This document shows, in pieces, positions 1 to 64,000 of a DNA stretch of 64,000 nucleotides; the first letter of the stretch is position 1, and every line of letters begins with the position of its first letter. The DNA comes from Cellulomonas timonensis (GTDB lineage: Bacteria > Actinomycetota > Actinomycetes > Actinomycetales > Cellulomonadaceae): NCBI RefSeq assembly GCF_900046455.1, contig NZ_FCOT01000008.1:248001-312000 (forward strand), read 5' to 3'. The position numbers and the translations under genes were made by a program. A model generated the notes under the pieces. It made no database searches. It saw nothing but the letters and a program-made list of their open reading frames with translations, and was not told the DNA's origin.

Positions 1-2067
1 GGCGCCGGTCACGCGCGGGCCCAGCGCCTCGGCGAGGCCGCGCGCGCGCAGGGCCTCGCCCGCCTCCGCCAGCAGCCCGGGCTCGCCGACCACCGCCACG
101 CGCCCACCCGACGCGCCCGCCGCGAGCTCGTCGACCCAGTGGCGCACATGCCGGGCCGCCGCGTCGGCGAGGTCGGCGCGTGGCACGCGCTCGACAGCCA
201 GGGCCCCAGGCACGCGGCGCGCCGACGTCAGCGGGCTCACCGGCAGGCCGGCCGCCACGGCGACGCGCTGCGCGGCATCGGCCACCTCGGCGGGCGTGCG
301 GTAGTTGACCGTCAACTCGGACAGCCGCCACGACGAGCGCAGCAGCGGGTCGAGCATCGTCTGCCAGCTGCGCGCCCCTGCCGTCGAGCTCGTCTGCGCG
401 ACGTCGCCGACGATGGTCATCGACCGGGTCGGCACCCGGCGCAGCAGCATCCGCCACGCCATGGAGGACAGCTCCTGAGCCTCGTCGACCACCACATGGC
501 CGTACGTCCACGTCCGGTCGGCGGCGGCGCGCTCGGCGGTGGTCAGGCGGGGGCCCGTGGCGGCGAACCGGTCTGCGAGCATCTCGGCGGAGACCAGGCC
601 GTCGCTCCCGCTGGACTGCAGCACCCGGCGCGCGTAGTCGAGCTCCGCGTCGCGGCGCACGGCGTCCGCCCGGGCCTGGGCGCGGGCCGCCTGGTCGTCC
701 TCACCGAGCAGCTCCGCGGCCTCGTCGAGCAGCGGGACGTCCGCGGCGGTCCAGTCGGCGTCGGGGGAGCGCTGCAGGAGGCGGCGCTCGTGCCTGGACA
801 ACTCGGGCGCCGCCGCGTCGAGCCGGTGCGGCTTGCTGAACAAGTCGCGCACCAGGCCCTGCGGGGTGAGCGGCATCCACGCCAGGTTGAGGGCGATCCG
901 CACCTCGCGTGTCGTGCGCAGCTCCTCGACGATCTCCGCGCGGTCCTCGGGCGCCAGCGGCGACCCGAGCTGCGCGATGTACTGGTCGGCGAGGCGCGAG
1001 AGCATGTCCCGCACGAACGACGTGCGGGCCAGGTTGTGGGGGCGGTTGCCGCGCCGCGCGCGGGCGATGGCCGACGCGACGTGCGACGGCTCGACGACGA
1101 CGATCCGGCCGTCCACCGAGATCTCGGTGGCCTCGCGGGGCGTCCGCTCACGCTGGCGCACCGCGCGCTCGATGATGCGGGCCCACACGGCGCGGCCCTT
1201 GATCTCGCTCACCCGGTCGTCCTCGACGCCGGGCGCGACGACGCCTGGGAACAGCTCCGCGATGGTGGACGTGACCACGCCGGTCTCCCCGAGCGAGGGG
1301 AGCACCTGGTCGATGTAGCGCAGGAACGTCCGGCTGGGGCCGACGAGCAGCACCCCGGAGCGCTCGAGCAGGCGCCGGTGGGCGTACAGCAGGTAGGCGG
1401 CGCGGTGCAGGGCCACAGCCGTCTTGCCGGTGCCAGGCCCGCCCTGCACCACGAGGGAGCCCTGCAGCTCCGAGCGGATGATCGCGTCCTGCTCCGCCTG
1501 GATCGTGGCGACGATGTCCGCCATGTGCCCCGTGCGCCCGGCGGCCAGCGACGCCAGCAGCGCGCCCTCGCCGGACAGGCTCGCCACGGACACCGTGCCG
1601 TCGGCGTCCTCGGCGAGGTGGTCCAGGTCCAGCACCTCGTCCTCGACACCGGTGACCGAGCGGCCCCGCGTCACCAGGTGCCGTCGCCGCACCACGTCGT
1701 CCGGCCGCGCCGCCGTCGCGCGGTAGAAGGCCTGCGCCGCGGGCGCGCGCCAGTCCGTGAGCATCGAGGCGTGCTCCTCGTCCGTCAGCCCGATGCGCCC
1801 GATGTAGCGGCGCGCGCCGTCGGTGAGGTCGAGCCGGCCGAAGGCCAGGCGCTCCTCCACCGACTCGAGCTGGGCGAGCCGGTCCTCGTAGAGCGTCGCG
1901 AAGGCGTCGCGCTCGCTGCGGTTCTGCGGTGAGCCCGAGGGGCCGTGCCGCCGGACGTCCACCAGTCGTTCGCGGGTCTGGTCCCGGAGGGCGTCCAACC
2001 GGCCATAGAGCCTGTCGACCGTCTCCTGCTCGTCACGCAGCTCCGACTCGATGCCCGCCACATCCAC
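1..2067 (-). CDS. helR: HelR/HelD-type RNA polymerase recycling ATPase, C-terminus cut by window edge
   Basis: A superfamily 1 (UvrD/Rep-like) ATPase of the actinobacterial HelR/HelD group, which removes stalled or rifampicin-bound RNA polymerase from DNA. The minus-strand frame starts at a GTG (2067) and stays open to base 1, giving 689 codons. The N-terminus is a charged coiled-coil stretch, followed by the family-typical segment ending DWRAPAAQAFYRAT. The Walker A motif VVQGGPGTGKT is encoded near 1425-1455, a DEAQELSSMAWRML motif (Walker B) near 460-500, and GDVAQTSS near 400-425. HelR proteins are usually a little over 700 residues, so only a short C-terminal part with the last helicase motifs is missing. 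The start is uncertain: a second GTG lies two codons further in. The assignment to HelR rather than a DNA helicase is inferred from the N-terminal segment and motif wording. Confidence 0.85.
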   Translation of the reverse strand, partial: MDVAGIESELRDEQETVDRLYGRLDALRDQTRERLVDVRRHGPSGSPQNRSERDAFATLYEDRLAQLESVEERLAFGRLDLTDGARRYIGRIGLTDEEHASMLTDWRAPAAQAFYRATAARPDDVVRRRHLVTRGRSVTGVEDEVLDLDHLAEDADGTVSVASLSGEGALLASLAAGRTGHMADIVATIQAEQDAIIRSELQGSLVVQGGPGTGKTAVALHRAAYLLYAHRRLLERSGVLLVGPSRTFLRYIDQVLPSLGETGVVTSTIAELFPGVVAPGVEDDRVSEIKGRAVWARIIERAVRQRERTPREATEISVDGRIVVVEPSHVASAIARARRGNRPHNLARTSFVRDMLSRLADQYIAQLGSPLAPEDRAEIVEELRTTREVRIALNLAWMPLTPQGLVRDLFSKPHRLDAAAPELSRHERRLLQRSPDADWTAADVPLLDEAAELLGEDDQAARAQARADAVRRDAELDYARRVLQSSGSDGLVSAEMLADRFAATGPRLTTAERAAADRTWTYGHVVVDEAQELSSMAWRMLLRRVPTRSMTIVGDVAQTSSTAGARSWQTMLDPLLRSSWRLSELTVNYRTPAEVADAAQRVAVAAGLPVSPLTSARRVPGALAVERVPRADLADAAARHVRHWVDELAAGASGGRVAVVGEPGLLAEAGEALRARGLAEALGPRVTGA

Positions 2068-2238
2068 CGCCCTGTCCGTTCCGACACCCCGTCGCCCGCA
2101 CAGATGGTGACGCAGGCAGCCGTCCATTATCCGGCACAGCAGCCGATGTCCGCATCGCGCTGGATGTCCGACTCGCTCAGGCGGTTCCCATGGCGGGGCT
2201 CTACGCTGCGGGGCGGACGCATCGACGAGAGGACCCCC

Positions 2239-3429
2239 GTGACAGACATAGCACCGGCGTCGCCCGTCGCGTGGGCGCCGTCCGTCCGGGCGGCGAACGA
2301 CGGGGCCTTCCGTGTGCTGCTCGTCGAGGACGACGACGGGGACGCGCTGCTCGTCGAAGAGGGCCTGCGCGACGCGGGGCTGGACGCGTCGATCGTCCGC
2401 GCCCGGACCCTCGACGAGGCGATGGAGCGGCTCGACGCCGACTGCGTGCTCCTCGACCTCGGCCTGCCCGACGCGATGGGGCTGGGCGCTCTGCAGCGCC
2501 TGCTCGCCGCCGGCGCCCCCGCTGTCGTGGTGCTGACGGGCCTTGCCGGCAGCGACGTCGGCCTCGCCGCGGTCGCCGCCGGCGCGCAGGACTACCTCGT
2601 CAAGGGCGAGGCGGACAGCGAGACGGTCGGCCGCTCTGTGCGCTACGCCGTGCAGCGCCGGCGTCTGGAGGCGTCCGACCGCGCGCTGTACCGGAGCCTG
2701 GTGCGCGCGGAGGAGACGAACCGGCTCGAGCGGGCCCTGCTGCCCACGCCGGCCGTGCGGGATGAGCGGCTCGAGGTCAGCGTCGGGTACCGCGCAGGCC
2801 GTGACGGGCTGCTCGGAGGGGACTTCTACGACGTCGTCGAGCGTCCCGACGGCAGCGTGCTCGCCCTCGTGGGCGACGTGTGCGGGCACGGGCCCGACGA
2901 GGCGGCGCTGGGGGCGACCCTGCGCACGGCGTGGCGCACCCTCGTGCTCGCCGACGCCGCCGCCGCGGAGATCCTGCCCCTGCTCGAGCGCGTGCTCGAG
3001 GCCGAGCGGTCCCGGCCGGAGGTCTTCACCACCGTCTCGATGCTCGAGGTGGCGCCCGACCGGGCCAGCGCGGACCTGTACCTGGCGGGCCATCCCGTCC
3101 CGCTGCTCATCGGCGACCGCAGCCGGCTCCTCCCGTCGACGGCCCGGGGGAGGGCGCTGGGCATTCCCGTCTCGGGTGGTTGGCTCCCGCTCCGGCTCGA
3201 GCTCGGCCCCCGATGGCGGCTGATGATGTACACCGACGGAGTGCTGGAGGCGACCATCCGCGAGAGCTCGGACCGGATCGGCAAGGAGGGCCTGCTCAGG
3301 CTCGTCGACGCAGCCCTGGCCCGTGGCCCCGGCGACCTGGTCACCGACGTGCTGCACGACGTGCGCGCCCTGCACGGCGGCGAGCTCGTCGACGACGCGG
3401 CGCTCGTCGTGGTCGGGTGGGGCGCATGA
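2239..3429 (+). CDS. Response regulator fused to PP2C/SpoIIE-type serine phosphatase (RsbU-like)
   Basis: Predicted phosphorylation-controlled protein serine/threonine phosphatase of the kind that acts on anti-anti-sigma factors in partner-switching. Residues about 24-140 form a receiver domain with the acidic pocket VEDDDGD and phosphoacceptor D73 (VLLDLGLPD). A short helical linker leads to a SpoIIE/PP2C domain from about residue 175, with metal-binding motifs GGDFYD, GDVCGHG, TDGVLE and DDAAL. The reading frame is open much further upstream, but GTG 2239 is preceded by GAGAGG at good distance and gives a normal N-terminus (396 aa). Its stop overlaps the ATG of the downstream histidine kinase (ATGA), so the two are probably translationally coupled. 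No anti-sigma factor gene is adjacent; the substrate is unknown. Confidence 0.88.
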   Translation: MTDIAPASPVAWAPSVRAANDGAFRVLLVEDDDGDALLVEEGLRDAGLDASIVRARTLDEAMERLDADCVLLDLGLPDAMGLGALQRLLAAGAPAVVVLTGLAGSDVGLAAVAAGAQDYLVKGEADSETVGRSVRYAVQRRRLEASDRALYRSLVRAEETNRLERALLPTPAVRDERLEVSVGYRAGRDGLLGGDFYDVVERPDGSVLALVGDVCGHGPDEAALGATLRTAWRTLVLADAAAAEILPLLERVLEAERSRPEVFTTVSMLEVAPDRASADLYLAGHPVPLLIGDRSRLLPSTARGRALGIPVSGGWLPLRLELGPRWRLMMYTDGVLEATIRESSDRIGKEGLLRLVDAALARGPGDLVTDVLHDVRALHGGELVDDAALVVVGWGA

Positions 3430-5000
3430 GCCCCGCGCTCGCGCTCGCGGCCGGCTCCACGACCCTGCGGTCTCGGCTCGGCCAGATGTTGGTGGCCGCC
3501 GGGGTGCTGCTCGGGCTGGTCGTCGGGGGCGCCGGCCTCGCGCTCACCCGCGTGGTCGAGCTGCAGGACAAGGTGACGGTCGTCCACTTCGACGCGATCA
3601 CCCGCGCGGACGGCGCCTACGTCCGCATGGTCGACGCGGAGACGGCCGTGCGCGGCTACGCGCTCACCGGAGACGAGGTCACGCTCGAGCCCTTCGAGCG
3701 GGCCGCCGACTCCGCGACGACGTTCGCGTCGCTGGCGGAGGACTCCGAGGCGCGCGGATTCCCCGACGAGGCATCCCGCGCCGCGCGCATCGCGGCAGAC
3801 GCCGCCGTCCGTTGGCAGGAGGAGTTCGCCGAGCCGCTCATCGATCAGGTCGCCGCCGAGGGCGTCGAGTCCGTGACGCCCGAGCAGATCGAGGCCGGGC
3901 GGACGCTGTTCGACGAGGCGCGATCGGGTGTCGAGTCGTACCTGGTCGAGTTGCGGGAGCTCCGCGACGCGACAGGCGACGAGCTCGCCAACTGGACGAC
4001 CATCCTCTCGGCGGCAGTCGTCGTGCTGGTGCTCGCCGCGCTCGCGGTCGGCGTCACCTTGTGGGTGCTGCTGCGCCGGTGGATCACCGCGCCGGTCGCA
4101 GCGCTGGCCGCCGACGCCCGCGCGGTCAGCTCGGGCGACCTGTCCCACCCTGTGGTCGTCACCGGCCCGGGGGAGATCGCCGGCCTCGCCCTCGACATGG
4201 AGCGGATGCGCCGCACCCTCGTCGACCAGCTCAGCGCTCTCGAGGAGTCCTCCCGCGAGGTCGCGCAGGCGCATGAGCGCCTCACCGAGCAGGCCGAGGA
4301 GTTGCGGCGCTCCAACCGCGACCTCGAGCAGTTCGCCTACGTCGCCTCGCATGACCTGCAGGAGCCGCTGCGCAAGGTGGCGAGCTTCACGCAGCTCCTG
4401 CAGAAGCGCTACGGCGGCCAGCTCGACGACCGGGCGGACGAGTACATCGGCTTCGCCGTCGACGGCGCCAAGCGCATGCAGCAGCTCATCCAGGACTTGC
4501 TCGGGTTCTCCCGCGCGGGGCGCGGTGGCGGAGTGCAGGAGCCCGTCGACCTGGCCGACGCGCTCGCGCAGGCTGTCGACAACCTCGACGAGGCCGTCGC
4601 GGACGCGCAGGCGCAGATCACCGTCGGCGCGCTGCCGGTCGTGATGGGCGAGCGCGCGCTCCTGGTGCAGCTCCTGCAGAACCTCATCGGCAACGCCGTG
4701 AAGTTCCGCCACCCGGACCGTGTGCCGCAGATTCAGATCACCGCCCACGAGGTGGGAGACTCCTGGGAGCTTCGGTGCACCGACAACGGGATCGGCATCG
4801 ATCCGCAGTACGCGGAGCGTGTGTTCCTGATCTTCCAGCGGTTGCACCCGAAGGACGTTTACGAGGGCACCGGGATCGGCCTGGCGCTCTGCAAGAAGAT
4901 CGTCGAATTCCATGGCGGTCGCATTTGGATCGACCCGGCGCAGGACGTCGGCGCCAGCATCCGCTGGACGCTGCCGGCCACGCCGGCCAGCGACAACTGA
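3426..5000 (+). CDS. Membrane sensor histidine kinase (CHASE3-HAMP-HisKA-HATPase)
   Basis: Predicted sensor kinase of 524 aa. A first membrane helix lies at about residues 20-43. An extracytoplasmic CHASE3-type helical domain follows (about 45-190, with VDAETAVRGYALTGD). The second helix is at about 197-218, then HAMP (about 220-270), a coiled coil, and a HisKA domain of the bacteriophytochrome-like class with phosphoacceptor H309 in SHDLQEPLRKV. The ATPase domain has the N-box LIGNAVKF, the G1 box DNGIGI and the G2-like GTGIGLALCKKIVEFHGG. It starts inside the stop of the receiver-phosphatase gene and is followed 34 bp later by a single-domain receiver. CHASE3 senses unknown extracellular cues. 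The likely phosphotransfer targets are the two flanking receiver proteins (inference). Confidence 0.9.
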   Translation: MSPALALAAGSTTLRSRLGQMLVAAGVLLGLVVGGAGLALTRVVELQDKVTVVHFDAITRADGAYVRMVDAETAVRGYALTGDEVTLEPFERAADSATTFASLAEDSEARGFPDEASRAARIAADAAVRWQEEFAEPLIDQVAAEGVESVTPEQIEAGRTLFDEARSGVESYLVELRELRDATGDELANWTTILSAAVVVLVLAALAVGVTLWVLLRRWITAPVAALAADARAVSSGDLSHPVVVTGPGEIAGLALDMERMRRTLVDQLSALEESSREVAQAHERLTEQAEELRRSNRDLEQFAYVASHDLQEPLRKVASFTQLLQKRYGGQLDDRADEYIGFAVDGAKRMQQLIQDLLGFSRAGRGGGVQEPVDLADALAQAVDNLDEAVADAQAQITVGALPVVMGERALLVQLLQNLIGNAVKFRHPDRVPQIQITAHEVGDSWELRCTDNGIGIDPQYAERVFLIFQRLHPKDVYEGTGIGLALCKKIVEFHGGRIWIDPAQDVGASIRWTLPATPASDN

Positions 5001-5034
5001 CCAACCCTGGTCGCACAAGGGCTGAGGAGAACGA

Positions 5035-5475
5035 GTGCCGAACTCGCACAAAGACATCGACGTCCTGCTCGTGGAGGACGACCCGGGCGATGTCCTGATG
5101 ACGCGCGAGGCGTTCGCGGACAACAAGGTGACGAACCGCCTGTCCGTCGTCTCCGACGGGGTGAGCGCGCTCGAGTACCTCCGCAAGGAGGGTGAGTACG
5201 CCAACGCCACCACGCCGGACCTGATCCTGCTCGACCTCAACCTGCCGCGGATGGACGGCCGCGAGGTCCTGCAGGCGCTGAAGCAGGACGAGCGCCTCCG
5301 CTCGATCCCGGTGGTCGTGCTGACCACCTCGGAGGCGGAGGAGGACGTCGTCCGCAGCTACTCGCTCCACGCGAACGCGTACGTGACCAAGCCCGTGGAC
5401 TTCGACCGCTTCATCGAGGTCGTGCGCCAGATCGACGAGTTCTTCGTCACTGTCGTCCGGCTTCCCGGCCGCTGA
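5035..5475 (+). CDS. Single-domain response regulator (Rcp1/CheY-like)
   Basis: A 146-residue protein made only of a receiver domain. It has the acidic cluster VEDDPGD, phosphoacceptor D67 in [13 protein letters not shown], the conserved Thr in VVLTTS and the Lys in [11 protein letters not shown]. This subfamily typically accompanies phytochrome-like histidine kinases, matching the HisKA type of the gene just upstream. Without an output domain it probably acts by protein contact or as a phosphate shuttle to the receiver-phosphatase two genes upstream (inference). The GTG start is preceded by GCTGAGGAGAACGA, with GAGGAG as ribosome binding site. Confidence 0.9.
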
Positions 5476-5616
5476 TCCGTCTGTGACCTGCGCCAGGGCC
5501 GTGTGACCACGCGCCGAGACGATCTGGGCGCACGGGAAGACACGCGCGCCCTCGGGTGTTGACCAGGTGGGCAGCAGCGCATGCGCTGCCCGATGTCGGC
5601 ACGAGAGTGAGGACCC

Positions 5617-6552
5617 ATGCTCGACCCGAGCGAGATCTACGACGTGGACCCTGTGGTCGCCGCCGAGGTGACCGCGCGCGCCGCGCTCGGCTCCGGACCT
5701 GTGCTGGTGCACGCCCTGCAGGGCTTCGTGGACGCCGGCGCCGCCGGCCGCAAGGCTGCTGAGCACCTGACCGAGTCCCTCACCACCACTCGGCTCGCGA
5801 CGTTCGACGTCGACCAGCTCATCGACTACCGGTCGCGTCGACCGACCATGACGTTCGACTCGAGCGCCTGGACCGAGTACGACGCGCCGTCGTTGGCGGT
5901 GGACCTGGTCCGCGACGCCGAGGGCGCGCCGTTCCTGCTGCTGCACGGCTCCGAGCCGGATGTGCAGTGGGAGCGGTTCATCGCCGCGGTCCGCCAGATC
6001 GTCGAGCGGTTCGCCGTGCCGCTGACCGTCGGGCTGCACGGCATCCCGATGGGGGTGCCGCACACCCGGCCCCTGACCGCCACCGCGCACGCCACCCGCC
6101 CGGAGCTGGTCGCGGACCACCCGTCGTGGTTCGGCACCGTGCAGGTGCCGGCCAGCGCCTCAGCCGTGCTGGAGATGCGGCTGGGGGAGTGGGGCCATGA
6201 CGCGATGGGCTTCGCGGTCCACGTGCCGCACTATCTGGCGCAGTCGGCGTTCCCCCAGGCGAGCAAGATCGCACTGGAGCATGTGGAGCGGGCCACCGGC
6301 CTGGACCTGCGGCTCGGCGCGCTGGCCGAGGCCGCCGACGAGACGGCCGCCGAGATCGAGCGCCAGGTCGGCGACTCGGCGGAGGTCGCCGCGGTGGTGC
6401 ACGCGCTGGAGGAGCAGTACGACGCCTTCACGCGGAGCGCCGGGCGTCCCGGGCTGCTGGCCGAGACCTCCCAGCTCCCCACCGCCGACGAGCTCGGCGC
6501 GGAGTTCGAGCGGTTCCTCGCGGAGCACACCGAGGACGGCCCCTCGTCCTGA
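5617..6552 (+). CDS. PAC2 family protein (proteasome assembly chaperone-like)
   Basis: A 311-residue soluble protein of the PAC2 superfamily. In Actinobacteria such proteins are conserved but their role is not firmly established; the name comes from similarity to eukaryotic and archaeal proteasome assembly chaperones. Seen directly: the family hallmark LVHALQGFVDAGAAGRKAAEHL near residue 28, with the region DYRSRRPTMTFD, and later LLLHGSEPDVQWERF and GIPMGVPHTRP. The ATG at 5617 follows GAGTGAGGA. The gene stands alone, 141 bp after the receiver gene and well before the cold-shock gene, so it is probably transcribed separately. Confidence 0.85.
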   Translation: MLDPSEIYDVDPVVAAEVTARAALGSGPVLVHALQGFVDAGAAGRKAAEHLTESLTTTRLATFDVDQLIDYRSRRPTMTFDSSAWTEYDAPSLAVDLVRDAEGAPFLLLHGSEPDVQWERFIAAVRQIVERFAVPLTVGLHGIPMGVPHTRPLTATAHATRPELVADHPSWFGTVQVPASASAVLEMRLGEWGHDAMGFAVHVPHYLAQSAFPQASKIALEHVERATGLDLRLGALAEAADETAAEIERQVGDSAEVAAVVHALEEQYDAFTRSAGRPGLLAETSQLPTADELGAEFERFLAEHTEDGPSS

Positions 6553-6870
6553 GCGCCGCGCAGTGCGGGCGGCTGGGGTCGCGGATGGGCTGGCAGGGGT
6601 GCTGCCGAGGGCGTCGTGGACCGTGATCGGATCGTTGTCGAACTGGGGGCACATCGGGTCACAAACCGTGGCGCCCGCAGGGCCGTCGTGAGAGGATCGC
6701 GATCGTTGCAGTGACGTACTGACGCTCGACCGGCGCCGCTCCATCAGCGAGTGGCACCCCCCAGCCGACCGGCTGGTCTGCCCGGTGCAGGACGCGGGAC
6801 AAGGCATTGCGGCACGACGCAGGGCGCTGGGCCAGGCGTCGTCACCGGTTGGAACAGAAGGACAGGAAAC
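6553..6870. other. 318-bp spacer, possible long cold-shock leader
   Basis: No gene is visible between the PAC2 gene and the cold-shock gene. Cold-shock genes often carry long structured 5' leaders, so much of this may be transcribed. I could not place a convincing -10/-35 pair. A ribosome binding site (AGAAGGACAGG) directly precedes the ATG at 6871. Confidence 0.4.
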
Positions 6871-7074
6871 ATGGCACAGGGTGCTGTCAAGTGGTTCAAC
6901 GCTGAGAAGGGCTACGGGTTCATCGCCCAGGACGGCGGCGGCGCAGACGTCTTCGTCCACTACTCCGCGATCGACTCGCAGGGCTACCGCTCCCTCGAGG
7001 AGGGTCAGCGCGTCGAGTTCGAGATCACGCAGGGCCCGAAGGGCCCCCAGGCGGAGCAGGTCCGCCCGCTCTGA
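6871..7074 (+). CDS. cspA: Cold-shock protein (CspA family)
   Basis: A 67-residue single cold-shock domain that binds single-stranded RNA and DNA and acts as an RNA chaperone. RNP1 is seen as KGYGFI and RNP2 as VFVHYSAI; the N-terminus [14 protein letters not shown] is typical. The length equals that of the family. ATG 6871 has a good ribosome binding site. A strong hairpin at 7128-7161 ends the unit. The gene is monocistronic. Cold induction cannot be read from the sequence. Confidence 0.97.
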
Positions 7075-7127
7075 TCACCTGCGCTCGCTGAGTCCCCGGC
7101 TGTCGAGGCCAGGGTCCCGCGCGCATT

Positions 7128-7161
7128 GACAAGGCCGTGCCCTTCGGGGTGCGGCCTTGTC
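7128..7161. terminator. Stem-loop terminator between convergent genes
   Basis: GACAAGGCCG pairs perfectly with CGGCCTTGTC. The stem continues through two wobble pairs and CCC/GGG to a TTCG tetraloop. It lies between cspA (plus) and the methyltransferase gene (minus), so it can serve both strands. There is no long T tract. Confidence 0.8.
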
Positions 7162-7171
7162 GCGTTGCCGG

Positions 7172-8071
7172 TCATGCGCGCTCAGCGCCCGGCGTCGCAG
7201 CCGTGGCGCCGGGGGGATCGCCGAGCGCGCGCGCCGAGCCCACGAACGCGTGCAGCTCGGAGCCATGCAGCATGCGGGCGGGCGCTGGCAGCGACCGCAC
7301 CTCGCGCTCCACCTGGGCCGAGGCCAGCAGTGACGCGTCGCCGGTCGCCGCGAGCACGACGTTCCCGTACCCGCGTCCGCGAAGCAGGCCCGGCTCCGCC
7401 ACCACCCCCAGGTGGCCGAACACCGCACGCAGGGTCGCGGCCTCGGAGCGCGCCAGGGCGAGCGGCGGCCGGTCGGCGCAGTTGGCCAGGTAGAGGCCTC
7501 CGGGCCGCAGCACGCGCGCGACCTCCCGGGCGAACTCCACGGTGGTCACGTGCTCGGGTGTGCGGTCGCCGGAGAACACGTCCCGCACGACGACGTCGGC
7601 TGACGCGTCGGCCATCGCCTCGAGCTGTGCCCGGGCGTCTCCCGCGCGGATCCGCAGGGCCGGCGCGCGCGGCAGGTCGAACCAGGTGCGGACCAGCTCC
7701 GGGAGGGCGGTGTCGAGCTCGACGGCGATCTGCCGGGACCCGGGCCGACTGGCGGGGACGTGCCGGGCGGGGGCGCAGCCCGCCGCGCCGAGGTGGACAA
7801 CGGCCAGTGGCTCGCCGGGCGGGGCGGCATGGCCGAGCAGCACTGCCATCTGCTGCATGTACTCGAAGGACAGCCTTGACGGGTCCTCGAGGTCCAGATG
7901 CGAGCTCGGCACCCCGTTGACCAGCACGGTCACGCCGGAGGGGTCGTCGGCCGTCCGCACGAGCTCGACCGTGCCGGGCGGGATGCGGACAGGGCCGTCG
8001 GGCCAGCGGGTGTGTGTCGGTGGGCGGTGGGATGGTGGGGGTCGTCGCCCCGAGCGGTCGCGGGAAGCCAC
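7172..8071 (-). CDS. Spermidine synthase-like SAM-dependent methyltransferase
   Basis: A 299-residue protein with a Rossmann-type methyltransferase fold, closest in layout to actinobacterial 'spermidine synthase-like' proteins. Seen: AVVHLGAAGCAPARH (SAM-loop region), the acidic IAVELD, RIRAGDARAQLEAM, VVVRDVFSGDRTP and EVARVLRPGGLYLANCADRPP. True polyamine synthase activity is unlikely to be assignable, because most actinobacterial members of this group have unknown substrates. The frame is open upstream to 8320, but that stretch looks like antisense to the next gene. GTG 8071 is the most reasonable start. It diverges from the HEPN-dinB unit, and the SOS box lies 27 bp upstream, so it might share that control. 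Confidence 0.75.
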   Translation of the reverse strand: MASRDRSGRRPPPSHRPPTHTRWPDGPVRIPPGTVELVRTADDPSGVTVLVNGVPSSHLDLEDPSRLSFEYMQQMAVLLGHAAPPGEPLAVVHLGAAGCAPARHVPASRPGSRQIAVELDTALPELVRTWFDLPRAPALRIRAGDARAQLEAMADASADVVVRDVFSGDRTPEHVTTVEFAREVARVLRPGGLYLANCADRPPLALARSEAATLRAVFGHLGVVAEPGLLRGRGYGNVVLAATGDASLLASAQVEREVRSLPAPARMLHGSELHAFVGSARALGDPPGATAATPGAERA

Positions 8072-8097
8072 AGGACCACGGTACGGGTTGACGGGCG

Positions 8098-8113
8098 TCG
8101 AACAGGTGTTCGA
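8098..8113. promoter_or_regulatory. LexA-binding SOS box
   Basis: TCGAACAGGTGTTCGA is a perfect palindrome with the actinobacterial/Gram-positive LexA core CGAAC-N4-GTTCG. It lies 36 bp before the HEPN gene start and just upstream of a plausible -10 (GATACT, 8112-8117), so bound LexA would block the promoter of the HEPN-dinB pair. It may also affect the divergent methyltransferase gene. Confidence 0.9.
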
Positions 8114-8148
8114 TACTGAGGGTGAGCAGAGAAGGAGGTGCGGCCGCG

Positions 8149-8598
8149 ATGAACGCCATCCGATCCCGTCTCTCGGGCGGTCTCGCAGGGCCGGCCGATG
8201 GGCTGCTCCAGCGCGCGGACGCCGAGCTGCTGGCCGCCCAGTTCTCCTCCGAGCCATGGGAGCGGTTCTCGCACGCCCACCTCGCGGCGGTGCGTGCCGG
8301 CGCTGGGCTGCTCGCGGCACGGGGTCGCCCGGGCGGCCGCCGGGCGCCCCGGACGGTGTGGGAGATGCTGGACGTCATGGCCCCCGAGGTGCAGCGTTGG
8401 AGCGGGTACTTCGCCGCGGGCGCCTCGCTGCGGTCGGCGGTCGAGGCGGGCCGCTTCGACATCGTGAGCCCGGCGCGGGCCGAGCAGGCGGTCTGCGCCG
8501 CCGAGGACTTCCTCGACGCGGTGCGCGCGCTCGTCGAGGCCGAGGCTGGCTCTGCCGACGCACTGGGGGCCTCCGTGCTGGCCGCGCGCGCGTCATGA
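8149..8598 (+). CDS. SAV_6107-family HEPN domain protein
   Basis: A 149-residue, all-helical protein resembling the SAV_6107 HEPN family that is often found beside dinB in Actinobacteria. HEPN domains are found in RNases and in toxin-antitoxin or repair-linked proteins. A canonical R-x4-6-H RNase motif is not obvious here, so catalytic activity is uncertain. Seen: [29 protein letters not shown] and PEVQRWSGYFAAG. ATG 8149 is chosen because GAAGGAGG lies 10 nt upstream; an earlier in-frame GTG (8122) has no such site. Its stop overlaps the dinB start (ATGA), and an SOS box lies upstream. A DNA-damage role is inferred from operon context. Confidence 0.8.
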   Translation: MNAIRSRLSGGLAGPADGLLQRADAELLAAQFSSEPWERFSHAHLAAVRAGAGLLAARGRPGGRRAPRTVWEMLDVMAPEVQRWSGYFAAGASLRSAVEAGRFDIVSPARAEQAVCAAEDFLDAVRALVEAEAGSADALGASVLAARAS

Positions 8599-9962
8599 GC
8601 CGCGGGCCGCGCCCCAGCGGGCGCCGAGACTGGGGCGACGACGAGGAGGGCGCGTCCATCCTGCACGTCGACATGGATGCCTTCTTCGCCTCGGTGGAGT
8701 TGGCCCGCCGTCCGCATCTGCGGGGGCTGCCCGTCGTGGTCGGTGGCGAGCAGCGCGGGGTGGTGCTCGCGGCCACCTACGAGGCGCGCGCGTTCGGCGT
8801 CCACTCGGCCATGCCGATGTCCGTGGCACGGCGGATGTGCCCGCAGGCCGTCATCATCCCGCCCGAGCACAAGGCGTACACCGCCGTCTCCGAGGGGGTC
8901 ATGCGCATCCTGCGCGACGTGACGACGCTGGTGGAGCAGGTGAGCGTCGATGAGGCGTTCCTCGACGTCTCCGGCGCGCGTCGTCGGCTGGGACCGCCGA
9001 CCCACATCGCCGCGCAGATCCGTCGCGACGTCCGCGCCGAGTTCGGCATCACGTGCTCGGTGGGCATCGCGGCCACGAAGTTCGTCGCGAAGCTGGCGTC
9101 AGGGCACGCGAAGCCAGACGGCGTCCTGCTGGTGCCCAAGGCCGCCGCCGTCGACTACCTGCGCACCCTGCCGGTCGGTGCGCTGTGGGGTGTGGGCGAG
9201 GCGACCGAGGCCGCGCTGGCCCGCTGGGGCGTGCGCACCGTCGCCGAGCTCGCGGACAGCGACGTCCAGACCATTCAGCGTGCGGTGGGCAAGGTGGCGG
9301 GCGCGCACCTGCACGACCTCGCCTGGGGGAGGGACCCCCGGCCCGTCCAGCCGGGACGGGAGGAGAAGAGCATCGGGGCGGAGGAGACGTTCGACGTGGA
9401 CGTCCACGACCTGGCGGTGGTGGAGGCCAAGGTGCTCGAGCTCGCCGACCGATGCGCCGGTCGCCTGCGGGCGCACCAACTGGTCGCCCGCACCGTGAGC
9501 CTCAAGGTCCGCACCTCGGACTTCCGCACGCTCACCCGCTCGCGCACGCTCGCCACGCCCACTGACATCGCGCGGGAGATCTACCTCGCGACCCGTGCAC
9601 TCCTGGCGGGCGTCGACCTGGGCGGCCTGCCCGTGCGGCTCGTCGGGGTGCGCGCCGAGGGGTTGAGCCCCGCCGTCTCGACGGTCCGGCAGCCGACACT
9701 CGACGAGGCCGTCGCCGAGAACAGCACAGCGCGCCGTGACGCGGAGCGGGCGATGGACCTAGTTCGAGGCCGTTTCGGGCGGTCTGCCATCGCCGTGGGG
9801 TCGATTCCCCCTCCACGACGGCGGGACTCGACTACCGACTTCGTGTCTGGGGACCTATCCTTGTCGAAAGATGTCTCTACGGGGGAGTACGGGGGTAGTA
9901 ATGCCTCTGTCCGAGTACGAGCAGCGCGTACTGGAACAGATGGAGCGGCAGCTCACATCTGA
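8595..9962 (+). CDS. dinB: DNA polymerase IV (Y-family translesion polymerase)
   Basis: Error-prone lesion-bypass polymerase of 455 aa. Seen: the catalytic HVDMDAFFASVE, the palm motif SVDEAFLDVSG, the helix-hairpin-helix part LWGVGEATEAAL, and the little finger with KEKS-like EEKSIGAEETF. It starts inside the stop of the HEPN gene (ATGA), and both should be under the SOS box at 8098-8113. The C-terminus continues past the usual end for about 60 residues (PPPRRRDSTTDF onward) and runs 62 bp into the DUF3040 gene. That tail has low-complexity composition, and no beta-clamp motif is evident in it. Confidence 0.93.
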   Translation: MSRGPRPSGRRDWGDDEEGASILHVDMDAFFASVELARRPHLRGLPVVVGGEQRGVVLAATYEARAFGVHSAMPMSVARRMCPQAVIIPPEHKAYTAVSEGVMRILRDVTTLVEQVSVDEAFLDVSGARRRLGPPTHIAAQIRRDVRAEFGITCSVGIAATKFVAKLASGHAKPDGVLLVPKAAAVDYLRTLPVGALWGVGEATEAALARWGVRTVAELADSDVQTIQRAVGKVAGAHLHDLAWGRDPRPVQPGREEKSIGAEETFDVDVHDLAVVEAKVLELADRCAGRLRAHQLVARTVSLKVRTSDFRTLTRSRTLATPTDIAREIYLATRALLAGVDLGGLPVRLVGVRAEGLSPAVSTVRQPTLDEAVAENSTARRDAERAMDLVRGRFGRSAIAVGSIPPPRRRDSTTDFVSGDLSLSKDVSTGEYGGSNASVRVRAARTGTDGAAAHI

Positions 9963-10284
9963 CGACCCCAGGCTCGCGAACACTCTGGCGTCACGAGGCC
10001 GGCGGCCTGTGGGCCGCTACGTCCTCGCGAGCGCGGTGGCCATCGCCGGTCTTCTCATGCTGGTCGCGGGTGCGGCCACGCGGCTCGCCTGGATCGGCGT
10101 CCTCGGCTTCGTGATCATGTTCGGCGCTGTGGCTTTCGGCTTCTCCCAAGGATCCTCCAAGGAGTCCGCGGGCGCCGCCACCGCCACGAAGGCGAAGTCG
10201 GCCAGCACCCCGCGCCGGCAGGCGGGCTTCATGTCCCGCCTCGAGGAGCGGTGGCAGCATCGGCGCGACCAGGGCGGCCGCTGA
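9901..10284 (+). CDS. DUF3040 domain membrane protein
   Basis: A small actinobacterial membrane protein of 127 aa. The N-terminal MPLSEYEQRVLEQMERQL is the DUF3040 signature. Two membrane helices follow (about residues 40-60 and 64-84), and then a charged cytoplasmic C-terminus. Function unknown. ATG 9901 is preceded by a purine-rich GGGGGAGTACGGGGG. A -10-like TATCCT around 9855-9860 suggests its own promoter inside the end of dinB. In several actinomycetes this gene lies between dinB and the mra cluster, as here. Confidence 0.88.
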   Translation: MPLSEYEQRVLEQMERQLTSDDPRLANTLASRGRRPVGRYVLASAVAIAGLLMLVAGAATRLAWIGVLGFVIMFGAVAFGFSQGSSKESAGAATATKAKSASTPRRQAGFMSRLEERWQHRRDQGGR

Positions 10285-10285
10285 A

Positions 10286-10369
10286 CTCAGCGGTCTCGCC
10301 GTCTGGCCCCATCAGTCTCGGGGTCTGACCTCAGCGGTCTCGCCGTCGGCCTCTGGCTGTCTCAGCCAG
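10286..10369. terminator. Convergent gene junction with hairpin and an 18-bp direct repeat
   Basis: The stem CTGGCTG-TCT-CAGCCAG (10353-10369) overlaps the stop of the minus-strand transglutaminase gene and can end transcription from either side. The same gap holds two identical copies of CTCAGCGGTCTCGCCGTC (10286-10303 and 10330-10347), 44 bp apart. Their role is unknown. Confidence 0.55.
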
Positions 10370-12665
10370 CGCGGCCCGTTCCGCCAGCGTCGGCCTCGAG
10401 CCGTTCCGCCGGGCTCCCACGGTCGAGCCCAGAGCGCACACCCTCAAGTACCGCATGCGCCCACTGGCGCACATCGTCGGTCGGCTCCTGCGTCGGGTGG
10501 GGAGCGTAACGGCCCCGCTCCACCGCCTCGGTGAGCCGGGTCAGCGCGTCGTCGGCGGCGTCGTCGAGCGGCTCGCCGCGCAGTTGCTCCGCCCGAGCCC
10601 GGATCAGCGCCGCGGCCTGACGCGGGGTCCGCGCGTCCGACCAGGTGATGTGCGCGCGACGCAGCCGTCCGCGCAGCCACCCCCAGGCGTCCTCGGCCGT
10701 GAGATGGGAGACGCGCGCCGCGCGGCGACGCAGCATCACCACGGCGCCCAGCAGGAGCGCGAGCAGGATGCCGGCGACCGGGGCCACCAGCGCACGGGGG
10801 ATCTCGGCCTCGTCGACGTCGGGGGCGGGCACCGCTGCGCGCGGCGCCGTGGTGCTGCTCGCGGTGGGGGCTGGCGCGGACGGGGCCACGGGCTCGGCGG
10901 TCGGCGCCGCAGTCGCCGGCGTCACGACGAGGGGGTCGCTCCAGCGCGGAGGAGTCCCCGTCTGCACGGCCGGCGTCGGCTCGAACCGCACCCATCCCGC
11001 GCTCGGGAAGTAGAGCTCGGGCCACGCGTGCGACTGCCGTCCGGTGATCACGTACTCGTCGTCGGCAGCGAGGGTTCCGGGGAGGAAGCCCACGCCCACC
11101 CGGGCGGGGATGCCGAGGGTGCGCGCCATGATCGCCATGGAGGTCGCGTACTGCACGCAGTATCCGCGCTTGCTCTCCAGGAAGTCCCACACCGAGTCCG
11201 AGGACGTCGCCGGCTCGACGCGCGTGTCGTAGACGAAGTTCTGCGGGTTCCGGAACCAGGTCTGGAGCGCCATCGCCTGCTCGAACGCCCCGGTGGCTCC
11301 GGCGGCGACCTCGGCGGCGAGGTCGGCGACGTCCTGCGCGTGCTCGGTGTCCGGCACCGTCAGATACGGGTCGAGGGCGGGGGCGCTGGCTGGCGACGAG
11401 GCGCGCAGGGTGTCCGCTGTGAGCTCGGGCACCTGCACCGTCATCGAGTAGCCCAGGCCGTTGCGCGTGCTCCGGTCGCCGACCACCTGGTCATTCTCGG
11501 CGTCGTAGAACCACTCCCCGGCGATGTCCAGCGTGCGGGCGAAGGTGCTCACTGGCAGCCGATCCTCCCGCAGCCCGCCAACCACGACGTGCACGGAGGC
11601 GAGGAGCCCTTCGGAGGGGTCGGGCGCGTCGCCGTGCGTGCTGGGGTCCGGGCTGAGGAGGGTCTCCGGGTCCCAGGTCTCGAGGTCCGTGGAGTCGCCG
11701 CGCGCCCACGTCCGCCCGTCGAAGTCGCGCATGGTGAAGGCGCGTAGCGGGCCGATCGTCTTGGCGTCGGCGAGGAGCGTCGGCCGGGCCAGGCCTGACG
11801 TGTCGGCCGCGGGCGCGCTGTCTGACGCCTCCTCGACGGTGTAGCGCAGGACGATCTGCTCGGAACGGGGGCCGAGGCTGTCGCGCATGTCCAGCGAGTC
11901 GTTGAGGCGCACCGGCCCCACGGAGCCTGAGCCCCATCGGGGGAGCTCGAGCGCCGCCCACCCCGGCACGGGCGCGACCAGCGGGCCGACGACGATCGCG
12001 ACGGCCGCGATGCCACCGGCCGCGGCAACCGTCCAGCCGGCGCGCCGCGCGGTTCCGGGACCGGCGGTGGCGGGCGCGACCGACAGGGCCAGTAGCCGCA
12101 GGGAGGGCACGGCTGGGACCGCCAGCGCCAACCCCGAGGCGGGCGTGCCGAGGACGATCCCGGGGATCCACACGATGAGCAGCACCAGGCCCGACCAAGC
12201 CGGCGCGCCGAGGCCGAGCGCGACGAGGTCGACGCCGAGCAGGAGGAGTGCCGCGCCGACGACCACCAGCAGCACGATGGGCCGGGACGACTGCAACGGA
12301 ACGAAGGAGGAGTTGACCAGGTCGAGGGCGACGCGGGTCATCGCGATGAGCCGGTCGACGGAATCCATGTCGGGGAGGAGCCGCAGGGCGCCAGGAGGCG
12401 CGCCGAAGGCGATGAGGACGCCGACCATGGTCGCGAGGGCGCCGACCACGGTGGGCGCCCACCAACGCCGGGACACGGCGCGCACTCCGGCGGTCAGCGC
12501 GGTGAGCAGGATGACGACCAGGAGCGCGGCCCCGAGCCACGATCCCGGCGCGATGAGCTGTCGCACGGCGAGCAGCCCACCGCAGGTGGCCGTGCCGACC
12601 AGGGCGGAGGCGAGCAGTCCGCGTGCGCCGCGCAGGGCGACGGGCTCCTCGCGGGGGCCCCTCAT
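10362..12665 (-). CDS. TgpA-like transglutaminase membrane protein (DUF3488)
   Basis: A 767-aa membrane protein. The N-terminal third has about six to seven hydrophobic helices (DUF3488 type). A large extracytoplasmic part follows, with a transglutaminase/protease-like core: catalytic Cys in KRGYCVQYATSMA, His in GRQSHAWPELYF, and the family ending WVRFEPTPA. After a Pro/Ala/Thr-rich stretch comes another membrane helix (LVAPVAGILLALLLGAVVML), and then a cytoplasmic DUF4129-like tail with helices around ARTPRQAAALI. The acidic third residue of the triad is Glu or Asp and was not determined. It is the last gene of moxR-DUF58-tgpA. Its ATG would overlap the stop of an intact DUF58 frame (ATGA). 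Role: cell envelope function, substrate unknown. Confidence 0.88.
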   Translation of the reverse strand: MRGPREEPVALRGARGLLASALVGTATCGGLLAVRQLIAPGSWLGAALLVVILLTALTAGVRAVSRRWWAPTVVGALATMVGVLIAFGAPPGALRLLPDMDSVDRLIAMTRVALDLVNSSFVPLQSSRPIVLLVVVGAALLLLGVDLVALGLGAPAWSGLVLLIVWIPGIVLGTPASGLALAVPAVPSLRLLALSVAPATAGPGTARRAGWTVAAAGGIAAVAIVVGPLVAPVPGWAALELPRWGSGSVGPVRLNDSLDMRDSLGPRSEQIVLRYTVEEASDSAPAADTSGLARPTLLADAKTIGPLRAFTMRDFDGRTWARGDSTDLETWDPETLLSPDPSTHGDAPDPSEGLLASVHVVVGGLREDRLPVSTFARTLDIAGEWFYDAENDQVVGDRSTRNGLGYSMTVQVPELTADTLRASSPASAPALDPYLTVPDTEHAQDVADLAAEVAAGATGAFEQAMALQTWFRNPQNFVYDTRVEPATSSDSVWDFLESKRGYCVQYATSMAIMARTLGIPARVGVGFLPGTLAADDEYVITGRQSHAWPELYFPSAGWVRFEPTPAVQTGTPPRWSDPLVVTPATAAPTAEPVAPSAPAPTASSTTAPRAAVPAPDVDEAEIPRALVAPVAGILLALLLGAVVMLRRRAARVSHLTAEDAWGWLRGRLRRAHITWSDARTPRQAAALIRARAEQLRGEPLDDAADDALTRLTEAVERGRYAPHPTQEPTDDVRQWAHAVLEGVRSGLDRGSPAERLEADAGGTGRAG

Positions 12666-13953
12666 GGGCGTGCTCCCAGCATCCGCGTCCAGCTCTCCGT
12701 GAGGTCGTCGCCGGGCTGGACGGAGCAGGCCCGCCAGCCCAGCCTGCGCAGATGGCTGACCGTCCGCTCGGCCTCATGCCGCTCGTTGACGGACCAGGCC
12801 GGGTCGGACCGGACCATGGCCCAGCCCTGGGCGCCGGTGGCCAGCTGGGCGAGGGCGGTGCGGGTGGGCGGGCTCAGCGGGCCAGCTGGGCGAGGGCGGT
12901 GCGGGTGGGCGGGCTCAGCGGGCCCACGAGCGCCACGACGATCTCGCTCCCGCTGTGGCTGCCGAGGTGCAGGCGCACCGCGGTGAGGAGCTGGTCCTCG
13001 GCCTCCGACGACTCGGGGGCCTGCACGTCGATCATCCGGTCGAGGAGCTCGGTGCGCGCTGAGTGGCCCGGGCGGGCGTGGGCGCCGTCCGTTGACAGGG
13101 GGCCAGCCGCAGAGGGCGGCCCGAGCAGCCGGACGGGGTGGCCGGCGTCGAGCATGGCCAGGGCCATCGATGTGCCGAGCGAGATGGTCCACTCGAGCGA
13201 CTCTGCTTCTTGGGGCAGGTCGAGGAGCACGGTCACGGGCCGCATGCCGGCGCGCTCGTCGGAGCGGACGACGAGCTCGCCGCGGCGGGCGCTGCTGCGC
13301 CAGTGCACGCGCCGCAGGTCGTCGCCGAGCTGGTACTCCCGCAGCGCGGAGTCGTCCGTCGACGGGCTGCGGGCGCCGAGGGCGATGCGGTCCGGCTCCG
13401 CGACGAGGATCCCGCGCGGCACCGGCAGCTGCGTCACGGCCGGCCAGACGGCGATGTCGGCGCGCTCGCCCAGCGCGGAGCTGGCTCGGACCACGCCGAA
13501 CGGATCGTGGCGGGTCACGATGAGCGGTCCGAGAGCCCAGCGGCCGCGCCGGGCGGCGAGCACCGGGTACGCCAGCCCCACCGACCGCTCGGTGCGCACC
13601 ACCCGGGCGCGCAGCGGCCGTCCGCCGGACAGCTCGGCGGAGGCCTGCTCGCCGAGGCGCAGGCCGTTCAGGCGCACCCTGCCGGCCAGGTTGTCCGCGA
13701 CGACCTCGACGCTGACATGCGCGGTGGCGCCGGCGTGGACAGGGCTCGGCTGCACGTGGCGGTGCACGCGCAGGCGGTGCCGGCCCCGTCCGGGGTCCCG
13801 CAGGGCCGTCGCGGCGAACGCGCCGATCACCAGCAGGAGGGTCAGCGCGCCGATCTGCACCAGGCCGATGGCGCCGAGCCCGATGCCGAGCCCGACCCCC
13901 CTGGCGCCGGCCACGCCGAGGCCGATGCCGCGGTGGGTCAGACGCGGACGCAT
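12662..13953 (-). pseudogene. DUF58 domain protein, frameshifted by a 41-bp tandem duplication
   Basis: A MoxR-partner DUF58 protein with two N-terminal membrane helices and the DUF58 core (LREYQLGDDLRRVHWRSSARRGELVVRSDE, split here as LREYQLGDDLRRVHW and SSARRGELVVRSDE). As written, the frame ends at 12874 with GPLSPPTRTALAQLAR and a stop (359 aa). The sequence encoding that end is present twice in tandem (12841-12922). Removing one copy restores a frame running on through TGAQGWAMVRSDPAW to a stop at 12662. That stop overlaps the tgpA ATG in the usual ATGA manner. So the ancestral protein was about 417 aa. The start at 13953 overlaps the moxR stop (TGATG). Whether the truncated product works is unknown, and an assembly error is possible. 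Confidence 0.85.
12841..12922. repeat. Perfect 41-bp tandem duplication inside the DUF58 gene
   Basis: Two identical adjacent units (12841-12881 and 12882-12922), each beginning CCAGCTGGGCGAGGGCGG; two flanking bases on each side also match. Since 41 is not a multiple of three, it shifts the reading frame. It could be a replication slippage event or a contig-joining artefact. Confidence 0.95.
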
Positions 13954-14954
13954 CAGCCGGACGCCCGCCGTTCGCGCGGGACCGCGCTCGACGACGGCAG
14001 CGGGATGCGCGCCACGATGTCCTGGACGACGTCGCTCGTCGAGCGCCCGGATAGCCGGGCCTCGGTGCTGGCGATCAGCCGGTGGGCCAGCACGGGCTCG
14101 GCGAGCTGCTGGACGTCGTCCGGGAGCACATGGTCACGGCCGGACATCGCGGCGAGCGCCTTGGCGGCGCGCAGCAGCTGGATCGAGGCGCGGGGCGAGG
14201 CGCCCAGCCGGAGGCCCTGGTCCTCGCGGGTGGCGGTCACCAGGTCGATCACGTACCGCTTGATCCCGGGCGCGGCGTACAGCCGGCGCGCGGTGTTGAC
14301 GTGGCGGGCGACCTGCGCGGCGTCGGTCACGGGGCGCAGGGCCGCGAGCGGGTCGGACGTCTCCTGCAGGTCGAGCATGTCGAGCTCGGCGTCGAGGCTC
14401 GGGTAGCCGACGGTGAGCCGCGCCATGAAGCGGTCGCGCTGCGCCTCGGGCAGGGGATAGGTCCCCTCCATCTCGACGGGGTTCTGGGTGGCGATGACCA
14501 GGAACGGGCGCGGCAGCGGGTAGGTCGACCCGTCGACGGTCGCCTGGGTCTCCTGCATGCACTCCAGGAGCGCGGACTGGGTCTTGGGGGAGGCGCGGTT
14601 GATCTCGTCGCCGATGACGATGTGCGCGAAGAGCGGCCCGGGCCGGAACTCGAACTCGTGGGTCTGGCTCCGGTAGATGTTGACGCCGGTGAGGTCGCTG
14701 GGCAGCAGGTCTGGCGTGAACTGGATGCGCCCCACGCTGCAGTCGATGGTGCGGGCCAGTGCCTTGGCCAGCGTCGTCTTGCCGACGCCGGGCACGTCCT
14801 CCAACAGCAGGTGGCCCTCGGCGAGCAGGACGGCCACCGTGATCCCGACGATCTCGGACCGTCCGGTGACGACCGTCTCGATCCCCCCGCGGATCTGGTT
14901 GGTCGTCTCGACCAGCTCAGCGAGCTCCGAGGTCGAGGGCACAGCCTGAAGCAT
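13953..14954 (-). CDS. moxR: MoxR-family AAA+ ATPase
   Basis: A 333-aa AAA+ chaperone-like ATPase of the MoxR group, thought to assist maturation or complex assembly with DUF58/VWA partners. Seen: Walker A GVGKTTLAKA, Walker B IVIGDEINRASPKTQSALLE, sensor 1 FLVIATQNPVEMEGTYPLPEAQ (split as FLVIATQNPVEMEG and TYPLPEAQRDRF) and sensor 2 LGASPRASIQLLRAAKA. ATG 14954 is chosen over upstream options because AAGGAG sits six bases before it. It leads the minus-strand operon moxR-DUF58-tgpA, with overlapping junctions. Confidence 0.92.
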   Translation of the reverse strand: MLQAVPSTSELAELVETTNQIRGGIETVVTGRSEIVGITVAVLLAEGHLLLEDVPGVGKTTLAKALARTIDCSVGRIQFTPDLLPSDLTGVNIYRSQTHEFEFRPGPLFAHIVIGDEINRASPKTQSALLECMQETQATVDGSTYPLPRPFLVIATQNPVEMEGTYPLPEAQRDRFMARLTVGYPSLDAELDMLDLQETSDPLAALRPVTDAAQVARHVNTARRLYAAPGIKRYVIDLVTATREDQGLRLGASPRASIQLLRAAKALAAMSGRDHVLPDDVQQLAEPVLAHRLIASTEARLSGRSTSDVVQDIVARIPLPSSSAVPRERRASG

Positions 14955-15375
14955 GGGGACTCCTTCTGCGGATGGGGGCACGAGCCTACGTGCGGGCGCG
15001 CGCAAGACGTGCTCCGTCCAGGTGAATCTGACGAACGCGGCGCCGCGGGCCCCCACTTCCCCCCACGTTCCTCTTCGTCGCGTCGTGCGACCACTCGGAG
15101 GGCGTCCGGTTTCTCCGGTTGCGGGTGGAGGAACCACCATAAACGGTCGCGCCTGACGGTGGGCGTGTTCGACGATGCGCTTCCCACGCGCCCGGGGTGC
15201 GTTGTAGCCCTCCACCTCGCCCCACCGCTCTGACCTGCGGTTTTGTCAAGCAACACGGGTGAAACGTGTCCGCTAGCGGTTGCAGGTGGAGGGAAGTGGA
15301 GTACCGTGGAGGCACTTGGTGAGGACTGGATGAGAGACGTGGAACGCGAGCCGGCGGGGAGCAGAGGGGGCGGCG
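14955..15375. other. Divergent intergenic region between moxR and mraZ
   Basis: A 421-bp region that must hold the promoters of moxR (minus) and of the dcw cluster (plus). It has no credible gene. It holds 10-bp-spaced GTGGA repeats next to mraZ (15286-15310). Similarly spaced GTGGG/GTGGA elements occur on the opposite strand at 15051-15066 (CCCCAC twice) and 15211-15225 (TCCAC, CCCAC). Confidence 0.6.
15286..15310 (+). promoter_or_regulatory. Direct repeats resembling MraZ operator
   Basis: GTGGA occurs three times with an exact 10-bp period (15286, 15296, 15306), followed by weaker copies TTGGT (15316) and CTGGA (15326). MraZ proteins are known to repress their own operon by binding short TGGG/GTGG-type direct repeats at 10-bp spacing. 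Position (66 bp before the mraZ start) and period fit an autoregulatory site. Confidence 0.7.
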
Positions 15376-15852
15376 GTGAGCATCGAGTCGACCTTCAGCG
15401 GCTTCGGCTCCTCAGCGCCCTTCCTCGGCACGTACACGCCCCGGCTCGACGACAAGGGGCGGCTGATCCTGCCGGCCAAGTTCCGCGCGCAACTGGCGCC
15501 GGGCCTGGTCATGACGCGTGGGCAGGAGCGGTGCCTCTTCCTGCTGCCCATGGACGAGTTCCGGCGCATGCACGACCAGATCCGGCAGGCGCCGGTGACG
15601 AGCAAGCAGGCCCGGGACTACCTGCGCGTGTTCCTGTCCGGGGCCAGCGACGAGCTTCCCGACAAGCAGGGGCGCATCTCGATCCCGCCGATGCTGCGCA
15701 CGTATGCGGGCCTGGACCGCGAGGTCGCGGTGATCGGCGCCGGCTCGCGTGTCGAGGTGTGGGACCTCGAGGCGTGGGAGACGTACCTCGCCGAGCAGGA
15801 GGCCGGCTACGCCGAGACGGCTGAGGAGGTCTTCCCGAACGGCCCCTTCTGA
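15376..15852 (+). CDS. mraZ: Transcriptional regulator MraZ
   Basis: DNA-binding repressor of the division/cell wall cluster, related to the AbrB fold, with two SpoVT-AbrB-like repeats (158 aa). Seen: [22 protein letters not shown] (split as [22 protein letters not shown]) and the second repeat [16 protein letters not shown] 15376 is used. It gives about 15 residues more than the common MFLGT-type start, because that Phe codon is preceded here by Pro and no closer start codon exists. First gene of the cluster, with operator-like repeats just upstream. Confidence 0.95.
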
Positions 15853-15924
15853 CCATGCCGACCTGACCGCCCCGACCTTTTCCACCGGGCCTCGTGCCCG
15901 TCCGATGAGATCTCCTCCCGTCTT

Positions 15925-15950
15925 CTCTGTCGCACTTCCCCGCGACAGAG
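15925..15950. promoter_or_regulatory. Stem-loop between mraZ and rsmH
   Basis: CTCTGTCGC and GCGACAGAG form a perfect 9-bp stem with an 8-nt loop in the 209-bp mraZ-rsmH gap. There is no T tract, so this may be an RNA processing or attenuation element, not a full terminator. A ribosome binding site (GAGAGGAGA) precedes rsmH. Confidence 0.5.
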
Positions 15951-16061
15951 GGCCGGTGGGGGATCTGGTTGGACGGCGGAGGGGCCGCCCGACCACCACT
16001 CACAGGGGCTCCAGGTACACGTGGGAGCCGGCATAGCCAGACGACGCGAGAGGAGACGGCC

Positions 16062-17087
16062 ATGCAGCAGCACGACGACGGACAGCCGCTCGATGACGCA
16101 TCGACACGGCACACGCCGGTGATGCTGGAGCGCTGCCTCGAGCTGCTCGCCCCGGCACTCGAGGCGCCGGGTGCCGTGATGGTCGACTCGACGCTCGGCA
16201 TGGGCGGCCACACCGAGGCGGTGCTGGCTCGGTTCCCGGACGTGCGCGTCATCGGCCTGGACCGCGACCCGCAGGCGCTCGCGCTCGCCAGCCGTCGGCT
16301 CGCCGGGTTCGGCGACCGCTTCACCCCCGTGCACGCGATCTATGACGAGATCAACGAGGTGCTGGCCTCGCTCGGCATCCCCGCCGTGCAGGGCGTCCTC
16401 ATGGACCTCGGCGTGTCCTCGCTGCAGCTCGACGAGACTGAGCGCGGCTTCTCGTACTCCCAGGACGCGCCGCTGGACATGCGGATGGACGCGACCCAGG
16501 GCCAGACCGCCGCCGACGTCCTGAACACCTATGACGTGCGCGAGCTCACCCGCGTGCTGCGGGAGTACGGCGAGGAGCGGTTCGCGCAGCGGATCGCCCG
16601 GCGCATCGTGGCCCAGCGGGAGACGGCGCCGCTGACGCGCACCGGCGAGCTGGTCGACATCCTGCGGGCGAGCATTCCCGCGGCGACCCGCAAGACCGGC
16701 GGCAACCCCGCCAAGCGGACGTTCCAGGCGCTGCGCATCGAGGTGAACGGCGAGCTCGAGGTGCTGGAGCGCGCGTTGCCGGCGTCGATCGAGGCGTTGG
16801 CGGTCGGCGGGCGCATCGTCGTCGAGGCCTACCACTCGCTCGAGGACCGGTTGGTCAAGCGGGCGCTGGCGGTCGGCGCGACGTCGAGTGCGCCTCCCGG
16901 ACTGCCGGTGGAGCCCGAGACGCACCGCCCGTTCCTGCGGCTCGTCACCCGCGGCGCCGAGGAGGCGGACGACGCCGAGCGCGAGCGCAACCCGCGCTCC
17001 CAGTCGGTGCGGCTGCGGGCCGCCGAACGGCTCCGAGGCACACCTGACCACCTGCGAGACCGAGGCGCATCGAGGAGATCGTCATGA
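16062..17087 (+). CDS. rsmH: 16S rRNA (cytosine1402-N4)-methyltransferase
   Basis: RsmH (formerly MraW) methylates N4 of C1402 in 16S rRNA with SAM. It is 341 aa, the usual length. Seen: [15 protein letters not shown] at the N-terminus, the SAM motif [25 protein letters not shown], the signature [19 protein letters not shown], and the C-terminal [16 protein letters not shown] 16062 has GAGAGGAGA upstream. The stop overlaps the FtsL-like gene (ATGA). Confidence 0.97.
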
Positions 17088-17503
17088 GCGCACAGGCAGC
17101 GGCACGCGCCGTCCCGCGCCCGGCACGGCCCGCGGCTCCGGCTCCGGCGAGCCAGCCCGCCCCCCGGCTGCTGCTCGTCCGGGCTCCGGCCCAGGCGCGC
17201 ACGAGGGCGCCGTTCGTGATCGCCTGCATGCTGATCCTCGTGGCGGCGCTGGTCACGGCCCTCCTGCTCAACACCACGATGGCGCGCGGCGCCTTCGAGA
17301 AGCAGGCGCTCGACATGGAGCTCTACCGGCTCGCGCAGAGCGAGCAGGACCTGGCCGCCCAGGTCGACCGCCTGCGCTCGCCCGAGCAGCTCGCGAACGC
17401 CGCGCAGGCACGCGGCATGGTCAAGGCGGAGAGCACGGCCTGGCTCTTCCTGGCCGACGGAACGGTGCAGGGCGCCCCCGGGGGTGCGGGAGCCGGCGGA
17501 TGA
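17084..17503 (+). CDS. ftsL: FtsL-like divisome protein
   Basis: A small bitopic membrane protein of 139 aa in the position where actinobacterial clusters carry ftsL. It has a Pro/Ala-rich cytoplasmic N-terminus of about 40 residues and one membrane helix ([19 protein letters not shown]). A periplasmic helical, leucine-zipper-like segment with [20 protein letters not shown] follows. FtsL proteins are poorly conserved, so the name rests on size, topology and location between rsmH and ftsI. Both ends overlap neighbours by four bases. Confidence 0.8.
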
Positions 17504-19554
17504 CCGATCGGGCGAGGACACCGTCCGGCTCCCCGGCCCCCGGCCGAGGGGCACGTCGGCCTGCTCCGAGCCCGGCGGCGACGCCACGACCGCGCGCGAC
17601 GCCCGGACGAGCGCCGCGGGCCGGCGTCCCCACGCAGCGCGAGGCGCACCAGCGTGGCGCCGCGGCAGGCGGCGCCCGGTCGACGTCACCGCGCCCTGTG
17701 GGTGGGGCCACGCCTGCCGGAGCACGGCAGCCCGCACGTGGGCGCACGCCGGTGAGAGGCGCCCGATCCGGCCGCCCTCCGGGCCCGCCCGGGCCTCGCA
17801 TGCCGCGGGGTCCGCGAGGTCCGCAGGGGCCGCGGACCGGTGACCCGCGCCGCAGGCAGGCATTCCTCACCGTGATGGTGCTGGCAGTCCTCACGGTGTT
17901 CGCGGGGCGGCTCGTCTACGTCCAGGGGATCCAAGGCGAGGCGGTGGCCCAGGAGGCGCTGCAGCAGCGGCTCGGGCGCGACTCGAGCCTCGCGGTGCGG
18001 GGGCAGATCACCGACGCCAAGGGCGACATCCTGGCGCGCTCCGTCGAGCGGTACACGTTGGCGGTGAACCAGGTCGAGCTGGCCGAGTGGTCGGAGCCCC
18101 GATCAGACCCCAAGGTCGGCGGGCCGTCGGGCGCCGCCGCGAAGCTGGCGCCGCTGCTGGACATGAACGCGGCCGAGCTGGGCGCGCTGCTCACCGGGGA
18201 GAGCACCTGGAAGGTCATCAAGAAGGGCCTGCTGCCCGAGCAGATGCGCGACATCAAGAAGCTGTCCATCGGCGGGGTGCAGTTCGAGCGGGTCCTGGAC
18301 CGCGTGTACCCGAACGGGTCGGTGGCGGGGAACCTGCTGGGCTGGGTCAACGCGGAGGGCGACGGCGCCCAAGGGCTCGAGGCCGTGCTCGACGACAAGC
18401 TCGCAGGCTCGTCGGGCACGTACGTCTGGGAGCGCGGCGCCGGCGGCCAGGCGATCCCAGGCGGGTACGAGGACTCGACCGACGCGGTCGAGGGGGACAC
18501 CGTCCAGCTCACGATCCTCAGCGACCTGCAGTGGAAGGCCGAGGAGGCGATCAACGCGCAGGTGGCGGCGACGGGCGCGGACAGCGGCTCGGTGATCGTC
18601 ACGGACGTCACCACGGGGGAGATCCTCGCGCTGGCGGACTCGGGGGCGCTCGACCCGAACAGCCCCAGCGGCGACCTCACCGGCTCACGCTCCATCTCCG
18701 GGGTGTTCGACCCGGGGTCCACCGCCAAGGTCATCACGATGGCGGCGGCGCTCGAGACCGGTGTGGTGAACCCGCTCACCCCCTTCGAGGTGCCGTACCA
18801 GTACACGACCGACAACAACCAGACGTTCAAGGACTCGCATGAGCATGCGGGGATGCGCCTGACGACCACCGGGGTGCTCGCCCAGTCGTCCAACACCGGC
18901 ACGGTGATGATCGGCGAGAAGATCCCGCAGCAGGTGCGATACGACTACCTGGCGAAGTTCGGCTTCGGCCAGAAGACGGGTGTCGAGCTCCCCGGGGAGT
19001 CCCGCGGCATCCTGCACCCCGTGGACGAGTGGGATGGGCGCACCAAGTACGCGGTGCTCTTCGGCCAGGGTGTCTCCGTGACGGCGCTGCAGGCCACACA
19101 GGTCTTCGCCACGATCGCCAACGGCGGGGTGCGGGTGCAGCCCCACCTCATCAAGGGATGGACGGCGGCGGACGGCCAGTACACGCCGTCCACCCAAGCC
19201 GCGCCCACCCAGGTCGTCTCGAAGGAGACGGCTGACACGGTGCTCACCATGCTCGAGAGCGCGGTGGACGACGGGACCGGCTCCGCCGCCGCGATCCCGG
19301 GCTATCGGGTGGCCGGCAAGACGGGCACCGCCCAGTCGTTCAACCCCTCCGGGATCACGGCCTCGTTCATCGGTGTGGCGCCTGCCGACCAGCCGCGCAT
19401 CGCCGTCAGCGTGGTGCTGCACAACCCGCGCACCTCCGAGTGGGGCGGGACCGTCGCGGCGCCGGTGTTCAGGGACATCACGCGCGACGCGCTCCTCGAG
19501 CTCGGCGTGGCCCCGAGCGGCGCGCCGGCGACGCTCTACGCGACGACGTGGTGA
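17500..19554 (+). CDS. ftsI: Septal peptidoglycan transpeptidase FtsI (PBP3, class B PBP)
   Basis: Penicillin-binding protein of 684 aa that cross-links septal peptidoglycan, partner of FtsW. Order: a long disordered cytoplasmic N-terminus of about 120 residues very rich in Pro, Arg, Gly and Ala; one membrane helix (FLTVMVLAVLTVFAGRLVYVQ, split as FLTVMVLAVLTVF and AGRLVYVQ); the dimerisation/pedestal domain; and the transpeptidase. Catalytic motifs are STAK with nucleophile S407, SSN at 463-465 and KTG at 607-609. The N-terminal tail is longer than in most homologues. ATG 17500 overlaps the ftsL stop (ATGA). An 82-bp gap with a leaderless-type promoter separates it from murE. Confidence 0.95.
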   Translation: MTDRARTPSGSPAPGRGARRPAPSPAATPRPRATPGRAPRAGVPTQREAHQRGAAAGGARSTSPRPVGGATPAGARQPARGRTPVRGARSGRPPGPPGPRMPRGPRGPQGPRTGDPRRRQAFLTVMVLAVLTVFAGRLVYVQGIQGEAVAQEALQQRLGRDSSLAVRGQITDAKGDILARSVERYTLAVNQVELAEWSEPRSDPKVGGPSGAAAKLAPLLDMNAAELGALLTGESTWKVIKKGLLPEQMRDIKKLSIGGVQFERVLDRVYPNGSVAGNLLGWVNAEGDGAQGLEAVLDDKLAGSSGTYVWERGAGGQAIPGGYEDSTDAVEGDTVQLTILSDLQWKAEEAINAQVAATGADSGSVIVTDVTTGEILALADSGALDPNSPSGDLTGSRSISGVFDPGSTAKVITMAAALETGVVNPLTPFEVPYQYTTDNNQTFKDSHEHAGMRLTTTGVLAQSSNTGTVMIGEKIPQQVRYDYLAKFGFGQKTGVELPGESRGILHPVDEWDGRTKYAVLFGQGVSVTALQATQVFATIANGGVRVQPHLIKGWTAADGQYTPSTQAAPTQVVSKETADTVLTMLESAVDDGTGSAAAIPGYRVAGKTGTAQSFNPSGITASFIGVAPADQPRIAVSVVLHNPRTSEWGGTVAAPVFRDITRDALLELGVAPSGAPATLYATTW

Positions 19555-19621
19555 CCCGCTCCGCGAGCCCGACCGCGCGCTGGGCCATCGCTCAGCGCGT
19601 CGGGGTGGCGCCCGACCGGGG

Positions 19622-19636
19622 TAGATTCTCCCTATG
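19622..19636 (+). promoter_or_regulatory. Predicted leaderless promoter of murE
   Basis: TAGATT (19622-19627) lies six bases before the murE ATG, and no ribosome binding site is visible. That spacing puts the transcription start at or next to the A of the start codon. Confidence 0.6.
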
Positions 19637-21217
19637 ACGTCCCCCCAGGGTCGGATGCGCCCGCAGCACCCAGCCACACATCGGGTCGTCGACCTCGTTG
19701 CCGCGTTCGACCTGTCCGTCCGCGGCGTCGCCCCCGGCCAGGACGACACCCTCAGCGGTGTCAGCGTCGCAAGCGGCGACGTGCTTCCTGGCGACCTGTT
19801 CGTGGCCCTCGGCGGCCTCAAGGTCCACGGCGCGACGTTCGCGGCCCAGGCGGTCGAGGCCGGCGCCGTCGCGATCCTCACCGACCAGGCCGGCGCGGAG
19901 CTCCTCGCCGCCGACCAGCCCCCGATCCCCGTCCTCGTGGCGCCGGACCCCCGGTCGCTCGCGGGCCCGATCGCCGCGTGGGCGCACGACCATCCCGCAC
20001 ACGGCATCGTCACCGTTGGCGTCACCGGCACCAACGGCAAGACGACCACCAGCTACTTCGTCGACGCCGCGTTGCGCGCCCAGCACCCGAGCACCGGCGT
20101 GATGGGCACCGTCGAGCTGCGGATCGGCCCCGAGGCCATCGAGAGCCCCCGCACCACCGTCGAGGCGCCCGTCGTGCAGTCGATCCTGGCGCTCATGCAC
20201 GAGCGCGGCGCGACGGCCTGCACGATGGAGGTCTCGTCGCACGCCCTGGCGCTGGGCCGGGTCGGCGGGCTGGAATTCGACGTCGTCGGCTTCACGAACC
20301 TGCAGCGCGACCACCTGGACTTCCACGGCGACATGGAGGGCTACTTCCGGGACAAGTCCCGGCTGTTCGCGCCCGGCCAGGCCCGTCGTGGCGTGGTCGT
20401 GGTCGACGACGCGTGGGGCCAGCGGCTCGCGGCCGAGGCGCAGATCCCCGTCGAGTCGGTGTCGACCCTCGTGGGCGCGCCGGTGGCGGCGACCGCTGAC
20501 TGGGCGGTGACGTCCGCGGACATCGGCCTCGACGGCATCGGCTCGACGTTCACCCTGCGGGGGCCGGACGGCGTCGAGCACGCCGCGGCGAGCCCGCTGC
20601 CAGGCCGTGTCAACGTGTCGAACGCGGCACTCGCCGTCGTCCTCGCGCATCGCGCCGGCGTCGACTTGGCCACCGCCATCCACGCCGTCGGGCACGCGTC
20701 GGAGATCCCCGGCCGCATGGAGCGCGTCGTCGAGCGGGGCTTCGGCATGCCGCTCGGGCTGGTCGACTACGCGCACACCCCTGACGCGCTGGTGCTCGCG
20801 CTCGACGCGGTGCGCCCCATCACCCCGGGCCGGCTCATCCTCGTCTTCGGCTCCGACGGCGACCGGGACCAGGGCAAGCGCCCGCTGATGGGAGAGATCG
20901 GCGCCCGCCTGGCGGACGTGCTCGTCGTCACTGACGAGAACCCCCGATCCGAGGACCCCGCGGCGATCCGCGCCGCGATCCTCGACGGGGTGCGGAGCGT
21001 GCGCCCCGACCTCGCCGACGTGCGCGAGGCGACCAGCCGCAGCCAGGCCATCCACGACGCCTTCGAGATCGCGACGGAGCAGGACACCATCATCATCACG
21101 GGCAAGGGTCACGAGCCGACCCAGGAGATCGCCGGCGTGTTCCACCGGTACAACGACCGCGACGTGCTGCTGGCCGCGGCGCGCGCGCGGCGCGAGTTCG
21201 AGGGGCAGGACGCGTGA
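19634..21217 (+). CDS. murE: UDP-MurNAc-tripeptide synthetase MurE
   Basis: Adds the third residue of the peptidoglycan stem peptide (527 aa). Mur ligase domains in order: the UDP-binding N-terminal domain, the ATPase domain with Walker motif GVTGTNGKTTTS, and the C-terminal domain. The substrate-specificity loop reads VTDENPRSEDP. Meso-DAP enzymes carry DNPR and lysine enzymes usually DNPAN. The NPR is kept here but the preceding residue is Glu; an ornithine-adding enzyme cannot be excluded, since some Cellulomonas walls contain L-ornithine. The start is probably leaderless. The stop overlaps murF (GTGA). Confidence 0.94.
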   Translation: MTSPQGRMRPQHPATHRVVDLVAAFDLSVRGVAPGQDDTLSGVSVASGDVLPGDLFVALGGLKVHGATFAAQAVEAGAVAILTDQAGAELLAADQPPIPVLVAPDPRSLAGPIAAWAHDHPAHGIVTVGVTGTNGKTTTSYFVDAALRAQHPSTGVMGTVELRIGPEAIESPRTTVEAPVVQSILALMHERGATACTMEVSSHALALGRVGGLEFDVVGFTNLQRDHLDFHGDMEGYFRDKSRLFAPGQARRGVVVVDDAWGQRLAAEAQIPVESVSTLVGAPVAATADWAVTSADIGLDGIGSTFTLRGPDGVEHAAASPLPGRVNVSNAALAVVLAHRAGVDLATAIHAVGHASEIPGRMERVVERGFGMPLGLVDYAHTPDALVLALDAVRPITPGRLILVFGSDGDRDQGKRPLMGEIGARLADVLVVTDENPRSEDPAAIRAAILDGVRSVRPDLADVREATSRSQAIHDAFEIATEQDTIIITGKGHEPTQEIAGVFHRYNDRDVLLAAARARREFEGQDA

Positions 21218-22677
21218 TCGCTCTGACAGCGGCCGAGATCGCGGCCGCCACCGGGGGAGAGTTGCGCCCCGCGACGCTCGACCCCGCCACCGTCGTCAGC
21301 GGGCCCGTGGTCGTCGACTCACGTGACGTCCAGGAGGGCTCGTTGTTCGTCGCCCTGCCGGGCGAGCACGTGGACGGCCACGACTTCGCCGGCGCCGCGG
21401 TGCGCGCGGGGGCCGGGCTGGTCCTGGCCGCCCGCCCGCTGAGCACGCCTGAGGGCGAGGCGCTGCCGTGCGTCGTCGTGCCGGACGTGGAGCGCGCGTT
21501 GGGCGATGTGGCCCGCGCGGTGCTGGCGCGCCTGCGCGAGGCGTCCCTCGAGCCCGGCGGCGCCGGGCTGCAGGTGATCGGCGTGACCGGGTCGGTGGGC
21601 AAGACGACCACGAAGGACCTGCTCGCGCAGATCCTCGGCGCGGCCGGCCCGACGATCGCCCCCGAGCGCTCGTTCAACAACGAGATCGGCCTGCCGCTCA
21701 CGGTGCTGCGCGCCGACGAGTCCACCCGCTTCCTGGTGCTGGAGATGGGCGCCAGCGGGATCGGGCACCTGACGTACCTCACCGGCATCGCGCCGCCCGA
21801 CGTGGCCGTGGTGCTCGTCGTGGGCACGGCGCACCTCGGGGAGTTCGGCGGCATCGAGGCGGTGGCCACGGCCAAGGCCGAGATCGTCCAGGGCCTCGTG
21901 CCCGACGGCGTCGCGGTGCTCAACGCGGACGACTCACGCGTCCGGGCCATGGCGGACGTCGCGCCGGGGCAGGTCGTCACGTTCGGCTCCTCCGCCGCGG
22001 CCGATGTGCGGGCCCGCGGCGTGCGGATCGACCGGGCCGGCCGGGCGTCCTTCACGCTCGAGGCGCCAGGCCCCGACGGAGTCGTCAGCCAGGCGCCCGT
22101 CACCCTGCGCCTCGTCGGCGAGCACCACGCGAACAACGCCGTCGCCGCTGCGGCCGCAGCGCTCCAGGTCGGGCTCGGGCTCGCCGAGGTCGCGGCGTCG
22201 CTCAGCGGCGCGGAGGCCCTCAGCCCCCACCGCATGCACGTGGTGGACCGGTCCGACGGCGTCACCGTCATCGACGACTCCTACAACGCGAACCCCGACT
22301 CGATGCAGGCAGCGCTCAAGGCGCTGGCCGTCGTGGCCGGGCGCGACAGGCGTTCCATCGCCGTGCTCGGGGAGATGCTCGAGCTCGGCGAGGACGCCCG
22401 CGAGGCGCATGACGCCATCGGGCGGCTCGCCGTGCGGCTCAACATCGCCCTCACGATCGCTGTGGGCGAGGGCGCCCGCCCCATCCGCGACGGCGCCAAC
22501 CGCGAGGGCTCGTGGGGCGACGAGGTCGCCGTGGCCGACGACATCGACGCCGCCGCGAGGTTCCTCGACGAGGAGCTGCGCGCCGGTGACGTCGTGCTGG
22601 TGAAGTCCTCCTACGGCGCCGGCCTCTGGCGCCTGGGCGACCGGCTCATCGCCGGCGGGCAGGAGGCCGCGTCATGA
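21214..22677 (+). CDS. murF: UDP-MurNAc-tripeptide--D-alanyl-D-alanine ligase MurF
   Basis: Adds D-Ala-D-Ala to the UDP-MurNAc-tripeptide (487 aa), the last cytoplasmic step before MraY. Seen: [18 protein letters not shown] in the N-terminal domain, ATP-binding [26 protein letters not shown], and the C-terminal [18 protein letters not shown]. The start is GTG 21214 inside the murE stop; the stop overlaps the mraY ATG. Cytosolic. Confidence 0.96.
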
Positions 22678-23756
22678 GGGCAGTCCTCATCTCCGGCGGC
22701 CTGTCGATGCTCATCGCGCTGCTCGGCACCCCCCTGTTCATCCGGTTCCTGGTCAAGAAGCAGTACGGCCAGTTCATCCGGCAGGACGGGCCCACCGCGC
22801 ACTTCACCAAGCGCGGCACGCCCACCATGGGCGGGGTCGTGATCATCGGCGCCACCTTGCTCGGCTGGGGTGGCGGCCTGCTCGCGACAGGGCAGCTGCC
22901 CACGGTCTCGGCGATGCTCGTGCTGTACCTGATGACCGGCCTGGGCGTCGTGGGCTTCCTCGACGACTTCATCAAGATCTCGCGCCAGCGCAGCCTGGGG
23001 CTCAAGGCGCGGTGGAAGTTCCTGGGCCAGGGCCTGGTCGGCGTGACGTTCGCCATCGCGGCCCTGCAGTTCCCGAACGAGGCGTTCCGCACCCCCGCGT
23101 CGACGAAGATCTCCTTCATCCGGGACACGAACCTCGACCTGGCGTTCGCGGGGATCACCCTCGGCATGGTGCTGTTCGTCATCTGGGCGAACTTCCTCAT
23201 CACCGCCTGGTCGAACGCCGTCAACCTCACCGACGGCCTGGACGGGCTCGCGACGGGCGTCTCGCTGATCGTCTTCGGCTCCTACGTGCTGGTCGGCGTG
23301 TGGCAGTTCAACCAGAGCTGCCAGTTCCTCGCCTCGGCCGGGCCGCGCTGCTACGAGGTCCGCGACCCGATGAGCCTGGCGGTGGTGGCGGCGTCGATCA
23401 CCGGCGCCTGCTTCGGGTTCCTGTGGTGGAACGCGAGCCCCGCGCAGATCTTCATGGGCGACACCGGCTCGCTGGCCCTCGGCGGCGCGCTCGCCGGGCT
23501 GTCGATCCTGTCCCGCACCGAGATCCTCGCGGCGATCATCGGCGGGCTGTTCGTGCTGATCGTGCTCTCCGACGTGATCCAGATCGGCTTCTTCAAGATG
23601 ACCGGGAAACGGGTCTTCAAGATGGCGCCGTTGCATCACCACTTCGAGTTGTCCGGGTGGGGCGAGGTCACGATCGTCATCCGCTTCTGGATCATCGCCG
23701 GGCTGTTCGTGGCCCTCGGCATCGGCATCTTCTACGCGGAGTGGGTGACGGGCTAG
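22674..23756 (+). CDS. mraY: Phospho-MurNAc-pentapeptide transferase MraY
   Basis: Integral membrane enzyme that transfers phospho-MurNAc-pentapeptide to undecaprenyl phosphate, making lipid I (360 aa). About ten membrane helices are seen. Catalytic motifs: FLDDFIK (aspartate-rich), [24 protein letters not shown] and the C-terminal [13 protein letters not shown]. The stop TAG shares its last base with the GTG of murD. Confidence 0.97.
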
Positions 23757-25249
23757 TGGCCCCCGGCGACGACGCGGGCCTGACCGGCGAAGGTCTGACC
23801 GGTGCTGGGCTGACCGTTCATGGGCTCAGCGGCGCGCGGGTGCTCGTCGCCGGTCTCGGCGTCTCCGGTCGTGCGGCGCTCGAGGTGCTCGCCTCGCGGG
23901 GCGCCGTGGTGACCACCGTCGACGAGCACGCCGAGGAGGCCGACGTCCGCGACGTCGCGCGCTTCGTGGCCGACGGCGGGCTGGACGGAGTGGACCTCGT
24001 GGTCGCCTCGCCCGGATGGCCGCCGGCGAACCCGCTGCTGGCGGGGGCCGTCGAGCGCGGGGTGCCGGTGTGGAGCGAGGTCGAGCTGGCCTGGCAGACG
24101 CGGGCGGATCGGGCGGACGGCAGCGGCCCGGCGCCGTGGCTCGCGGTCACGGGCACCAACGGCAAGACCACCACCGTCGGGATGCTGGAGTCGATGCTCC
24201 GCGCGGGCGGCGAGCACGCTGTCGCCGCCGGGAACGTCGGCACGCCGCTGGTGCGAGTCGTCGCCGACCCATCCGTCGACGTGATCGCGGTCGAGCTCTC
24301 GAGTTTCCAGCTCCACTTCACGCACTCGATGTCGGCGCAGGCCGCCGCCGTGCTCAACGTGGCGCCCGACCACCTCGACTGGCATGGCTCACTCGAGGCC
24401 TACGCCGCCGACAAGGGCCGCGTGTACGAGCGCGCCCAGATCGCCTGCGTGTACAACCTGGCCGATCCGCTCACCGAGGACCTGGTCCGCGAGGCCGACG
24501 TGCTGGAAGGCGCCCGCGCCATCGGCATCACGCTCGGCACCCCCAGCGTCGGCCAGCTCGGCGTGGTCGAGGATGTGCTGGTGGACCGGGGATTCGCCCC
24601 GCAGCGTCATACCCACGCCGCTGAACTGGGCACCCTCGCAGACCTGGCCCATCTGGGCGGGGCGGACGGCGCGCCTCCGCATGTCGTCCAGGACGCGCTC
24701 GCCGCGGCCGCGCTGGCGCTGGCGCACGGATGCCAGCCCGCCGCTGTGCGTGACGGGCTGCGCGCGTTCGCTCCAGGCGAACACCGGTCGCAGGCGGTGG
24801 CCGAGGTGGACGGCGTGCGCTGGATCGACGACTCCAAGGCCACGAACGCGCATGCGGCCGCGGCGGCGCTGGCCGGGTTCGCGCCCGGCAGCGTCGTCTG
24901 GATCGCGGGCGGGCTCGCGAAGGGCGCGACGTTCGACGCCCTCGTCGAGGCTCGGCGCGACCGGCTCGCCGGCGTCGTGCTGATCGGGGCCGATCCCGAG
25001 CCCCTGGCCGGGGCGCTCGCCCGACACGCGCCGGAGGTTCCCGTGGTCCGCGTCGATCCCAGTGACACTGGGACGGTGATGCAGCGTGCGGTCGAGCAGG
25101 CGCGCCAGCTCGCCGCCTCGGTGCGACCGGGTCCCGCGAACGTGGTGCTCGCGCCCGCCAGCGCCTCGATGGACCAGTTCCGCTCGTACGCCGAGCGGGG
25201 AGAGTCGTTCGCCGCGGCGGTGCGGGCCCTGAGCCCTGACGTCGGCTGA
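23756..25249 (+). CDS. murD: UDP-MurNAc-L-alanine--D-glutamate ligase MurD
   Basis: Adds D-Glu to UDP-MurNAc-L-Ala in the cytosol (497 aa). Seen: an N-terminal Rossmann domain VLVAGLGVSGRAALEVL, ATP-binding TGTNGKTTTVGML, ELSSFQLHF, NVAPDHLDWHGS, and the C-terminal WIDDSKATNAHAAAAAL. About 20 extra residues at the N-terminus form a small LTG repeat (LTGEGLTGAGLTVHGLSG). GTG 23756 overlaps the mraY stop by one base. Confidence 0.96.
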   Translation: MAPGDDAGLTGEGLTGAGLTVHGLSGARVLVAGLGVSGRAALEVLASRGAVVTTVDEHAEEADVRDVARFVADGGLDGVDLVVASPGWPPANPLLAGAVERGVPVWSEVELAWQTRADRADGSGPAPWLAVTGTNGKTTTVGMLESMLRAGGEHAVAAGNVGTPLVRVVADPSVDVIAVELSSFQLHFTHSMSAQAAAVLNVAPDHLDWHGSLEAYAADKGRVYERAQIACVYNLADPLTEDLVREADVLEGARAIGITLGTPSVGQLGVVEDVLVDRGFAPQRHTHAAELGTLADLAHLGGADGAPPHVVQDALAAAALALAHGCQPAAVRDGLRAFAPGEHRSQAVAEVDGVRWIDDSKATNAHAAAAALAGFAPGSVVWIAGGLAKGATFDALVEARRDRLAGVVLIGADPEPLAGALARHAPEVPVVRVDPSDTGTVMQRAVEQARQLAASVRPGPANVVLAPASASMDQFRSYAERGESFAAAVRALSPDVG

Positions 25250-25256
25250 GGCGGAC

Positions 25257-26513
25257 ATGGTGACGCCCCCCAGCTCGCTCGCGTCGAGGCCCGGCGCAGG
25301 ACAGGAGCGCGAGACCGTCGCCCCCACGGGTCGCCTCGGCGCCTGGAACAGCCCTGTCACCAGCTACTACGTGCTCACCGGCGCGACTGCGCTGCTCGTC
25401 GTGCTCGGGCTGGTGATGGTCCTGTCCAGCTCGAGTGTCGAGTCGCTGGCGAAGGGCCGATCGCCGTACGCGGAGTTCCTCAAGCAGGCGCAGTTCGCGT
25501 TGATGGGCCTGCCGGTGCTGTGGATCGCGTCGCGGCTCCCGGTGCGCGCGTACAAGGTGGCGGCCTGGCCGCTGCTGGGGATCGCGGCAGTGCTGCAGCT
25601 CGCGGTGTTCTCCCCGCTCGGCGCCGATGCCGTGGGTGGCAACCGGAACTGGCTCGAGCTCGGCTCGCTCAGGGTGCAGCCGTCGGAGGCGGTGAAGTTC
25701 GCGCTGTGCATCTGGCTGGGCCTGGTGCTCGCGCGCAAGCGGCCCCTGTTGCAGGAGTGGAAGCACGCGTTCATCCCGGCGGTGCCGATCGGGGCGTTGA
25801 TGATCGGGCTCGTGCTGATCGGGAACGACCTGGGCACGGCGCTGGTCATGATGCTGCTGGTCGGCGGCGCGATGTTCATCGGGGGCGTCCCGTTGCGGAT
25901 GCTCGGAGTGACGGTGTCCTTGGCGGGGGGCGTCGCCGCGGTCCTGGCGATCTTCAGCCCGAACCGGGTGGGGCGCATCTTCGCGTGGCTGAGTGACGAC
26001 TGCGACGTGACGAGCGACTGCTATCAGACGCTGCACGGCGGCTGGGGACTGGCCACCGGCGGCTGGACGGGGATCGGGCTGGGCGCCAGCCGGGAGAAGT
26101 GGTCGTACCTGCCCGAGGCGCACAACGACTTCATCTTCGCGATCATCGGCGAGGAGTTGGGCCTGATCGGCACGCTCCTGGTGCTCGCGCTGTTCGCGCT
26201 CATCGCGCTGGCCATGTTCCGCGTGATCCGCCGCCACAAGGACCCGTTCGTGCAGGTCACGACGGGCGCCATCGTGTGCTGGGTGATCGGGCAGGCGCTG
26301 GTGAACATCGCGGTGGTGATCGGCCTCGCGCCGGTCATCGGCGTGCCGCTCCCACTGGTGTCGGCAGGCGGCTCGGCGTTGATCACGACGATGGCCGCGA
26401 TCGGCGTGGTGATCTCGTTCGCGCGGGACGAGCCGGGCGCCGCCGAGGCGCTCGCCGCCCGGCCGAGCGTGGTGCGGCGCTCGCTCGCGGTGATCGGCCG
26501 GACCCGTGGGTGA
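25257..26513 (+). CDS. ftsW: Septal peptidoglycan glycosyltransferase FtsW (SEDS family)
   Basis: Polymerises lipid II at the septum together with FtsI (418 aa). About ten membrane helices are seen. SEDS signatures: GGNRNWLELGSLRVQPSEAVKFAL (split as GGNRNWLELGSLRVQPSEAV, KFAL), GNDLGTALVM with the catalytic-type Asp, LPEAHNDFIFAIIGEELGL, and the C-terminal GVPLPLVSAGGSALI. Starts seven bases after murD at ATG 25257 (GTG 25260 is an alternative). The stop lies inside the next gene's upstream region, which opens with GTG codons. Confidence 0.96.
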   Translation: MVTPPSSLASRPGAGQERETVAPTGRLGAWNSPVTSYYVLTGATALLVVLGLVMVLSSSSVESLAKGRSPYAEFLKQAQFALMGLPVLWIASRLPVRAYKVAAWPLLGIAAVLQLAVFSPLGADAVGGNRNWLELGSLRVQPSEAVKFALCIWLGLVLARKRPLLQEWKHAFIPAVPIGALMIGLVLIGNDLGTALVMMLLVGGAMFIGGVPLRMLGVTVSLAGGVAAVLAIFSPNRVGRIFAWLSDDCDVTSDCYQTLHGGWGLATGGWTGIGLGASREKWSYLPEAHNDFIFAIIGEELGLIGTLLVLALFALIALAMFRVIRRHKDPFVQVTTGAIVCWVIGQALVNIAVVIGLAPVIGVPLPLVSAGGSALITTMAAIGVVISFARDEPGAAEALAARPSVVRRSLAVIGRTRG

Positions 26514-26529
26514 GACCGTGGGGGAGACC

Positions 26530-29181
26530 ATGGGGGATCGACCAGACGACATGACGGATGAGGGAGCTGAGGGACGCGTGGGCAATCGCGACGGTGTGCG
26601 GTCGGTGCTGCTGGCTGGCGGTGGCACGGCAGGACACGTCAACCCGTTGCTCGCCGTCGCGGAGGAGTTGCGCAGACGGGATCCGCAGATCCGGTTGACC
26701 GTGCTCGGCACGGAGTCGGGGCTCGAGTCCCGGCTGGTTCCCGAGCGCGGCCTCCCGCTCGCCTTCGTGCCGCGCGTGCCGCTGCCGCGCCGTCCCACAG
26801 CCGAGTGGGCCATGCTGCCCGCCCGGCTGCGCGACGCGGTGCGCACCGCCGGCGAGGTGATCGACGAGACGGGCGCGCAGGTCGTCATCGGCTTCGGCGG
26901 CTACGTCTCCACTCCCGCGTACCTGGCCGCGCGCACCCGGCATGTGCCCGTCGTGGTGCATGAGCAGAACGCCCGCGCGGGCCTGGCGAACCGTCTCGGG
27001 TCCCGCTGGGCGGCGGACGTCGCGGTGACGTTCCCCGGCACCGCGCTGCCGGGCGCCCAGGTCACGGGCCTTCCGCTGCGGCCAGAGATCGCCGCCCTCG
27101 TCGCCGACCGCGCCCGTGACGCCGCGGCGACCCGGGTCGCCGCGGCCGAGCGGCTGGGACTGGACCCGGAGCGTGTCACGCTCGTGGTGACCGGTGGCTC
27201 GTTGGGCGCGCTGAGCCTCAATCGGGCGATGGTGCGCGTCGCGGCCGATCTCCTCGCCGCCGGGGTGCAGGTGCTGCACCTGGCGGGCGCGGGCAAGGCC
27301 GACGAGGTGCGCGAGGTCGTCGCCCCGCTGCCGGGGGGCGAGCGCTACCACGTGCACGAGTACCTCTCGGAGATGCAGCATGCGCTGGCCGTCGCGGACG
27401 TCGTGGTCGGGCGGTCGGGCGCAGGCACTGTCAGTGAGCTCGCCGCCCTCGGCCTGCCGGCCGTCTACGTGCCGCTGCCGGTGGGCAACGGCGAGCAGCG
27501 GCTCAACGCCGCGCCTGTCGTCACGGCTGGCGGCGGGCTGCTCGTCGCCGACGCCGACCTGACCCCCGCGTGGCTCGCCGAGCACCTGTTCCCGATGCTG
27601 GTCGGGGACGGCGCGGCGGGCCTGCGCGAGCGGATGGGTCAGGCCGCGGCCTCCGTGGGTGTGCGTGACGGGGCGGCGCGCGTGGCCGATTTGGTCGAGG
27701 CGCACCTCCCGCCGGTCTCGGGTGGCGGGCTGGCCGACCTCGGACGGGTCCACCTCATCGGCATCGGCGGGGCGGGCATGTCCGCTATCGCCGGGTTGCT
27801 CGTCGCGGCGGGCGTCATCGTGAGCGGCTCAGATGCCAAGGACGGCCCGGTCCTCGACGGCCTGCGCGCCGCCGGGGCACAGGTGTGGGTCGGGCATGAC
27901 GGGACGCACGTGGAGGATGTCGACACTGTGGTCGTCTCGACGGCGGTGCGTGAGTCGAACCCCGAGCTGGCCCGGGCGCGCGAGCGGGGACTGAAGGTGC
28001 TGCACCGCTCCGAGGCCCTGGCTGCCCTCATGCGGGGCCGGGAGGCCATCGCCGTTGCTGGCGCGCATGGCAAGACGACGACGTCGGCGATGATCGCCAC
28101 CGCCCTGGTGCACGCCGGCCTGGACCCGTCGTTCGCCATTGGCGGCGACGTGCTGTCCGACGCGGGCCGGCTCGGTGGCAGCCGCACGGGCGCCGGCCAG
28201 GCGTTCGTGGCCGAGGCCGACGAGTCCGACGGCTCGTTCCTGGCGTACGCGCCCCGCATCGCCGTCGTCACGAATGTCGAGCCGGACCACCTGGACCACT
28301 ACGGCACCCGCGAGGCCTTCGAGGAGGCGTTCGTCGCGTTCGCGGGCCGGATCCAGGACGGCGGCCTGCTCGTGGCCTGCGCCGACGACGCGGGCGCGGC
28401 CGTGCTGGTCGACAGGGTGCGGGCCGATCTCGCCGCGCGTGGGGTCGACATCGTGACCTACGGCCGCGACCCGGGCGCCGACGTGCTCGTCGAGCCGCTC
28501 GGCATGCGCGACGGCACATGGCAGGTCGCGCTGCGCTCGGCTGACCCGACGATCGGCGACGCGGTGCTGAGGCTCACGACGCCGGGTGAGCACAACGCCC
28601 TGAATGCCGCCGCCGCGTTCGCGGCGGCCCGCCGCGCGGGCGCCACGACGACGCAGGCCGTCGAGGGGCTGGCCGGCTTCCGGGGGACCGGGCGCAGGTT
28701 CGAGGAGCGGGGGGTGTCGGCCGGGGTTCGCGTCGTCGACGACTACGCCCACCACCCGACGGAGGTCGCCGCACTGCTGCGCGCCGCGCGCGCCGTCGCG
28801 GGCGACGGCCGGGTGCTCGTGGTCTTCCAGCCGCACCTTTACTCGCGCACACGCACGTTCGCGGCCGAGTTCGGGCAGGCGCTCGACCTCGCGGACGTCG
28901 TCGTGGTGACCGACGTGTACGCGGCCCGTGAGGACCCGGACCCGACGGTCACCGGCCGCCTCGTGGTCGACGCGGTGCCGACCTCCGGGCGCGCGCAGTT
29001 CGTCCCCGATCGCCACGAGGCCGCGCGCGTGCTCGCCGAGCAGGCCCGCGCGGGCGACCTTCTGCTGACCGTGGGCGCCGGTGACGTGACCGAGCTGGCG
29101 CCCGTGGTGCTCGCCGCGCTCGCCGAGCGCGAGCCGGACTTGCCCGCCGCGCCTGGCGCGGGGGGAGCGCAGGGCGCATGA
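26530..29181 (+). CDS. murG/murC: Fused MurG-MurC: lipid II GlcNAc-transferase and UDP-MurNAc--L-alanine ligase
   Basis: One uninterrupted frame of 883 codons encodes two enzymes. Residues about 20-395 are MurG, which adds GlcNAc to lipid I: GGGTAGHVNPLLAVAEEL, HEQNARAGLANR, VVTGGSLGALSLN, GRSGAGTVSELAALGLPAVYVP (split as GRSGAGTVSELAALG, LPAVYVP). Residues about 405-883 are MurC, which adds L-Ala to UDP-MurNAc: VHLIGIGGAGMSAIAGLL, ATP site GAHGKTTTSAM, NVEPDHLDHYG, DDYAHHPTEVAALL. Only about ten residues separate the domains, and no stop intervenes. ATG 26530 is preferred (GGGGAG upstream); GTG 26506/26518, ATG 26551 and GTG 26578 also fit. Internal GTGs at 27661 and 27682 could allow separate MurC synthesis. 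A frame error removing a stop is possible but less likely. Confidence 0.9.
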   Translation: MGDRPDDMTDEGAEGRVGNRDGVRSVLLAGGGTAGHVNPLLAVAEELRRRDPQIRLTVLGTESGLESRLVPERGLPLAFVPRVPLPRRPTAEWAMLPARLRDAVRTAGEVIDETGAQVVIGFGGYVSTPAYLAARTRHVPVVVHEQNARAGLANRLGSRWAADVAVTFPGTALPGAQVTGLPLRPEIAALVADRARDAAATRVAAAERLGLDPERVTLVVTGGSLGALSLNRAMVRVAADLLAAGVQVLHLAGAGKADEVREVVAPLPGGERYHVHEYLSEMQHALAVADVVVGRSGAGTVSELAALGLPAVYVPLPVGNGEQRLNAAPVVTAGGGLLVADADLTPAWLAEHLFPMLVGDGAAGLRERMGQAAASVGVRDGAARVADLVEAHLPPVSGGGLADLGRVHLIGIGGAGMSAIAGLLVAAGVIVSGSDAKDGPVLDGLRAAGAQVWVGHDGTHVEDVDTVVVSTAVRESNPELARARERGLKVLHRSEALAALMRGREAIAVAGAHGKTTTSAMIATALVHAGLDPSFAIGGDVLSDAGRLGGSRTGAGQAFVAEADESDGSFLAYAPRIAVVTNVEPDHLDHYGTREAFEEAFVAFAGRIQDGGLLVACADDAGAAVLVDRVRADLAARGVDIVTYGRDPGADVLVEPLGMRDGTWQVALRSADPTIGDAVLRLTTPGEHNALNAAAAFAAARRAGATTTQAVEGLAGFRGTGRRFEERGVSAGVRVVDDYAHHPTEVAALLRAARAVAGDGRVLVVFQPHLYSRTRTFAAEFGQALDLADVVVVTDVYAAREDPDPTVTGRLVVDAVPTSGRAQFVPDRHEAARVLAEQARAGDLLLTVGAGDVTELAPVVLAALAEREPDLPAAPGAGGAQGA

Positions 29182-30245
29182 CCCCGCAGCGCCCGCGGCC
29201 GCCGGTTCCCGGGCGCACCGCGCGCCCGGCGGCGCCGCGTGCGCCCGAGCGGCCGCGACCCGCCCTGCCGTCGAAGCCGTCGACGCCGAAGCCGACGACT
29301 CCGACGGAGCCCGGCGCGCCCACGGGCCAGACGCCGGCCACGGGGCAGACCCCTGCCGCGGGGAGGCCCCCATCGGCCGCCCGGCCCGCCTCCACGCGGG
29401 GCGCGCCCACACCTCCGGGCGAGCCGAGCGTCACCACCTATACCGCTGGGCGGCGCGGGAACGCGCTGCCCGTGCGCCCGCCGGTCGTCTCGACGAGCTC
29501 GGCGGCGCGGTTCGCCGAGCGCGCACGGGCCCGCCGCCGGTTGGCGCGCCGCGACGTGCTGGTGGCCGTGGGCGCCGTGGTCGGCGTGGGGGCGCTGGCC
29601 TGGCTGCTGCTCTGGTCGCCGGTGCTCCGGCTCGACCAGTCGCTGGTCACGGTTTCCGGCGCGGGCACTGTGGTGGCGGTCGACCAGGTGCGCGCGGTCG
29701 TCGCGGAGCGCGGCACGACGCCGTTGACGCGCCTGGACACTGTCGGGCTGCGCGAGGACGTGCTGGACGTGCCCGGCGTGCGTGAGGCTGAGATCAGCCG
29801 GGCGTGGCCGCGTGGGCTGCACATCGAGCTGGTGTCACGCGAGCCGGTGGCGGCGGTGCCCGAGGAGGCTGGGGCCGCGCCAGACGGCGGCGAGCCGGGG
29901 TTCGCGCTGGTGGACATGGACGGCGTGCAGGTCGGCAGGGTGGAGGTGCCGCCCGAGGGGCTGCCCGTCGTCCAGGTCCCGGTGGGCCAGCCGCGCACGC
30001 TCGAGGCCGTGCTGACGGTGTTGGAGGCGCTGCCGGCGGAGCTGCTGGCGGAGGTGGCCGAGGTCTCGGCCGAGTCTCAGGACACGGTCACGATGGCGTT
30101 GCGTGACGGGGCGCGCGTGGACTGGGGGAGCGGGCAGGACACCTCGCTGAAGATCGCGGTGCTCGGCGCCCTCCGCTCGGCTCCGGAGAGCGCCGGGGCC
30201 AGCGTGTACGACGTGTCGGCGCCGACGCTGCCGATCACGAAGTGA
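29178..30245 (+). CDS. ftsQ: Cell division protein FtsQ (DivIB)
   Basis: Bitopic divisome protein of 355 aa that bridges FtsL/FtsB to other division proteins. Cytoplasmic N-terminus of about 125 residues extremely rich in Pro, Thr, Arg and Ala; one membrane helix (VLVAVGAVVGVGALAWLLLW); then a POTRA domain (VLRLDQSLVTVSGAGTVVAVDQ, split as VLRLDQSLVTV, SGAGTVVAVDQ) and a beta domain with REAEISRAWPRGLHIELVSREPVA (split as REAEISRAWPRGLHIE, LVSREPVA). ATG 29178 overlaps the murC stop. A 211-bp gap with regulatory features separates it from ftsZ. Confidence 0.92.
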   Translation: MTPQRPRPPVPGRTARPAAPRAPERPRPALPSKPSTPKPTTPTEPGAPTGQTPATGQTPAAGRPPSAARPASTRGAPTPPGEPSVTTYTAGRRGNALPVRPPVVSTSSAARFAERARARRRLARRDVLVAVGAVVGVGALAWLLLWSPVLRLDQSLVTVSGAGTVVAVDQVRAVVAERGTTPLTRLDTVGLREDVLDVPGVREAEISRAWPRGLHIELVSREPVAAVPEEAGAAPDGGEPGFALVDMDGVQVGRVEVPPEGLPVVQVPVGQPRTLEAVLTVLEALPAELLAEVAEVSAESQDTVTMALRDGARVDWGSGQDTSLKIAVLGALRSAPESAGASVYDVSAPTLPITK

Positions 30246-30348
30246 GGGCGTCTTGGGCGGGCGAGGAGCCTCGCGACCTGCGATCGTGGCCGACACGCGC
30301 GGCGTGGTCGTTGATCGCGGCCCCCGGCGCACATAGCGTCACGAGCTA

Positions 30349-30390
30349 GAGAATATGACATAACTATAACCCTCTACTTGAGGGTGAAGG
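30349..30390 (+). promoter_or_regulatory. AT-rich ftsZ upstream element with small stem-loop
   Basis: An AT-rich island (AGAATATGACATAACTATAA) in very GC-rich DNA leads into ACCCTC-TACTT-GAGGGT (30369-30385), a perfect 6-bp inverted repeat, about 70 bp before the ftsZ start. Actinobacteria commonly show a similar ACCCT...AGGGT element upstream of ftsZ, so it is probably a promoter with an operator or 5' leader hairpin. Confidence 0.6.
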
Positions 30391-30456
30391 TTTCGGCTTC
30401 GACGGTCAACCCGCCGCAGCCGTGCAGGTCCCGGCGCACAACGAGAGGCACCCACT

Positions 30457-31710
30457 GTGGCAGCTCCGCAGAACTACCTGGCGGTCATCAAGGTCGTCGG
30501 CATCGGTGGTGGGGGCGTCAACGCCGTCAACCGCATGATCGAGGTCGGCCTCAAGGGTGTCGAGTTCATCGCGATCAACACCGATGCCCAGGCTCTGCTG
30601 ATGTCCGACGCCGACGTCAAGCTCGACGTCGGCCGCGAGCTCACCCGCGGGCTCGGCGCGGGCGCCGACCCCGAGGTCGGCAAGAAGGCCGCCGAGGACC
30701 ACGCCGAGGAGATCGAGGACGTGCTCCGCGGCGCGGACATGGTCTTCGTCACCGCCGGCGAGGGCGGCGGCACCGGCACCGGCGGCGCGCCCGTCGTGGC
30801 CCGCATCGCCCGCTCGCTCGGCGCGCTGACCATCGGCGTCGTCACGCGCCCGTTCACCTTCGAGGGCCGCCGCCGCTCGGTGCAGGCCGACTCCGGCATC
30901 GACGCGCTGCGGGCCGAGGTCGACACGCTCATCGTCATTCCCAATGACCGGCTGCTGTCGATCTCCGACCGCTCGGTGTCAGTGCTCGACGCGTTCCACT
31001 CGGCCGACCAGGTGCTGCTGTCGGGTGTGCAGGGCATCACCGACCTCATCACCACCCCCGGGCTCATCAACCTCGACTTCGCCGACGTCAAGTCCGTCAT
31101 GCAGGGCGCCGGGTCCGCCCTCATGGGGATCGGCTCGGCGCGCGGCGACGACCGCGCGGTGCAGGCTGCCGAGCTGGCGATCTCCTCGCCGCTGCTCGAG
31201 GCCAGCATCGACGGCGCCCATGGCGTGCTGCTGTCGATCCAGGGCGGCTCCGACCTCGGCTTGTTCGAGATCAACGAGGCCGCGCGCCTGGTGCAGGAGG
31301 CCGCGCACCCCGAGGCCAACATCATCTTCGGCGCGGTGATCGACGACGCGCTCGGCGACGAGGTGCGGGTCACCGTCATCGCCGCCGGCTTCGACGGCGG
31401 ATCCCCCGTGGTCCGGCGTGACAGCCGCGGCCTCGGCCAGGTCAGCGGCTCCACCGCCGCCCGGAGCGCCCCCGCCGCAGCGCCGACGCACGCCGCCGCA
31501 CAGCCCCGGCCGGTCGACCCCGACGAGGACGTCGTTCGCGTGGGCTCGCCCATGCGCCCTGTCGCTGCGGCTCCCGTGCCGACGTTCCTGGCCTCCGAGC
31601 CCGTCGCCCCGGCGCCCAGCACGGGGCAGCTCGCCGTTCCGCAAATCTTCGAGGAGGACCACTCGCGTCGTGCGAACGAGGAGCTGGACGTCCCCGACTT
31701 CCTCAAGTAG
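30457..31710 (+). CDS. ftsZ: Cell division GTPase FtsZ
   Basis: Tubulin-like GTPase that forms the Z-ring (417 aa). Seen: [18 protein letters not shown] near the N-terminus, the tubulin signature [11 protein letters not shown], the T7 loop [11 protein letters not shown], and a variable Pro/Ala-rich linker. The C-terminal conserved peptide is [10 protein letters not shown]-like ([10 protein letters not shown]), which binds SepF and other partners. GTG 30457 follows AACGAGAGGCACCC. pgeF starts four bases downstream of the stop. Confidence 0.98.
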
Positions 31711-31713
31711 CCC

Positions 31714-32463
31714 ATGGGCCTCCCCGTCCTCGAGGCCGACCTGGGCCCTCGGGTGCGGGCGGGCTTCACGACGCGTGCGGGCGGGCGTTCCGCCGGGCCG
31801 TGGGCGACGCTGAACCTCGGCCTGGCCGTGGGCGACCGCGTGTCGGACGTTCGCGCCAACCGCGCCCTGGTCGAGGAATGGGCCGGTGTGCCCGTCGTCT
31901 TCGGCGAGCAGGTGCACGGCGCGAGTGTGCGGGTGCTCGACCGGGCCCCCGCGGTGGAGGACCGGTCGGCGGGCCCCGGAGACGCGCTGGTCGCGACCTC
32001 GCCCCGGATCGCCGTGGGCGTGTACGTGGCCGACTGCGTGCCGCTGCTCCTGGCCGACCCCGACGCGGGGATGGTCGCCGCGGTGCACGCGGGGCGCGCC
32101 GGCCTCGTCGCCGGCGTCGTGCGTGCCGCCGTCCAGACGATGAGCTCCCGCGGCGCGGTCCCCGAGCGGATGCGGGCGGTCATCGGCCCCTGCATCGGGG
32201 GTGACGCGTACGAGGTCCCCGAGGCGATGCGCGCCGACGTGGCCGCCGTCATCCCCGAGGCCTGGGCGGTGACGCGGTGGGGGACCCCCGGCGTCGACCT
32301 CGGCGCCGGCGTCTCCGCCGAGCTCGCCCGGGCGGGCGTCGTCGACGTGGCGCGCGTTTCGACGTGCACGTTCTCCGAGGAGCGGCTTTACTCTCACCGT
32401 CGCGCATCGGCCGCGGGCGGTGTCACCGGCAGATTCGCCGGGGTGATCCGCCTCGTCGAATGA
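31714..32463 (+). CDS. pgeF: Peptidoglycan editing factor PgeF (YfiH/laccase-domain family)
   Basis: A 249-aa cytosolic protein of the DUF152/YfiH family. It was long called polyphenol oxidase or multicopper laccase domain; work in E. coli supports a role in keeping stem peptide composition correct. Metal/active-site motifs are seen: GEQVHGASVRVLDR, YVADCVPLLLADP, AAVHAGRAGLVAGVV, GPCIGGDAYEVP. Starts directly after ftsZ, probably in the same transcript. The yggS gene that usually follows in this cluster is absent. Confidence 0.92.
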   Translation: MGLPVLEADLGPRVRAGFTTRAGGRSAGPWATLNLGLAVGDRVSDVRANRALVEEWAGVPVVFGEQVHGASVRVLDRAPAVEDRSAGPGDALVATSPRIAVGVYVADCVPLLLADPDAGMVAAVHAGRAGLVAGVVRAAVQTMSSRGAVPERMRAVIGPCIGGDAYEVPEAMRADVAAVIPEAWAVTRWGTPGVDLGAGVSAELARAGVVDVARVSTCTFSEERLYSHRRASAAGGVTGRFAGVIRLVE

Positions 32464-32569
32464 GGCGGGGGCAATCCGGACGGCCCGCGCGTGTCGCGGC
32501 AAGTCGGGGCGGGCGCCTTGCTAGCGTCGAAGAAGGGAACTGACAGTCCCGGGGGAAGAGGAGACCGCG

Positions 32570-33037
32570 ATGGCCGGAGCGCTGCGCAAGACGATGCTGT
32601 ACCTCGGCCTCGCCGACGAACGAGGCGAGCACGAGGAGTACGTCGACGAGTACGACGAACTGGAGGCTACGGTGCCGCAGGAGTACGAGGCTCAGGTCAC
32701 GCCGCTCCACCGGCCGACGGTGAAGGTCGCGCAGCCCGCGCCCGCCACCGGCGAGCTCCGGCGGATCACGACGATCCACCCGCGCGCCTACAACGACGCG
32801 CGCAAGATCGGCGAGGCGTTCCGCGAGGGCACGCCGGTGATCATGAACCTCTCCGACATGGACGACGCGGACGCGAAGCGCCTGGTCGACTTCTCGGCGG
32901 GCCTGATCTTCGGCTTGCACGGCGCCATCGAGCGAGTCACCAACAAGGTGTTCCTGCTCTCGCCCGCCCACGTCGAGGTGACCGGTGACGAGCAGCCCGC
33001 CGAGCCCGCCCCCGCGGGCTTCTTCAACCAGAGCTGA
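32570..33037 (+). CDS. sepF: Cell division protein SepF
   Basis: A 155-aa Z-ring membrane anchor. N-terminal amphipathic helix ([15 protein letters not shown]), acidic spacer [11 protein letters not shown], and the SepF core with [43 protein letters not shown] (split as [23 protein letters not shown]), [10 protein letters not shown] and [11 protein letters not shown] 32570 has a strong GGAAGAGGAGA upstream. A TAGCGT box at 32522-32527 may be its promoter. It replaces the need for FtsA and ZipA, which Actinobacteria lack. Confidence 0.96.
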
Positions 33038-33040
33038 CGC

Positions 33041-33325
33041 GTGAGATTGGTCGCTGACGTCCTCTATCTGGTCGTCCTCGTCTTCTTCCTGCTCCTGCTC
33101 GCGCGGCTCGTCCTCGACTGGGTGCAGTTCTTCGCACGTGAGTGGCGTCCACGCGGTGTGATGCTCGTCGTCGCCGAGGCGACCTACACCGTGACGGACC
33201 CGCCGCTGCGTGCGATCCGCCGGGTGGTTCCCCCGCTCTCGCTCGGGACAGTGCGCCTCGACCTGGCGTTCCTGATCTTGATGCTGGCGTGCTCCGTGCT
33301 CCTGTCCGTGCTGGCCGCAGTGTGA
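33041..33325 (+). CDS. YggT family membrane protein
   Basis: A 94-aa membrane protein with two to three hydrophobic segments (YLVVLVFFLLLLARLVLDWV and LDLAFLILMLACSVLLSVLA) and the family loop TDPPLRAIRRVVPPL. It is the standard neighbour of sepF and divIVA. In some bacteria it is linked to osmotic tolerance or photosynthetic membrane assembly; its role here is unknown. It begins three bases after the sepF stop at GTG 33041. Confidence 0.93.
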   Translation: MRLVADVLYLVVLVFFLLLLARLVLDWVQFFAREWRPRGVMLVVAEATYTVTDPPLRAIRRVVPPLSLGTVRLDLAFLILMLACSVLLSVLAAV

Positions 33326-33360
33326 TCCGGGTGAGCGTCGTCAACCCGTGCGGGCTCTAT

Positions 33361-33393
33361 CACCCCTTGGGCATGCAGGCCGCCCGAGGGGTG
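33361..33393 (+). terminator. Stem-loop after yggT
   Basis: CACCCCTTGGGC pairs with GCCCGAGGGGTG (12 pairs, one wobble) around a 9-nt loop, 35 bp after the yggT stop. It probably ends most dcw transcription before divIVA. No T tract. Confidence 0.65.
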
Positions 33394-33407
33394 AGCAGTG
33401 CGTGGCG

Positions 33408-33421
33408 GGTCGCATGCGACC
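33408..33421. promoter_or_regulatory. 14-bp palindrome in the divIVA promoter
   Basis: GGTCGCATGCGACC is a perfect palindrome placed 14 bp before a likely -10 box TACCGT (33436-33441). It overlaps the expected -35 region, a position typical of an operator or activator site. The binding protein is unknown. Confidence 0.5.
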
Positions 33422-33503
33422 GCCTCAATGTCCGCTACCGTGAGCCGAGGTGGTCGGTGACTGCCCACCGGCTAGACCAAGTTCGACCGAAGAGGTGACG
33501 ACG

Positions 33504-34145
33504 ATGGCACTGCTGACAGCAGACGACGTCCTGAACAAGAAGTTCCAGGCGACGAAGTTTCGTGAGGGCTACGACCAGGACGAGGTCGATGACTTCCTCG
33601 ACGAGGTCGTCAACACCCTGCGCGACCTGCAGACCGAGAACGAGGACCTCAAGACGAAGCTCGCGGCAGCCGAGCGACGCATCGCCGAGCTCAGCCGGGC
33701 AGGCGCTCAGCAGGCCGCCCCGGCTCCGGCTTCGGAGCCGACCCCCGAGCCGCAGCCCGCGCCCGCCCCCCCGGTGAGCCCGCAGCGGCCCAACGAGCCC
33801 GAGTCGGCCACGGGAATGCTCGCCCTGGCGCAGAAGCTGCACGACGACTACGTGCGCAGCGGCCAGGAGGAGAGCGACCGGCTCATCTCCGAGGCCAAGG
33901 CCCAGGGCACGCGCATCGTCCGTGAGGCGGAGGAGACGTCGTCGCGCACGCTCGGGCAGCTCGAGCAGGAGCGCTCGCTGCTGGAGCGCAAGATCGACGA
34001 GCTCCGCGTGTTCGAGCGGGACTACCGCACGCGGCTCAAGAGCTACCTCGAGAACCTCCTCGGAGACCTCGACAACAGGGGTAGCGCGCTGCCTCCGCGC
34101 AGTGGACAGAATGCCCAGCCTGGGGCGGCCTCGCGAGGCGTCTGA
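33504..34145 (+). CDS. divIVA: Polar growth/division protein DivIVA (Wag31)
   Basis: A 213-aa coiled-coil protein that localises to poles and septa and organises wall growth in Actinobacteria. N-terminal DivIVA membrane-binding domain (LTADDVLNKKFQATKFREGY, then DEVDDFLDEVVNTLRDLQ), a Pro/Ala/Glu-rich linker (EPTPEPQPAPAPPVSP), a long coiled coil through SDRLISEAKAQGTRIVREAE and ERDYRTRLKSYLENLL, and a short polar tail. ATG 33504 follows GAAGAGGTGACG. It has its own promoter region (33408-33441) and a strong downstream hairpin, so it is likely expressed separately from sepF-yggT. Confidence 0.97.
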   Translation: MALLTADDVLNKKFQATKFREGYDQDEVDDFLDEVVNTLRDLQTENEDLKTKLAAAERRIAELSRAGAQQAAPAPASEPTPEPQPAPAPPVSPQRPNEPESATGMLALAQKLHDDYVRSGQEESDRLISEAKAQGTRIVREAEETSSRTLGQLEQERSLLERKIDELRVFERDYRTRLKSYLENLLGDLDNRGSALPPRSGQNAQPGAASRGV

Positions 34146-34160
34146 CCTGCACTTTCGTTC

Positions 34161-34204
34161 CACAACACACCGTGTCGAGGCCATGCCTCACGCGGTGTGT
34201 TGTG
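34161..34204 (+). terminator. Strong terminator hairpin after divIVA
   Basis: CACAACACACCG and CGGTGTGTTGTG form a perfect 12-bp stem. A second small stem GAGGC-CAT-GCCTC lies inside the loop. It starts 15 bases after the divIVA stop. Confidence 0.85.
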
Positions 34205-34255
34205 CGTTGTGGGCAACGCGCATAGTCTCGCGTGACTTCCACAGAGAGGGCGCAA

Positions 34256-34717
34256 GTGGCCATCAACCACTCACTCAGCAGGGGGACGACATCGCAGGGG
34301 GGGTTGGATCTCGCGAAGGCGGTCCGACTATTCCCCGTGCGTGACGGTGAGAAGCCGTGGTCGGTCCGAGATGTGCGTGCTGTCGCCGACGAGCTCATGA
34401 GCGACGTCGCGCGACTTACCTCCGAGCTCTCGGCTGCGGACGCCGAGCTCTCGAATCTGTTGCGGAACTCCGGCGACGGAGCTGGCGACGACCAGGCAGA
34501 CTCCGGCTCGAGCGCACTCGAGCGCGAGCATGAGCTCACCCTGGTGAACAACACGCGTGACCTCCTGGCCCAGACGGCCCACGCCTTGGCGCGCATCAAC
34601 GCGGGCACGTTCGGGACGTGCGAGTCGTGTGGGAAGGCGATCGGCAAGGCGCGGGTGGAGGCCTTCCCCCGCGCCACGCTGTGCGTGGAGTGCAAGCAGC
34701 GCGAGGAACGTCGGTGA
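34256..34717 (+). CDS. DksA/TraR-type C4 zinc finger protein
   Basis: A 153-aa protein with a helical middle and a C-terminal DksA/TraR zinc finger: CESCGKAIGKARVEAFPRATLCVECK (split as CESCGKAIGKARVEA and FPRATLCVECK) holds the two CxxC pairs. Family members bind RNA polymerase through the secondary channel; a coiled coil with DxxDxA acidic tip is not clear here, so the effect on transcription is uncertain. GTG 34256 has AGAGAGGG six bases upstream. An earlier in-frame GTG (34232) lies only three bases after a TAGTCT -10 box, so transcription should begin after it. Confidence 0.82.
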   Translation: MAINHSLSRGTTSQGGLDLAKAVRLFPVRDGEKPWSVRDVRAVADELMSDVARLTSELSAADAELSNLLRNSGDGAGDDQADSGSSALEREHELTLVNNTRDLLAQTAHALARINAGTFGTCESCGKAIGKARVEAFPRATLCVECKQREERR

Positions 34718-34725
34718 GCCCACCG

Positions 34726-34741
34726 TAGACTCCTGCGGGTG
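34726..34741 (+). promoter_or_regulatory. Predicted leaderless promoter of lspA
   Basis: TAGACT (34726-34731) ends seven bases before the lspA GTG, and no ribosome binding site lies in between. This predicts transcription starting at the start codon. Confidence 0.6.
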
Positions 34742-35386
34742 CCCACGACCTTCGAGACGACGCCGGCCTCCCCACCTCCGGGTGCGGGACGCCGGCGTCG
34801 TCTTCTCATGCTCCTCGTCGTCCTGACCCTTGCCGTGCTCGTGCTCGACCAGGCGACCAAGGCCTGGGTGCTGGTCACCCTCGTCGAGGGCGAGCCGGTG
34901 CCGGTGCTCGGGGACCTGCTGAGCCTGCGCCTGCTGTTCAACCCGGGGGCGGCACTGTCCATCGCCACGGGGATGACCTGGGTCTTGACCATCATCGCCA
35001 CGGCTGTGGTGGTGTACGTGGTGCGCGCGTCGCGGCGGATCGGCTCCACCGGGTGGGCGATCGCTCTCGGGCTGCTGCTCGGTGGCGCGCTGGGCAACCT
35101 GGGCGACCGCATCTTCCGCGCGCCCGGCTTCGCGCGGGGGCATGTCGTGGACTTCATCGCCTACGGAGACCTCTTCGTCGGCAACATCGCCGACATCGCG
35201 ATCGTCGTCGCGGCCGGGCTGATCATGCTGCTGGCGTTCCGCGGCATCCAGATCGACGGCACGCGTGACCACGACCCGAAGGCTGAGGCCGACGGGCCGG
35301 ACGGCGATCACGATGTGACCGCCCCCGACGCGGACGCCCAGGGGTCCACCGTGCGCACCCCGCAGGAGGGCCGCGACGATGGCTGA
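34739..35386 (+). CDS. lspA: Lipoprotein signal peptidase (signal peptidase II)
   Basis: Membrane aspartyl protease that cleaves prolipoprotein signal peptides before the lipidated cysteine (215 aa). Four membrane helices are seen, starting at [20 protein letters not shown]. Catalytic aspartates are in GNLGDRIF and VGNIADIAI. Family motif [11 protein letters not shown] hydrophilic acidic tail of about 45 residues ([16 protein letters not shown]) extends beyond the usual end. Overlaps the pseudouridine synthase gene by eight bases. Confidence 0.95.
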
Positions 35387-36320
35387 GACCCGCGCGCTGC
35401 CCGTCCCCGACGGCCTGGCGGGGGAGCGGGTCGACGCCGCGATCGCCCGGCTGCTCGGACTGTCCCGCACGCGCGCCGCCGAGCTGGCTGCCGCGGGCTC
35501 CGTGCGGCTCGACGGCCGCGAGGCCGGCAAGTCCGATCGCCTGCCCGCCGGCGCCTGGCTCGAGGTGGAGCTGCCCGAGCCGGAGCGCGCCGAGGTGTTC
35601 GCCGACGTCGTGCACGAGCCCGTCCCGGGCATGCGCGTGGTGCACGACGACGACGACCTGGTCGTCGTGGACAAGCCCATCGGCGTGGCGGCGCACCCCT
35701 CGCCCGGCTGGACGGGGCCGACGGTGGTGGGCGCCCTGCTGGCCTCCGGCTACCGGCTCTCGACCTCCGGGCCCGCTGAGCGGCAGGGCATCGTGCACCG
35801 GCTCGATGTCGGCACCTCGGGCCTGATGGTCGTGGCCAAGAGCGAGCACGCGTACACGGTGCTCAAGCGGGCGTTCAAGGAGCGCACCGTCGAGAAGGTC
35901 TACCACGCACTCGTCCAGGGGCACCCCGAGCCGACGACGGGCACCATCGACGCGCCCATCGGGCGGCATCCGAGCTCGGACTGGCGGTTCGCGGGCGTCG
36001 CCGACGGCAAGCCGGCGATCACGCACTACGAGGGGCTCGAGATGCTGCCGGCGGCCTCGCTCGTCGAGGTGCACCTCGAGACCGGGCGCACCCACCAGAT
36101 CCGGGTGCACTTCTCGGCCCTGCGGCACCCCTGCGTGGGCGATCTCACGTATGGCGCCGACCCGGCCCTCGCGGCCCGGGTGGCGATGTCCCGGCAGTGG
36201 CTGCACGCTGTCCGGCTCGGGTTCACGCACCCCACCAGCGGTGACTGGCTCGAGCTCGCCAGCGACTACCCGCAGGATCTCGCTGAGGCCCTCGCCACAC
36301 TTCGCGACGCCTACCGCTAG
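35379..36320 (+). CDS. RluD-family pseudouridine synthase
   Basis: A 313-aa enzyme that isomerises uridines in rRNA (RluA/RluC/RluD family). An N-terminal S4 domain ([21 protein letters not shown]) is followed by the catalytic domain with aspartate motif [15 protein letters not shown], then VYHALVQG and the late motif [21 protein letters not shown] (split as [21 protein letters not shown]). It forms an lspA-rluD pair as in many bacteria. Exact rRNA sites cannot be read from sequence. Confidence 0.94.
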
Positions 36321-36348
36321 GCGTCGCTGGGGTGTCGCAGGTGGCACC

Positions 36349-36364
36349 TAGACTGACCGGCATG
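36349..36364 (+). promoter_or_regulatory. Predicted leaderless promoter of dnaE
   Basis: TAGACT (36349-36354) ends seven bases before the dnaE ATG, and no ribosome binding site is present. This predicts a leaderless transcript. Confidence 0.6.
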
Positions 36365-39300
36365 GCAGCGGCTGGGCGAAGTGACGGGTCCGATTTCGTC
36401 CATCTCCACGTGCACACCGAGTACTCGATGCTCGACGGCGCGGCACGTTTGGACGACCTCTTCACCGAGGCGAAGCGCCTCGGCCAGACGGCCATGGCCA
36501 CCACCGACCACGGGTACCTGTTCGGGGCCTTCGACTTCTGGAACAAGGCGCGCAAGCACGGCATCAAGCCGATCATCGGGGTCGAGGCGTACATCACGCC
36601 CGGCACGAGCCGCTTCGACCAGAACCGCGTCCGCTGGGGCGAGGCGCACCAGGCGAGCGATGACGTCTCGGCGCGCGGCGCGTACACCCACATGACGATG
36701 CTCGCGCGCACCACCGAGGGCATGCACAACCTGTTCCGGATGTCCTCGCTCGGCTCGCTCGAGGGGCAGATGGGCAAGTGGCCGCGCATCGACCGCGAGC
36801 TGCTCAGCCGCTACAGCGAGGGCATGATCGCGATGACCGGCTGTGCCTCGGGGGAGGTGCAGACCCGGCTGCGGCTCGGCCAGTTCGACGAGGCCGTCCG
36901 CGCCGCCGGGGAGCTCCAGGACATCTTCGGCAAGGAGAACTTCTACGTCGAGATGATGGACCACGGCCTCGACATCGAGACCCGGGTCATCAAGGACCTG
37001 CGCCGGCTCTCCGAGATCATCGGCGCGCCCATGGTCGCCACGAACGACCTGCACTACACGCGCCACGAGGACGCCCACGCGCACGAGGTGCTGCTCGCCG
37101 TGCAGTCGGGCTCGACGCTGGCCGACCCGGACCGGTTCAAGTTCGACAGCGACCAGTTCTACCTGAAGTCCGCTGAGGAGATGCGGCGCACCTGGGCGGA
37201 GATCCCCGAGGCGTGCGACAACACGCTGCTCATCGCCGAGCAGTGCGAGGTCGCGTTCAACACGGACGCGAACTTCATGCCGCGGTTCCCCGACACCCCA
37301 GCCGGTGAGAACGAGGACTCCTGGTTCATCAAGGAGGTCGAGCGCGGGCTGCAGCGGCGGTACAGGGGCGCCGTCCCCGACGCCGTCCGCGCGCAGGCGA
37401 ACTACGAGACCGGCGTCATCACCCAGCTCGGGTTCTCCGGCTACTTCCTCGTCGTCGCCGACTTCATCAACTGGGCGAAGGCCCAGGGCATCCGGGTGGG
37501 ACCGGGCCGTGGCTCGGCCGCCGGGTCCATGGCGTCGTACGCGATGGGCATCACCGAGCTCGACCCGCTCGAGCACGGGCTGATCTTCGAGCGGTTCCTC
37601 AACCCCGAGCGCGTGTCCTGGCCCGACGTCGACGTCGACTTCGACGAGCGCCGGCGCGGTGAGGTCATCCGGTACGTCACCGACAAGTACGGCGAGGACC
37701 GCGTCGCCCAGATCGTCACCTACGGCACCATCAAGGCCAAGCAGGCCCTCAAGGACGCCTCCCGCGTGCTCGGCTTCCCGTTCGCGATGGGGGAGAAGCT
37801 CACCAAGGCGATGCCCCCGGCCGTGATGGGCAAGGACATCTCACTGTCCGGCATCTACAACCCGGACGACCCGCGCTACGCGGAGGCGGACGAGTTCCGC
37901 AAGGTCGTCGAGATGGACCCCGAGGCGCAGCGCGTGCTCGAGACGGCACGCGGCCTCGAAGGCCTCAAGCGCCAGTGGGGCGTGCACGCGGCCGGCGTCA
38001 TCATGTCGAGCGAGCCGCTGCTCAACGTCGTCCCGATCATGCGCCGCCTGCAGGACGGCGCGATCATCACCCAGCTCGACCAGCCCGCGTCCGAGGCGCT
38101 CGGGCTGATCAAGATGGACTTCCTGGGCCTGCGGAACCTCACGATCCTCGACGACGCGCTCGAGAACATCGTGATGAACGGCAAGGACCCCATCCAGATC
38201 GAGGAGGTCCCGCTCGACGACCCCGCGACGTATGAGCTGCTGGGCCGCGGCGACACGCTCGGCGTGTTCCAGCTCGACGGCGGCCCGATGCGCTCGCTGC
38301 TGCGCCAGATGCGCCCCGACAACTTCGAAGACATCTCGGCCGTCATCGCGCTGTACCGCCCGGGCCCGATGGGGATGAACTCCCACATCAACTACGCGCT
38401 GCGCAAGAACGGCCTGCAGAAGGTCGAGCCGATCCACCCCGAGCTCGAGGAGCCGCTCGAGGAGGTCGTGGGCATCACCCACGGCCTGATCGTCTACCAG
38501 GAGCAGGTGCAGCGCGCCGCGCAGAAGCTCGCCGGGTACAGCCTGGGCCAGGCCGACCTGCTGCGCCGCGCGATGGGCAAGAAGAAGAAGGAGGTCCTGG
38601 AGAAGGAGTTCATCCCGTTCCAGGCCGGATGCCGCGAGCGGGGGTACTCCGACGAGGCCATCCAGGCCGTGTGGGACGTGCTGGTGCCCTTCGCCGGATA
38701 CGCCTTCAACAAGGCCCACTCCGCCGCGTACGGCGTGGTCTCGTACTGGACCGCCTACCTCAAGGCGAACTACCCGACCGAGTACATGGCCGGCCTGCTG
38801 ACGAGCGTGCGCGACGACAAGGACAAGTCGGCGCTGTACCTCGGCGAGTGCCGCCACATGGGCATCACGGTCCTCCCGCCGGACGTGAACTCCTCCTCGG
38901 CGAACTTCACGGCTGTCGGCAAGGACATCCGCTTCGGGTTGGCCGCCATCCGCAACGTCGGCGCCAACGTGGTCGACGCGATCGTGCGCACCCGCGAGGA
39001 GAAGGGCGCCTTCACGTCCTTCATCGACTTCCTCGACAAGGTGCCCGCCGTGGTCTGCAACAAGCGGACCATCGAGTCGCTGATCAAGGCCGGGGCCTTC
39101 GACTCCCTCGGCCACCCGCGCCGCGCGCTGCTGCTCGTGCACGAGCAGGCCGTCGACTCCGTCATCGGCGTCAAGCGCAAGGAGGCCGAGGGGCAGTTCG
39201 ACCTCTTCGCCGACCTGGGCGGCGAGGACGAGAGCATGGGCTTCTCGGTGGTCATCCCCGAGCTGCCCGACTGGGACAAGAAGCAGCGCCTCGCCTTCGA

Positions 39301-39907
39301 GCGCGAGATGCTCGGCCTCTACGTCTCCGACCACCCGCTCTCCGGCCTGGAGCATGTGCTGGCCGCCGCCGCGGACGTGTCGATCGCGACGCTCAACGCC
39401 GACGAGGCGCGGCCCGACGGATCGACGGTCGTGGTCGCGGGGCTCATCACCAGCCTGCAGCGCAAGATGTCCAAGCAGGGCAACCCGTGGGCCGCGGTCA
39501 CCCTGGAGGACATGGAGGGCTCGGTCGAGATCATGTTCTTCGGCGAGACATATCTCGCCTACTCGACGGTGCTCGCGGAGGACGCCGTGATCGTGGTGCG
39601 CGGGCGCGTGCGGCGCCGCGACGAGACGATGCAGCTCCAGGCGATGGAGGTCACCTTGCCGGACCTGTCGGCCGTCGCCGACGCCCCCGTCGTGGTGACG
39701 CTGCCCGAGTCGCGCTGCACGCCGCCCGTGGTGGAACGCCTCCGCGAGGTCCTGTCCACTCACCCGGGCATCAACGAGGTGCACCTGCGCCTGACCCGGC
39801 CGGGCATGACGACCGTCATGCGGCTCGACGCGCAGCTGCGAGTCGAGCGCTCCCCGTCGCTGTTCGGCGACCTCAAGGCGCTGCTTGGCCCCGGCTGCCT
39901 GTCATGA
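36362..39907 (+). CDS. dnaE: DNA polymerase III subunit alpha
   Basis: Catalytic subunit of the replicative polymerase (1181 aa, DnaE1-type length). N-terminal PHP domain: FVHLHVHTEYSMLDGAARLD with metal-binding His residues, then TDHGYLFG. The polymerase palm has PGRGSAAGSMASYAMGI and the catalytic aspartates in PDVDVDF. QWGVHAAGVIM and GAFDSLG follow, with an OB domain near VVVAGLITSLQRKMSKQGNPWA (split as VVVAGLITSLQ, RKMSKQGNPWA). ATG 36362 is preferred to GTG 36332 because of the promoter placement. The stop overlaps the next gene (ATGA). Confidence 0.97.
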   Translation: MAAAGRSDGSDFVHLHVHTEYSMLDGAARLDDLFTEAKRLGQTAMATTDHGYLFGAFDFWNKARKHGIKPIIGVEAYITPGTSRFDQNRVRWGEAHQASDDVSARGAYTHMTMLARTTEGMHNLFRMSSLGSLEGQMGKWPRIDRELLSRYSEGMIAMTGCASGEVQTRLRLGQFDEAVRAAGELQDIFGKENFYVEMMDHGLDIETRVIKDLRRLSEIIGAPMVATNDLHYTRHEDAHAHEVLLAVQSGSTLADPDRFKFDSDQFYLKSAEEMRRTWAEIPEACDNTLLIAEQCEVAFNTDANFMPRFPDTPAGENEDSWFIKEVERGLQRRYRGAVPDAVRAQANYETGVITQLGFSGYFLVVADFINWAKAQGIRVGPGRGSAAGSMASYAMGITELDPLEHGLIFERFLNPERVSWPDVDVDFDERRRGEVIRYVTDKYGEDRVAQIVTYGTIKAKQALKDASRVLGFPFAMGEKLTKAMPPAVMGKDISLSGIYNPDDPRYAEADEFRKVVEMDPEAQRVLETARGLEGLKRQWGVHAAGVIMSSEPLLNVVPIMRRLQDGAIITQLDQPASEALGLIKMDFLGLRNLTILDDALENIVMNGKDPIQIEEVPLDDPATYELLGRGDTLGVFQLDGGPMRSLLRQMRPDNFEDISAVIALYRPGPMGMNSHINYALRKNGLQKVEPIHPELEEPLEEVVGITHGLIVYQEQVQRAAQKLAGYSLGQADLLRRAMGKKKKEVLEKEFIPFQAGCRERGYSDEAIQAVWDVLVPFAGYAFNKAHSAAYGVVSYWTAYLKANYPTEYMAGLLTSVRDDKDKSALYLGECRHMGITVLPPDVNSSSANFTAVGKDIRFGLAAIRNVGANVVDAIVRTREEKGAFTSFIDFLDKVPAVVCNKRTIESLIKAGAFDSLGHPRRALLLVHEQAVDSVIGVKRKEAEGQFDLFADLGGEDESMGFSVVIPELPDWDKKQRLAFEREMLGLYVSDHPLSGLEHVLAAAADVSIATLNADEARPDGSTVVVAGLITSLQRKMSKQGNPWAAVTLEDMEGSVEIMFFGETYLAYSTVLAEDAVIVVRGRVRRRDETMQLQAMEVTLPDLSAVADAPVVVTLPESRCTPPVVERLREVLSTHPGINEVHLRLTRPGMTTVMRLDAQLRVERSPSLFGDLKALLGPGCLS

Positions 39908-40302
39908 CGGCGCTCTCGGACGACCAGCTCGCGTTCGTCGTCGAACGCCACCTGGCGACGCTGACGACCGCCCGCGCCGACGGCACCCCGCATGTCGTCC
40001 CCGTGGCGTTCACGTGGGACCCGGCGCGCGGCCGGGCCCGCATCACGACCAAGGCGACGTCGGTCAAGGCGCGCAACATCGAGCGGGCTGCCGCCCAAGG
40101 GGCCACGGCCAGAGCGGCGCTGTGCCAGCTCGAGGGCTGGCGCTGGCTGACGTTGGAGGGCGCCGCCACCGTCTCCCACGACCCGGCGGACGTCGCCGAG
40201 GCAGTCGCCGCCTACGCCGAGCGCTACCGGCAGCTCGAGTTCGACCCCGCCCGGGTGGTCATCCACCTCGATGTCGACCGCGTCATGGGCAGCGTGCGCT
40301 GA
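39904..40302 (+). CDS. PPOX-class flavin/F420-dependent oxidoreductase
   Basis: A 132-aa split-barrel protein of the pyridoxamine 5'-phosphate oxidase-like superfamily, probably the F420-type group common in Actinobacteria. Seen: the N-terminal HLATLTTARADGTPHVVPVAF, TTKATSVKARNIERA, and the C-terminal RYRQLEFDPARVVIHLDVDRVMG (split as RYRQLEFDPARVVIH, LDVDRVMG). Substrate unknown. Its start overlaps the dnaE stop, so it is co-transcribed with dnaE. It converges with the S4 gene, nine bases away. Confidence 0.88.
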   Translation: MTALSDDQLAFVVERHLATLTTARADGTPHVVPVAFTWDPARGRARITTKATSVKARNIERAAAQGATARAALCQLEGWRWLTLEGAATVSHDPADVAEAVAAYAERYRQLEFDPARVVIHLDVDRVMGSVR

Positions 40303-40310
40303 CCTGTCGC

Positions 40311-40556
40311 TCAGCCGACGACGGCACGCACCTCGCCGGCTGGCAGGTCCACGGTGACGAGGTCCGCCCGGCGCAGCTGGCGTCCGCGGCGCTCCTCGGG
40401 CTCGCCGTTGACGAACACCAAGCCGTCTTCGAGCATCTCGCGGGCCTGTGCCCCGGAGTCGGCCAGCCCGGCGAGCTTGAGGAACTGGCCCAGGCGAATC
40501 GACTCGTCGGTGATCGGGACGATGTCGCGGTGTCCGGGGGTGTGCGAGGTGCTCAT
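40311..40556 (-). CDS. S4 domain RNA-binding protein (YaaA/RlbA-like)
   Basis: An 81-aa protein that is almost entirely an S4 RNA-binding fold: [42 protein letters not shown] (key parts [15 protein letters not shown] and [13 protein letters not shown]). Small S4 proteins of this type bind structured RNA, often the ribosome; the role here is unknown. The frame is open upstream to 40766, but that part is antisense to hisD; ATG 40556 gives the normal family length. Confidence 0.88.
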
Positions 40557-40622
40557 GCGCCCATCATCCTCGATCGGCGTCCCGCACGGCGGCCCGCCCG
40601 GCCCCCGGGTGTCGCACGACAC

Positions 40623-40638
40623 TAAACTCAGGCCCATG
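40623..40638 (+). promoter_or_regulatory. Predicted leaderless promoter of hisD
   Basis: TAAACT (40623-40628) ends seven bases before the hisD ATG, without a ribosome binding site. Confidence 0.6.
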
Positions 40639-41958
40639 ATCTCCAGAATCGACCTGCGCGGTCGTTCGATGTCCCGGCGGGAGCTCCTCGAGACCCTGCC
40701 CCGTGCCGAGCTCGACGTCGAGACCGCCACCGAGCAGGTGGCGCCGATCGTCGCCGCCGTGCGCACTCAGGGCGCCACGGCACTGCGGGACCTGGGCGAG
40801 CGATTCGACGGAGTGCGCCCCACTCATCTCCGCGTGCCCGCCGACGCCATCCAGGAGGCGGTGCTCGGCCTGGACCCGCTGGTCCGCGCCGCACTCGAGG
40901 AGGCCATCACCCGCGTCCGCTCCGTGCACGCCGCGCAGCGGCCCGCCGACTTCGCCGTGGACGTCGCGCCGGGCGCGCAGGTGCGCCAGCGCTGGGTCCC
41001 CGTGCGCCGAGTCGGGCTGTACGTGCCCGGCGGGCTTGCCGTGTACCCGTCGTCGGTGGTGATGAACGTGGTGGCCGCGCAGGAGGCGGGAGTCGGATCC
41101 CTCGCGGTGGCGTCCCCGCCGCAGCGGGACAACGGAGGGCTGCCGTCGCCGGATGTCCTCGCCACCTGTGGGCTGCTCGGCATTGACGAGGTCTACGCAG
41201 TCGGAGGCGCGCAGGCCATCGCGATGTTCGCCTACGGCGCCGCGGGCTCGGAGCCGGGCGACGGCGAGACGCTGTGCGAGCCGGTCGACGTCATCACCGG
41301 CCCGGGCAACGTGTACGTGGCCGCCGCCAAGCGGCTCGTGCGCGGGGTGGTGGGCATCGACGCCGAGGCGGGCCCCACCGAGATCGCCATCCTCGCCGAC
41401 GGCACGGCAGACCCGTCGCACGTCGCCGCCGACCTGCTCTCCCAGGCGGAGCACGACCCGCTGGCCGCAGCCGTGCTGGTCACGACGTCCGTGGAGCTCG
41501 CGGGAGCCGTCGAGTCCAAGCTCACCGACCGGGTCGAGGTCACGGCCAACGCCGCGCGGGCCATGCAGGCGCTGGCCGGCCCGCAGTCGGCGATCGTGCT
41601 GGTGGACAACCTGGAGCACGGCCTGGAGGTCGTCAACGCCTACGGCGCCGAGCACCTGGAGATCCAGACCGTCGACGCCGCCGCCGTCGCCGAGCGGGTG
41701 ACGAGCGCGGGGGCGATCTTCGTCGGCCCCTACGCCCCGGTCTCCCTCGGCGACTACATGGCGGGCTCCAACCACGTGCTGCCCACCGGCGGCTGCGCGC
41801 GCTTCGCGAGCGGTCTCGGGGTGCACAGCTTCGTGCGCGCCATCCAGGTCATCGAGTACGACGCGGATGCGCTGGCGGCGGTGGCGGACAGGATCGTCGC
41901 CCTCGCCGACGCGGAGCGCCTGCCCGCCCACGGCGAGGCGATCCGGGCGCGCTTCTGA
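40636..41958 (+). CDS. hisD: Histidinol dehydrogenase
   Basis: Catalyses the last two NAD-dependent oxidations of histidine synthesis, from L-histidinol to L-histidine (440 aa, zinc enzyme). Seen: [35 protein letters not shown], the signature [44 protein letters not shown], and the C-terminal [17 protein letters not shown]. The other his genes lie 3.7 kb downstream, beyond recQ and two secreted-protein genes on the opposite strand. Confidence 0.97.
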
Positions 41959-41975
41959 GCCGTCGCGCGCAGGCC

Positions 41976-44243
41976 TCAGCCGATGCCCAGCACGAACGGG
42001 AACACCGCCGACGCGCCCGCCTGCCTCAGCAGGCGGGCGCCGACGGTGAGAGTCCAGCCGGAGTCGGTCCGGTCGTCGAGCAGCAGCACTGAACGCCCCG
42101 GGAGGCCAGCAGACGCCGCAGGCGACAGGTCGAGTTCGAGGCGGCGCACCACACCGGCCAAGCGCTGAGCGGAGTTCACGTCGTGCCGGGCCGCGGGGGC
42201 GCCCCCGATCGGCCGCAGCGTGCCCACCACGGGGATGCCGAGGTGACGGGAGACGCCGTCGGCCAGGTGCCGTAGCAGTCCCGGACGGGTGAGGGACTCC
42301 ACCACGACGATCCCCGCCGGCGCCGGGTCAGGCGACCAGCCCGCGAGGACGTCGAGCACCGGCTGCCGCAGCGACGCCGGGAGCGCGTCAGGCGCCCCAT
42401 GCCCCTCGGGAGCCCCGTGGCCGTCGGGCGTCGTTGGTGTGAACAGGTCGCGGAGCAACCCGCCCCAGCCGATCCCGTCCAGCCGCGCCACCGCACGGCC
42501 CGTCTCGGCCCGCTCGTCGGCCGCGATCCGGCCGCTCAGCTCCACACCCAGCGACGCCATGCCCGACGGCCACATCTTCCGGGGCTCCACCTCCACGCCC
42601 GGCACCGCGAGCCGCTCCCGGGCGCTGGCGATCTCCGCCTCGTCGGGAGCCGACCCGGCGCTCGCCCCGCCGCACCTGTCGCAGCGCCCGCAGCGCCAGC
42701 CGTCCACCAGCTCCGGGTCATCGAGCGCACGGCGAAGGAACGCCATGCGGCAGCCGTCGCCGCGCACGTAGTCGACCATCGCCTGCTGCTCCGCACGCCG
42801 GGCCGCGCTCACGCGCTCGTACCGCTCGGCGTCGTAGGACCACGGCTGGCCCGTGGCCTCCCAGCCGCCGCGCACCCGGTGCACCGCGCCGTCCACGTCG
42901 AGGACCTTGAGCATGAGCTCGAGCCGCGCCCGGCGCAGGGTCACCTGCGTCTCCAGAGCGGCCGTCGAGAGCATCCCCCGGCTCTCCAGCGCGGCCAGCG
43001 CCGCGCGGACCTCCGTCTCGGGCGGGAAGGCCATCGAGGCGAAGTAGTCCCAGATCGCCTTGTCCTCGCGGCCCGGCAGCAGGACCACCTCGGCGTGCTG
43101 TGTGGCGCGGCCGGCGCGCCCGACCTGCTGGTAGTACGCGATCGGCGAGGCGGGAGCCCCGAGGTGCACCACGAACGCGAGGTCGCCCTTGTCGAAGCCC
43201 ATGCCGAGCGCCGACGTGGCGACCAGCGCCTTGACCCGGTTGGCGAGGAGGTCTGCCTCGGCGACCTCACGCTCCGCGGTGTCCGTCTGGCCGGTGTACG
43301 CCCGCACGTCCAGCCCGACGCCCCGCAGATACTCGGTGACCTGCTGCGCCGCCGCCACCGTCAGGCAGTAGACGATCCCCGAGCCGTCGATGCGGGGGAG
43401 GTTGTGCGCGAGCCAGGCGAGCTGCGCCGAGGTGTCGGGGAGCCGCGCCACCGACAGGTGCAGGCTCTCGCGGTCGAGGGGCCCGCGGAGCACCAGCACG
43501 TCGGCCAGGGCGTCCGCGCTCTCCTCCGTCGCGCCGGTGACAGCGAGCTGCTCGGCGACATCGTCGGTGACGCGGGAGTTCGCGGTGGCGGTGGTGGCCA
43601 GCACCGGGATCCCGGCAGGCAGATCGGCGAGGAGCGTGCGGATGCGCCGATAGTCGGGCCGGAAGTCGTGTCCCCAGTCGGAGATGCAGTGGGCCTCGTC
43701 GATCACCACGAGCCCGGCGTCAGCGGCCAGCCGGGGCAGCACCTCGTCGCGGAAGCCCGGGTTGTTGAGCCGCTCGGGAGAGACGAGCAGCACGTCCACC
43801 TCGCCGGCCTGCACGCGGGCCTGCACATCGGCCCACTCCGTGACGTTCGAGGAGTTGATCGTCTCGGCGCGGATCCCCGCACGCTCGGCCGCGGCCACCT
43901 GGTTGCGCATCAGGGCGAGCAACGGGGAGATGATCACCGTCGGCCCGGACGGCTCAGCCCCGGTCGCGCCCGCGCGCAACAGCGCTGTCGCCACGAAGTA
44001 CACCGCTGACTTCCCCCACCCGGTGCGCTGCACGACGAGCGCCCGGCGACGGTCGGCCACCAGGGCCTCGACCGCGCGCCACTGGTCGTCACGCAGCCGC
44101 GCGTCAGGGCTCCCGACGAGGGCGCGGAGCGCCGACTCTGCCTGCTCGCGCAGTGCCTCGCGGGGGACAGGGGAGTGCTGGGGGCGCTCACCGGCGGTGG
44201 CAGGCGGGGGGGGGGGGGGGATGGGGCCGTCTCTTTTACACAT
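41976..44243 (-). CDS. recQ: RecQ-family DNA helicase with C-terminal PRTase-like domain; 5' end artefactual
   Basis: ATP-dependent 3'-5' helicase of the actinobacterial RecQ type. Seen: QWRAVEALVADRRRALVVQRTGWGKS (key: RTGWGKS Walker A), DEAH box VVIDEAHCISDWGHDFRPDY, helicase C motif VGRAGRATQHAEVVL, and a cysteine cluster WRCGRCDRCGG. A final domain with LLLDDRTDSGWTLTVGARLLRQAG resembles phosphoribosyltransferases (PRPP-loop). The first 12-14 codons (MCKRDGPIPPPPPP) are encoded by adapter and poly-G sequence at 44206-44243, so the true start is missing or corrupted; genuine protein begins around ATAGERPQHSP. No alternative start is visible close by. Confidence 0.85.
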   Translation of the reverse strand: MCKRDGPIPPPPPPATAGERPQHSPVPREALREQAESALRALVGSPDARLRDDQWRAVEALVADRRRALVVQRTGWGKSAVYFVATALLRAGATGAEPSGPTVIISPLLALMRNQVAAAERAGIRAETINSSNVTEWADVQARVQAGEVDVLLVSPERLNNPGFRDEVLPRLAADAGLVVIDEAHCISDWGHDFRPDYRRIRTLLADLPAGIPVLATTATANSRVTDDVAEQLAVTGATEESADALADVLVLRGPLDRESLHLSVARLPDTSAQLAWLAHNLPRIDGSGIVYCLTVAAAQQVTEYLRGVGLDVRAYTGQTDTAEREVAEADLLANRVKALVATSALGMGFDKGDLAFVVHLGAPASPIAYYQQVGRAGRATQHAEVVLLPGREDKAIWDYFASMAFPPETEVRAALAALESRGMLSTAALETQVTLRRARLELMLKVLDVDGAVHRVRGGWEATGQPWSYDAERYERVSAARRAEQQAMVDYVRGDGCRMAFLRRALDDPELVDGWRCGRCDRCGGASAGSAPDEAEIASARERLAVPGVEVEPRKMWPSGMASLGVELSGRIAADERAETGRAVARLDGIGWGGLLRDLFTPTTPDGHGAPEGHGAPDALPASLRQPVLDVLAGWSPDPAPAGIVVVESLTRPGLLRHLADGVSRHLGIPVVGTLRPIGGAPAARHDVNSAQRLAGVVRRLELDLSPAASAGLPGRSVLLLDDRTDSGWTLTVGARLLRQAGASAVFPFVLGIG

Positions 44244-44273
44244 CTGACGCTGCCGACGATCTTACGCGGGGGG
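44206..44273. other. Sequencing artefact: poly-G run plus Nextera adapter and index
   Basis: A run of 15 G (44206-44220) is followed by CCGTCTCTTTTACACATCT (44227-44245), which differs at two positions from the Nextera mosaic-end read-through CTGTCTCTTATACACATCT. It continues exactly with GACGCTGCCGACGA (44246-44259), the read 1 adapter continuation. The next eight bases TCTTACGC (44260-44267) have the position and length of an i5 index; I recall the reverse complement GCGTAAGA as index S517. Six further G follow, as in two-colour chemistry when signal is lost. This is not biological sequence. Confidence 0.95.
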
Positions 44274-44688
44274 ACATTGGACGGGTGCCGTGGCTCGCAC
44301 ATGAAAGAGTGGAACGCTTGGCCCAGGGGCCCCATGGGGCGTCGGCGGTGGGGCGGGTGTGCCGCCACAGGTGCAGCAGCGGTGGGTATCCGCCGCAGTC
44401 GGGCAGCGGTACGGCGCCGTCCGCGCCGGCGCATGGGCCGTTCTCCGCGGGGTAGACGTGCCCCGCCCCCTCGCACTGCTCCATCCGCTTGTACTCCGTC
44501 AACACCGCCACCGGATCACCCGCCGCACTCGCCTCTGCCCAGTCCTCCGCGGCGGTATTCGCGAGCGCGCCTTTGATGATTGCGGAGTTGTCCTTCATTG
44601 ATCCGCCAAAGTCAGGCGACGTGGATGCGCCTTGAGCCAGGCCGACGAGCAGGAGTCCAACGGTCAGGCTCTTGCCTGCCTCACGCAT
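44236..44688 (-). CDS. Small secreted protein, 3' end replaced by adapter sequence
   Basis: A frame of 150 codons starting at ATG 44688, overlapping the stop of the DUF6318 gene. The N-terminus MREAGKSLTVGLLLVGLAQG is a signal peptide-like hydrophobic stretch. The mature part contains EYKRMEQCEGAGHVYPAENG and the Cys/Trp-rich LPDCGGYPPLLHLWRHTRP and APWGPWAKRSTLSC. I do not know a function; such proteins occur next to DUF6318 lipoproteins in Cellulomonas relatives (recollection). The last 12 residues (SPRVRSSAASDV) are translated adapter, so the real C-terminus lies beyond the artefact or is lost. Confidence 0.6.
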   Translation of the reverse strand: MREAGKSLTVGLLLVGLAQGASTSPDFGGSMKDNSAIIKGALANTAAEDWAEASAAGDPVAVLTEYKRMEQCEGAGHVYPAENGPCAGADGAVPLPDCGGYPPLLHLWRHTRPTADAPWGPWAKRSTLSCASHGTRPMSPRVRSSAASDV

Positions 44689-45322
44689 CGGGGGCCTGGT
44701 TTTCGAGTGCCCGGATGAGCCAGCGGTCCGACTCATGAACGACAATGAGGAGCGGCTTCGAAGTCACCGACTTCAGCTGCTCCGACTGCGTGTTCCCGGC
44801 GGAGTCCTTCACTGTTGTGGGCCCTTGGGTCATCTGCATCTCAACGCTGAAGGAAGATCCTGGGATCAGTTCGACGCCGCTGACATCTGCGACTGAGATC
44901 GCAGCCCCTTCGATTCTCTGGCCCAAGCCGTGCATCTCCTCAACTTTGGTCGCAATTCCCGTGCACGTCAGGCATTCGGGGTGACTGAGGGCATTCCACT
45001 CGGCGAGGTCGCCGGTGTTGTACACGTAGGGGTAGAGCTCGACGAAGTACGTGGCGGCGGCAATCGCGCCCTCGACGCTGACCTCGTCCATCGCGGTGGG
45101 GCGTTCGGGCTTGGGGGAGCGGGTAGGGCTCGGCGTCGGCGTCGGTGTGGGCGTGGCCACGACGTCGGTGCCAGTGGGGCTGGGCAGTGGGGCCCTGTCT
45201 TCGTCGGTGCACGCGGTCAGGCCGAGCGAGATGGCCAATGCCGCAGCCGCCGCCCACACGGCCGGTGGCCGGCGCCGATGCGTCTCGCGAACGTCGGGGA
45301 GCGAGCGCGGCGACGGGATCAT
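44681..45322 (-). CDS. DUF6318 family lipoprotein
   Basis: A 213-aa predicted lipoprotein. A twin-arginine-like RRRPP stretch, a hydrophobic helix and a lipobox LTAC (AAAALAISLGLTACTDEDR) are seen. A Pro/Thr/Ser-rich spacer (TPTPTPTPSPTRSPKPERP) leads to the DUF6318 domain with ATYFVELYPYVYNTGDLAEWNALSHPEC (key: YFVELYPYVYNTGD, HPECLTC) and SDRWLIRALENQAPDA at the end. Function unknown; this actinobacterial family resembles small NTF2-like accessory domains (inference). The downstream gene overlaps its stop. An alternative start a few codons further in is possible. Confidence 0.78.
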   Translation of the reverse strand: MIPSPRSLPDVRETHRRRPPAVWAAAAALAISLGLTACTDEDRAPLPSPTGTDVVATPTPTPTPSPTRSPKPERPTAMDEVSVEGAIAAATYFVELYPYVYNTGDLAEWNALSHPECLTCTGIATKVEEMHGLGQRIEGAAISVADVSGVELIPGSSFSVEMQMTQGPTTVKDSAGNTQSEQLKSVTSKPLLIVVHESDRWLIRALENQAPDA

Positions 45323-45411
45323 GCGGGTGAACCTAGCGACAACACCACATCACGGTCACCCCGCGGTCTCTGCCTGTGGACGGCGCGGCCCTGGAACCCC
45401 ACTGACATGCG

Positions 45412-45495
45412 GATGCCCGTCCGCACGGGGGGAGAGCGGACGGGCATCAGCTGACGTCCTCGTCAGGCGGCCATGTGCGAAAGGGGGGATTTCGC
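45412..45495. promoter_or_regulatory. Cluster of three perfect stem-loops upstream of hisC
   Basis: Within the 336-bp gap between the divergent DUF6318 gene and hisC lie three inverted repeats in a row. GATGCCCGTCCGC/GCGGACGGGCATC (45412-45448, 13 bp) comes first, then CTGACG-TCCT-CGTCAG (45451-45466), then GCGAAA-GGGGGGA-TTTCGC (45477-45495). A weaker pair CCGCAC/GTGCGG (45498-45532) follows. No gene is present. It may be a transcription terminator/attenuator or a small structured RNA; no His-rich leader peptide was seen. Confidence 0.55.
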
Positions 45496-45646
45496 TGCCG
45501 CACCACGAGGCTAGGCACAAGGCGGCGTGCGGTGGGTGGGACCTTCGTCATGTTCTGGCCAGCGGGCGTGCCATGCGGAGTGGAGTGGCTCGGAGGTCCG
45601 CCGTCCCATGTGGGGGACGGGTGGGGGCCCTGAAGCGGCGAGTATC

Positions 45647-45661
45647 TAGACTCGCATCGTG
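45647..45661 (+). promoter_or_regulatory. Predicted leaderless promoter of the hisC operon
   Basis: TAGACT (45647-45652, within TATCTAGACT) ends six bases before the hisC GTG; no ribosome binding site is present. Confidence 0.6.
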
Positions 45662-46774
45662 ACTGCTGACCTTGACCGCCCGTCGCTGCCGCTGCGTGCC
45701 GAGCTCGTCGGGCTCGAGCCGTACGGCGCGCCGCAGCTCGACGTGCCGCACCTGCTCAACGTGAACGAGAACCCGTACGCGCCCTCCGAGGCTGTGGTCG
45801 CCGACATCGCCCATGACGTCGCGCTGGCCGCCGCGGGCCTGAACCGCTACCCGGACCGGGACTTCGCCGCGTTGCGCGCCGACCTGGCCGGATACCTCCG
45901 CGTGGAGTCAGGCGCCGTGCTCGCACCGGAGCAGATCTGGGCCGCGAACGGGTCGAACGAGATCATGCTGCACCTGCTGCAGGCCTTTGGCGGACCTGGG
46001 CGCACGGCGTTGTCGTTCGCGCCGACCTATTCGATGTACCCGGAGTACGCGCGGGACACGAGCACCCGGTGGGTGGTCGGGCGCCGGGCTGAGGACTTCG
46101 CCGTCGACCCGCAGGCCGCTGCTGCGCTGATCGCCGCCGAGGCCCCGTCCGTGGTGCTGCTGGCCAGCCCGAACAACCCGACCGGCACTGCGCTGCCCGC
46201 CGAGACGCTCGAGGTGATCCTCGACGCCGCCGCGGGGGTGCCCGGCGGCTGTGTCGTGGTGGTCGACGAGGCCTATGGCGAGTTCCGCCGGGAGGGGACC
46301 CGCTCGGCGCTGCACCTGCTCCCCGAGCGGCCGCACCTGGTGGTCAGCCGCACCATGTCCAAGGCGTTCGGCCTGGCCGGTGCCCGAGTCGGCTACCTGG
46401 CGGCCTCGCCGCACCTGATCGACGCGCTGCGCGTGGTCCGGCTGCCGTATCACCTGTCCGCGGTGACGCAGGCCGTGGCCCGGGCCGCGCTGCGGCACGC
46501 TCCCGCGCTGATGGCGCAGGTCGGGTCGCTGCGCGCCGAGCGCGACGCGCTGGTCGAGTGGCTGCGCGGCCACGGGCTGCGGGTTGCCGAGTCCGACGCG
46601 AACTTCGTGCTGTTCGGGGTGTTCGACGACCGGCACGCGATCTGGCAGGGTCTGCTCGACCGCGGCGTGCTGATCCGCGAGACGGGACCTGAGGGGTGGC
46701 TGCGCGTGTCGATCGGCACGCCGGAGGACATGACGGCGTTCAAGGACGCCCTGGTGGAGGTGGCAGGACTGTGA
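45659..46774 (+). CDS. hisC: Histidinol-phosphate aminotransferase
   Basis: PLP-dependent aminotransferase converting imidazole acetol phosphate to histidinol phosphate (371 aa, fold type I). Seen: [36 protein letters not shown] (split as [22 protein letters not shown]), [20 protein letters not shown], and the PLP-lysine motif [21 protein letters not shown] 45659 follows a TAGACT box at leaderless distance. The stop overlaps the hisB start (GTGA). First gene of hisC-hisB-unknown-hisH-hisA-sseB. Confidence 0.96.
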
Positions 46775-47391
46775 CCACGACGGCTGACCGTTCGGCGCGC
46801 ACGGCGCGCATCGAGCGGACCACGAGCGAGTCGAGCGTGCTCGTCGAGCTCGACCTCGACGGCACGGGCACGACGGACATCTCGACCACTGTCGGGTTCT
46901 ACGACCACATGCTCACCGCGCTCGGCAAGCACTCGCTGATCGACCTGACGGTCAAGGCGACGGGCGACACGCACATCGACGCCCACCACACCGTCGAGGA
47001 CGTCGCCATCGCGCTGGGCGAGGCGCTCCGGGTGGCGCTCGGCGACAAGAAGGGCATCTCCCGCTTCGGCGACGCGATGGTGCCCCTGGACGAGGCGCTC
47101 GCGCAGGCTGTGGTCGACGTCTCCGGGCGGCCGTACCTGGTGCACTCCGGCGAGCCCGCGGGCCAGGAGTACCACCTGATCGGCGGCCACTTCACCGGCT
47201 CGCTCACCCGCCACGTGCTGGAGTCGATCGCGCACCACGCCGGGATCTGCATCCACATGCGGGTGCTCGCCGGGCGGGACCCGCACCACATCGTGGAGGC
47301 GCAGTTCAAGGCGCTGGCCCGGGCGCTGCGCTTCGCCGTGCAGCCCGACCCGCGGGTCGAGGGCATTCCCAGCACCAAGGGCGCGCTGTGA
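46771..47391 (+). CDS. hisB: Imidazoleglycerol-phosphate dehydratase
   Basis: Mn-dependent dehydratase of histidine synthesis (206 aa, monofunctional type). Two metal-binding repeats: [17 protein letters not shown] and [17 protein letters not shown] with [27 protein letters not shown] near the N-terminus. GTG 46771 overlaps the hisC stop, and the stop overlaps the next gene. Confidence 0.97.
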
Positions 47392-47993
47392 GCGTGGACG
47401 CCCCGCGCCCCGACGGCGACGACGAGCTGCCCGAGGGCTTCTCGGTGCCGGACGACCTGTCCTCACTGGCAGGCCTCGACGCCCACTCTCCTGAGCCTGG
47501 CGCGAACGAGCCGCAGCCGACCGAGCCGTCTCCGGCGGAGCCGCCGGCTGTCGTGCCGCAGGACGAGAAGCCGCAGGTCGCGCTCGTCGTCACCCAGGTG
47601 GCCGGGGCTGAGGCTCTGGCGGCCGCATGCGCGCTGGCCAAGGTCGACGCCGACGCCATCTTCACGCCCGTCGGAGCCGTCGCGGTGCTGCGCGACCCGG
47701 CGGCGGGCCCGGCCGGGGCCGGCGCCCTCTCGGCGATGCTCAAGGCCGCGCCGGTGGTGCTGCTGGTGCGGCGGGCCGGGCGGATCAGCGCGACCCACTG
47801 GGCCAACGGCGTGCAGGGTGACGACCTGCCACCCGGGCTGGTGCTGTCGGACGCGCCACCGGAGCTGGAGCAGCTGCTGCTCGGCACGCTGACGATCGCG
47901 GACGCGGAGAACGCTGTGACCAGCGTGGGGATCTCGCGCTGGAAGGCGATGCGCCTGCTTGCCGCCGCGGCGAAGGACAACCGCCGCCGCTGA
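47388..47993 (+). CDS. Uncharacterised protein inside the his operon
   Basis: A 201-aa protein that I do not recognise. An acidic Pro/Glu-rich N-terminus of about 60 residues ([19 protein letters not shown]) precedes a compact domain. That domain contains [57 protein letters not shown] and [20 protein letters not shown]. It has no signal peptide or membrane helix. It overlaps hisB by four bases and precedes hisH by 101 bp, so it is co-expressed with histidine genes. A role linked to this pathway is only inferred from position. Confidence 0.85.
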
Positions 47994-48082
47994 CGCGGGG
48001 CCGCGTCGAGGCCTGGGCGTGGGGTTGCGGGGGAACGCCCGCCCAGGCCTGGACGCCTGCCCATCCGTCCCGGCGCGACGGG

Positions 48083-48097
48083 TAGCCTGGGCCCGTG
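48083..48097 (+). promoter_or_regulatory. Predicted leaderless promoter of hisH
   Basis: TAGCCT (48083-48088) ends six bases before the hisH GTG; no ribosome binding site is seen. Confidence 0.55.
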
Positions 48098-48742
48098 CCC
48101 AGCCAGTCTCGTGTCGTCGTCCTCGACTACGGCTTCGGCAACGTGCGGTCCGCCGTGCGTGCGCTGGAGCGTGTCGGCGCCCAGGTCGAGCTCACCGCCG
48201 ACGCCCATGCGGCCACTGAGGCCGACGGTCTCATCGTGCCCGGCGTGGGCGCCTTCGCCGCCTGCATGACCGGCCTGCGTGGCGTCCACGGCGACCAGAT
48301 CGTCGACCGCCGGCTCGCGGGCGGGCGCCCGGTGCTCGGCATCTGCGTCGGCATGCAGGTCATGTTCGCCTCGGGGGACGAGCACGGCGTGCGGGCCGAC
48401 GGGCTCGGCGAGTGGCCCGGTGTGGTGGACCGCCTCGAGGCCGAGGTCGTCCCGCACATGGGCTGGTCGACTGTCGACGTGCCCACTGGGTCGACGCTAT
48501 TCGCTGGGATCGAGCACGAGCGCTTCTACTTCGTGCACTCCTACGCCGCGCGCTCCTTCCCGCTGGCGGAGTCGGTGGACGCGGAGCGGTTCGCCGCCCC
48601 GTTGGTGACCTGGTCCGAGCACGGCGGGCGGTTCGTCGCCGCCGTGGAGAACGGCCCGCTGGCGGCGACGCAGTTCCACCCGGAGAAGTCCGGGGACGCC
48701 GGCGCCGAGCTGCTGCGCAACTGGGTCGCCTCGCTGCGCTGA
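48095..48742 (+). CDS. hisH: Imidazole glycerol phosphate synthase subunit HisH (glutaminase)
   Basis: Glutamine amidotransferase subunit that feeds ammonia to HisF (215 aa). Seen: [21 protein letters not shown] near the N-terminus, the oxyanion region [11 protein letters not shown], the nucleophile Cys in [11 protein letters not shown], and the catalytic His/Glu in [10 protein letters not shown]. The partner gene hisF is not in this window; hisA follows 83 bp downstream. Confidence 0.96.
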
Positions 48743-48825
48743 CGGCGCGCCACCATCTAGACCATGACCGGCCCACGGGCCGACGCCACGCACTGGCGCA
48801 CCACGCGCCGCCGAGAGAGGACACC

Positions 48826-49566
48826 ATGACCGATCGCCTGGAGCTGCTGCCCGCCGTCGACGTCGCCGCTGGGCAGGCCGTGCGCCTGGTCCAGGGAGCC
48901 GCCGGCTCTGAGACGGGCTACGGGGACCCGCTTGCCGCCGCGCTCGACTGGCACGCCGGCGGCGCGGAGTGGATCCACTTGGTGGACCTGGACGCGGCGT
49001 TCGGGCGCGGCTCGAACGCGCCGCTGCTCGCCGACGTCACCGCGGACCTCGCGGGCAAGGGCGTCAAGGTCGAGCTGTCGGGCGGCATCCGGGATGACGA
49101 GTCGCTCGAGCGTGCCCTGGCGATGGGCGCCACCCGCGTGAACCTGGGCACCGCCGCCCTCGAGGACCCGGAGTGGACCGCGAAGGTCATCGCAAGCCAC
49201 GGCGCGGCCATCGCGGTGGGCCTCGACGTGCGCGGCACGACGCTGGCCGCGCGTGGCTGGACGCAGGAGGGCGGGGACCTGTGGGAGGTGCTCGCACGCC
49301 TCGACGCCGCCGGCTGCGCCCGCTATGTGCTCACGGACGTCACCAAGGACGGCACGCTGCGCGGCCCGAACCTGGAGCTGCTGCGTGAGGTCTGCGAGCG
49401 GACGTCCGCCCCGGTCGTGGCGTCGGGCGGTGTCTCGAGCCTCGCGGACATCGAGGCGCTGCGGACGCTGGTGCCGCTCGGCGTCGAGGGCGCGATCGTG
49501 GGCAAGGCCCTGTACGCCGGCGCCTTCACCCTCCCCGAGGCCCTGGACATCGCCGGACGGCCGTGA
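48826..49566 (+). CDS. hisA: Phosphoribosyl isomerase HisA (PriA-like)
   Basis: A (beta/alpha)8 isomerase of 246 aa that converts ProFAR to PRFAR. Actinobacterial PriA enzymes also do the TrpF reaction; whether this one does cannot be told by eye. Seen: [20 protein letters not shown] with the first catalytic Asp, [44 protein letters not shown], and the second catalytic Asp in [18 protein letters not shown] 48826 follows GAGAGAGGACACC. It overlaps the stop of a possible 21-codon upstream ORF (48764-48829). Confidence 0.95.
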
Positions 49567-50312
49567 CCGTGGCCGGTCGTGAGCTGCCCCCGTCGTCGCC
49601 GTTCGCGAGCGACGACGGGACGTGCGACGCGGCGCTCGCAGCCGTGCTGGACGACCATGCCCGAGGCCACAACCGCGTGGCGGAGGTCGTGGAGGCCCTC
49701 GCGGGGACGCGGGTGCTGGTGCCGGTGCTCGCCGTGCTCGACGCCGCGGGCGTCGTCGAGCACGACGGGCGCCAGCACACAGTCGACAAGGAGGCCTCCA
49801 CCGGGATCGTCGCGCTGCGGGCCCCCGACGGGCGCACGGCGTTGCCGGTGTTCACCTCGGTGGCCAGCATGGCGGCCTGGCGAGCCGACGCCCGGCCCGT
49901 CCCCTCGGAGGTCGCGCGCGCCGCGCTGTCGGCCGTGAGCGAGGGCTGGGAGCTGCTCGTGCTGGACCCGGGCGGGCCCGTCACCGTCCTCATCCCGCGG
50001 CCTGCCGTCTGGGCTCTGGCGCGGCAGGAGCAGTGGCGCCCCGCGGTGGGCGCGACGCCGGAAGGGCTCGAGGTGGACGGCGAGGTGCGCGACGCGGTGC
50101 GGAGGGCGCTCTCGCAGATCGGCGAGGTGCGCGCTGCCGACGCGGAGCCGGGCCGTCGCGCCGAGGTCGCGGTGGTGCTCGGCGTCGTTCCCGGGCTCGA
50201 CCGCACTCGCCTGGACGCGGTCCTGGCGCAGGTCAACGACGCGCTCGCCGCGGACGAGACCATCGCGGCGCGGGTGGACTCGGTTGAGCTCCGACTGCGC
50301 GCCGCGGGCTGA
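49563..50312 (+). CDS. SseB family protein
   Basis: A 249-aa protein with an SseB N-terminal domain: [13 protein letters not shown] and a domain with [23 protein letters not shown] (key: [13 protein letters not shown]), and a C-terminal SseB-like half ([20 protein letters not shown]). Function is unclear. It commonly sits at the end of actinobacterial his operons, as here, overlapping the hisA stop by four bases (GTGA). Confidence 0.88.
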
Positions 50313-50352
50313 GTCAGTGCCTGTGAGTCAGCGCCTGCGAGTCAGCGCCGGC
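50311..50352. repeat. Three imperfect 14-bp tandem repeats across two convergent stop codons
   Basis: GAGTCAGTGCCTGT, GAGTCAGCGCCTGC and GAGTCAGCGCCGGC follow each other exactly. They overlap the TGA of the SseB gene and the stop codon of the GerW-like gene on the other strand. Probably slippage-generated; no terminator stem is evident. Confidence 0.8.
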
Positions 50353-50734
50353 GGCGCCGGCCCAGCACCCAGGCGACGCTCAGCACCGTGATGCCCACCA
50401 CTGCGACCGCCTGACCGCCGAGGATGACGCGGTTGAGGTCGAGCGCAGGGCGCCAGTGCACACCGGCGCTGTCGATCACGTACACGCCGAGCGGCTTGAC
50501 GCGCGCGGCATACCCGCCGCCACCGCCCTGGCCGCCGGCCTCGCCGCGCTCCGCGTTCTTGGTGTCGAGCTGGCCGGTGCCGAAGCCGGAGCCTGTGCCG
50601 CCGAGCAGCCGGGCCACCGGGATCACCGTCGTGCCGGCGTGCTCGTAGGGCTCGCCGAACACCCGGTCGACGTTGAGCGTGTCGCTCACCGCCTGCGTCA
50701 CACCCGACGGGTCGAACTCGTGGTCCTGCGGCAT
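50342..50734 (-). CDS. GerW (YtfJ) family protein with C-terminal membrane helix
   Basis: A 130-aa protein related to the sporulation protein YtfJ/GerW family, which is widespread in non-sporulating Actinobacteria with unknown function. Seen: VFGEPYEHAGTTVIPVARLLGG, a glycine-rich loop (GGQGGGGGYAARVKPLGVYVI), and a C-terminal membrane helix VILGGQAVAVVGITVLSVAWVL ending in RRRRR. ATG 50734 has AGGAG upstream. Confidence 0.85.
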   Translation of the reverse strand: MPQDHEFDPSGVTQAVSDTLNVDRVFGEPYEHAGTTVIPVARLLGGTGSGFGTGQLDTKNAERGEAGGQGGGGGYAARVKPLGVYVIDSAGVHWRPALDLNRVILGGQAVAVVGITVLSVAWVLGRRRRR

Positions 50735-50775
50735 GGTGTCTCCTGCTTCTTCGCGAGGCTGGTGGCTCTGGGTGG

Positions 50776-51522
50776 TCAGGACGAGGTGCAGGACTCGGAG
50801 TCCACGAACGAGGTGTCGTCAGCAAGCATCGCGCGCAACGTGCTGACTGGCACCACGAAGCTCATGCCCGTCGAGTTCTTCGCGTAGACGACGCCGATGA
50901 CGCGGCCCTCGGAGTCGAGCGCCGCCGAGCCGGAGCTCCCCGGCTCCACGGCGGCGTCGGTGATGAGCACCTCGCCGAGGTTCTCGTTGAGCGGGTCGGT
51001 GGTGGTGCCGATGACATGGCCGCTGGTGACCGTGAGCTGGCCGCCCAGCGGGTAGCCGACCACCGTCACCTCGTCACCCGTCGTCGGGTCATCCTCTGCC
51101 AGCACCGGAGCCGCGGGCAGGGGCTCGGCGGTCCGCACCACTGCGAGGTCCGCGAGTCCCGCGATGCTGGAGGCCGTGACCGCGATGTCCCGCCCGTCGT
51201 AGGTGCTGACCTGCAGGTCGGCCGAGTCGGCCACGACGTGCCGGTTGGTGATCAGCGTCGACTCGTCGAGCGCGAAGCCCGAACCCGTGGACAGTGACGA
51301 GCAGCCGACGTTGCGGATGCGCACCGCCATCCGCTGCGCCGCGTCGAACCCGTCGACGGACAGGTTGCCCGTCTGGGTCGGCTCGGTGACCGGGGCGTGC
51401 GACGGCACGAGGTCGGTTGGCACGGGCCCCGGGATGGCCGGCAGCACACCGCACCCCGCGATCAGCACCGCGGACAGCACGACGCCAGCCGACAGCCCGA
51501 CCGTCGCGCGGTGCGATCTCAT
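50776..51522 (-). CDS. Secreted trypsin-like serine protease, lipoprotein
   Basis: A 248-aa predicted exported protease. Hydrophobic leader with lipobox IAGC (VVLSAVLIAGCGVLP), Pro-rich spacer, then a chymotrypsin-fold domain. Catalytic His is in LITNRHVVADSADL, Asp in GLADLAVVRT, and Ser in AAVEPGSSGSAALD, the latter like HtrA/DegP-type enzymes but without a PDZ domain. Likely acts in the cell envelope on misfolded or specific proteins (inference). ATG 51522 overlaps the stop of the upstream coiled-coil gene (ATGA). Confidence 0.88.
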   Translation of the reverse strand: MRSHRATVGLSAGVVLSAVLIAGCGVLPAIPGPVPTDLVPSHAPVTEPTQTGNLSVDGFDAAQRMAVRIRNVGCSSLSTGSGFALDESTLITNRHVVADSADLQVSTYDGRDIAVTASSIAGLADLAVVRTAEPLPAAPVLAEDDPTTGDEVTVVGYPLGGQLTVTSGHVIGTTTDPLNENLGEVLITDAAVEPGSSGSAALDSEGRVIGVVYAKNSTGMSFVVPVSTLRAMLADDTSFVDSESCTSS

Positions 51523-52511
51523 CGGCCGAGCACCTCCTGCAGCGCCGTGTTGGCGTCCGTGGCGGCCTCGCACACCCGGGTGACGTCGGTGCGGAACCGG
51601 GTCAGGTCGGTCGCGTCGTAGAGCGTGGGGTCCTGCATGTACTCGATCAGCTTGTTCTGCCCGTCGACGCAGGACGTGAGCGCCGTCGTGACCTTGCGCG
51701 CCGCCTCGGACACCTTCTCCTGGTAGTCCACGACGCGCTGCTGCACCTCGCGGTCATCCCCGAGCTGGGCCTTCTCGTCGGCGAGCTCGGTGATGCGGTT
51801 CTGCGCCGCGCCGAGCTGGGCGCGTGTGCCGTCGAGCTCGGCGAGCGCTCCGGCGAGGTCATCGCGCGCCTGGGCGAGCTCGTGGCCGGTGAGCCGTGCG
51901 ACCTGCTCCCACTCGGCGTTGCGCTGCTCCAGCGCCCGGGCGGCCACCAGTAGGTAGGTGCTCAGCGCGATCAGGACGGCGAGCGCCAACGTGACGACGA
52001 CCATCGTCCAGGGCCGGCGCTGATGCCGCGTCGCGTCGGCCAGGGCCAACGAGGGAGGCGGTGCGGCGCCTGCGGGCGTGCCTCCGTCGGCGGCCTCCGG
52101 GGGCATGAACAGTGAGGGCGGGGGAGGAGGGGGCAGGATCGGCGCGGTGACGCTCGCGGCCGCGACGGCGCGCGGTGTGGGCGCGGGATCAGTGGCCAGG
52201 ACGGGGTCGGCCACCGCGGGCACGGCGTCGGTCACCGCTGCGGGGTCGGTCGGCGCTGCGGGGTCGGCCGCCGGGAGTGGATCGGCCACGGGCGCGATCG
52301 GATCGGCCTCGGCGAGCGACCTCGTGTCGGTGCGCGGGTCCAGCGGGGCGGCGAGCCTGTCCAGCCGTTCCTGGGAGGAGTCGTCGACGGGGGGCGCCTG
52401 GTCGCCGGGCTGCTCGGCCCGCGGGACGTCGGGCGTGCCGTCGACGTGCGTGTCCAGGGGCCCGGCGCCGCCGATGGCGTCGTCGTCGGCCGTCCCCAGG
52501 TCGTTCGTCAC
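51519..52511 (-). CDS. Membrane-anchored coiled-coil protein, uncharacterised
   Basis: A 330-aa protein not recognised. N-terminal half is acidic, Asp/Pro/Ala-rich and low complexity (ADPAAPTDPAAVTDAVPAVA). A single membrane helix follows at WTMVVVTLALAVLIALSTYL. The extracytoplasmic part starts with a coiled coil (LTGHELAQARDDLAGALAEL, then LGAAQNRITELADEKAQLGD) and ends with a small helical region containing two Cys (TSCVDGQNKL and TRVCEAATDA). It is co-transcribed with the serine protease and may act with it (inference). The start is uncertain: GTG 52511 or GTG 52544, neither with a good ribosome binding site. Confidence 0.7.
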   Translation of the reverse strand: MTNDLGTADDDAIGGAGPLDTHVDGTPDVPRAEQPGDQAPPVDDSSQERLDRLAAPLDPRTDTRSLAEADPIAPVADPLPAADPAAPTDPAAVTDAVPAVADPVLATDPAPTPRAVAAASVTAPILPPPPPPSLFMPPEAADGGTPAGAAPPPSLALADATRHQRRPWTMVVVTLALAVLIALSTYLLVAARALEQRNAEWEQVARLTGHELAQARDDLAGALAELDGTRAQLGAAQNRITELADEKAQLGDDREVQQRVVDYQEKVSEAARKVTTALTSCVDGQNKLIEYMQDPTLYDATDLTRFRTDVTRVCEAATDANTALQEVLGR

Positions 52512-52610
52512 GCAGCACAGGATAGGGGGCTGGCCAGGCGACACGCCGGGTGGCGCCGCCGATGGCGCGGCTCAGGGCGCGTCAGCGGCGCGCGGGCGCG
52601 TCTCCGCAGG

Positions 52611-53039
52611 TCAACTGACGGGACCGGTGAACTTCTCCCCGGGACCCTCGCCGGGCGCGTCGGGGAAGGGCGACGCCTCACGGAAGGCGAGCTGCAGGGA
52701 GCGCAGCCCGTCGCGGAGCGAGCGCGCGTGCTGGTTGCCCAGATCCGGCGCCGACGCGGTGACGAGCGCGGCGAGCGCGGTGATGAGCTTGCGGGCCTCG
52801 TCGAGGTCGAGGTGCTCGGCGGCGGGCGATCCGGGGAGGTCCTCGGCCAGCCCGCACTTGACGGCAGCCGCGCTCATGAGGTGGACGGCGGCGGTGGTGA
52901 TGACCTCGACCGCGGCGACGTCGGCGATGTCGCGCGTCGCGGCGCCCGCGTCGTCGTGGGCGTGGCGGCCGCCGCGCTGATCGGCCTGCTGGTCGGCCTG
53001 CGGCGCCGGGGCGGTCATGTGGTCGGGCTGCTCGGGCAT
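52611..53039 (-). CDS. DUF1844 domain protein
   Basis: A 142-aa soluble protein. The DUF1844 domain is seen as DIADVAAVEVITTAAVHLMSAAAVKCGL (key: VITTAAVHLMSAAAVKCGLA) and LDLDEARKLITALAALVTAS. It has an Ala/His/Gln-rich N-terminus. Function unknown; in Actinobacteria the gene is usually found close to infC, as here (about 2.5 kb away, with catalase genes inserted). ATG 53039 has GAGAGG upstream. Confidence 0.85.
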   Translation of the reverse strand: MPEQPDHMTAPAPQADQQADQRGGRHAHDDAGAATRDIADVAAVEVITTAAVHLMSAAAVKCGLAEDLPGSPAAEHLDLDEARKLITALAALVTASAPDLGNQHARSLRDGLRSLQLAFREASPFPDAPGEGPGEKFTGPVS

Positions 53040-53076
53040 GGGCCAGATCCTCTCATCCCCGCGCGCCTGCGCACGC

Positions 53077-53111
53077 CGAGGGCCCCGCACCTGAGTGGTG
53101 CGGGGCCCTCG
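53077..53111 (-). terminator. Terminator hairpin after katA
   Basis: CGAGGGCCCCGCAC pairs perfectly with GTGCGGGGCCCTCG (14 bp) around a 7-nt loop, 14 bp past the catalase stop in the minus direction. Confidence 0.85.
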
Positions 53112-53124
53112 GCTCGAGCGGTCG

Positions 53125-54630
53125 TCAGGCGATCGGAAGCGCCGACGTGGCCGGGGTGCCGGTCTCGACGGGCGCGAACCCAGCCAGGTTGGACCGCAGC
53201 GCGGATCCCAGATTGGCGTCCACGTTCGTCCAGTACTGGATCGCGCGCTCGCGAATCGCCTCGTTCTTCACACCGCCGACGTGGCCGGTGATCGTCTCGA
53301 GGAAGCGGGCGCGGGCAGCGTCGTCGAAGACGTCGCGGTAGAGCGTGCCGGCCTGGCCGAAGTCGTCGTCCTCGGCGTGCAGCGTCGCGGCGGTGCGCAC
53401 GAGGTCACCGTCGGACTCCCAGCCACGGGACTCCGCGGCGACGTCGGCGTGGGCCGCCGGGCCGCCGACCGAGTTCGGCGCGTACACCGGGGCGCTGGGC
53501 GAGTTGAAGGTCGAGCGCATGGCGCCGTCCTGCGAGTACGAGTGCACCGGCGCGGCGTGCGGGGCGTTGACGGGCAGTTGCGCGTGGTTGGTGCCCACGC
53601 GGTACCGGTGCGCGTCGGCGTAGGAGAAGATCCGCGCGAGGAGCATCTTGTCGGGGCTCGCCGCGATGCCGGGCACGAAGTTGCTCGGCGCGAACGTCGC
53701 CTGCTCGATCTGCGCGAAGTAGTTCTCGGGGTTGCGGTTGAGCTCGAGCGTGCCGACCTCGATCAGCGGGTAGTCCGCGTGCGGCCACACCTTCGTGAGG
53801 TCGAACGGGTTGAAGCGGTAGTCCTTGGCGTCCTCGTACGGCATGACCTGGACCGAGAGCGTCCAGGACGGGAAGTCGCCGCGGTCGATGGACTCGGAGA
53901 GGTCACGGATGTGGAAGTCCGCGTCGGACCCCGCGAGTTGCGAGGCCTGCTCGTTCGAGAAGCACTTGATGCCCTGGTTGGTCTTGAAGTGGTACTTGAC
54001 CCAGAAGCGCTCGCCCGCGGCGTTGATCCACTGGTACGTGTGCGAGCCGAAGCCGTCCATGTTCCGCCACGACGCCGGGATGCCGCGGTCGCCCATGAGC
54101 CAGGTCACCTGGTGCGCCGACTCGGGGGACAGAGTCCAGAAGTCCCACTGCATGTCGTTGTCGCGCAGGTGCGTGCCCGGCAGGCGCTTCTGCGAGTGGA
54201 TGAAGTCGGGGAACTTGATGCCGTCGCGGATGAAGAAGACGGGCGTGTTGTTGCCGACCAGGTCGTAGTTGCCCTCGGTCGTGTAGAACTTCAGCGCGAA
54301 GCCGCGCGGGTCGCGCCAGGTGTCGGGCGATCCCGCCTCGCCGGCGACGGTCGAGAAACGGGCCAGCGTCTCGGTCGTCGTGCCCTGCTGGAACACCGCG
54401 GCGCGGGTGAACGCGCTGACGTCGTTCGTCGTGGTGAACGTGCCGAACGCGCCGCCGCCCTTGGCGTGCACGACGCGCTCCGGCACGCGCTCGCGGTTGA
54501 ACTGCGCGAGCTTCTCCACCAGGTAGTGGTCGTGCAGGACGATCGGGCCGTCGGCGCCGACCGTCTGCGAGTGCGCGTCGGACGCGACGGGGGCGCCCGA
54601 GTTGGTGGTGGTGGGGGAGACGTTCGACAT
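53125..54630 (-). CDS. katA: Catalase (monofunctional haem type)
   Basis: Breaks down hydrogen peroxide (501 aa, small-subunit clade). Seen: the distal catalytic His region [15 protein letters not shown], Asn region [24 protein letters not shown] (split as [24 protein letters not shown]), and the proximal haem ligand Tyr in [17 protein letters not shown] 54630 has AGAGAGGACGC upstream. It lies 87 bp downstream of a Fur-family repressor gene in the same direction, the usual furA-catalase arrangement, which predicts induction by peroxide. Confidence 0.96.
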
Positions 54631-54717
54631 GTGCGTCCTCTCGCTGTCCCGGCTCTGCCGGGCTGATGGTTCCGTCCTGCCGATGGCAGGCGTCAGATGT
54701 GGTGCCGCCGGGGCCGG

Positions 54718-55137
54718 TCAGGCGCCCCGGCAGTCGGGGCACAGGCCCCAGAAGGTGACCTCGGCGCTCTCGATGGTGAAGCCGGAGGTCGAGCTCGGGA
54801 TGAGGCAGGGGGCATGGCCGACGGCGCAGTCGACGTCGTCGATCGCGCCGCAGGACCGGCACACCACATGGTGGTGGTTGTCGCCGATGCGCCGCTCGTA
54901 CCGCGCGGGGTGGCCCGCGGGCTCGATCTGGCGGACGAGTCCCGCAGCCGTCAGGGCGTGCAGCACGTCGTAGACCGCCTGCACGGAGACGGTGCCGAGC
55001 GCATCCCGGACGAACGTCAGCACGGAGTCCGCGTCAGCGTGGGGATGCTGCGCGAGCGCCTCGAGCGCGGCGAGGCGGGTCGCGGTGACCCGCAGGCCGT
55101 TCTCGCGGAGCTGCTGCTCAGGGCTGGCCGTTGTCAT
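54718..55137 (-). CDS. furA: Fur-family repressor (FurA/CatR/PerR-like)
   Basis: A 139-aa metal-dependent winged-helix repressor, expected to sense peroxide and control itself and katA. DNA-binding half: LRENGLRVTATRLAALEAL and VSVQAVYDVLHALTAAGLV. Metal-binding half: NHHHVVCRSCGAIDDVDC with the first CxxC, and a closing WGLCPDC with the second. ATG 55137 is chosen (GTG 55143 also possible). A palindrome 23 bp upstream is a likely operator. Confidence 0.92.
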   Translation of the reverse strand: MTTASPEQQLRENGLRVTATRLAALEALAQHPHADADSVLTFVRDALGTVSVQAVYDVLHALTAAGLVRQIEPAGHPARYERRIGDNHHHVVCRSCGAIDDVDCAVGHAPCLIPSSTSGFTIESAEVTFWGLCPDCRGA

Positions 55138-55159
55138 GCGCACACACTAGCGCCTTAAC

Positions 55160-55172
55160 TGGAAGAGTTCCA
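55160..55172. promoter_or_regulatory. Putative FurA/CatR operator
   Basis: TGGAA-GAG-TTCCA is an inverted repeat just upstream of furA, inside an unusually AT-rich stretch (TTCGTATTTATTACGG follows on the plus strand). Size, position and AT content fit the autoregulatory operator of a peroxide-sensing Fur protein. Confidence 0.55.
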
Positions 55173-55242
55173 ACTTCGTATTTATTACGGGGTGCGGTGC
55201 GCTGCCGAGCGGCGGCGAGGTGCGGTCGGTGGCGCGGGGGCG

Positions 55243-55273
55243 TTGTCGCGCGCACCCAGGTGTCTGTTAGAGT
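55243..55273 (+). promoter_or_regulatory. Predicted infC promoter
   Basis: TTGTCG (55243-55248) and TAGAGT (55268-55273) form a plausible -35/-10 pair with a 19-bp spacer (18 if the -10 is read as TTAGAG). Transcription would begin near 55280, giving a leader of about 285 nt before infC. Confidence 0.55.
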
Positions 55274-55286
55274 CGTTCCTTGACTG

Positions 55287-55523
55287 ACCTGGGTCGCTGA
55301 CCGCTCCTGCGAGCGTGATGTGCCCCAGGTGCACAAGTGGAGTCACCTCCCACCTGAGTTTCGACAGCTCGATCTCACGATCGACGACAGAGGCCAGGTC
55401 CCGGTCCGGAGAGCATGGCCTGGCGGCTGTGCTCGCTCGCCGCTGTGCGGGGCGCTCGTCGCGCCACGTGCCATCGGTTCCGGACTTCGAGGCCCCCACC
55501 TGTGCCCAGGTTCGGGGGCCTTT
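55287..55523 (+). promoter_or_regulatory. infC leader with attenuator-type hairpin
   Basis: The leader ends in a strong hairpin at 55490-55521 (AGGCCCCC.A.CCTG pairing with CAGG.T.GGGGGCCT), followed by TT. Upstream pieces ACCTGGG (55287), CCCAGGT (55324) and CACCTG (55351) are complementary to one another and to the terminator arms, which repeat CACCTG (55497) and CCCAGGT (55505). Alternative foldings are therefore possible. The infC-rpmI-rplT operon is autoregulated by L20 leaders in Firmicutes; the regulator here is unknown. Confidence 0.6.
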
Positions 55524-55566
55524 CCCGTGCCTGGTGATCTCCACGACGAACTCTGAGGAGCACCAC

Positions 55567-56610
<1,044 letters not shown>

Positions 56611-56701
56611 CCTGAACTACGGACGGGGGGCCTCATTCGGACCCCGCACGAACGAGTCGCGCCACCCTGCGCGATGCGACGACAAGGAGAGAGCGGCAGC
56701 C

Positions 56702-56896
56702 ATGCCGAAGAACAAGACGCACTCCGGTGCCAAGAAGCGTTTCCGGGTCACCGGCAGCGGCAAGCTCATGCGTGAGCAGGCCAACGGTCGTCACCTGCTC
56801 GAGCACAAGTCGAGCCGTCGCACCCGGCGTATCGCCGGCGACGTCGTCGTCTCAGCTGCTGACGCCCCCAAGATCAAGAAGCTGCTCGGCAAGTGA
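56702..56896 (+). CDS. rpmI: 50S ribosomal protein L35
   Basis: A 64-aa basic ribosomal protein. Full-length family match: [20 protein letters not shown] at the N-terminus, [12 protein letters not shown] in the middle, IKKLLGK at the end. AAGGAGAGAG precedes ATG 56702. Second gene of the infC operon. Confidence 0.98.
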
Positions 56897-56957
56897 TCCC
56901 CTGGGCGCGTGAGCGCCCTGGAGTCACCTGCGAGCCCCGACACGCAAGGAGCATCAC

Positions 56958-57341
56958 GTGGCACGCGTGAAGCGGGCGGTTAACGCCCAGAAGAAGCGCC
57001 GCACTACCCTCGAGCGCGCCAGCGGTTACCGCGGCCAGCGCTCCCGTCTGTACCGCAAGGCGAAGGAGCAGGTCACCCACTCCCTCGTCTACGCCTACCG
57101 CGACCGCAAGGCGCGCAAGGGCGACTTCCGCAAGCTGTGGATCCAGCGGATCAACGCGGCCTCGCGCGAGCAGGGCCTGACGTACAACCGCCTGATCCAG
57201 GGCCTGAAGCTCGCGGGCATCGAGGTCGACCGCCGCGTGCTCGCCGACCTCGCGGTCAACGACGCCCAGGCGTTCAACACGCTGGTCGCGGCGGCCAAGG
57301 CCGCCCTGCCGGCCGACGTGAACGCGCCCTCCGCTGCGTGA
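56958..57341 (+). CDS. rplT: 50S ribosomal protein L20
   Basis: A 127-aa 23S rRNA-binding protein needed for early 50S assembly. Seen: [55 protein letters not shown], and a C-terminal domain with [15 protein letters not shown] 56958 with AAGGAG upstream. In other bacteria L20 represses its own operon; the leader at 55287-55523 is a candidate target. Confidence 0.98.
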
Positions 57342-57375
57342 CACGCTGACGGCTGCACTTTCGGACGCCCGGCTG

Positions 57376-58209
57376 ATGCCTGAGCTTGCCAACCCCCGCG
57401 CTGAGCGGGTCAAGGCGGTTCGGGCGTTGGCCGGGCGTTCCGTGCGTCAGCGCACCGGCAGGTTCCTCGTCGAGGGGCCGCAGTCGGTGCGCGAGGCGGT
57501 GAGGTTCGCGGCGGACCAGGTCCGGGACGTGTACCTCACGCCCGCCGCGGCTGAGCGGTACGGCGAGATCGTCGCGGACGCACAGGGCGCCGGCCTGTCC
57601 GTGCGGCTCGGCACGCCTGAGGTGCTGGAGGCGATGTCGGCTGACGCGCAGGGAGTCGTGGCCGTGCTCGAGAGCCGGCTCGCGACACTCGGCGACGTGC
57701 TGGCGTCAGCGCCCCGGCTGGTGGCCGTGCTGGCGAATGTGCGCGACCCCGGGAATGCGGGGACGGTCATCCGCGCGGCGGACGCGGCGGGCGCCGACGC
57801 CGTGGTGCTCGCCGGGGAGAGCGTCGACCCGCTCAACCCCAAGGTGGTGCGGTCCACTGTCGGCTCGTTGTTCCACCTGCCTGTCGTGGCGGGTGTCGAG
57901 CTCGCGCCGGCTGTCGCCGCGCTGCGCGCAGCGGGTCTGGCGGTGCTGGCGGCCGACGGTGGCGGGGAGCAGGACCTGGACGACCTGCAGGACGCGGCGG
58001 CGGTCGACGGTCCGGGGGCCGCGGGCACGCCCGATCTGCGCACGCCGACGGCCTGGCTGTTCGGCAACGAGGCCTGGGGCCTCCTGCCGGCCGACCGGGC
58101 ATTGGCCGACGCGGCGGTGCGGGTGCCGATCCGGGGGCGGGCCGAGTCGCTCAACCTCGCGACCGCCGCGACGGTGTGCCTGTACGCGAGCTCACGCGCG
58201 CAGCGCTGA
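57376..58209 (+). CDS. TrmH (SpoU) family RNA 2'-O-methyltransferase
   Basis: A 277-aa SPOUT methyltransferase. N-terminal RNA-binding domain (RQRTGRFLVEGPQSVREAV). Knot-domain motifs: VRDPGNAGTVIRAADAAGAD, NPKVVRSTVGSLFHLPV, LFGNEAWGL and VRVPIRGRAESLNLATAATV. The target is rRNA or tRNA, not determinable here. Follows rplT by 34 bp, its usual position before pheS in Actinobacteria. Confidence 0.94.
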   Translation: MPELANPRAERVKAVRALAGRSVRQRTGRFLVEGPQSVREAVRFAADQVRDVYLTPAAAERYGEIVADAQGAGLSVRLGTPEVLEAMSADAQGVVAVLESRLATLGDVLASAPRLVAVLANVRDPGNAGTVIRAADAAGADAVVLAGESVDPLNPKVVRSTVGSLFHLPVVAGVELAPAVAALRAAGLAVLAADGGGEQDLDDLQDAAAVDGPGAAGTPDLRTPTAWLFGNEAWGLLPADRALADAAVRVPIRGRAESLNLATAATVCLYASSRAQR

Positions 58210-58278
58210 CCTCGTCGCCTCCACTCGGGCGGCGGCCTGGGCGTGGCGCGGCCTGCCGTAGTGCGCCAGGGTGGGGAC

Positions 58279-58905
58279 ATGCGCCTGTTCGCCGCAGTCC
58301 GTCCCCCCGAGCACGTGCTCGGCCACCTGGACCTCGCCCTGCGATCGGTGCAGGAGGGCCAGCCGCACGGTCCTGAGGCTGGTGTGCGGTGGGCGGCGCC
58401 GGAGAACCGGCATCTCACGGCGGCGTTCTACGGCGAGGTGTCGGACGGCCTCGTCGACGAGCTCGTGGGCGCGCTGCGCGTCGGCGCCGCGGGTGTGCGG
58501 AGGTTCGAGCTGCGATTGCGCGGCGCGGGGGTGTTCGCGCACCGGACGCTGTGGATCGGCGTGTCCGGCGATGTGGACGGCATGCATGCGGTGATCGCCG
58601 CGGCGGGCGCGGCCGGGGAGTCGGTGGGCGCGCGGCCCGACGACCGGGTGCGCTCGCGCCCGCACCTCACCGTCGGCCGGATCGGGCCGGCGACGGCAGG
58701 GAGGGGATGGAGCAGGCGGCATCCCGTGCCCGAGGCCTCCCAGGAGACGGCATTGGTGCACGCGCTGTCGTTGTACGACGGGCCCACGTGGCAGGTGGAC
58801 GAGGTCGTGCTGATGCGGTCGGAGCCGGGAGCGGGCCGGAGCGGGGGACCGCTGTACACACCGCTGGAGCACCTCCCGCTCGGCGCGGCGCCTGGTGCGG
58901 GGTGA
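58279..58905 (+). CDS. thpR: RNA 2',3'-cyclic phosphodiesterase (2H family)
   Basis: A 208-aa member of the 2H phosphoesterase family that opens 2',3'-cyclic phosphates on RNA. The two catalytic HxTx motifs are HLTA at residue 45 and HLTV at residue 129. The N-terminus MRLFAAVRPPEHV is typical. ATG 58279 lies after GTGGGGAC. It is followed by a hairpin GGGCTC-GGAC-GAGCCC (58924-58939), which probably ends transcription. Confidence 0.92.
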   Translation: MRLFAAVRPPEHVLGHLDLALRSVQEGQPHGPEAGVRWAAPENRHLTAAFYGEVSDGLVDELVGALRVGAAGVRRFELRLRGAGVFAHRTLWIGVSGDVDGMHAVIAAAGAAGESVGARPDDRVRSRPHLTVGRIGPATAGRGWSRRHPVPEASQETALVHALSLYDGPTWQVDEVVLMRSEPGAGRSGGPLYTPLEHLPLGAAPGAG

Positions 58906-60239
<1,334 letters not shown>

Positions 60240-60240
<1 letters not shown>

Positions 60241-62816
60241 TGCCCCGCATCCCTTTGACGTGGCTCGCGGAGCACGTCGACGTCCCCGCAGGGACCACCG
60301 CCGAGCAGCTCGCCGCCGACCTGGTACGGGTCGGGTTGGAGGAGGAGGCCATCCTCCCCGCCGCCGTGACCGGACCCCTGGTGGTCGGCGAGGTGGTGGA
60401 GCGGACGCCCGAGCCGCAGAAGAACGGCAAGGTCATCAACTGGTGCCGTGTCGATGTCGGCGCGCACAACGAGCCCGACGGCTCGCCGCGCGGCATCGTG
60501 TGCGGCGCCCAGAACTTCGAGGTCGGCGACCGCGTGGTGGTGGCGCTGCCGGGCGCCGTGCTGCCCGGGCCGTTCCCGATCGCGTCGCGCAAGACGTACG
60601 GCCACGTGTCGGACGGCATGATCTGCTCGGCGCGCGAGCTGGGCCTCGGCGAGGACCACGACGGCATCATCGTGCTGTCCCGGATCGGGATCGACGCCGA
60701 GCCGGGGGCCGACGCGCGCGAGCTGCTCGGCCTCGGCGAGGAGGTCCTCGAGATCAACGTGACGCCGGACCGCGGCTACTGCTTCTCGATGCGCGGGGTC
60801 GCACGTGAGTACTCGCACTCGACGGGGGCGGCCTTCACCGACCCCGGGCTGCCCACGGCGCTGGATGTCGAGGTGTCGGGCGGCGAGGCCGGGACGGGCT
60901 TCGGCGTCGAGATCGACGACGACGCGCCGATCCACGGAGTGCCCGGTGCGGACCGGTTCGTCGCGCAGGTCGTGCGCGGCGTGGACGCGTCCGCGCCGTC
61001 TCCGGCGTGGATGCAGCGCCGGCTGACCCAGGCGGGGATGCGCCCGATCTCGCTGGCCGTGGACGTCACCAACTACGTGATGCTCGACTTGGGACAGCCA
61101 CTGCACGCCTACGACCTGGCGCAAGTCGCCGAGCCGATCGTGGTGCGCCGCGCCCGGGCGGGGGAGCGCATGCGCACCCTTGACGGTGTCGAGCGGGTGC
61201 TGGACGCCGAGGACCTGCTCATCACCGACAGCCCGGACGGGCGGCGCGCGTCGCGCATCCACGGCATCGCGGGTGTCATGGGCGGCGCCGACAGCGAGGT
61301 CTCGTCGGGCACGAGCGACCTGCTCATCGAGGCCGCGCACTTCGACCCCGTCACCGTCGCCCGCTCGGCGCGGCGGCACAAGCTGCCGAGCGAGGCCGCC
61401 AAGCGCTTCGAGCGCGGCGTCGACCCGAGGCTGCCGCGGGTGGCTGTCGCGCGCGTCGTCGAGCTGCTGTCGCAGTACGGCGGGGGCACGCCCGACGCCG
61501 CGATCACCGACGTGGACGACACCACCGCTCCGGCGGTGATCGGCCTGCCGCTCGACCTCCCGGGGCGGATCGTCGGTGTCGACTACACCCCCGAGCAGGT
61601 GCGCGAGACGCTCGAGGAGATCGGGTGCACGGTGGTCGGCGCCACGGGCGCGCAGGTCGTCGAGGTCTTGCCGCCGTCCTGGCGCCCGGACCTCGCGCAG
61701 CCGGTCGACCTGGTCGAGGAGGTCGCGCGGCTGCGCGGCTACGACGCGATCCCGTCGGTGCTCCCGGCGGCGCCTGCCGGCCGTGGCCTGACCTCGGGGC
61801 AGCGCGCCCGCCGCGCGGTGGCGCGCTCGCTCGCCGCCGCGGGCTACGTCGAGACGCTCAGCTACCCGTTCGTGGGCGCCGAGCAGCACGACGCCCTCGC
61901 GCTGCCGGCGGATGACGAGCGCCGCCACGCGCTGCGACTGCTCAACCCGATCTCCGACGCCCGGCCTGAGCTCCGCACCCATGTGCTCGAGACGTTGCTC
62001 GAGACCGCCCGCCGCAACGTGAGCCGGGGGACGAGCGACCTGGCGGTGTTCGAGATCGGGCTGGTCACCCGTCCGGTGTCCGGCGCGCCCGTGCCGCCGA
62101 GCCTGCCGGGCGGCGTCCGGCCGTCCGACGACGAGCTCGCGGCCCTCGACGCGGGCGTGCCCGCGCAGCCGCGACGCGTCGCGGGCGTGCTGACAGGCCA
62201 GCGGACCCGTTCGGGCTGGTGGGGTCCCGGTCGGCGTGCCGACCACACGGACGCCATCGCAGGAGCCCTGCTGGTGGCGGAGTCGGCAGGCGCCCAGGTG
62301 ACCGTGCGCGCGGACGGCTCCCATGCGCCGTGGCACCCGGGTCGCACGGCTCGCCTGGAGACGGCGGACGGCCGCCTTGTCGGGCATGCGGGCGAGCTGC
62401 ACCCCAAGGTCGTCGCGGCCCTCGGGCTGCCGGAGCGGGCCGCGGCGTTCGAGGTCGACCTCGACGTGCTGCTCGACGCCGCGGGAACCGAGCCGGTGCA
62501 GGCGCGCGAGGTCTCGACGTTCCCCGTCGCGAAGGAGGACATCGCGCTGGTGGTCGACGCCACCGTGCCGGTGGCCGAGGTCGCGGCGGCGGTGCGGGCG
62601 GGCGCGGCGGCGAGCGAGGCCGGCGACGTGCTCGAGGAGCTCCGCCTGTTCGACGTCTACACCGGCGCGCAGGTGGGCGAGGGGAAGAAGTCGTTGGCAT
62701 TCTCGCTGCGGCTGCGCGCCGCCGACCGGACGCTGACCGCCGACGAGGCCGCCGCCGTCCGCGAGGCAGTCGTCGCCGAGGCTGGGCGCCAGGTCGGCGC
62801 CGTGTTGCGCGCCTGA
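60240..62816 (+). CDS. pheT: Phenylalanine--tRNA ligase beta subunit
   Basis: Editing and tRNA-binding subunit (858 aa). Domains in order: an N-terminal start with MPRIPLTWLAEHVDVP; a tRNA-binding OB domain with NEPDGSPRGIVCGAQNF; the B3/B4 editing domain (ISLAVDVTNYVMLDLGQPLHAYDL, split as ISLAVDVTNYVML, DLGQPLHAYDL); the B5 domain; a catalytic-like core with RPDLAQPVDLVEEVARLRGYD (split as RPDLAQPVDLVEEV, ARLRGYD); and a C-terminal anticodon-binding FDX-ACB domain (VSTFPVAKEDIALVVDATVP). A strong terminator follows. Confidence 0.97.
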
Positions 62817-62860
62817 CCTCAGGCCGCCCCGGTCCGGGGGGCCGCCCATGCGGAGTCCAG

Positions 62861-62891
62861 AGCGCCCGTGCCCTTCGTGGGCACGGGCGCT
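62861..62891 (+). terminator. Rho-independent terminator after pheT
   Basis: AGCGCCCGTGCCC and GGGCACGGGCGCT form a perfect 13-bp stem with a TTCGT loop, followed by TTGTCGT, 45 bp after the pheT stop. Confidence 0.9.
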
Positions 62892-63044
62892 TTGTCGTGC
62901 CGTCCGGAGAGGGCGTCTCCGCCCGTGCGCCGCGCGAGCGGGGAGGAAGCGCGTGAACCGGGCAATGCGGGCCCGCCGCGTTACAGGTGTGTAAAGAGTC
63001 GCGCCATACAGCCTCCGATGGTGTGAGAAGTGGGACGGACGTCC

Positions 63045-63050
63045 TAGTCT
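63045..63050 (+). promoter_or_regulatory. Candidate -10 of the dipeptidase gene
   Basis: TAGTCT lies 34 bp before the ATG at 63085, giving a short leader with a GGAG ribosome binding site (63077-63080). No clear -35 box. Confidence 0.4.
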
Positions 63051-63084
63051 CTGGATAGGTAAGAGGTCCGACCACTGGAGACTC

Positions 63085-64000
63085 ATGCAACCGCCCAGCC
63101 CTCGCTACGCCGGATACCACTCGTTCGACTACCTGGAGCCGCACACGGACTACCGCGTGTTCGAGCTCGCCCCGGAGCTCGGCCGGCTGCCGCGGCACGA
63201 GCAGGGGCTGACCGTCGAGCAGCACGCCCGGGTGGCGCGGATCCTGCAGTCCGAGCACGTGATCTCCCTGCACGAGCACCCGAAGATCCTCACCGCCGAC
63301 CCGTACGAGCTGCGCGAGTACAACCACACGGGCCGCAACGCGATGGGCTTCGAGGGCCTGGCCCGATCGGGCATGTCGGCGTACTTCGACAACTTCATGA
63401 ACGGCACCAACTGCGTCACGTCGGAGCACGGGTGGAAGTGGAACGACGTCGTCTACGACCTCGGGCTCCGGTTCGCCGACGTCGCCCAGCAGGACCACAT
63501 CGTGCTGGCCCGCACCGTCACGGAGATCGTGGCGGCCAAGGAGTCCGGACGCATCGCCCTCATCGCCGGGCTCGAGGCAGCGACGATGATCGAGAACGAG
63601 CTCGATCGCCTGGACGTGCTGTACGGGCTGGGCGTGCGCCAGATGGGCATCGCGTACTCGATGGCCAACCAGCTCGGCTCCGGACTGGCCGAGGCCCGAG
63701 ACGGCGGCCTGACCGCGTTCGGGCGGCGTGCCGTCGAGCGGATGAACAAGCTCGGCATCGCGATCGACGTCTCGCACTCCTCGGACCGCACCAGCCTCGA
63801 CGTGATCGAGGCATCCGAGGTCCCCGTGTTCATCACCCACGCGGGCGCCCGCTCGGTGTGGCCGACCAACCGGATGAAGTCCGACGAGGTCATCGTCGCC
63901 TGCGCCGAGCGCGGGGGAGTGATCGGCATCGAGGCCGCGCCCCACACCACGCTCTCGGCCGCGCACCCGGCCCACAGCCTCGAGTCGGTCATGGACCACT
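63085..64000 (+). CDS. Membrane dipeptidase (peptidase M19) family protein, cut by window end
   Basis: The first 305 codons of a gene that leaves the window; no stop is seen. The protein resembles zinc-dependent renal dipeptidase-like (M19) enzymes, which hydrolyse dipeptides. Seen: HVISLHEHPKILTADP near the N-terminus, IALIAGLEAATMIENELDRL, YGLGVRQMGIAYSMANQLGSGLAEARDGGLT (key: LGVRQMGIAYSMANQLGSG), and LGIAIDVSHSSDRTSLDVIE followed by VPVFITHAGARSV, where the metal-binding His residues lie. The usual HxD pair of the N-terminal metal site appears altered to HEH, so the exact subgroup is uncertain. No signal peptide. ATG 63085 with GGAG upstream. Confidence 0.8.
   Translation, partial: MQPPSPRYAGYHSFDYLEPHTDYRVFELAPELGRLPRHEQGLTVEQHARVARILQSEHVISLHEHPKILTADPYELREYNHTGRNAMGFEGLARSGMSAYFDNFMNGTNCVTSEHGWKWNDVVYDLGLRFADVAQQDHIVLARTVTEIVAAKESGRIALIAGLEAATMIENELDRLDVLYGLGVRQMGIAYSMANQLGSGLAEARDGGLTAFGRRAVERMNKLGIAIDVSHSSDRTSLDVIEASEVPVFITHAGARSVWPTNRMKSDEVIVACAERGGVIGIEAAPHTTLSAAHPAHSLESVMDH

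Follow-up and report, generated by a model that had tools for sequence, protein, structure and literature searches.

The locus considered here raises the question of whether the DNA between a recQ-family helicase gene and a secreted-protein gene in Cellulomonas timonensis belongs to that genome at all. In the 64,000-nucleotide stretch that we analysed (the window), a long run of G is closely followed by a string that we identify as Nextera adapter, including the i5 arm at 44246 to 44259. A sequence-only reading had described 15 G, a Nextera match of 31 in 33 bases (mosaic end and i5 arm combined), eight index-like bases and six more G, and all of these were reproduced at their positions. Its interpretation, an adapter artefact with sequence missing or wrong, proved right in the main. 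We are virtually certain that the feature is an artefact of assembly, in which read-through adapter would have survived trimming and served as filler for a join, and that it is not biology. The parts of the locus are given below, where G002 is a sister genome and G003 is a complete relative in a single contig.

41976 to 44243, minus strand: recQ-family helicase frame (DEAD and Helicase_C domains), its first codons made of adapter and G run
44206 to 44220, plus strand: 15-G run, probably the misread native G-rich leader of recQ; the ungapped G002 alignment passes through it
44221 to 44226, plus strand: insert end, ATGGGG; the G002 alignment stops at 44224 and the mosaic end starts at 44227
44227 to 44245, plus strand: Nextera/Tn5 mosaic end with two errors, CCGTCTCTTTTACACATCT (17 of 19 bases match)
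44246 to 44259, plus strand: i5-side (read 2) Nextera arm, exact, GACGCTGCCGACGA (14 of 14)
44260 to 44267, plus strand: TCTTACGC, whose reverse complement is exactly GCGTAAGA, i5 index S517 of a printed table; arm plus index recur exactly at three further genome sites
44268 to 44317, plus strand: six G and unplaced sequence, by geometry the position of P5 and read run-off; without homology to G002 or G003 before 44317-44318
44236 to 44745, minus strand: truncated secreted-protein frame, its last codons made of adapter and unplaced sequence, lacking the PKD part (from frames, domains and homologues)

At the junction the mosaic end is followed directly by the arm, as in Nextera read-through. 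In 100 dinucleotide-shuffled versions of the window the mosaic end was never matched at three or fewer mismatches, and no second match at four or fewer was found elsewhere in the 64 kb. The next longest run of G or C in the window after the 15 G has 7 bases. The six G directly after the index (44268-44273) occupy the expected start of P5; a P5 match in the first 30 bases after the index was not significant (a score equalled or exceeded by 2255 of 5000 shuffles), and a P5 tail was clear after the index at two other sites of the assembly, L012 (0 of 500 shuffles) and L017 (2 of 500). In the index table printed in Appendix B of PMC7589761, S517 is given as GCGTAAGA, and that appendix also contains N703. 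The claim that reads from the recQ side ran into adapter is borne out by the exact arm, the catalogued index and the ending of G002 homology 2 bases before the mosaic end, and it is further backed by numerous other adapter copies of this library elsewhere in the assembly. The stretch 44206-44273 is anomalous, as had been described, but the affected part is longer, and homology to the relatives returns only at about 44317-44318.

Comparison with the relatives suggests how much was lost. On the recQ side the G002 alignment reaches 44224 (89.3% over 525 bases), and the G002 contig C6 ends 51 bases past that point. On the other side, the G002 contig C19 matches the window from 44318, and also the hisC neighbourhood, and ends 11 bases beyond. 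With both contigs ending at the junction, this position is a break in the sister assembly as well. Two points separated by 698 bases in G003 have 152 bases between them in the window; of these 152 bases about 61 are native, and the other 90 or so are adapter and unplaced sequence. Provided that the spacing in this strain is that of G003, about 640 bases are therefore missing. The contig sequence is wrong at the junction, with some 640 bp lost when measured against this relative. Sequence is absent at the join as the earlier reading had supposed, but the missing piece, which by G003 includes a PKD domain, is not the short one that it had expected.

The consequences for the two genes are direct. 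Two codons fall within the mosaic end, namely the ATG of the recQ frame (44241-44243) and, at 44236-44238, the stop of the truncated secreted-protein frame, in agreement with the claim that adapter supplies the first codons of the one and the last codons of the other. The window copy of the secreted protein matches only residues 29-149 of a 313-residue protein, the rest of which is encoded by the absent segment in G003, the PKD domain occupying residues 197-259. By this comparison, the piece missing here comprises the greater part of a domain from a real gene. Intact relatives of the gene do exist, as G002 carries two full-length copies. A second case was found in C10 of the present genome (L031, G000:C10:156867-157885), where a homologue of the secreted-protein copy on G002 contig C12 lacks about 400 bases and the gap is bridged in frame by a mosaic end with three errors plus GAC. 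The resulting in-frame chimeric protein could pass for natural loss of a domain. A third copy, in C11 (L225, G000:C11:116800-118300), lacks 363 bases relative to the G002 C12 copy, and its homology resumes almost where that of the C10 copy does. No mosaic end was seen at this deletion, so part of that loss could be real or otherwise caused. The G+C content of the absent segment (0.73 in G002 C12 and 0.741 in G003) is close to that of the window (0.727), so G+C alone does not explain the breaks. The genome's own C10 and C11 copies are 89.5% alike over 401 bases, and likeness between gene copies may be a cause of assembly breaks.

The same adapters occur throughout the assembly, which has 4,057,828 bases in 13 contigs and is counted as 99.98% complete. 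We found 36 mosaic-end matches with two or three mismatches and none with zero or one; a reversed mosaic-end control gave no match in the assembly, and no mosaic-end match was found in the six other genomes of the genus searched. When sites within 500 bp were merged, the 36 sites made up 31 places. All 36 were read, and by set thresholds 21 carry the i5 arm, 5 carry the i7 arm and 10 are unclassed; some of the unclassed sites (L014 minus and L023 minus) are plainly adapter by eye, and a few of the ten could be chance matches. The i5 arm with S517 is exact at four sites including the window, and occurs with one to three mismatches at 14 more, some of them by chance. The i7 copies carry AGGCAGAA (N703), with errors in some and the index legible at several, and P7 follows N703 in five matches at three or fewer mismatches, one of them exact. 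An arm-based search added more degraded traces, eight of which were accepted by eye (L228, L023 plus, L229, L230, L232, L233, L234 and L235), while L231 was taken as chance. The legible indexes are catalogued ones, the same throughout the assembly (S517 and N703), and fit a single library, N703/S517. The view of the locus is thereby widened beyond the earlier reading: the copies are degraded, internal, of one library and spread over about 31 places.

To compare the other joins, the flanks of 16 of 24 prepared loci were searched in G002 and G003, and 11 G002 regions were then compared. With L031 counted in, 12 edges were scored, and at 10 of them G002 homology breaks off no more than 3 bases from the mosaic end; at the right edge of L014 and at L024 the distance is 6 and 19 bases, and L012 and L025, which align across the insert, are uninformative for this purpose. 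At most places where both flanks of a join were found, they lie close together in G002. At three of ten loci the edges carry repeats of 42, 123 and 97 bp (100%, 84.6% and 75.3% alike). Together with the lost segments, these repeats indicate that the joins not only add adapter but also delete or duplicate native sequence.

The pattern of errors points to selection. Among the 21 i5 sites, none had zero or one error in the mosaic end, whereas the arm's first 19 bases had so few in 8 of 21 (Fisher p = 0.0034), and at the 13 sites found via the arm at two or fewer mismatches the mosaic end carries 2 to 5 errors. Since the two segments adjoin within each copy, selection acting on the mosaic end is the best explanation of this statistically supported contrast; trimming or screening presumably caught the copies with one mismatch or none. 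In a class-wide sample, 22 of 296 genomes, the present one (G000) included, had a mosaic-end match at two or fewer mismatches, and the reversed control gave one match each in three genomes. Among the places listed, the lowest error count was 2 in G000, G248 and G158, 1 in G187, G137 and G223, and 0 in G257, G266, G119 and G045. A phasing signature was also considered: at 70 of 85 mosaic-end mismatches the base is identical to one of its neighbours, compared to 45.7 expected in a naive test, but with the replacement letters permuted within the reference base the count was 57 against a mean of 53.0, a value reached by 1817 of 20000 permutations, and the signature was rejected.

The copies also differ from known cases in where they lie. 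Of the 36 mosaic-end sites, 35 are deep inside contigs; the remaining one is within 100 bases of an end, and among the 35 the shortest distance to an end is 9,827 bases. Each of the four exact copies of the arm with S517 (a 22-mer) is over 29 kb away from the ends of its contig. In other genomes of a collection with the same exact 22 bases, in contrast, 119 of 120 sites among the matches listed are within 100 bases of a contig end; this comparison covers at least 119 stretches, may omit the window's own genome, and draws many stretches from a few MAG studies, which are therefore not independent. The sole listed site away from an end (L101, QBLP01000160.1, 4806-4827) is 872 bases from it and comes from a Halanaerobium MAG whose contigs are named scaffolds. 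Moeller et al. (2024; PMC11536531) describe library adapter left in published microbial assemblies to the detriment of their accuracy, a situation like the present one. That survey counted exact copies of a 12-base TruSeq adapter, which were concentrated at contig ends, and trimmed the ends where adapter was within 300 bases. In comparison with such TruSeq, exact and terminal copies, the present ones are Nextera, have at least two mosaic-end errors and lie at least 9.8 kb from an end at 35 of 36 sites. Internal and error-bearing copies would escape a screen of that type. A literature search for internal, error-bearing adapter joins found none in the text that it covered, with PMC11536531 as the nearest work; others may exist. 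We infer that insufficiently trimmed reads, used in scaffold joining or gap filling, lie behind the difference between internal and terminal positions.

These observations are best explained as follows. A short Nextera insert was read through, presumably by read 2, into the i5-side adapter; the adapter is identified from its sequence, and the assignment to read 2 follows from the geometry of such libraries. Read errors then probably let the adapter survive the trimming or screening that removed cleaner copies. Assembly had failed to recover the true sequence upstream of recQ, so that error-rich reads would have been taken as filler when scaffolds were joined or gaps filled. This would have fused the recQ side with the secreted-protein side at a loss of about 640 bp, and the same process probably acted at about 30 other places of the assembly.

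The 15-G run allows more than one reading. Opposite to it, G002 has 15 G-rich letters in register, four of which are not G, and we therefore read the run as a probably misread native leader of recQ and not as true divergence, on the alignment to one relative only. The poly-G that had been counted with the adapter is thus present at 44206-44220 but probably represents genomic leader. It is unlikely that the G runs are instead dark cycles of two-colour Illumina chemistry produced at read run-off. Two G runs do flank the adapter in the window, and long G or C runs also adjoin the mosaic end at L021 and L036, as dark cycles would predict; but the longer run precedes the adapter, where the read still has template, and the G-rich stretch of G002 is of equal length and in register. 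Moreover, run-off after P7 is A-rich at two of four sites (14 and 22 of 25 bases A), with 9 and 6 of 25 A at the other two, and is G-rich at none.

The joins might also have been made directly by de Bruijn assembly through shared adapter or low-complexity k-mers, in place of gap filling. Shared adapter k-mers are present across the genome, and converging adapter pairs occur at L014, L015, L020 and L025. Such k-mers alone, however, would not ensure that most joins are locally correct with respect to G002, and the terminal position of exact arm-plus-index copies elsewhere (119 of 120 sites among the matches listed) also argues against this route, which we regard as rather improbable compared to filling with error-rich reads. 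That the copies are scars of a genuine Tn5-family or miniature transposon is vanishingly improbable: although engineered Tn5 uses this very mosaic end, inverted mosaic ends lie close together at L025 and some edges are duplicated, the edge repeats are absent at seven of ten loci and unequal where present, so that no target duplication of constant length was found, what lies inside is not native sequence but library arms, P7 and catalogued indexes, six congeners have no mosaic-end match, and the window site loses sequence rather than gains it. L025 (G000:C13:644738-645801), with two inverted mosaic ends 26 bases apart and the i5 arm between them, resembles a tiny transposon but is adapter.

For an assembly counted as 99.98% complete, about 31 places with adapter mean that the gene calls across them are wrong, as with the RecQ start and the secreted-protein end at the window and the in-frame chimera at C10. 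With at least two mosaic-end errors and near-all positions internal, the copies would be missed by exact-match and contig-end screens; a tolerant screen for the mosaic end plus arm would find such scars. There is perhaps an even chance that buried, error-bearing adapter copies form a distinct and poorly screened class of misassembly, in which clean copies are taken out by trimmers and submission screens, the sharp lower error bound of the survivors records the screening threshold and the glue deletes or duplicates sequence and fabricates proteins. Among 50,697 phage records 26 contained the exact 33-mer of mosaic end and i5 arm, as did 8 of 72,556 records of plasmids and none of 20,395 from E. 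coli. In some of the phage and plasmid records the exact copy coincides with an annotated gene; H7 (a phage terminase subunit) and H5 (a long tail fibre) are examples.
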